The translations under genes were made by a program, and so were the position numbers. The notes beneath the pieces were generated by a model. That model saw only the letters and a list, made by a program, of their open reading frames with translations. It made no database searches and had not been told where the DNA came from. Positions 1 through 23,936 of a stretch of DNA of 23,936 nt are shown here, one piece after another. The first letter of the stretch is position 1. Every line of letters starts with the position of its first letter. This DNA comes from a virus: IMG/VR virus record IMGVR_UViG_3300027793_000278, positions 1 to 23,936 of that record. One strand, given 5' to 3'.

Positions 1-1461
1 CGTGCGCGACGTCGCGATTGCGTAGCGCGCCTTGCAGTAGTTCGTGATGCGCGCTGGCGAGACGTTGCTGGGCAGCACGCCGATTTCGGCCATCTTGCCT
101 TCGAACTGCCGCGTCGCCGCATACGCCGAGTAGCCGCCAATCGACGGCGCGACGGTCGCTGCGGTGCTCGACGGCGTGCCGTTGAACTCGCCGGTGATGA
201 GCTGCGTGCCGTCTAGCCACAGGTCGAAGCCCGCAGCGCTCTTGCGATAGACGAGGACGTGCGGCGTGTCGCGCACGACCTCAGAATCAGCACCGATCAT
301 CTGCACGCATCGCGCAGTGCCGCCGTTGCCGACGAAGACCTCCGCGGTCTGCGTCGTCGCGTGGTACAGCAGCGAGACGCCGCGATTGTTCGCAACCAAA
401 TCTCCGATGCTGTTCCAGAGGTACTTCGTCTCGCCGGTTGCGGTGCTGGGGCGAAACACCATGTAGAACGTCGCGTCCGTGGTGTCGTGCAGGAACGACC
501 ATGTAGAGGCCGCGCCGCCGCAGTTCATGAAGTCGTCGGTCGTAAAGCTTAGCGACGGCTGGTTGTTGAACGCGGCATCACTGGCCGTGTACGTCGGCTG
601 ATTGCCCGCCGTGGCCTGCGTCGCGTGGCGTGCGCCAGCCGTCAAGTCCGTCCACTGCGACACGCTCATCGTCTCGCGGTAAAGCGCCGACATGGTCGTG
701 AAATCGGCGCGCGGATTGAAGCTAACGCCCTGCTCAAGCAGCCCCGCCTCGAGGTACTGCATCTCAGCCGTCGTCAGCCTGCGGTCATAGACCAGAACGC
801 GCCCAAGACTGCCGCCCCAGTAGAGCGAGCCACCGATGCGCGCGCCGAGGCTGATCGCAGCCGATGCAAACGTGCCCGTGTTCTCAGCGCTCACGCCCGC
901 AGTGACCGTCGGCGCGGCACCGTCGAGGCGCATGGTCGACGTCTCCGCAGCAGCAGCCGACGAGAAGTCTACGACGGCCGACACCACGCTTGCGCCCGCC
1001 AGCGTCGCGTCGATGTAGCTCGAGCTCGTGCCGACGTTGCCGACGCACGTCGAGTAGACGCGCGAGCCTGTAGTCTGCGCGCTCAGCGACGCGCTGCCCG
1101 CGGCGACGCCGTTGCCGACCTCGCAGATCACGCCCGTCGTCGCAGACGTATGCGTGTCGAGGCCGAGCACGACCATCGTGATCGCGCTCTTGGCTGCGAG
1201 CTGCGTCACCGACGCAGACGTCAAGATGTTCGACGTTCCGTTGAAGGTGACGCTCGCGGCCCCATTGATGGTCGCGTCACGCGTCGCGGTGCCCGAGAAC
1301 GCATAGCCGTTCTTGCGATCCGTCCACGACGTGACCGCGCCTGCCGTAAGGTCGCGCGCGTCGAGGTCGATTACGAGGCCGAGCACCGCATTCGGACTGA
1401 AGCCGCTGACCGGTGTCGCAATGCCACGACGACCGCCGCGCCCGCCATTACGTCGGCTCAT
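1..1461 (-). CDS. Tandem LamG/concanavalin-like structural protein (3' end cut by window edge)
   Basis: The frame is open from ATG 1461 to the left edge (487 codons, no stop), so the C-terminus is missing. GAGG overlaps the upstream stop codon 7-8 nt before the ATG and supports this start. After a short Gly/Arg-rich N-terminus, two copies of a lectin-like beta-sandwich region can be seen. The first spans about residues 25-240 (SWTDRKNG, then the closing strand and helix LVYDRRLTTAEMQYLEAGL). The second spans about 250-482 (QWTDLTAGARHAT, LVYRKSAAGFDLWLDGT, then FEGKMAEIGVLPSNVSPA). The W-x-D, LDG and 'E/GR(V/I)...AEM/SPAR' signatures are typical of LamG/concanavalin-fold domains (DUF1554-like or LamG_3-like). 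Such domains in phage tails usually act as peripheral carbohydrate-binding or fibre modules. It is the last gene visible in the tail block, so a role in adsorption is plausible but inferred. Confidence 0.8.
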   Translation of the reverse strand, partial: MSRRNGGRGGRRGIATPVSGFSPNAVLGLVIDLDARDLTAGAVTSWTDRKNGYAFSGTATRDATINGAASVTFNGTSNILTSASVTQLAAKSAITMVVLGLDTHTSATTGVICEVGNGVAAGSASLSAQTTGSRVYSTCVGNVGTSSSYIDATLAGASVVSAVVDFSSAAAAETSTMRLDGAAPTVTAGVSAENTGTFASAAISLGARIGGSLYWGGSLGRVLVYDRRLTTAEMQYLEAGLLEQGVSFNPRADFTTMSALYRETMSVSQWTDLTAGARHATQATAGNQPTYTASDAAFNNQPSLSFTTDDFMNCGGAASTWSFLHDTTDATFYMVFRPSTATGETKYLWNSIGDLVANNRGVSLLYHATTQTAEVFVGNGGTARCVQMIGADSEVVRDTPHVLVYRKSAAGFDLWLDGTQLITGEFNGTPSSTAATVAPSIGGYSAYAATRQFEGKMAEIGVLPSNVSPARITNYCKARYAIATSRT

Positions 1462-1470
1462 GGCGCAGCC

Positions 1471-1839
1471 TCAGAGGACGCCGGGGCCGGTCGACAGATA
1501 CCACTTGAGCGTGCCGCCCGGAGTCGAGATGGCGCGGAAGTAGCGCTGCGTCGGGGTCACGCGGAAATTGACGCTCGTGCCCGCAGCATACGGCCCGAAG
1601 CACGTCGCGGTGCTGACGACCGGCGTCGTGATCGTGCTCGTGCCGTCCTTTGAAAACACGATGAAGAACTCAGCCGTGCTCATAAAGGTCACAAACTGCG
1701 GGCCAAGCACGTTGGTTGCGCCGGTGATGCCGGTGTCCTGCGCGGCCGTCGCCGTCGCCGCGGTCAGCGTCACTTGCGAGATGGCGTCCTGCATCGGCGG
1801 CAGGATATCGGCGTCTTCACGAAGGATCGTCTCGCTCAT
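1471..1839 (-). CDS. Small virion-associated hypothetical protein, 122 aa
   Basis: ATG 1839 is preceded by a strong site (GAGGAGAT, about 8 nt upstream), which fixes the start. The protein has an acidic N-terminus (MSETILRED), a Thr/Ala-rich middle and a C-terminal beta-rich part (VNFRVTPTQRYFRAIS, then LKWYLSTGPGVL). The 'FRVTP' stretch resembles 'YFRVTPPGR' in the next upstream gene, which suggests a related fold, but the similarity is short. No catalytic motif is visible. Its place between two peripheral tail genes suggests a minor tail or decoration component. The function is not recognised. Confidence 0.7.
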   Translation of the reverse strand: MSETILREDADILPPMQDAISQVTLTAATATAAQDTGITGATNVLGPQFVTFMSTAEFFIVFSKDGTSTITTPVVSTATCFGPYAAGTSVNFRVTPTQRYFRAISTPGGTLKWYLSTGPGVL

Positions 1840-1865
1840 GGTCTATCTCCTCGCGCGCGTGGCGC

Positions 1866-2876
1866 TCAATACTCGACGGCCGCGACGGTCGCGACGTAGA
1901 AGGTTCCGGCTCCTGCGCTGCGCCGAAACTGAATCGACAGCACCTTCGCGGCGACTGTCAGCAGCGCGCCGTCAGGCCAGCCAGACGCTTCGGTGAGGTC
2001 TTCGCACAGAATGTCCGCAGGGAAGTCGACGGTTACCCACGACCAGCCAGTGCCCGGCGTCGTCGCGGTGATCGTAACGTTGTTGCCGCTGGCGCTGTTG
2101 GTAATATCGATCTCGCCGCTCGTCGTGCCGTCGCTGGCGCTGACGTAGGCCGCGAAACGCACGTTGCCAGTCGTGTCGCCGGGCAGCAGCTTCCGCGCGA
2201 GAATCGGCACCTCGACCAGCAAATCCACCAGCGTGCCGCTCGTCGTTGACCACGCATCAGCCGTCGTGCGCGGGCGCGCGACGTTGAAGTACTGGCGACG
2301 CTGCGGGCTCGCGAGCGCAAGCGCCACGCCGACGATTGACGAGTAATCGCGCGCCTCGATGGGCTCGCGCACCTGTAGCGTCGTGAGCTCGACGCCGAGG
2401 TCTGCGGCCGTCGCGTCGAGCGTGATGCGCGGTGCCTCGAAGCACGTCACGCCGAGCACCGTCACCGTCGCGCTTGACGCGGCGTTGGTCAGCGTGAAGT
2501 TGATCGTTTGAAGCGCCGCGCTCTTCGCGCTTAGGTCTTCGTGGTAGACGAGCAATGTGCCCGAGTCCGCGATGATGTAGTTCTGCGTCGCGCTGGCAGT
2601 GTCCTTGAACTCGATCGCTGCGTTGCCCGTCAGCCAGAGGTGCCACGTACGGCGCACGGCGCGACCGGGCGGAGTGACGCGGAAATACCACGTCGCGGCA
2701 GAGCCTGCGGTGAGCGCGAAGTTCGGCGTGAACGCAGGGACAAGCACCTCGCCGTTGCCACCGCACCAGTTCGCCAGCTCGCCCGCGTCGAGCCACGTGC
2801 GCGCGCGTACGGCCTGCCCCGTGACGACGTCGTCCTCCGCGATGACGGTGCGCGCTGCCGGGACTGTCGCGGTCAT
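1866..2876 (-). CDS. Putative peripheral tail/structural protein, 336 aa
   Basis: I chose ATG 2876 (MTATVPAART) because it overlaps the upstream stop codon as ATGA. A longer in-frame extension to 2942 lies wholly inside the upstream gene. The protein is rich in Thr, Ala and Val with alternating hydrophobic residues. It contains stretches typical of beta-sandwich virion proteins (YFRVTPPGRAVRR, then VDLLVEVPILARKLLPGD, then a C-terminal beta-strand run ending FYVATVAAVEY). I see no signal peptide, membrane segment or enzymatic motif. It lies downstream of the tail hub and upstream of the LamG protein, consistent with a tail-tip or fibre-associated component. I do not recognise a named family. 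Confidence 0.75.
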   Translation of the reverse strand: MTATVPAARTVIAEDDVVTGQAVRARTWLDAGELANWCGGNGEVLVPAFTPNFALTAGSAATWYFRVTPPGRAVRRTWHLWLTGNAAIEFKDTASATQNYIIADSGTLLVYHEDLSAKSAALQTINFTLTNAASSATVTVLGVTCFEAPRITLDATAADLGVELTTLQVREPIEARDYSSIVGVALALASPQRRQYFNVARPRTTADAWSTTSGTLVDLLVEVPILARKLLPGDTTGNVRFAAYVSASDGTTSGEIDITNSASGNNVTITATTPGTGWSWVTVDFPADILCEDLTEASGWPDGALLTVAAKVLSIQFRRSAGAGTFYVATVAAVEY

Positions 2877-3481
2877 AGCGGCACCTGCTCTGCGGCGTAG
2901 GCTTGCGTCGCAAAGACGCTGCTCGACGCGGCCTTGCCCCAAACCTCGACGGTCACGAGCACCGCAGCCACGCTGGACGGCGACGCACTCGAGACGCCGT
3001 TGACGATGGCATAGTCAACAAACTCAGGGTCAAGCGTGACGTAGTCGTCAGCGCGCCACGAGTTGGTCGCGTTGTTGAAGCTCGTCGTCTCGAGTACGTT
3101 CGACGGCGCAGTCGCAAGCGCCATCTGCGTCTCCGCGGTTCCCGCGATGCACACGCCGATTCGCAGTTGCGCGCTCGCTGTCGAGCGACCACCGACGGCG
3201 AGGCGCACGTTGTAGGGCTTGCCATCAGCGCCGACGAGCAGCGGGAACGGGCCGAAGCTCACGAGCCGCTGCCACGCGTTGGCGACCTTGCTGTTGGTGA
3301 TGCCGCCTGTCGTCGTGCTCTCCGCGGCCCAGCACACCAGCGTGCGTGAGCGCTCGTCCGCGACGTGATTCCAGTTGTTCGCGATTGCGCGCCATGTCGA
3401 CGTGCGTACGGGCTGCGCCTCGTAGTCCGCGAGCGTCGTGGAGATCCCGCGAACCAGACCGCCGAGCGTGCTCGTGCTCAT
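2873..3481 (-). CDS. Putative tail-associated structural protein, 202 aa
   Basis: ATG 3481 follows the hub gene stop by 6 nt in the arrangement TGAGGCACCATG, where GAGG serves as the ribosome site. The same string precedes the gene starting at 11572. The 202 residues are Ala/Ser/Thr/Val-rich with a WRAIANNWNHVADERSR segment near residues 30-46 and a beta-rich remainder. The protein ends AAEQVPL, which recalls the VVPL ending of the protein at 11579-12478. No enzymatic motif or membrane segment is visible. Position suggests a minor tail protein. The function is not recognised. Confidence 0.75.
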   Translation of the reverse strand: MSTSTLGGLVRGISTTLADYEAQPVRTSTWRAIANNWNHVADERSRTLVCWAAESTTTGGITNSKVANAWQRLVSFGPFPLLVGADGKPYNVRLAVGGRSTASAQLRIGVCIAGTAETQMALATAPSNVLETTSFNNATNSWRADDYVTLDPEFVDYAIVNGVSSASPSSVAAVLVTVEVWGKAASSSVFATQAYAAEQVPL

Positions 3482-3487
3482 GGTGCC

Positions 3488-6151
3488 TCAGCTCGCCAGT
3501 TGCCGCGGGGGAACGACGCCGCTCGCGAAGGGGATTTCGTTGTCGGGCGCACCGAGCGCGATAAACGCGTAACGCTCTTGCGTCGCCTGCACGACGGTTG
3601 CGTCGTCGTATTCAAGGTTGCGCGTGCCCGTCGGGATGGTGCCGACCGTAAGCGTCGCGCGCACCGTCCGCGTCGACACGGTCACGCTCGTGACGGTGAG
3701 CTCGGCGCTGGCTGGCGTCGCATTGTCGTACGTCGCGATGCGTACGAGGTCGCCGCTCTGCCACGCGCTGGTCGCTGCGTACCCAGCAGGCTGCGACGAG
3801 TCGAGGACGATATCGTACGTGCTGCCGCTGACGAGCGTGACGCTCGAGATGCGCGACGATGGGGCATAGCCCGCGACGCGGACATACGTCGACAGCAGCG
3901 TCAGCTCCACAACGGCATCGAGCGGCTTGACCTTGCGCCCGATGACAACGCCGCTTGCCGCGACGATGCCACGGCCACCGCCATCAACGTCGGGCAGCTG
4001 CGCGATTGTGACGCTGACCTGCGAGCCGATGACCGCAGCGATAGCATCGAGCTTGCACGCGACCGTAATCGTCGCATACGCGCCGCCGAGCACGCCGAGC
4101 CACGTTTGCGCCATCGCCAGCACTTCGGAATACGGGATATCCGCGTCACCGGCCCACGTCGAGCGCGGCTCGATCTTCATCATTGTCGGCAGTGGATTGC
4201 GTGAGAGCGCCGCCGCGTCGCGTACCACAAACGTCCTGCCGACGTGCTTGCTCGTCAACGGATCGAAGCCGGTCTTGAGCTGGATGGTGTTGACGAGGCC
4301 GTACGCGTTAGGCTCCCAGCCCGGCATCTGCGCGCCCGAAAGGTTGTTGCTGGCGTCGATGCTGTAGCTGGTAGCTTCAGTCGCCGCACCTGCGCGAAAC
4401 TCGCGGAACGCCAGCCGCCCGTCAGTGGTGATGTACGGAACCAAGCCGTAGAGCTTGCACTCGTCCTCGATCATCTTCGCGAGGCTGACGTCTGACGCGC
4501 CCGCGTATGTGCGCGCGCGCAGCCAATCGCGGCCCAGCGACACGGCGTCGACCGTTGTCGTGATCGCGCTCGTGTCGATGTGCTCCGCGGTCACAAGCGG
4601 CATACGGCCCAAAGGCGCGTAGGTTGGCGAGTCCGTGGTTAGCGCGATCAAAAAATCCGCGAACGTCCCTTCGGCTGCGTACGTGCGCGAACTCGTGACC
4701 GTCGGCACCGACGACGCGGTGTAGTAGCGATCGAGCGCCGTCGGCATCGGGCCGGGGATGCGCCGCACACGCAGCGTCGCGCGCCTCGTCGTCGCGTCCC
4801 ACGAGAGCACGTCGTACTGACGCGTGAGTGCGTCCTTGCCGTCGAACGCGGGCCACTCAAGCGAGACGCTGTCGCCGGTCGCAAGCGTGATGCTGCCGCC
4901 GATGTAAATGGTCTGCGTGCTGATGGCGGCGCTGAGGTAGCCGACAAAGCCACGCGGCACGGTGCCTGCGCCGTCTACAGGCGCGAACGCATACGGCTGG
5001 TAGGACTGGTTGTTGCCGACGGTGAAGACGCGCACGCCGTCGCTTTGCCGCGTCATCGGCAATCCAGCCGTGTAGACTGGGTCGACGTTTGCCGTCGATT
5101 GATTCAACGTCTCGACGTTGCACCAGCGGTGCGACGAGTTCGGTGTGCTGTAAAGGAATCGCCACGAGCCAGCCGGTGTCGGTGTCGCGATAAGCGAAGG
5201 GCGCGCGCCGCTCGTCTGGTTAAGCGCGTTGCTTCCCCAGCCTGACGACGCCGTGCGAATCAACGCGTTGAGCGCTTCGCAGAACTCCTCCTGCGTCTCG
5301 TAATAGCCCGCGAGGTCAGCGCCACCGACGGTCGCCGTGTCGCTGACCGACGCGTCGTAATCCGCGCTCGCGAGGATGCTGATCTGAAACTGCGGCGCGG
5401 TCTGCGCGTTGTAGTTGATGCCGCGCAGCGTCGAGGGCTCCGCGAGGTCGGCGTTCAACGACTGGTTGAGCACGCTCGCGATGCTGTCGAGCTGCACCTC
5501 CCAGACGGTCAGATCGCGGAGCTTCGGCTGCGCTGCGACGATGCCACGCCAGACCAGCGTGCCCGTACCCGTCTCGCCGTCGCCGTACGCGTAAAGGTAC
5601 GCGATGCTGCCTTCGACGGTCGGCCGTCCGTTGGCGAGGCCGCTCTCCTCAAAGGTGACTTCGGGACGCGTCAGGCCCAGCGTCGTGTCGACCGTATGCG
5701 CGGTGCTAATGGTGTCGCGATAATTGCGCGTCACTGTCGGCGCGGCAGTTCCACCGCCCGACGTGATCTTCATGCACTCGTTGCCGAGGAACATGATATC
5801 GCCGTTCGCAGTGTTCGTGCTCGTCAGCGGGATCGATACAGCCGACGACGACACCGACGACGACAAGTAATTGATGCGCGTCGGCTGCCGCGAGAACGAA
5901 TCGCCAGTCCGCGACGAGCCGTCATCAACGATGCGCGCAGTGAACCCGCTCGCACGCAGCTTGACGCTTGCCGGGTCCAGCGACTCGCCCCACTGAATGC
6001 TGCGCGCCTCGAGGCCACCGATGCGCGTGCGGTCCTCCGTGCCTGCGCCGATGAGCGCCGACGACGACACGAACTCGAGCGGGTGACCCGCGATGACGAG
6101 ACGATACGCGATAGCGCCCGAGCCGCGCGAGACGACGTCGGACCAGCTCAC
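3488..6151 (-). CDS. Putative tail hub/baseplate protein, 887 aa
   Basis: This is the largest gene in the window. The start is GTG 6151, which overlaps the upstream stop codon as GTGA and has GAGG 8 nt upstream. The protein is beta-rich throughout with no membrane segment. The N-terminus (about 20-75) has a tail-hub-like domain with GHPLEF and EARSIQWGES. The central region (about 500-700) contains SLAKMIEDECKLYGLVPY and GRLAFREF, typical of tail hub domains built from a phage-specific split beta-barrel. The C-terminus is Thr/Ser/Val-rich and ends with EIPFASGVVPPRQLAS. By position, directly after the tape measure and one small gene, it corresponds to the tail-associated hub that closes the tube and carries the tip proteins. 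The family assignment is by architecture and position, not by an unmistakable motif. Confidence 0.6.
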   Translation of the reverse strand: MSWSDVVSRGSGAIAYRLVIAGHPLEFVSSSALIGAGTEDRTRIGGLEARSIQWGESLDPASVKLRASGFTARIVDDGSSRTGDSFSRQPTRINYLSSSVSSSAVSIPLTSTNTANGDIMFLGNECMKITSGGGTAAPTVTRNYRDTISTAHTVDTTLGLTRPEVTFEESGLANGRPTVEGSIAYLYAYGDGETGTGTLVWRGIVAAQPKLRDLTVWEVQLDSIASVLNQSLNADLAEPSTLRGINYNAQTAPQFQISILASADYDASVSDTATVGGADLAGYYETQEEFCEALNALIRTASSGWGSNALNQTSGARPSLIATPTPAGSWRFLYSTPNSSHRWCNVETLNQSTANVDPVYTAGLPMTRQSDGVRVFTVGNNQSYQPYAFAPVDGAGTVPRGFVGYLSAAISTQTIYIGGSITLATGDSVSLEWPAFDGKDALTRQYDVLSWDATTRRATLRVRRIPGPMPTALDRYYTASSVPTVTSSRTYAAEGTFADFLIALTTDSPTYAPLGRMPLVTAEHIDTSAITTTVDAVSLGRDWLRARTYAGASDVSLAKMIEDECKLYGLVPYITTDGRLAFREFRAGAATEATSYSIDASNNLSGAQMPGWEPNAYGLVNTIQLKTGFDPLTSKHVGRTFVVRDAAALSRNPLPTMMKIEPRSTWAGDADIPYSEVLAMAQTWLGVLGGAYATITVACKLDAIAAVIGSQVSVTIAQLPDVDGGGRGIVAASGVVIGRKVKPLDAVVELTLLSTYVRVAGYAPSSRISSVTLVSGSTYDIVLDSSQPAGYAATSAWQSGDLVRIATYDNATPASAELTVTSVTVSTRTVRATLTVGTIPTGTRNLEYDDATVVQATQERYAFIALGAPDNEIPFASGVVPPRQLAS

Positions 6152-6993
6152 GGCGCGACCTCGGTGATGTACCGAGTCACGAACGGAATCGTCCAGTGGC
6201 CGTCGTAATCAGCCGTAATGCGCGTGGGGTCAAAGTGCGCGCCTTCTCCGCGCATTTTGTAGAGCAGCCCCTCGCCGCTGGTCGCGTTGACGCGGTCAAT
6301 CAGAGAGAAGGGCAGCGTCGCGCGGCAGTGCTTGAAGAAGTGCTCCCACGTCCACGTGACCTTTGTGGCAGCGCCGACGTTGGCGATGCGGACGGCCGTG
6401 CCGCCGACCTCTTGGCTGACGGCGTACTCCGCGTCGGTGGGGCCGCTCAGCGTCTCGAAGGGCTGCACCCAGTCGCGGTACACGGGCAGCTCGTCGGGGT
6501 GCGTTGAGTACGCCTGTCCGTTGTCGCTTTCCGCGTACGCGATGCGTCCTGCGGGCTCATACGTCTCGTGCACCTGCGACTGGCCTGCGAGGCGCGCGAT
6601 GATCAGATATCGCGGTCTGCGCGTGCTCGTGTAGCTGCTCGCGCCGCTTAGGTTCGATGCCGCGTCAAAACCGAGGATCGCGGCCATTGCAGCACCCTGC
6701 GCGCCGCTCCACGTCACCGTGAAGTTCCCCGCGGCGCTGAGCCCATACTCGCACTCCTGCGGGTCGAAGCCGACGACGAGTCCTGATATCAGCGCGGAAG
6801 CACTCGTCGCGAACGGGCTGATAGCAACGCCATCGGCAGACGTAGCCGTGAAACCGCCGTGCATATACACGCCCGACGTAAATCCAAGGTTGCCGGTTAG
6901 CGAGCCGCCGAACACCGCCGCATTGCTGCCGCTGACGGTGCCGAGATTCAGCGTCGCGAAGTCAAACGCTGCGGAGTAGAGGTCACGCGGCAT
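6148..6993 (-). CDS. Putative distal-tail/adaptor protein, 281 aa
   Basis: ATG 6993 overlaps the tape-measure stop codon as TGATG. A GTG immediately in front (6996) would add one residue. The protein begins with DLYSAAFDFATLNLG and is Gly/Ala/Ser-rich in its first third. The second half has SQEVGGTAVRIANVG, TWTWEHFFKHCRATLPFSLIDR and a C-terminal DYDGHWTIPFVTRYI strand run. There is no catalytic signature. The position between tape measure and hub is where siphoviruses place distal tail (Dit) or minor tail adaptor proteins, and that is the best inference. Sequence alone does not prove a Dit fold. Confidence 0.55.
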   Translation of the reverse strand: MPRDLYSAAFDFATLNLGTVSGSNAAVFGGSLTGNLGFTSGVYMHGGFTATSADGVAISPFATSASALISGLVVGFDPQECEYGLSAAGNFTVTWSGAQGAAMAAILGFDAASNLSGASSYTSTRRPRYLIIARLAGQSQVHETYEPAGRIAYAESDNGQAYSTHPDELPVYRDWVQPFETLSGPTDAEYAVSQEVGGTAVRIANVGAATKVTWTWEHFFKHCRATLPFSLIDRVNATSGEGLLYKMRGEGAHFDPTRITADYDGHWTIPFVTRYITEVAP

Positions 6994-8585
6994 CACATCC
7001 CTCGCCCAAGACGCCCGTGCGCCTCGCTGATCATGCCCGAGATATCGCGCCCGAGCTGCGCGCGATCGGCGGCGTACACAAGGCCCGACGAGCCCCAGTT
7101 GATGACGACCGTCGTGCCTGCGCCCTCAGCCGCGCCGGGCGTCAGCGCTGGCCCGCCAGTGGCCGCAGCAGGCGCGCCACCGCCTCCACCGCCACCGCCA
7201 AACGCGCCGCTCGATGCGCCGACCGCGCCCGCGGCGACGCCGATTGCAGCCCACTTGCCAGCCGCCGCAAAGTGAATCGCCGCAGACGGCGAGCCCATCG
7301 CAAGCGCGCCGATGCCGAGCGCGGTTTCTTTCAAACCTTGCACGATAGCCTCACCCGTCAACGAGCGCGCTACGTCACGCACCATGTCGCGCGTGGCTTG
7401 ACTAATTGACTTGCTGCCGTCGAGCCACGCGGAAACGCTGCTCGAGAACGCGCTTTCAAGCGCGCTAAATACCGCGTTGTCGATCTCCTCCAGCTTAGCG
7501 GCTCGCTCGTTGGCAAGACGCTCTTCCTCGTCCATCGCTTCCTTCTGCAAGCGATCGCGCTCTTCGTTGAGCGCTTTGGCGATCTCGATCGAGCGGTCCT
7601 TCGCGGCGTTCTGTTCCTCAATGTCGAGGTCACGCATCATGCGTCGGACGTCGGCCTCTGCCGCCATGTCCTGCTCAAGTCGCGCAAGCGCCTGCTGCGC
7701 CGCCTCCGAATCGTAGCCCATCGGCGTCGTCGCTGGCGCTTCGGCTGCTGCTGCACGGCGACCACCACCGCCGCCGCCAGTGCGACTCGGCTGACCGTTA
7801 AGCGTTTCGCCCGCCGCTTCAATCTCAGCCTGAATTGCGCGGAGCCTTTGTGCATTCTGCTCACGCAGCCGCGCATCTTCGCTTTCGGCGGGAACCTGAC
7901 GGCGAAAGTTCTCTTGCAGCTGCGCGAGATTGCGCTCGCCGTCAGCGATGAGCCCCTGCAATTCCGAGAGCCTGCGCATATCAGCTGCGGTCATGTCCGC
8001 AGTGCGCTTGCCCATCAGCTGCTCTTGCTCAGTGCGCAGTCGTGTCTGCTCAGCGCCGAGACGGCCGATGGTCGCGGCGTAGTCGGATGCGCTGGCCGTC
8101 CGCGCCGTCACGCGGCGCTGAATAGACTCCTCGTCAAGCGCAGCCTTCGCGGCGTCATCGAAGGCTTTTTTGAGGTCTGCCAGCGTCGGCAGCACTGTGC
8201 GCCGGATGCTCTCTTCGGTGCGCTCCTGCTCGGTCTTGTAATCCTGCCAAAGTTTCACACCAGCAGTCACGGCGACGCTCACGACGCCGATCGCAATACC
8301 AAGCGGCCCGAGGCCCGCAGTCGTCAGCCCTTGAATGACGCCCGTTGCGCTGCCTGCGACCGTGACGACTTGCCCGAGCCCCGGCACGAGTTGGCCGACA
8401 GCCTGACCAGCAAGGCCGAGCGCGCTGCCGAACTGACCGATCTGCGGCTGCGCGGTCTTCGCTGCCTCACCGACTTTCGTCGTTGATGTAGCCGCCTGAT
8501 CCGCAGCGGTCGACGTCTGCTTGAGCGCTGTCTGCGCCTGCGTCGCGTCGAATGTGATCTTGCCTTGGACGTCGAAGTCAGCCAT
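6993..8585 (-). CDS. Tape measure protein, 530 aa
   Basis: ATG 8585 follows the previous stop codon by 3 nt, with AAGGG about 8 nt upstream. The architecture is characteristic. An N-terminal ITFDATQAQTALKQ segment is followed by an Ala/Gly/Val-rich hydrophobic region (about 55-110, including GLGPLGIAIGVVSVAVTAG). Next come long charged, probably coiled-coil helices (about 115-265 and 295-375), interrupted by a Gly run at 270-275. A second hydrophobic region (about 415-460) precedes a Gly tract (463-470), and the C-terminus is small. Tape measures set tail length and line the tube. At about 1.5 angstrom per residue, 530 residues imply a short tail, of order 80 nm if mostly helical (an inference). 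Placement right after the two chaperone-position genes supports the call. Confidence 0.85.
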   Translation of the reverse strand: MADFDVQGKITFDATQAQTALKQTSTAADQAATSTTKVGEAAKTAQPQIGQFGSALGLAGQAVGQLVPGLGQVVTVAGSATGVIQGLTTAGLGPLGIAIGVVSVAVTAGVKLWQDYKTEQERTEESIRRTVLPTLADLKKAFDDAAKAALDEESIQRRVTARTASASDYAATIGRLGAEQTRLRTEQEQLMGKRTADMTAADMRRLSELQGLIADGERNLAQLQENFRRQVPAESEDARLREQNAQRLRAIQAEIEAAGETLNGQPSRTGGGGGGRRAAAAEAPATTPMGYDSEAAQQALARLEQDMAAEADVRRMMRDLDIEEQNAAKDRSIEIAKALNEERDRLQKEAMDEEERLANERAAKLEEIDNAVFSALESAFSSSVSAWLDGSKSISQATRDMVRDVARSLTGEAIVQGLKETALGIGALAMGSPSAAIHFAAAGKWAAIGVAAGAVGASSGAFGGGGGGGGAPAAATGGPALTPGAAEGAGTTVVINWGSSGLVYAADRAQLGRDISGMISEAHGRLGRGM

Positions 8586-8588
8586 CGG

Positions 8589-8975
8589 TCATCCCTTCCG
8601 CTGAGCTTCGGCCATACGCCGCTCCGCTTCGCGCCGCTCGCGCTCCGCACGCATATCCAGCGCTTCGACGTGGTTCTGCGCGCCGTCAATCGCCAGCATC
8701 GCCTCGAGCACGACCGCGAGCTGCTGGTCGACGTCGACCGCGCCGTTCGCCCAGTGTCGCCGCAGCACCAGCGCCTGCGCCACGACGGGGTCACCGTACG
8801 CGCGCCACGGGCACGACGTCGGCGGCTCACCGAGCATCCGCACGACGCCGTCACGCATACGCGCCACGGACGCTCCTAGGCCGCTCAGGGCCGCGCGACG
8901 CACCGGGACGCGACGCTCGCCGCCGCAGTCGCAATCCCACGCCTGACGCACCTCTGCGGCGGCAGGACGGGCCAT
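8589..8975 (-). CDS. Tail-assembly-chaperone-position protein (GT-like second frame), 128 aa
   Basis: ATG 8975 follows the upstream TAG by 2 nt with only a weak GCGGG upstream. The frame is -1 relative to the upstream gene and is open well into it, so expression as a -1 frameshift extension is also possible. The protein has CDCGG at residues 15-19, SCPWRAYGDPVVAQAL at 54-69, and a highly charged C-terminal helix (about 105-128, Arg/Glu/Ala). In lambda-like phages this slot, directly before the tape measure, is occupied by the T part of the G-GT chaperone pair, which binds the tape measure during tail assembly. The exact family is not recognised, so the role rests on position and frame relationship. 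Confidence 0.65.
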   Translation of the reverse strand: MARPAAAEVRQAWDCDCGGERRVPVRRAALSGLGASVARMRDGVVRMLGEPPTSCPWRAYGDPVVAQALVLRRHWANGAVDVDQQLAVVLEAMLAIDGAQNHVEALDMRAERERREAERRMAEAQRKG

Positions 8976-8977
8976 GT

Positions 8978-9571
8978 CTAGCCCGCGTCGGTGGTCGACG
9001 TGGCGGACGTGCTCGGAGCGGGGGAGTCCGCAGGGGACAGGGACTGCCGCGCTAGCACGAACACCGAGGTAGCCGGCAGAGGCGCAAAGCCCTCGACGAA
9101 AGGGCCAAGGCGACTCCGCGCGTACGCCACCGCTCCGATCTCGTAGACCGCCTCGACGGACACGCATTCGCAGAGATAGTCGAGCGCGTCGCTGTCGAGC
9201 GACGGCCTGCTGTCGCCGCTCTCGCGCGGGAAGATAGCCTCCGTCTTCCAGCTGAGCGGCGGCGACACCTCCGCGCGCACGAGGGCGTAGCTGATGGCGC
9301 GCAGCCACCGAGACTCAGCCGTCGGCAGGCTGTCGCACTGGGCGCGCTCGTAGGCCCGCAGAGGGCGCAGCACGAACAGCGACGGGCGCTTGCCAGCGAC
9401 GAAGCGGAGCAGGCTCTTATCGCGCGTGCCGTAGCGGATATCGCTGACGCGCTCGCCAGTCGCGCCGAAGTGCGTGTCGAAGTCACGGCCCATCCCGGCG
9501 CGGTCAATCGCGGGATCGAAGCTCACGTAGCACTCGAGGTGCTTCGTCGGGTCTGTCTCGTGCGTCGTCAT
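8978..9571 (-). CDS. Putative tail assembly chaperone (G-like), 197 aa
   Basis: ATG 9571 is preceded by a strong GAGGAGG site 8 nt upstream. The protein begins MTTHETDPTK and has mixed alpha/beta content, with RFVAGKRPSLFVLRPL at 56-71 and RSRLGPFVEGF at 152-162. It ends in a low-complexity Ser/Thr/Ala/Pro linker (about 178-197). It lies between the major tail protein and the tape measure, the standard slot for the G chaperone in siphoviruses. An in-phase CCCTTTC heptamer at codons 157-158 could allow a -1 shift into the following frame and give a 327-residue fusion. No enzyme motif is visible. Confidence 0.65.
   Translation of the reverse strand: MTTHETDPTKHLECYVSFDPAIDRAGMGRDFDTHFGATGERVSDIRYGTRDKSLLRFVAGKRPSLFVLRPLRAYERAQCDSLPTAESRWLRAISYALVRAEVSPPLSWKTEAIFPRESGDSRPSLDSDALDYLCECVSVEAVYEIGAVAYARSRLGPFVEGFAPLPATSVFVLARQSLSPADSPAPSTSATSTTDAG
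9079..9104 (-). promoter_or_regulatory. Candidate -1 frameshift site in tail chaperone gene
   Basis: The minus strand reads C CCT TTC at 9104-9098, with CCT and TTC as zero-frame codons 157-158. This matches the X_XXY_YYZ slippery pattern. An imperfect hairpin follows at 9094-9079 (GAGG pairs with CCTC, GC with GC, one bulged G, loop TTT) after a spacer of only 3 nt. The -1 frame is open from here through the stop codon at 8589. The zero-frame C-terminus still looks like a natural linker, and the -1 segment before ATG 8975 is Arg/Cys-rich and less convincing. The site is therefore plausible rather than established. Confidence 0.4.
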
Positions 9572-9610
9572 GCGGTGCGCCTCCTCAAGCGCCGCGACAC
9601 CCTAGCACGC

Positions 9611-10870
9611 TCAGAACACGTGGATGCGGAACGCCGAGCGCTGCGCGTCGTTGGACGGCGAGCTGATGGCCTCGTCGTTGCGACCGGCCCAGCTGACGAG
9701 GAAGCCGTAGAGGTCATTCGCGGGCGTGCGCGGCGGCACCACCGACAGCTGAATCGTCGGCGCGCTCAGCAGCACGATTCCAGCGGTCGTCATGCCGACT
9801 TGCTGGAAGAGGCTCAGGTCTGTGCGGTTCGTGTCGGCCGTGATCCAGTTTGTGGCCGCGTCGTCGTAGACCTGCACTTGCCCGGTGATGGCGCGACCGC
9901 GCGCGCGCTTCCAGCCGATGATGCCCGAGTCACCGGGGCCCTCTGGCGACGTCACGGGGAGGTTCGCCATCCCCGGCGTCCACGTCGAGGACGAGTGCGA
10001 CACGAGGTTGCGCGTCTGGCTCGTCGCGAACGAGCCCGTGCCAAGAATGAGCTCGCTCGTCATGTGCGCGATAGGCGAGAAGTTTGCGATCGTCGCAGCG
10101 CCAAGCGACGTCACCGACGTGCGCAGCCACGACGCGCCGGTCAGCTGCGTCGAGAGCTTCGCGATCTGGCCCTGCGTGATGTCGACCGCGAGCGTGCCCT
10201 GCATCCCGAGGCCTGCGAACTCGTCGTCGGCCTCCTGCCCCTCGATCAGCACTTGCAGCGTCGACAGAAAGCCCGCGGTGTTGTTCGTGAGGCTGAAGCT
10301 GGTCGCCCAGATAACCGGCGCATTCTGCGGCGGCGCAGCCGAGTGCGCGACCTTCGGCACCAGCGTCGTCGCGGTGCATGACAGGATTTCGCGCGCTTCG
10401 TATTTGCCGTTGATCAGCACGGCATACGCGCCACCGGGCGAACCCAGCGACGTGCCGTGCGGCGTCTGCACCACGACGCTCGTGGTCGTGGAGCCGACAC
10501 CGACGAGCGTGGCCGCGCCCTGCGGCGTGCCCTGCGTCTTGACGCCCATCAGTGTCGTCAACAGACGGTCGAGCGCCCACGACGTCGGCCACGCGAGGTT
10601 GCCCGTATTCGGGGTGCCCGTGCCCGCGAGATACGTTGTCAGCGCGAGGGTGCTGCTCTTCTTCGCGAGCACCATCTTCGAGTTCGTGTAGCTGTGCAGG
10701 AACTGCTGTTGAAGCTCGGGCTCGAGATGGTCGGTAAGCGGGACGAAGGTGCCGCTATTCTCAACCACCGGCAGGTCCACGAAGTTCGCGAGCGTGCCCG
10801 TCTCGTTGGTGGCGAATGCCGCCTCGACTGCGATTCGCGTACGCCCGAGGGCTGAAACTTGAACGGTCAT
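9611..10870 (-). CDS. Putative major tail (tube) protein, 419 aa
   Basis: ATG 10870 has AAGGAG about 9 nt upstream. The protein starts MTVQVSALGRTRIAVEA and is beta-rich and Thr/Ala/Val-rich. It has GTFVPLTDHLEPELQQQ at about 40-56, an Ig-like or tube-type insertion in the middle (TSVVVQTPHGTSLGSPGG), and a C-terminal YGFLVSWAGRNDEAI. The N-terminal 'FVDLPVVENSG-TFVPLTDHLEPE' style is common in siphovirus major tail proteins, which start with a strand and then a long loop. The gene lies between the terminator-position protein and the chaperone-position pair, the expected slot. No contractile sheath gene is seen next to it. A sheath identity is less likely because no second tube gene follows. 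Confidence 0.65.
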   Translation of the reverse strand: MTVQVSALGRTRIAVEAAFATNETGTLANFVDLPVVENSGTFVPLTDHLEPELQQQFLHSYTNSKMVLAKKSSTLALTTYLAGTGTPNTGNLAWPTSWALDRLLTTLMGVKTQGTPQGAATLVGVGSTTTSVVVQTPHGTSLGSPGGAYAVLINGKYEAREILSCTATTLVPKVAHSAAPPQNAPVIWATSFSLTNNTAGFLSTLQVLIEGQEADDEFAGLGMQGTLAVDITQGQIAKLSTQLTGASWLRTSVTSLGAATIANFSPIAHMTSELILGTGSFATSQTRNLVSHSSSTWTPGMANLPVTSPEGPGDSGIIGWKRARGRAITGQVQVYDDAATNWITADTNRTDLSLFQQVGMTTAGIVLLSAPTIQLSVVPPRTPANDLYGFLVSWAGRNDEAISSPSNDAQRSAFRIHVF

Positions 10871-10882
10871 GATGAGATCTCC

Positions 10883-11572
10883 TTAGGCGACGGCTGACGT
10901 CGTGACGACCGTGCCGCTGAATCGCTGCTCGAGCTGATAGAGGCCACCGCCCTCGGTCTGCCCAGACCGCGGCGCATCATCGCGCAGGACCGTCGTGCCC
11001 TGCCACGCAAGCACGCCCGAGACGATGCCGGTGACGGTGCCTGAGTACGTCGTCGCGACCTTACCCGGCCATGCAAGCGCCTGCGCAACGAGGTCGCTGG
11101 CGTACGCGGCCGACGCTTTCACGGCCTGATAGTCGGCAGCAAAAAGCGCCTGCGAGTCGAGGAGGTACGTGTACGTGAGCGTGACCTCGACGCTGCGAAA
11201 CCAGACGTTGACGGGCTGCTGCGGTCGGTCAGGGCTCACTGGATACGCCACCGCAATCTCGACGCGCGGCGTCGCCGTCGTGCGCATTGAGAGCGTCATG
11301 TCGTCAGCGCCGCCAGCGACGTCGCAGGACAGCAAGCCGATAGGCACAGCGCGCACACCGGCGATCTTCCCTTCAATGACCTCGCGCAGCGCCGCGCGAA
11401 TAGCCGTGTCGCTCAGCGACGTAGGCAGCGCAAGCGGCGTCGGCGGCGTCGGCGGCACCGGCACGACGGGCTGCTGCGTGCCGACTGGGATTGCCGTCAG
11501 CGCGCGCGTGGTCGCGTCGTAGCCGAGAAAGAGCGGCGCAATCGAGGTCTGTTGCAGCGCAAAATCTGCCAT
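10883..11572 (-). CDS. Head-tail/tail-terminator-position hypothetical protein, 229 aa
   Basis: ATG 11572 uses GAGG in TGAGGCACCATG, where the previous stop codon supplies part of the site. The N-terminus (MADFALQQTSIAPLFLGYD) is followed by a Pro-rich linker (about 35-47) and then a region with ALREVIEGKIAGVRAVPIG and a strand-rich part (VEVTLTYTYLLDSQALFAADYQAVKASAAYASDLVAQAL). That combination of helix and antiparallel strands is seen in tail terminator and minor tail proteins. The family is not recognised. Position just before the major tail protein gives the tentative role. Confidence 0.55.
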   Translation of the reverse strand: MADFALQQTSIAPLFLGYDATTRALTAIPVGTQQPVVPVPPTPPTPLALPTSLSDTAIRAALREVIEGKIAGVRAVPIGLLSCDVAGGADDMTLSMRTTATPRVEIAVAYPVSPDRPQQPVNVWFRSVEVTLTYTYLLDSQALFAADYQAVKASAAYASDLVAQALAWPGKVATTYSGTVTGIVSGVLAWQGTTVLRDDAPRSGQTEGGGLYQLEQRFSGTVVTTSAVA

Positions 11573-11578
11573 GGTGCC

Positions 11579-12478
11579 TCAGAGCGGGACGACGCCGTCA
11601 GCCCACGGGATCAGACAATTGCCGTTTGCAGTGCCGACATAAACACGCGCATCGGTTGCAAGATCAGTGGTGTTTGGATAGTTGCGCAAAACGCTACCCG
11701 CAAGCACGCTTACCGACACGCCAAGAAATCCCGGCTGAGTCGCGTTTTGCAGACGCGACCAAGCGGCAGGAAATGCGACGTCCTTTCCGTTCCAAGGATC
11801 TACACCAGCTGGCGTCAGCACTGCGAAATGCGGGCTTCCGTTGTTGACCACTCCGAATGGATTGGCAGTCGTCCAAATGCTCGTCGGACTATACCAGTAG
11901 CGCCAGCCACCGCTGCTTGAGGCAAAGATTGACCCATCACTGACAGCCGCGACAACATAAGGCGCAGGATTCGCTGTTGCGTAGGTTCCATTCGCAAGTG
12001 CGCTAAACGCGATTGCTCCGCTTACTGCAAATGCGGCCGTAGTGAAGACAAGATAGAACGACCTAATCCCTGTTGCATTGTCATCGCTGTCGACCGTGAT
12101 GGCATGAGCACGCGTCGAACTGGCAATGCCGAGCGCTGTGATGGCCGTCTCATTTGCAGCCGTGACCTGCGAGTCCGCTACCGTCGCGCTCCCGACCGTG
12201 GTCGGCGCGGTCACAGCGAAACGTACGTCGATGCTGGTGGCGCTGTTGCGCTTGATCGTCAACCACACGCTGCCGCGCGTGACGATCTGCCACGTGTTCG
12301 TCGCGGCGATCCACTCGGCCAGCGATAGCGCGGGAGTCGTGCGCCGCACGCCCGCAGTGCCCGTGCCTGCGGATACGAGCGTCCATCCGTTGGCGAGCAG
12401 CAGCGTCATGAGGGCGCTGATGCCATAGCCGACGTCCGCGCCGACGGTGGCGATATTCACGTTCGTTTGCTTGGCCAT
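11579..12478 (-). CDS. Virion structural protein, 299 aa, with lower-GC distal half
   Basis: ATG 12478 overlaps the upstream stop codon as TGATG with AAGGTGG just upstream. The N-terminal part (about 1-110: SALMTLLLANGWTLVSAGTG, WQIVTRGSVWLTIKR) resembles beta-rich phage structural modules. The distal half (about 130-299) has SGGWRYWYSPTSIW and ends CLIPWADGVVPL. Coding DNA for the distal half (about 11580-12090) is visibly less GC-rich than its flanks: one 60-base line, 11641-11700, counts to 31 G or C. That suggests exchange of a domain by recombination. The ending resembles that of the hub protein. The family is not recognised. Its placement between the gpG-like protein and the tail terminator slot is unusual for a surface protein. 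Confidence 0.65.
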   Translation of the reverse strand: MAKQTNVNIATVGADVGYGISALMTLLLANGWTLVSAGTGTAGVRRTTPALSLAEWIAATNTWQIVTRGSVWLTIKRNSATSIDVRFAVTAPTTVGSATVADSQVTAANETAITALGIASSTRAHAITVDSDDNATGIRSFYLVFTTAAFAVSGAIAFSALANGTYATANPAPYVVAAVSDGSIFASSSGGWRYWYSPTSIWTTANPFGVVNNGSPHFAVLTPAGVDPWNGKDVAFPAAWSRLQNATQPGFLGVSVSVLAGSVLRNYPNTTDLATDARVYVGTANGNCLIPWADGVVPL

Positions 12479-12951
12479 CAGACCACCTTCCCGTTCACGA
12501 TGTAGTTGCCGACGCTGCGGAAGATGCGGCCGAACACGACGCCCGCTTGGCCAGTCTGGACCAGCTCGCCGTCACGCGTGATAGGCAGGAACGGGCGCGC
12601 GGGTATAGTGCGGGTGCCGAATTGCTGGTAGCCCGCGTATTTCGCAGTCGCGAAGAAGAAGATGCTACGCGCGCCGCTTGCGGTGTTTGTGCTGCGCTTG
12701 AGGTCGCCACTGTCATTGAGCGGACTTGCCGAACCCTTGCGGCGCTTCTTGATCGTTGACGGCGCGAGCGGCAGCTTCCACTTAACGCCACCGGGTGAAA
12801 CGTAAGTGTTGTACGGCATCGTTATCAGCCGCTTCACCGCTTCCGCACCGACCTTCATGGCGGGCGTCATGTCCTGCGTGCGCGCAGCCATCGCGGACAG
12901 CTTGCGCTGCAAATCCGCGGGCGACTTGCCCGGTGGGTAGCTGACAGCCAT
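12478..12951 (-). CDS. Phage virion morphogenesis protein (Mu gpG / HK97 gp10-like), 157 aa
   Basis: ATG 12951 overlaps the upstream stop codon (TAATG), so translation is probably coupled. The N-terminal helix (about 10-45) is basic. Conserved family features follow: a basic STIKKRRKG at 65-73, PLNDSGDLKRS at 77-87, and YAGYQQFGTRTIPARPFLP at 105-123. The FGT-x-x-IPARPFL signature is a hallmark of the tail completion/virion morphogenesis family that includes Mu gpG and HK97 gp10. These proteins act at the head-tail joining step. The length fits the family (about 140-180). This is one of the firmer assignments in the connector block. Confidence 0.85.
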   Translation of the reverse strand: MAVSYPPGKSPADLQRKLSAMAARTQDMTPAMKVGAEAVKRLITMPYNTYVSPGGVKWKLPLAPSTIKKRRKGSASPLNDSGDLKRSTNTASGARSIFFFATAKYAGYQQFGTRTIPARPFLPITRDGELVQTGQAGVVFGRIFRSVGNYIVNGKVV

Positions 12952-13415
12952 TAGAACAGGATGAGCGAGCGCGTCGAGAAGATGCGCTCCGACGAAACCA
13001 TTTCGGTGCCGTTGATGATGTCCGCGCCACCGTCACCGCCCAGCGGGTCGCGCGACAAACCGGGCAGGTCGAGACGCACGCCGTCGGTGGCGTAGATGCT
13101 CGACGGGTCAGGGATGGTCGCGACGATCTCCGCGGGGATCTGGACGCCGCGCGCGTAGAACGACGCCAGCTTCAACCAGACGCCAAACGACATGAGCCGC
13201 AGCAGCTCGAAGGCCGCGCCGCTGCTGGGCACTTGCGGCGACAAGGTGACGCTGCTGTAGCCGCCCTTCGCGCACGCCGACAGCACGACGGCGTCCGCGC
13301 TCGCGATGTACGCCGCGCGCGCGCCGCTGTCGGTGGCGATGGCCGCGTACTGCGCTGGGCCACGCGTGCCGCCGCCCAGCATCGACTCAATGTATGCGTC
13401 CGTGAGCAGGGCCAT
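12951..13415 (-). CDS. DUF1320-like (Mu gp36-type) head-tail joining protein, 154 aa
   Basis: I chose ATG 13415 because a full AAGGAGG lies 6 nt upstream and overlaps the previous gene's end. An in-frame extension to 13454 would overlap that gene further. The protein starts MALLTDAYIESMLGG, matching the N-terminal 'Y-x-t-x-e-d-L' helix of the DUF1320 (gp36) family. It continues with AAYIASADAVVLSACAKGGY, a segment typical of the gp6/gp36 connector fold in which helices precede a C-terminal region. Such proteins sit under the portal. The order portal, capsid, gp36-like, gpG-like agrees with Mu and related prophages. The family call is by N-terminal pattern and position. Confidence 0.65.
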   Translation of the reverse strand: MALLTDAYIESMLGGGTRGPAQYAAIATDSGARAAYIASADAVVLSACAKGGYSSVTLSPQVPSSGAAFELLRLMSFGVWLKLASFYARGVQIPAEIVATIPDPSSIYATDGVRLDLPGLSRDPLGGDGGADIINGTEMVSSERIFSTRSLILF

Positions 13416-13416
13416 G

Positions 13417-13680
13417 TCACGCCTCCTTGCGCTGGTAGTAGCCGGGCGCGTCACCCGCAGACGTCAAGGTGACGAAGGTCATGCCCGACGGCTTCTTGAC
13501 GAGCAATCGCACGAGGCCGGTGCCGTCCACGTCGAGCGTCTTCACCACAGCCTCGCAGACCACGCCAGCGAAGGTCACGAAGCGCACGACCTCTCCGACG
13601 GCTAGCGGCCGCTGTAGCGCCTCTGGCGCGCCCGCAGACGCCTCCGCGTCGGCCTTGGCCTTGCGCTTCGCCCCAGCCAC
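13417..13680 (-). CDS. Small basic hypothetical protein, 87 aa
   Basis: The only credible start is GTG 13680, one base after the preceding stop codon, with GGGGCG about 8 nt upstream. The N-terminus is Lys/Ala-rich (MAGAKRKAKADAEASAG), followed by a compact beta-rich part (VGEVVRFVTFAGVVCEAVVKTLDVDGTGLVRLLV) that could form a small barrel. The stop codon overlaps the ribosome site of the next gene. It resembles small head proteins found between capsid and connector genes in many phages, but I do not recognise a family. Confidence 0.6.
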   Translation of the reverse strand: MAGAKRKAKADAEASAGAPEALQRPLAVGEVVRFVTFAGVVCEAVVKTLDVDGTGLVRLLVKKPSGMTFVTLTSAGDAPGYYQRKEA

Positions 13681-13681
13681 G

Positions 13682-14230
13682 TCAGCGCCCCTGCCGCTGC
13701 GTCGCCGCGTCGAGTCGCGCGTTGATTTTCGCCAACGCTTCGACGATGCCGCCGAGCACCGCCGCGTCCGTCGTGGACGACGTCGAAGCCTGCGCCGCGG
13801 TCTGCGCGATGACAGCCGCGCGCTTGCGCTCGTGCTCGAGCTCGATGGTGTCCAGCTCGCCCACGACCTCGACGCTCGTCAGCGGCAGCGGGTCGCGCAG
13901 CGTGATTGCGCGGAACTGCGACTCAGCCGACAGCGGGCACTCGCCCTCCGGCCGACGCGTCTCCGCGACCCACGCGGCGACGTACTGCGGAAGGTTGGTC
14001 TTGCAGGCGTCGTACTCCGCTTCACGCGTCTCGAGGAGGCGCATTAGCTGCGGGAGGTCGCTGCGGTAAATCTGGATTTCGTGCGTGCCGCTTGCGTAGG
14101 ACCGGCCGTCGTTGAGCATCTGACCCATCTGGCCGGGACGCACGGTGACGCGCACGAGCAGTCGCGCCTCTGGTCGAGCGTTCGCGGCGACGTGCCCATA
14201 CGGGGTCACCGCGTCGTATTGAAGTTCCAT
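13682..14230 (-). CDS. Head-block hypothetical protein, 182 aa
   Basis: I chose ATG 14230 (MELQYDAVTPYG) because AAGAGGAGA lies about 8 nt upstream. The in-frame ATG at 14338 has only a poorly spaced GAGAGG and would translate a structured intergenic region. The protein has a strand-rich N-terminal domain with LLVRVTVRPGQMGQM, then a helix-rich part (LPQLMRLLETREAEYDACK). It ends with a long hydrophilic helix with Ser/Thr/Ala linker (about 135-182, GGIVEALAKINARLDAATQR), probably coiled coil. The position directly after the major capsid gene suggests a head accessory protein. The family is not recognised. Confidence 0.65.
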   Translation of the reverse strand: MELQYDAVTPYGHVAANARPEARLLVRVTVRPGQMGQMLNDGRSYASGTHEIQIYRSDLPQLMRLLETREAEYDACKTNLPQYVAAWVAETRRPEGECPLSAESQFRAITLRDPLPLTSVEVVGELDTIELEHERKRAAVIAQTAAQASTSSTTDAAVLGGIVEALAKINARLDAATQRQGR

Positions 14231-14276
14231 GAAATCATCTCCTCTTGATGACGCCGCAATATGCAGCGGGACCGTA

Positions 14277-14295
14277 GGCCGGAGTTGCACCGGCC
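14277..14295 (-). repeat. GC-rich hairpin in capsid-downstream gap
   Basis: GGCCGG at 14277-14282 and CCGGCC at 14290-14295 form a perfect 6-bp stem with a 7-nt loop. It lies in the 139-bp gap (14231-14369) after the capsid gene. No U-run follows on the minus strand, so it is not a classical terminator. It may shape mRNA stability or processing. Chance formation in such GC-rich DNA is possible. Confidence 0.45.
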
Positions 14296-14332
14296 ACGCG
14301 CTTACGCGCGCTGCGACTCGCACGGTTGTTGG

Positions 14333-14363
14333 TGACATGACCTCTCAGCGAGAAATCATGTCA
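14333..14363 (-). promoter_or_regulatory. Compound inverted repeat just behind the major capsid gene
   Basis: TGACATGA (14333-14340) and TCATGTCA (14356-14363) are perfect 8-base inverted repeats. Inside them TCTC (14343-14346) pairs with GAGA (14350-14353) around an AGC loop. This 31-nt near-perfect hairpin begins 7 nt past the capsid stop codon and lacks a U-tract. On the minus strand it also overlaps a TTGACA (14364-14359), which resembles a -35 box, but I see no good -10 at 17 nt. It could be an mRNA-stabilising 3' hairpin, a processing site or a protein-binding operator. Confidence 0.6.
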
Positions 14364-14369
14364 AAGCCG

Positions 14370-15341
14370 TCAAAGGATGCCGGCATACACCGTAGGCCAG
14401 AGTCCGGCGGCATACTGACCGTCGGCGATCAATCCGAAAGTCAGCGCGTCGTTCTGCATAACCGTCGGGCTGCTCAGGTCGATGTCAAGCTGCTCGCGCG
14501 GCGCGGAGCCTTCCACGAAGAACATCGGCTTCGCGCCCCCCGGTCCCTCACCGATGAGGTACCAGTAATCGTCCTGCGTCCCAACGATGCGCGGGTCGAC
14601 GATGAGGTCAACGAGGCCGTTGTAGGCGTTGGAGACGCCCGCAGACGCGACGACCGACGCAGCGGCCTCAAGGCCCGTTGCGGCGACCGAACGACCGCGG
14701 ATGTCCATCTTCGTGATCTCCGCGCCGACGAGGCGGTTCTTCGGCCCGACCACGAGGTAGCGCGGGACGATGCGGAAGGGCTCGCCGTTCTCGCGCTGGT
14801 AGCTCGTCATCGCCGCGAAGGCGGTGTCGAACGTCAGCGGCGAGAGCGCCGAGGTCGTCTTGTTCGACTGGTTGCCCGAGGGCCCGTTCGGGTGCGAGGT
14901 GCTGATGAGATTGACACCGTCGTAGCCGACAGGGCCGTCACCGCTGTTGAGGAAGAGCCCCTGATGCAGCACGAAGTCCTTGTAGGACTGCGCCGCCGAC
15001 ATGAACTTGCGCACGCGCGCCGCGACGATGCCGGTGCGGTCGTACTCCGCGTCACGGCGACGGACCTTCAATTGCACCGCCCACGTCGTCAGCGCGACGT
15101 TGAGGCGGTACGCGCGCGACACGCCGGTCTGGCGCGCACCGGCGAACTCCAACCAATTGCCCAAGAAATCCTCGAGGATGATGGACGTGGTCGTGCCGCC
15201 GTCCGCGGGAATCGTCTCGCAGATCGCGTTGACGAGGCCCTCGTCCGCGGAGGACGTAAACAACTCATCGGCCATCGTGCGGAACACGGTTGCTGCCGCG
15301 TCAATGGCAGTCTGATTAATGACGTGGGATGAATCAGCCAT
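14370..15341 (-). CDS. Major capsid protein, Mu gpT-like, 323 aa
   Basis: ATG 15341 has CAGGAGA about 8 nt upstream. Family features run in order. An N-terminal helical part (1-45) precedes FLGNWLEFAGARQTGVSRAY (59-78), the equivalent of the gpT 'W-x-G' region. RRRDAEYDRTGIVAARV (94-110) is the spine-helix start, with a D-R-x-G-I/V signature. GYDGVNLISTSHPNG (139-153) corresponds to the gpT 'GYDG-x-x-F-F-S-T-x-H-P' signature. A C-terminal P-domain/A-domain part follows. The length (about 300-330) fits gpT-type HK97-fold capsid proteins. The neighbours, a Mu-I-like protease and a decoration protein, support the call. The protein has no long N-terminal delta domain, which fits a separately encoded scaffold. 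Confidence 0.9.
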   Translation of the reverse strand: MADSSHVINQTAIDAAATVFRTMADELFTSSADEGLVNAICETIPADGGTTTSIILEDFLGNWLEFAGARQTGVSRAYRLNVALTTWAVQLKVRRRDAEYDRTGIVAARVRKFMSAAQSYKDFVLHQGLFLNSGDGPVGYDGVNLISTSHPNGPSGNQSNKTTSALSPLTFDTAFAAMTSYQRENGEPFRIVPRYLVVGPKNRLVGAEITKMDIRGRSVAATGLEAAASVVASAGVSNAYNGLVDLIVDPRIVGTQDDYWYLIGEGPGGAKPMFFVEGSAPREQLDIDLSSPTVMQNDALTFGLIADGQYAAGLWPTVYAGIL

Positions 15342-15365
15342 GTTGGAATCTCCTGTAAATCGTTG

Positions 15366-15378
15366 GCGCTTATAGCGC
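15366..15378 (-). repeat. Short intercistronic hairpin before the capsid gene
   Basis: GCGCT (15366-15370) and AGCGC (15374-15378) form a 5-bp stem with a 3-nt loop, 2 nt after the stop codon of the upstream decoration gene and about 25 nt before the capsid start. There is no U-run. It may punctuate the message between two highly expressed genes. Confidence 0.35.
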
Positions 15379-15380
15379 TA

Positions 15381-15803
15381 TCAGGTCGTCGCCGTGCTGC
15401 GAACTTTGACCCACGCGCGCGTCGTCGAGACCACCTCAACGATTTCACCGACCTTGCAGTCATTGGTGCCGTCAGCCACCGACGTGACGCCATCGCTGTC
15501 CTCGATGACGCAAACGTTGCCGGTCAGCGCCGCAAGCGAAACGTTCGTCGCGAACAGCTCCTCGTGGCCGTACTTGACGTTGATCTTCGTGCCCGCAGGC
15601 GCGGAAATCACAGTGTTCGTCGCGATGCCGACAAACGAACACGAAGCCGTGTCGTCGCCGCGTTCAGCGAGGTTGTTTGCGGTCACGACCATGACGAGGC
15701 TGCCCTCGTAGATGGTCTCGCCGGTCTTGACGGTGTACGTGGCATAAGAGGCAAGAGCGTCGTTGCGCGTCTGACGCGCGGTCATTGCGGTGAGGTGAGC
15801 CAT
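15381..15803 (-). CDS. Capsid decoration/cement-type protein (DUF2190-like), 140 aa
   Basis: ATG 15803 has AGGAG 7 nt upstream. The protein carries TGETIYEGSLVMVV at about 27-40 and CSFVGIATNTVISAPAGTKINVKYGHEELF at about 54-83. The C-terminal part is strand-rich (CKVGEIVEVVSTTRAWVKVR). The 'I-Y-x-G-s-l-v' plus 'F-v-G-I-A' pattern is typical of small beta-barrel head decoration proteins that sit between protease/scaffold and major capsid genes. It probably stabilises the capsid lattice. Position and pattern agree, but the exact family name is an inference. Confidence 0.7.
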   Translation of the reverse strand: MAHLTAMTARQTRNDALASYATYTVKTGETIYEGSLVMVVTANNLAERGDDTASCSFVGIATNTVISAPAGTKINVKYGHEELFATNVSLAALTGNVCVIEDSDGVTSVADGTNDCKVGEIVEVVSTTRAWVKVRSTATT

Positions 15804-15840
15804 GATGAGTCTCCTGAGTGAGCGTTGATATCAGCGCGCG

Positions 15841-16782
15841 TCAAGCGCCCGAGTTGCGAGCCGCGTGCTTCGACAGCATCACGGCGACGTGCTTCTTCGC
15901 GGCCTCGCCACGCAGGCCAGCGGCCTTAGCGTCAGCCTCGAAGATCTTGGCGATCGGGTCCTGCGACGCCGACAGCGAGAGGGTGTTCGTCGGCGCACGC
16001 GGGCCGGTGACGAGCGAGCCCGTGGGCGGCTGCGCGGTCGCGGGGAGCGCCGAGTAAATGTCGAGCGCAATCTGCTCCGACTGCTGCGACGCGGTCACGA
16101 ACGCGGCGCGCTGCGCCTCGGTGACGCGGCCCTCGCTAAGCAGGCGCGAGAACGCAGCGTCGATGCGCGCGGTGCGCTCGAGGGCGACGCGCTGCTCGCG
16201 CTCCTTCGACAGCTCGGCGACCTGCGCCTGAAGGGTCTTCACGGTGCTCGCGAGTTCGACCGCACGCGCCTTGTGCGCGCTGAGCTCGACGCTCGTGCGC
16301 GAAAGCTGAGCGTTGGCGTCGGCGGTCATGCCGCTGACGGGGCCAGCGACGAGAAGCGCCGCGATCTGGTCAAGCTTCTCGGTGACGCTCGCGAGCACGC
16401 CCGCCTCGTCCATGCCGGTCGCCTCGACGAGCTTCGCGAGCACCATCGTCGCAGCGGCCTCGCTGGCCTCCTCGACAAGCTCCTCCGTCTCGGGCATCCC
16501 CTCCGCGACGGCCTCTTCGACCATTGCGACGTCGTCCTGTAGCGCAATGCCGGACAGCTGCCGGATGCTGCGCGCGATGCGCGCAAGCTCGGCCATCTTC
16601 TTCGGCTTGCACGCGGCGTCCACGACCTCTTCGGTGATAGCCGCGACGGGCATGGCTTCCTCGGCCATCGCGCCCGCAAGCGCCACGAGTGCGTCAAAGG
16701 CCTTCTTCATTTTTTCCGGCGACGCGTCTTTGGCGAGGCCGAGTGCAGTCGCGATCGACATGAGAACCTTGTTCGGATCCAT
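15841..16782 (-). CDS. Nested in-frame scaffold protein (Mu Z-like), 313 aa
   Basis: ATG 16782 (MDPNKVLMSIATALGLAKDA) is in frame with the protease at its residue 196. A strong AAGGAG lies 7 nt upstream, which would be hard to explain inside a coding region unless it is used. The product consists of the helical Ala/Glu-rich region alone, with a coiled-coil part and a C-terminal tail (DPIAKIFEADAKAAGLRGE) that could contact the shell. In Mu, Z is made from an in-frame internal start in gene I and acts as the scaffold for procapsid assembly. The same arrangement is expected here. Separate translation is inferred from the ribosome site, not shown. Confidence 0.7.
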   Translation of the reverse strand: MDPNKVLMSIATALGLAKDASPEKMKKAFDALVALAGAMAEEAMPVAAITEEVVDAACKPKKMAELARIARSIRQLSGIALQDDVAMVEEAVAEGMPETEELVEEASEAAATMVLAKLVEATGMDEAGVLASVTEKLDQIAALLVAGPVSGMTADANAQLSRTSVELSAHKARAVELASTVKTLQAQVAELSKEREQRVALERTARIDAAFSRLLSEGRVTEAQRAAFVTASQQSEQIALDIYSALPATAQPPTGSLVTGPRAPTNTLSLSASQDPIAKIFEADAKAAGLRGEAAKKHVAVMLSKHAARNSGA

Positions 16783-17367
16783 TGCGAGACTCCTTGTTGA
16801 CCTCCGCGACGGAGTCCCGACGCGGGAGAGTGTGATCGGGGTCATCCCCGGCAGAAACGGTGACGGCGTGAGGCCGAGTTCGTACAGCTCCGCGAGGCCA
16901 GCGACCTCGCCAGTCGCGCGGTCAATCGGCGCGAAGTCGACGACGACGCTACAGAAGCGCTGCGCGCCCGCGGCGATCCTCTTCGCGGCATCAGCGGTCC
17001 ACTCGACGTAGCCCCACAGTTCCGCGCCGTCCTTGCCATCGCGCACCTCGAGCGCCTGAATCCAGCCCGCGGCATCGATGGGCACGCCCATGTCGTGGCG
17101 CGGGTGACCCCAGAGCACCGGCACCGGCTGCTCGCTTGCGTCGTAAAGCCGCTTGATATCCGCGAAGACCTCGCGCGTGAATTGGAACGGCCCCGCGGGG
17201 TGCCCGTTCCACTCCGACTCATAGGCCATCTCGACCCACGAGCACTGCGCGTCACCGAGCAGCGGCGACTTCATCGCGGGCGCAGCGGCGACGTCAGCGA
17301 ACGCGCCGAGCGTGGCGCGCAATGCGAGTTTGCGTGAGCCATCGAAGGCTGTTGCGGTCGATGCCAT
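15841..17367 (-). CDS. Mu I-like capsid maturation protease with fused scaffold, 508 aa
   Basis: I chose ATG 17367 because GAGG lies 5 nt upstream and overlaps the preceding gene's end. An extension to 17496 would overlap gpF. Residues about 30-185 form the protease domain: YESEWNGHPAGPFQFTREVF (49-68), PVLWGHPRHDMG (83-94, with His88) and RFCSVVVDFAPIDR (137-150, with Ser140). These are candidate catalytic His and Ser positions by comparison with Mu I-type proteases (Mu-like prophage I protein family). Residues about 196-508 are Ala/Glu/Lys-rich, largely helical (coiled coil about 370-430), and act as the scaffold part. An internal ATG at 16782 with its own ribosome site splits the two. The position between gpF and decoration/capsid genes matches Mu-like heads. 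Confidence 0.85.
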   Translation of the reverse strand: MASTATAFDGSRKLALRATLGAFADVAAAPAMKSPLLGDAQCSWVEMAYESEWNGHPAGPFQFTREVFADIKRLYDASEQPVPVLWGHPRHDMGVPIDAAGWIQALEVRDGKDGAELWGYVEWTADAAKRIAAGAQRFCSVVVDFAPIDRATGEVAGLAELYELGLTPSPFLPGMTPITLSRVGTPSRRSTRSLAMDPNKVLMSIATALGLAKDASPEKMKKAFDALVALAGAMAEEAMPVAAITEEVVDAACKPKKMAELARIARSIRQLSGIALQDDVAMVEEAVAEGMPETEELVEEASEAAATMVLAKLVEATGMDEAGVLASVTEKLDQIAALLVAGPVSGMTADANAQLSRTSVELSAHKARAVELASTVKTLQAQVAELSKEREQRVALERTARIDAAFSRLLSEGRVTEAQRAAFVTASQQSEQIALDIYSALPATAQPPTGSLVTGPRAPTNTLSLSASQDPIAKIFEADAKAAGLRGEAAKKHVAVMLSKHAARNSGA

Positions 17368-17369
17368 GA

Positions 17370-18176
17370 TTACCTCACAAACGACGACGCGCCGAAGCCG
17401 GGCGTCATTGCGAATCCCGCTGGGATGCTGGTGATGACCTGCAAGCCCTCGTCGCGGAGTTCCTCTTCCGACAGCGTCGTGATGACGCAGCGGCACTGGA
17501 AGCCTCCGGGCGGCGAGATATTGGCGAAGCTGCTGTCGTCAGCGCGCCACACTTTGCGATTCATGGGCGCGTGCTCAGCGCGAACGCGATTGTCCTGCGC
17601 TGTCAGCCACTGCCGATAAGGCCTCGCGTCGAGTACGTCGGGATCGTTCATCTGCGTCCAGCGTCCCGCGCCGTAGGCCGTGGCGACATTGGTGCGGTAG
17701 ACGTTCTCAAGGTAGCTGGCGTCCTGCGGTGCGATGCCGAGCGTAATGGTCTGGTCTTCCATCGCGCGTCTGAAATCGCGCAACGTGTTGCCCTCTTCGA
17801 GCGTGCGTTGCAGCTCCTCGACGGCGCGGCGCGAGATAACGTCAAGCTGCTCGTCGGTGGCAAGCGCAGCGCGGCGACGGTACGCGCGCAGCACGAACTC
17901 CAGGATATCGGGGTCACCGCCACGCTCGCGCCAGAAGGCCACCGCTTCCGCGAATGGCATCTTGAGAAATGCGGGCCGCAAGTCGACGGCGAGTTGCCGC
18001 TGCGCGCCCTGCGGCTCGAGCTCCACGAGGCGCACGAACATCTGGCCCGCCAAGTCGCTCTTGACGCTGGCCTCGTAGATCAGCCGCTCCAGTTCAGGCG
18101 TGCCCTTGAACGCCTCGACGGCCTTCGCGACAGCATCCGCGCCACCAGCCGACGCGATGGCGATGGCCTCGCGCAC
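17370..18176 (-). CDS. Head morphogenesis protein, Mu gpF / SPP1 gp7-like
   Basis: The minimal standalone frame is given, from GTG 18176 (268 aa). That start has no ribosome site, and nor does the ATG at 17960 (MPFAEAVAF), where typical gpF proteins begin. The frame is open and protein-like up to 18383, before any start codon, so it is probably a -1 extension of the portal (see 18332-18359). Family features are MPFAEAVAFWRERGG (73-87), a helix with TLEEGNTLRDFRRAM (125-139), YRTNVATAYGAGRW (160-173), and PPGGFQCRCVITTL (222-235) with the Cys-x-Cys pair of this family. The first 72 residues look like the C-terminal domain of DUF935 portals. These proteins sit in few copies at the portal inside the head, and SPP1 gp7 binds the portal. 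Confidence 0.8.
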   Translation of the reverse strand: MREAIAIASAGGADAVAKAVEAFKGTPELERLIYEASVKSDLAGQMFVRLVELEPQGAQRQLAVDLRPAFLKMPFAEAVAFWRERGGDPDILEFVLRAYRRRAALATDEQLDVISRRAVEELQRTLEEGNTLRDFRRAMEDQTITLGIAPQDASYLENVYRTNVATAYGAGRWTQMNDPDVLDARPYRQWLTAQDNRVRAEHAPMNRKVWRADDSSFANISPPGGFQCRCVITTLSEEELRDEGLQVITSIPAGFAMTPGFGASSFVR

Positions 18177-18238
18177 CGGCGTAAACGCGACGACGCCTTC
18201 TAGGGTCGTCTCCGCGGCTACGACGTACGGTCGCCCGA

Positions 18239-19756
18239 TTACTGCCTGTACGCGCGCCTTGTCCGCGGGGTCGCTGAGAGCGAGGACGTCTGCGAAGTCA
18301 CCGACGTCATCGACAGCGCTGGCATCCCATGCGCCGAGCCCGGCGACGTCGAGAAAGGGCGCTCCGCGGACGCACCTCCGAGCGTGTCAGCAGGCGTCAC
18401 AGCCTCAATCGATGGCAAGCCCGTCTCGACTGGCGGCGCGCCCTCAAAGGGCAGCGGCGAGCCGGGAGGCGCGGGCAACAGCTGGATCTTTGCGATGTTC
18501 TCGCCGCCGTCCTCGACGCTCCACGCAGGCAGGCCCAGCGAAGCGCGAATCTCGTTGACCTTGACGCTGCCGGTGTCGATCGCGTCGCGCGTGATCGGCA
18601 GGCTGTCATCAAACAGCGTCTCGATGACGGGCAGCGGGATATCGGCGCGGCGCAAATTGTAGTATGCGAGCCACCTGACCACGTCGCGCGTGATGCTGCC
18701 CCACATCAGCGTCGAGTCTAGCTTGCTGTTCTCGAGGCGCACGCCGTCGCGCGTCTCCGTGCTCGAGCGCGAGCCGTTTGCGCCGCTGAGGTAGAGGTCG
18801 GGACTGACGCCGAGCGCGAGGAAAAGCTCCTCATTCAGCGACGCGCGAAGCTCTTTCCAGACGCCCGTCGAGCCTGCGCCCGCGGGGTCGATGATCTTGA
18901 TATCCGACGTGCCTGACGTGACGCCCACTGAGTCGGCCGTGAGCTGCTGAAGGTCATCAAGAATGCGCTGCCGCTGCGCGCTATCCGACGACGCGGCCAT
19001 CTGCGCGAGCACGAGCGGGTTGCCGAAACGCTCAGCGCCGATGAGCCAGAATGTCCACACGTTGCGCTTGAAGAGCCAATAAAAGACCGCGGCAAGGAAG
19101 TCGCCTTGATCCATCGGCCGTCCGGGGTCCGTCCACGGCACGTGCACAAGAAACTTCGCGGGGTAATTGACCGTGTTGTACCACTGGTAATCGAAGTCCC
19201 TGACCTCGAGCGACCAGTCCTGCGCATACCGCAGATTGCGCGTCTGCACCGGCACCGGCTGCGGCATCCACGCGCCGCCACGACGCGACCACACCAGTTC
19301 GTGACAGCTGATGCCCATGCCGATGGCGTCGAGCACCCTCATCAAGAACGTCTCGCGCGCCTCGAGGCTGGTCAGCCACTCCTTGGTCAACTGCACCAAC
19401 TCTTCGGCCGCGCCACGCATCTCAGGCGCGACGTCGTCGGCCATGCGCACGGCGAACCCACGGCCAGCCACCGACGAGCGGCGCGTGCTGTACGCGCGGC
19501 GCACGACGGGGTCACGGCGCATTTGAGTCGCCATGTCGGCCCAGTATTCGTAATTGCCGAAGTCAAGCTCACGCAGCGCCGTCGAGATACGCCCCGGCGA
19601 CACCGGCTGTAGCGCGCGCCCGCTGATGGCCGACAGCGACTGCGGCCTGATGACGCGGCCCATCTCTGGGATACGCGTGACCGGCCCCATCGGCTCGACG
19701 GGCGCAGCTGCAGCGACGGTGGCCGCGGGCTGCGTGCGTGGCTTGCGAGACGGCAT
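18239..19756 (-). CDS. Portal protein, DUF935 (Mu gp29-like), 505 aa in zero frame
   Basis: ATG 19756 lies 2 nt after the terminase stop codon with GGGG about 8 nt upstream. Family features are RISTALRELDFGNYEYWADMA followed by RRDPVVRRAYSTRRSSVAG (near 57-97), CHELVW (about 151), a hydrophobic FYWLFKRNVWTFWLIGAERFG portion, and a VKVNEIRASLGLPAW segment (near 400) typical of the end of the DUF935 core. Twelve copies would form the channel through which DNA is packaged. After codon 468 the zero frame gives 37 residues of Ser/Thr-rich, arginine-ended sequence unlike DUF935 C-termini. The expected C-terminal domain lies in the -1 frame. A slippery site at 18359-18353 would join portal residues 1-468 to 327 further residues, giving a 795-residue fusion with gpF. 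Confidence 0.85.
   Translation of the reverse strand: MPSRKPRTQPAATVAAAAPVEPMGPVTRIPEMGRVIRPQSLSAISGRALQPVSPGRISTALRELDFGNYEYWADMATQMRRDPVVRRAYSTRRSSVAGRGFAVRMADDVAPEMRGAAEELVQLTKEWLTSLEARETFLMRVLDAIGMGISCHELVWSRRGGAWMPQPVPVQTRNLRYAQDWSLEVRDFDYQWYNTVNYPAKFLVHVPWTDPGRPMDQGDFLAAVFYWLFKRNVWTFWLIGAERFGNPLVLAQMAASSDSAQRQRILDDLQQLTADSVGVTSGTSDIKIIDPAGAGSTGVWKELRASLNEELFLALGVSPDLYLSGANGSRSSTETRDGVRLENSKLDSTLMWGSITRDVVRWLAYYNLRRADIPLPVIETLFDDSLPITRDAIDTGSVKVNEIRASLGLPAWSVEDGGENIAKIQLLPAPPGSPLPFEGAPPVETGLPSIEAVTPADTLGGASAERPFSTSPGSAHGMPALSMTSVTSQTSSLSATPRTRRAYRQ
18332..18359 (-). promoter_or_regulatory. Candidate programmed -1 frameshift signal joining portal and gpF
   Basis: The minus strand has C CCT TTC at 18359-18353, with CCT and TTC as portal codons 467-468. 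Slipping back one base gives CCC and TTT, so both tRNAs re-pair at the first two positions. A 7-nt spacer follows, then CGCCG-GGCT-CGGCG (18345-18332), a perfect 5-bp GC hairpin. The -1 frame has a stop codon just upstream (TGA, about 25 nt before) and then stays open through gpF to 17370. The switch must therefore fall between that stop codon and the portal stop codon at 18239. A missing C in the assembly would create the same picture. Confidence 0.6.
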
Positions 19757-19758
19757 TG

Positions 19759-21246
19759 CTAACCCCAGTAGTTCTTGCGCCCGACGCGGGGCGCGTAGTC
19801 TGTCGTCAGGTCAGCAGACACGCGCCTGCCAGTGCTCGCGACGCCGCTGCCGACGTGCATTTCCGCGAGCAGGTCGAAGGCCGCTGCAAGCGCGTCGATC
19901 TGATCGTCGTGCGCGTCGCCCTGTCCTGTGAAGCGCGCGACCTCGTCGCAGAGGTCAGGCAGCCACGCGGCGCCCTCGCGCACGAGCACGCGGCCCGCGT
20001 TCCACGCTGCTGCCAGCGGTGTGGCGCGCGCGTACTTGTCTCCGATGGCTGTCTTGACCTCGACTTGCAAGCCCACGCCTCGAGGCGGTGGAAGCGCGAG
20101 GAAATCCAGCGCGCCACGGTCTGCGCCGCCCGCATAGATGCGCGATGCGGTGTGCGGCCAGCGCGCTCTGAGCATCGCGAGCTGCTGCGCAAAGTCGCTC
20201 GCACGCATCTGCGCGCGCAGCACGTCGAGAACGTAGTATCGGGCGTCGGCGCCGCTGCCTGCCTTGCCCATCACGACCGCGACGCTCCAGTCCGCGGAGG
20301 TCTTCGCGCTGTACGCGAGGTCGAGGCCGATGCCGCGCGTGAGCTCGCCCGGTGGCGTCGTGTACGTCGTCGGCGTCGCGCTGAACACGGCACCGCCGCG
20401 TGCTCGAGGCTGGCCCATGTAGAGCGCTGCCCATTCATACGGGCCGACCTCGCGCTCACGCTGGCGAAGAAACTCACGCGGCCTCTGCGACGGCCACAGC
20501 GACTCGTCCTCGGCGGTGATCGCCGGAAGGTTGACGACTTCCCAGCCGTCGGCCTCCAAGCGCCCGATGAGGTCGTCAGGATGCCAGCGGGTATGGACGA
20601 CTAGACAGCTGCCCGTCGGAGCGATGCGCGTCAGTGCCGTTGACCGCAACCAGTCGCTGATCTTCTCGCGCTCGCGTCGACTCTCGGCTTCCTCGCGATT
20701 CTTATGCGGATCGTCAATCACCACAATCTGCGCCGCGTAGCCGGTCAGCGGCCCGCCGATGCCCGTCGCGAGCAGCCCACCGCCCTCGACAAGCCGCCAG
20801 CGTCCAGCCGCGCTCGTGTCGTCGCGCAATGACAAGCCAGCCTCGCGTGCGAGGTCGCGGATTTCCTTGCTGCGGTCGTGCGCGAAATCTGCGGAATACG
20901 ACGCGTAGACGATCGGCCACGTGGGATGCCGCGAGAGCATCTGCACGATTCCATGCTGTATCAGCGTCGTCTTCCCGAACTGCGCCGGGACGCTCACGCA
21001 CGCGCGCACCGTCTCGCCACGCATCGCGCGCTCGAAGAGAGCAGCCACCGGCGCAAGGTGACGCGGCGGCTCCCATCGCGGCGAGAGCGCGTGCACGTAA
21101 TCCACGAGGCTCAGTCGTCGTCGCGGGTCTTCACGCGATGGCGACTTCTCGGCGCGCAGCCGCTCAAGCTCCTGCGCCGCTGCCGCTCGCAGCCGCGTTG
21201 ACATCTGCGCCTGCCGCCGACCGCGGATGAGTTCGCGCACCGTCAT
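19759..21246 (-). CDS. terL: Terminase large subunit, 495 aa
   Basis: ATG 21246 overlaps the small-subunit stop codon as TGATG. The N-terminal ATPase has a variant Walker A VPAQFGKTT (86-94), a YASYSADFAHDRSKEIRDL motif (114-132), Walker B IVVIDDPHK (174-182) and a coupling motif SCLVVHTRWHPDDL (213-226). The C-terminal nuclease of RNase H type shows LDLAYSAKTSADWS (308-321, acidic Asp309) and GDAHDDQIDALAAA (443-456). The protein packages DNA through the portal, cuts concatemers and docks on the procapsid. The length fits (about 450-550). Gene order small subunit, large subunit, portal is standard. This is the most secure enzyme call in the window. Confidence 0.95.
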   Translation of the reverse strand: MTVRELIRGRRQAQMSTRLRAAAAQELERLRAEKSPSREDPRRRLSLVDYVHALSPRWEPPRHLAPVAALFERAMRGETVRACVSVPAQFGKTTLIQHGIVQMLSRHPTWPIVYASYSADFAHDRSKEIRDLAREAGLSLRDDTSAAGRWRLVEGGGLLATGIGGPLTGYAAQIVVIDDPHKNREEAESRREREKISDWLRSTALTRIAPTGSCLVVHTRWHPDDLIGRLEADGWEVVNLPAITAEDESLWPSQRPREFLRQREREVGPYEWAALYMGQPRARGGAVFSATPTTYTTPPGELTRGIGLDLAYSAKTSADWSVAVVMGKAGSGADARYYVLDVLRAQMRASDFAQQLAMLRARWPHTASRIYAGGADRGALDFLALPPPRGVGLQVEVKTAIGDKYARATPLAAAWNAGRVLVREGAAWLPDLCDEVARFTGQGDAHDDQIDALAAAFDLLAEMHVGSGVASTGRRVSADLTTDYAPRVGRKNYWG

Positions 21247-21776
21247 CAGTGCGCCTCGACGTCGGCCTCGTCGTCGTCGGCCTTGTCATCGCCAGCGAGC
21301 CGCGCGAGCAGCACCGCGTACCACTCCGACGGCAGGCACTCGCGAGCAGCGGTGAGCACGTCGTTCGCCGCGGCCTCTTGCGCGCGGATGACCAGCTGCT
21401 GCGAGGGCGCGTATGTCTCGGGCATCGTGCGCTCGAGCAACCATGCGCGGGCCTTCCAGTCGGCCTCTTCGCCAGCCTGCGTGGGCTTGGCCTGCAAGCG
21501 AATCTGGTCGAGCATCGACTGCTCAAATGCCGAGCGCGCGCGTGCGACAGCGCCGAAAAATTCCGCGTATGGCTCGCGTCCTGCGTCAGCCTGCGAGCGC
21601 CACTTCTCAATGCATCGCGGCGACACGCCCTCCGCTTCGAGCGCTGCCGGTAGCCGCAGCCCATTCTCGACTCGCGCGCATACCCGCTGCGTGAACGCTG
21701 GCGTGATATGCGATGGCCTACCGAGCGGCGTGCTCAGCTGCTTAGGCTCATCGCCCTTCCGCTGCCGCTTGCTCAT
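21246..21776 (-). CDS. Terminase small subunit-like protein, 176 aa
   Basis: I chose ATG 21776 (MSKRQRKGDEP). A longer open extension to 21923 overlaps the upstream gene and has no better ribosome site, and the chosen site (GGTGGTGG, very close) is also weak, so the start is less sure. An N-terminal basic stretch is followed by a helix-turn-helix region (about 24-65: RPSHITPAFTQRVCARVENG, then AALEAEGVSPRCIEKWRSQ). A central part with DWKARAWLLERTMPETYAP follows, a pattern common in phage small terminases. The C-terminus is acidic (GDDKADDDEADVEAH). The small subunit recognises phage DNA and regulates the large subunit. Direct overlap with terL supports the role. Confidence 0.75.
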   Translation of the reverse strand: MSKRQRKGDEPKQLSTPLGRPSHITPAFTQRVCARVENGLRLPAALEAEGVSPRCIEKWRSQADAGREPYAEFFGAVARARSAFEQSMLDQIRLQAKPTQAGEEADWKARAWLLERTMPETYAPSQQLVIRAQEAAANDVLTAARECLPSEWYAVLLARLAGDDKADDDEADVEAH

Positions 21777-21830
21777 GCCACCACCATCGCAGGAATCCCG
21801 CGCATCGTAAGCGACGCACGCCGGATAACC

Positions 21831-21840
21831 CTTGCGCAAG
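21831..21840. promoter_or_regulatory. Perfect 10-bp palindrome upstream of terminase genes
   Basis: CTTGCGCAAG is a perfect palindrome in the 100-bp gap (21777-21876) between the helix-turn-helix gene and the terminase small subunit. Such sites can bind dimeric regulators or terminase. I see no clear promoter or cos-type structure around it, so the role is speculative. Confidence 0.3.
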
Positions 21841-21876
21841 CCGATTGATTTGCAGCGTATGGCGGCGATTGACGCA

Positions 21877-22908
21877 TTACTCGCCCCTCTTGCGCGGCTT
21901 CGGTGGACGCCTGCCCGACGCAAGGTGCTCGGCCATCCACGCCTGCAATTCCGACTTCACTGCGACGACGCCCGCGAACGTCTTGTAGACCGGGAGCGAT
22001 TTCTCGTCGCTCAGATACCGCACCGTGCGCTCGCTGCACCCGCACGTCGTCGCGATTTCCTTCCAGCCTTGCAGATCCCACGGTGTTGCTCGCGTCGCAG
22101 CCATAGCCGTCAACCTCCTGTCGAGCGGGACCAGCCCGCGCGCGCTCATCGCCCGATATAGCTCAAGCAGCCCCTCGCGTCGCATCGTGATCACGTGCCC
22201 CACTGGCACCTCGACGCCGAACGCCTGCGACGCGTACGCCGCAATCTCCGACGCAAGCGGCTCCGTGTACGGGTCAACGTCCTCGTCGCCCTTACGCGGC
22301 CTGCCACGCACGGCGATGCGCGTCTTAGGCCGTTGCTGCCGAACGCCCTCGCCGTGACGCGGCTGCGGATGCTGCATCGGTAGCCGCGAGCCCATCACGC
22401 CGAGCACCGACCACACGACGACCGCCCGCGCCTGCGCTGCCGTCAGCCGCTCCTCGACGGGATACGTCGTCAGCGTCCAGCCGTCCGCGAGGCACAGCGC
22501 CCACAGCCGCGAGACGGGCGCGATTCGCTCGACGGCCCGCTGCGCTGCGTCGCCCTGCGATGCCCCGCTGCCGCCCCACGTCTGCGCCTCAAACCGCGCA
22601 GGGTCGCTGGTCGACCGCAAGGGCGCACCGTCGATGCTGGCGGCGTCTAGGGCCCGTAGCGCGCCAAGGACGCCATTGAACGGCGGGCGGCTGCTCTCGC
22701 CGCGGTTCTCGCGCGCGATGATGGCGAGCGCGACGCGTGTGGCCTCGTGCTTGCGGCGTGCCCGCTCGCGCATCATCGCCGGGGTCAGCGTCTCGACGGG
22801 CGCGGCGTCGCGGTACGGCTGCGCATCGAGCGCGTCCACCAGCGCGACCTCCGAGACGTGGTCCTCGAGCAGCTGCCGCACGTCGACGCTGAGCGCGCTG
22901 CGCTTCAC
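21877..22908 (-). CDS. DNA-binding protein with AT-hook-like motif and C-terminal helix-turn-helix, 343 aa
   Basis: The start is GTG 22908, which overlaps the RusA stop codon as GTGA with GAGG 4 nt upstream. The first half is helix-rich (about 1-175) without a recognised domain. RGRPRKG at 201-207 matches the AT-hook core. The C-terminal domain (about 278-327, LQGWKEIATTCGCSERTVRYL, then LPVYKTFAGVVAVKSELQAWM) is a MerR/excisionase-like winged helix-turn-helix of the 'WKEIA...RTV...LPV...KSEL' type. A basic tail follows (PPKPRKRG). The gene sits between a Holliday-junction resolvase and the terminase genes, so it could regulate the late operon or take part in DNA packaging or replication. The precise function is not recognised. 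Confidence 0.7.
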   Translation of the reverse strand: MKRSALSVDVRQLLEDHVSEVALVDALDAQPYRDAAPVETLTPAMMRERARRKHEATRVALAIIARENRGESSRPPFNGVLGALRALDAASIDGAPLRSTSDPARFEAQTWGGSGASQGDAAQRAVERIAPVSRLWALCLADGWTLTTYPVEERLTAAQARAVVVWSVLGVMGSRLPMQHPQPRHGEGVRQQRPKTRIAVRGRPRKGDEDVDPYTEPLASEIAAYASQAFGVEVPVGHVITMRREGLLELYRAMSARGLVPLDRRLTAMAATRATPWDLQGWKEIATTCGCSERTVRYLSDEKSLPVYKTFAGVVAVKSELQAWMAEHLASGRRPPKPRKRGE

Positions 22909-23363
22909 GACGCCTCGCCGGTAGCTGCGGACTTTTGCGCGCGAGGTCTGGACGTTACGCGCGCAGGTCTGGACCTTTGCGGCTTCGCGACGACGATGCG
23001 CTCGAGCTCCACGACGCGCACCTCGACGCGGGGCCGCTCGCGGTCGACGTGCGTCGCGACGAGCAGCGTCGTGATCTGCGAGTCATCGAGGTACAGCACG
23101 CCGTTGAGCGCGTCGAGCAGCGTCTTCGCGATGTTGTCGAGGTCGCGTCGCCGCTCGTCGGGAAGGTACGCTTCGACGTCGACACGGTAGCGCGACGCCT
23201 TCGACGGCAACCACGGCCCGCGTGGTCGCGCGGCGAGCGCGTGATAGCGCACTGTCGCTTGATACGCGCGCTGCTTCGCTGGCGTGAAGCGCCTCGCGCC
23301 CACCGACGCTGCGCGCTGCCACGGCACGACCGGCCCCGGCACGGTGAACGACACGTCCATCAT
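22905..23363 (-). CDS. rusA: RusA-family Holliday junction resolvase, 152 aa
   Basis: The start ATG 23363 overlaps the upstream stop codon as ATGA. A second ATG follows directly. The N-terminus SFTVPGPVVPWQRA matches the RusA family opening. The catalytic region RRRDLDNIAKTLLDALNG (71-88) and YLDDSQI (91-97) supply the acidic metal ligands (Asp74, Asp76, and Asp93 or Asp94) and the conserved Lys80. The last 25 residues are a basic low-complexity tail (SRPARVTSRPRAQKSA) beyond the usual core of about 120. In phages the enzyme resolves branched DNA before packaging, which fits its place upstream of the terminase genes. Confidence 0.92.
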   Translation of the reverse strand: MMDVSFTVPGPVVPWQRAASVGARRFTPAKQRAYQATVRYHALAARPRGPWLPSKASRYRVDVEAYLPDERRRDLDNIAKTLLDALNGVLYLDDSQITTLLVATHVDRERPRVEVRVVELERIVVAKPQRSRPARVTSRPRAQKSAATGEAS

Positions 23364-23617
23364 CGGCTGCGCCCTCGCAGCTCGCGCTCAGCGTCCTGCG
23401 CCTCGTAGTCCGCACGACGCTGCGCTGCTGCGCGCTCATACTCCGCACGCGACTCCGCGGCCTCCTCGCTGGTGCGCCCCCAGTGCTTGCGCTGCGACGG
23501 CGTCCACGTGCGCTCCGAGGTCGCCAGCGATGGATTGAGCTCTATCTGGCAGCGGCCGCATTTACCGGCGACGAAGCCGACGTGGCGCGGGCACTGCGGC
23601 GGTAGCTGGCCGGGCAT
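23360..23617 (-). CDS. Small zinc-ribbon-like protein, 85 aa
   Basis: ATG 23617 overlaps the upstream stop codon (TGATG). Residues 9-23 contain C-x2-H and, eight residues further, C-x2-C (Cys9, His12, Cys20, Cys23), a possible zinc site. The C-terminal two thirds is a long charged helix (TSEEAAESRAEYERAAAQRR). Similar tiny proteins occur near phage RusA genes, but the role is unknown. It may bind DNA or a partner protein. It is transcribed with RusA through the ATGA overlap. Confidence 0.65.
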   Translation of the reverse strand: MPGQLPPQCPRHVGFVAGKCGRCQIELNPSLATSERTWTPSQRKHWGRTSEEAAESRAEYERAAAQRRADYEAQDAERELRGRSR

Positions 23618-23850
23618 CAGTTCGACGTCCTGTCAGGCCGGATGCTCAGCTCGACGGTGATGCGCTCAAGCCGCATCGGGCACCAGCGCGGCGGTGTCGT
23701 CGGCGGCTCCGTCGCAAGGTCTGGCGACGCAACGACGATGCGGTCGTCCGATACGGTGCACGCGTGCTCGATGGTCATTGAGTCGACGCCGCGGATATCG
23801 GTGCCCAAGAACGGGCACGTCGCGCACCCGTCGAAGATGATCAGTTGCAT
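23617..23850 (-). CDS. Small Cys-rich phage protein, 77 aa
   Basis: I chose ATG 23850 (MQLIIFDGCATCPF) because GGAG lies 8 nt upstream. Longer in-frame starts to 23931 give a Ser/Thr/Ala-rich extension that looks noncoding. Four cysteines (Cys9, Cys12, Cys31, Cys57) and His29 could bind a metal. The end is CPMRLERITVELS, in the style of many small uncharacterised phage proteins. No function is known. The stop codon overlaps the next start. Confidence 0.65.
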   Translation of the reverse strand: MQLIIFDGCATCPFLGTDIRGVDSMTIEHACTVSDDRIVVASPDLATEPPTTPPRWCPMRLERITVELSIRPDRTSN

Positions 23851-23936
23851 TTGCGTTGCTCCGCTCGCGCTGGCGCTCGACACCGACGATCCGACTCGCG
23901 CTGTTGTTTGAGTCGTGCTTGATGCGCGCAAGATTG
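23841..23936 (-). CDS. C-terminal end of an upstream gene cut by the window edge (tentative)
   Basis: A frame open to the right edge ends TGA at 23843-23841, just inside the start of the next gene. Its last 31 residues are basic (for example LKQQRESDRRC and AEQRKCN). The overlap with the downstream start matches the packing style of the rest of the module. There is too little sequence to identify it. Confidence 0.35.
   Translation of the reverse strand, partial: QSCAHQARLKQQRESDRRCRAPARAEQRKCN

Follow-up and report, generated by a model that had tools for sequence, protein, structure and literature searches.

A probable programmed -1 frameshift between the portal gene and gpF in a group of Mu-like phages

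The portal and gpF frames and what they encode

The stretch of DNA analysed here (the window, 23,936 nucleotides) carries on its minus strand a portal gene followed by gpF (Table 1), and the genes next to them encode terminase subunits along with a protease and a major head protein, both Mu-like. The zero-frame portal ORF (19756-18239, 505 aa) has a Portal_Mu domain, with Pfam PF06074 matching residues 74-379 (E 4e-48), and it matches the solved portals of JBD30 (8rka) and Mu (9khx); its core is that of an ordinary DUF935 / Portal_Mu member. Upstream of the terminase genes lies a RusA-like Holliday junction resolvase gene (22905-23363, minus strand). Two long ORFs of the late region, 3488-6151 and 9611-10870 on the minus strand, have no Pfam or PHROG match and probably encode tail or baseplate proteins.

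The gpF frame is open from 18386 to 17370, lies -1 relative to the portal, and overlaps the portal ORF. A first-pass annotation of the window had placed its opening just after a TGA at about 18384; the frame does open after a TGA, but that codon is at 18389-18387, a few bases away. Because this TGA closes the -1 frame, any shift into it must happen downstream. The heptamer C CCT TTC is present in phase with the portal at 18359-18353, as the annotation had it, and the zero-frame tail that follows the Pro-Phe of this site is, also as described, Ser/Thr-rich and 37 residues long.

Table 1. Features of the portal/gpF locus in the window
Feature	Positions	Strand	Remarks
Portal (DUF935 / Portal_Mu): core, linker and 37-residue tail without clear constraint	18239..19756	-	PF06074
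TGA shutting the -1 frame on the upstream side	18387..18389	-	
Internal Shine-Dalgarno-like GGAGGT, proposed stimulator	18374..18379	-	14 nt upstream of slip site
Slippery heptamer C_CCU_UUC	18353..18359	-	in phase in 70/70 loci
-1 product past the slip site: putative portal C-terminal domain plus gpF	17370..18359	-	329 residues
Overlap read in both frames	18242..18352	-	codon-phase and pN/pS analysis
5-bp hairpin of the first-pass annotation, CGCCG-GGCT-CGGCG	18332..18345	-	not conserved
Possible downstream hairpin	18310..18337	-	15 nt past heptamer; suggestive only
Helical domain, putatively the C-terminal domain of ordinary DUF935 portals	17994..18299	-	residues ~21-122 after slip
First canonical start (GTG) of the -1 frame	18174..18176	-	no SD; not common to homologues
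gpF / minor head protein	17370..17969	-	Phage_Mu_F domain 17481-17819

The -1 frame has no ATG, GTG or TTG before the GTG at 18176, and this GTG has no Shine-Dalgarno (SD) sequence (duplex energy +0.7 kcal/mol), both of which had been read correctly from the window. Homologues have no start codon in common ahead of codon 106, and the earliest starts are without an SD. From the portal stop to the window's first GTG the -1 frame has a pN/pS of 0.12, with variation at its third codon positions, and in the distal part of the overlap it is more constrained than the zero frame (0.52 versus 1.48). The zero-frame tail, with a pN/pS of 0.69 and then 1.48, is under no clear constraint. The purifying selection on the -1 frame argues that it is translated ahead of any start.

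The product of the -1 frame appears to have two parts. The distal part is gpF (PF04233, E 1e-16), whose MuF domain lies a short way past the portal; in hhalign, stand-alone gpF proteins from other Mu-like phages line up with the -1 product starting at residue 131 past the slip (E 2.6e-37). The stretch ahead of gpF, about 120 residues, matches the C-terminal domain of ordinary DUF935 portals with an hhalign E of 3e-4 and a score of 27.8, where the best of 60 column-shuffled decoys reached 14.2, while the hhalign probability for this match is only 40%. AlphaFold2 models the shifted product with a pLDDT of 83.6 and a pTM of 0.85, and the helical domain with a pLDDT of 86-94 across most of its length. 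This C-terminal helical domain is absent from the portal's own frame and found only in the -1 frame. In the related phage RcapMu, the corresponding -1 stretch aligns with the C-terminal end of the portal from Meiothermus phage MMP7 (37%, E 1e-4), which is direct evidence that the RcapMu stretch is portal. The first-pass reading of the -1 frame as a DUF935-like C-terminal domain and then gpF is upheld by these alignments, and the domain of the window's own family may tentatively be taken as a portal C-terminus, in part by way of RcapMu. Foldseek comparison of the -1 product with the PDB gave no match, and with viral models it gave head morphogenesis and minor capsid proteins and nothing finer; a PDB sequence search with gpF gave no meaningful match. 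Since gpF proper starts 131 residues past the slip and the part before it matches portal C-termini, it is the portal gene itself that appears to be split; the zero-frame product would then be a portal core, and the shifted product a complete portal plus gpF.

The slip site and its candidate stimulators

Searches of IMG/VR returned about 50-55 related contigs from many metagenomes, some possibly with several loci. In each of the 70 retrieved loci with both parts, gpF lies in the -1 frame, the heptamer CCCTTTC is in phase, and the two frames are open as far as the slip and onwards from it, although the homologues have common ancestry and the locus counts are not independent events. The layout recurs in L117-L119, which retain the heptamer CCCTTTC; identity to the window is 39-49% for their portals and 57-62% for their gpF. 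Among more distant relatives, L264 (portal 30%, gpF 35% identical), L267 and L268 have CCCTTTA and L269 has CCCTTTC, all with the -1 layout and with portals 24-30% identical. Variation is confined to the last base of the heptamer, as a C_CCU_UUN site permits. Comparison with related phages had been proposed beforehand as a check, and it found the heptamer and the two-frame layout conserved and a single continuous portal-gpF frame in no homologue of the window group. Relatives of gpF or portal were not found in sequenced bacterial genomes, and plasmid matches were to ordinary gpF only, none spanning 80% of the query. The portal linker just before the slip has in-frame insertions of about 100 residues, or divergent stretches, in L023, L033, L067, L069, L070, L071 and L072, with the frame relation preserved. 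L259, with a portal 50% identical, has a GIY-YIG-endonuclease-like ORF directly after the portal (L259:3136-3654), and gpF was not detected ahead of its protease gene.

The site has the form X_XXY_YYZ, in phase and inside the overlap of the zero and -1 ORFs, and both frames read Pro-Phe across it. CCCTTTM occurs only one to four times per relative genome of 35-56 kb; both strands of seven such genomes (324,515 bases in total) have 23 copies, seven of which are the slip sites themselves. At this frequency, chance alone would put about 0.001 in-phase copies in an overlap of such length. In 11 of 12 deep representatives the portal ORF has no in-phase XXX(A/T)3 heptamer other than the slip site; L269 has one extra. 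High-level frameshifting on C_CC.U_UU.C has been reported in E. coli (PMC4066793).

The first-pass annotation had proposed a 5-bp GC hairpin as the stimulator. This hairpin is present in the window, 7 nt past the heptamer, but it is not conserved among homologues: in 29 distinct homologues 70% of pair cells form, with zero compensatory change, and it was rejected as a stimulator. Overlooked in that annotation was an element upstream, GGRGG(T), able to bind the anti-Shine-Dalgarno sequence and conserved in the alignment 9-15 nt before the heptamer. In nine of the 12 deep representatives, nowhere in the portal gene is anti-SD pairing as strong as just before the slip; in the exceptions, equally strong windows make up 0.7% (L069), 2.5% (L267) and 8.3% (L119) of the gene, and the element is weak in L119. 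The anti-SD and tRNA assumptions here are those of E. coli and may not be those of the host. In the window no ATG, GTG or TTG lies at initiation distance from GGAGGT, which makes it unlike an initiation signal, and the conserved SD-like element is a better candidate stimulator than the 5-bp hairpin. A second hairpin farther downstream (18337-18310) forms in 97.7% of pair cells and has one pair with a compensatory change, but its spacing is long for a stimulator. Folding energies and z-scores downstream of the slip are mostly unremarkable, and neither these nor the hairpin pairing analysis identified a downstream structure that is clearly conserved or unusually stable.

Split and separate portal genes in other phages

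The same split is seen in several isolates. In RcapMu and RcWaterboi the portal is short (458 aa) and finishes on an A8-A9 run with an in-phase A_AAA_AAA, and the -1 frame runs past the portal stop through the portal C-terminal domain and then gpF; the annotated start of gpF is a GTG without an SD, 95 nt later. RR1-B (A9) and EBPR siphovirus 4 (A9; JF412299.1, L283) are split alike, the portal/gpF pair of the latter being annotated as hypothetical proteins. All four thus resemble the window group in having a portal that stops before the C-terminal domain, and differ from it in having the slip run at the very end of the portal; RcapMu and RcWaterboi are also without the SD-like element. The A-run of the RcapMu type appears to be another slip site, independent of the heptamer. 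In GenBank, the RcapMu record describes the portal as "shorter than related mu-like phages" and notes only a "possible +1 frameshift" permitting readthrough. At L278:942 (RcapMu35) the GenBank record flags a second "potential -1 frameshift", in a small gene before the portal.

A contrast set of 18 phages or contigs with separate genes has portals of about 473-560 aa and an ATG-started gpF, and in none of them is there an in-phase heptamer in the portal/gpF overlap. Mu, DMS3, D3112 and Mushu (portal gp29, then gpF/gp30) have the homologous domains in the same order, but in them the C-terminal domain is part of the portal and gpF is started separately. In Microbacterium phages of clusters EA and EB, portal and MuF form one chain, as in the proposed fusion, and are joined in frame (PMC7302621), which puts MuF on every subunit, whereas in the window group only subunits from shifted ribosomes would carry gpF.

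The arrangement resembles -1 frameshifting of the dnaX and IS911 type, in which an in-phase X_XXY_YYZ heptamer lies in the overlap of two ORFs, an SD-like stimulator lies shortly upstream, and the -1 product extends the protein. It differs in being in a phage portal gene, in using C_CCU_UUM, and in that a conserved downstream structure is not demonstrated. Short and long forms sharing one N-terminus, with a conserved recoding site, are also known from the lambda G/GT tail chaperone, the major head protein of phage A2, and SPP1 gp17.1/gp17.1*; here, however, the recoded gene would be that of the portal, which would gain its own C-terminal domain along with gpF. The openly available literature that was searched contained no paper on frameshifting between portal and gpF/MuF. 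The first-pass suggestion that the arrangement is undescribed agrees with that search, but must be tempered by the RcapMu GenBank record, which already notes the short portal and a possible frameshift.

Frameshifting, its alternatives and the portal ring

The best explanation is a programmed -1 ribosomal frameshift at C_CCU_UUC that splits the portal gene and yields a portal-gpF fusion, to which a probability of about 0.9 is given. This fusion, first proposed from the window alone, has passed the comparative tests, and it is supported by the conserved layout, the slip site, the SD-like element, -1 coding before any usable start, and the identity of the domains. In one sequence, a single missing base would give such a layout; as an account of this locus, a sequencing or assembly error or a broken gene has a negligible chance, since the layout is alike in the related contigs and in deeply diverged lineages with both frames open everywhere, and the homologues rule such an error out. 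Nor is it probable that gpF is made alone, without fusion, by internal initiation at GTG 18176 or at a non-AUG codon, coupled to portal translation. Most Mu-like phages do keep gpF as a gene of its own that overlaps the portal or directly adjoins it, and the GTG at 18176 is available, but such genes in other phages begin at an ATG, in most cases one with good SD pairing, whereas here the start codons described above are neither shared among homologues nor preceded by an SD. An independent gpF start was rejected on those grounds; it would also have to contend with purifying selection on the -1 frame upstream of any start, and would leave the conserved heptamer and SD-like element unexplained. 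Overall, this alternative is considered very unlikely.

Highly improbable, too, is transcriptional slippage, in which a mixed mRNA pool would supply both products and the ribosome would not shift. It is plausible for the A8-A9 runs of RcapMu, RR1-B and EBPR siphovirus 4, and slippage of this kind is possible in the A-run phages. Polymerases do not usually slip on runs as short as the C3-C4 and T3 of the window family, however, and both the tRNA phase and the conserved SD-like element point to the ribosome.

Under programmed frameshifting, most ribosomes would stay in the zero frame and make a portal core ending soon after the slip site. Some would pause with the internal SD (GGAGGT) paired to 16S rRNA and slip on C_CCU_UUC, the Pro and Phe tRNAs re-pairing as CCC UUU so that reading goes on in the -1 frame, and these would make a complete portal, with its C-terminal domain, continuous with gpF. 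Core and fused subunits may then co-assemble in one dodecamer, in which case the shift rate would set the number of gpF and C-terminal domains that enter the head; the simplest reading is a mixed dodecamer with core subunits in the majority and an extended minority proportional to the shift rate. Slippage, its rate and its stoichiometric role are inferred, the frameshift itself with strong support from comparison. The suggestion of one or two fused subunits per 12-mer is plausible by analogy with SPP1 gp7, a low-copy, portal-bound protein (PMC5576092, PMC6316719) found in one or two copies (PMC5576092). Portal gp29 lacks its last 124 residues in Mu virions, presumably through cleavage by protease I (PMC11915804), which implies that a core-only portal is a working subunit.

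A different view accepts the shift and contests its stoichiometric role: the shift may be very efficient, so that the fusion serves as the principal or sole functional portal, leaving the zero-frame product as a by-product. Every ordinary DUF935 portal examined has the C-terminal domain and the zero-frame tail is without clear constraint, both of which suit such a view. Set against this are the usable core-only subunit of Mu, the scarcity of SPP1 gp7, and the retention of the slip site in at least six lineages, which suggests that two products are wanted; a very efficient shift is accordingly judged unlikely. The fuller proposal for the mixed ring is that the shift rate, rather than a separate gene or a protease, fixes the dodecamer, giving a few of the twelve subunits a C-terminal domain and covalent gpF, that this replaces the apparent proteolytic removal in Mu, and that Mu-like phages evolved it two or more times, using different slip sites. 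For this proposal, the case for and the case against are about equally balanced.

Among phage head and tail genes, recoding had been described for those of tail chaperones, tail tubes and major capsid proteins, and by the literature searched the portal would be a new case. Annotation pipelines record such loci as a truncated portal and a gpF with the wrong start, and the cultured relatives RcapMu and RcWaterboi make a portal-gpF frameshift testable. The arrangement offers a direct mechanism for a mixed portal ring, bears on the absence of the C-terminal end of Mu-like portals from virions, and could explain how the number of a scarce head protein is fixed, a copy control that is otherwise unexplained.
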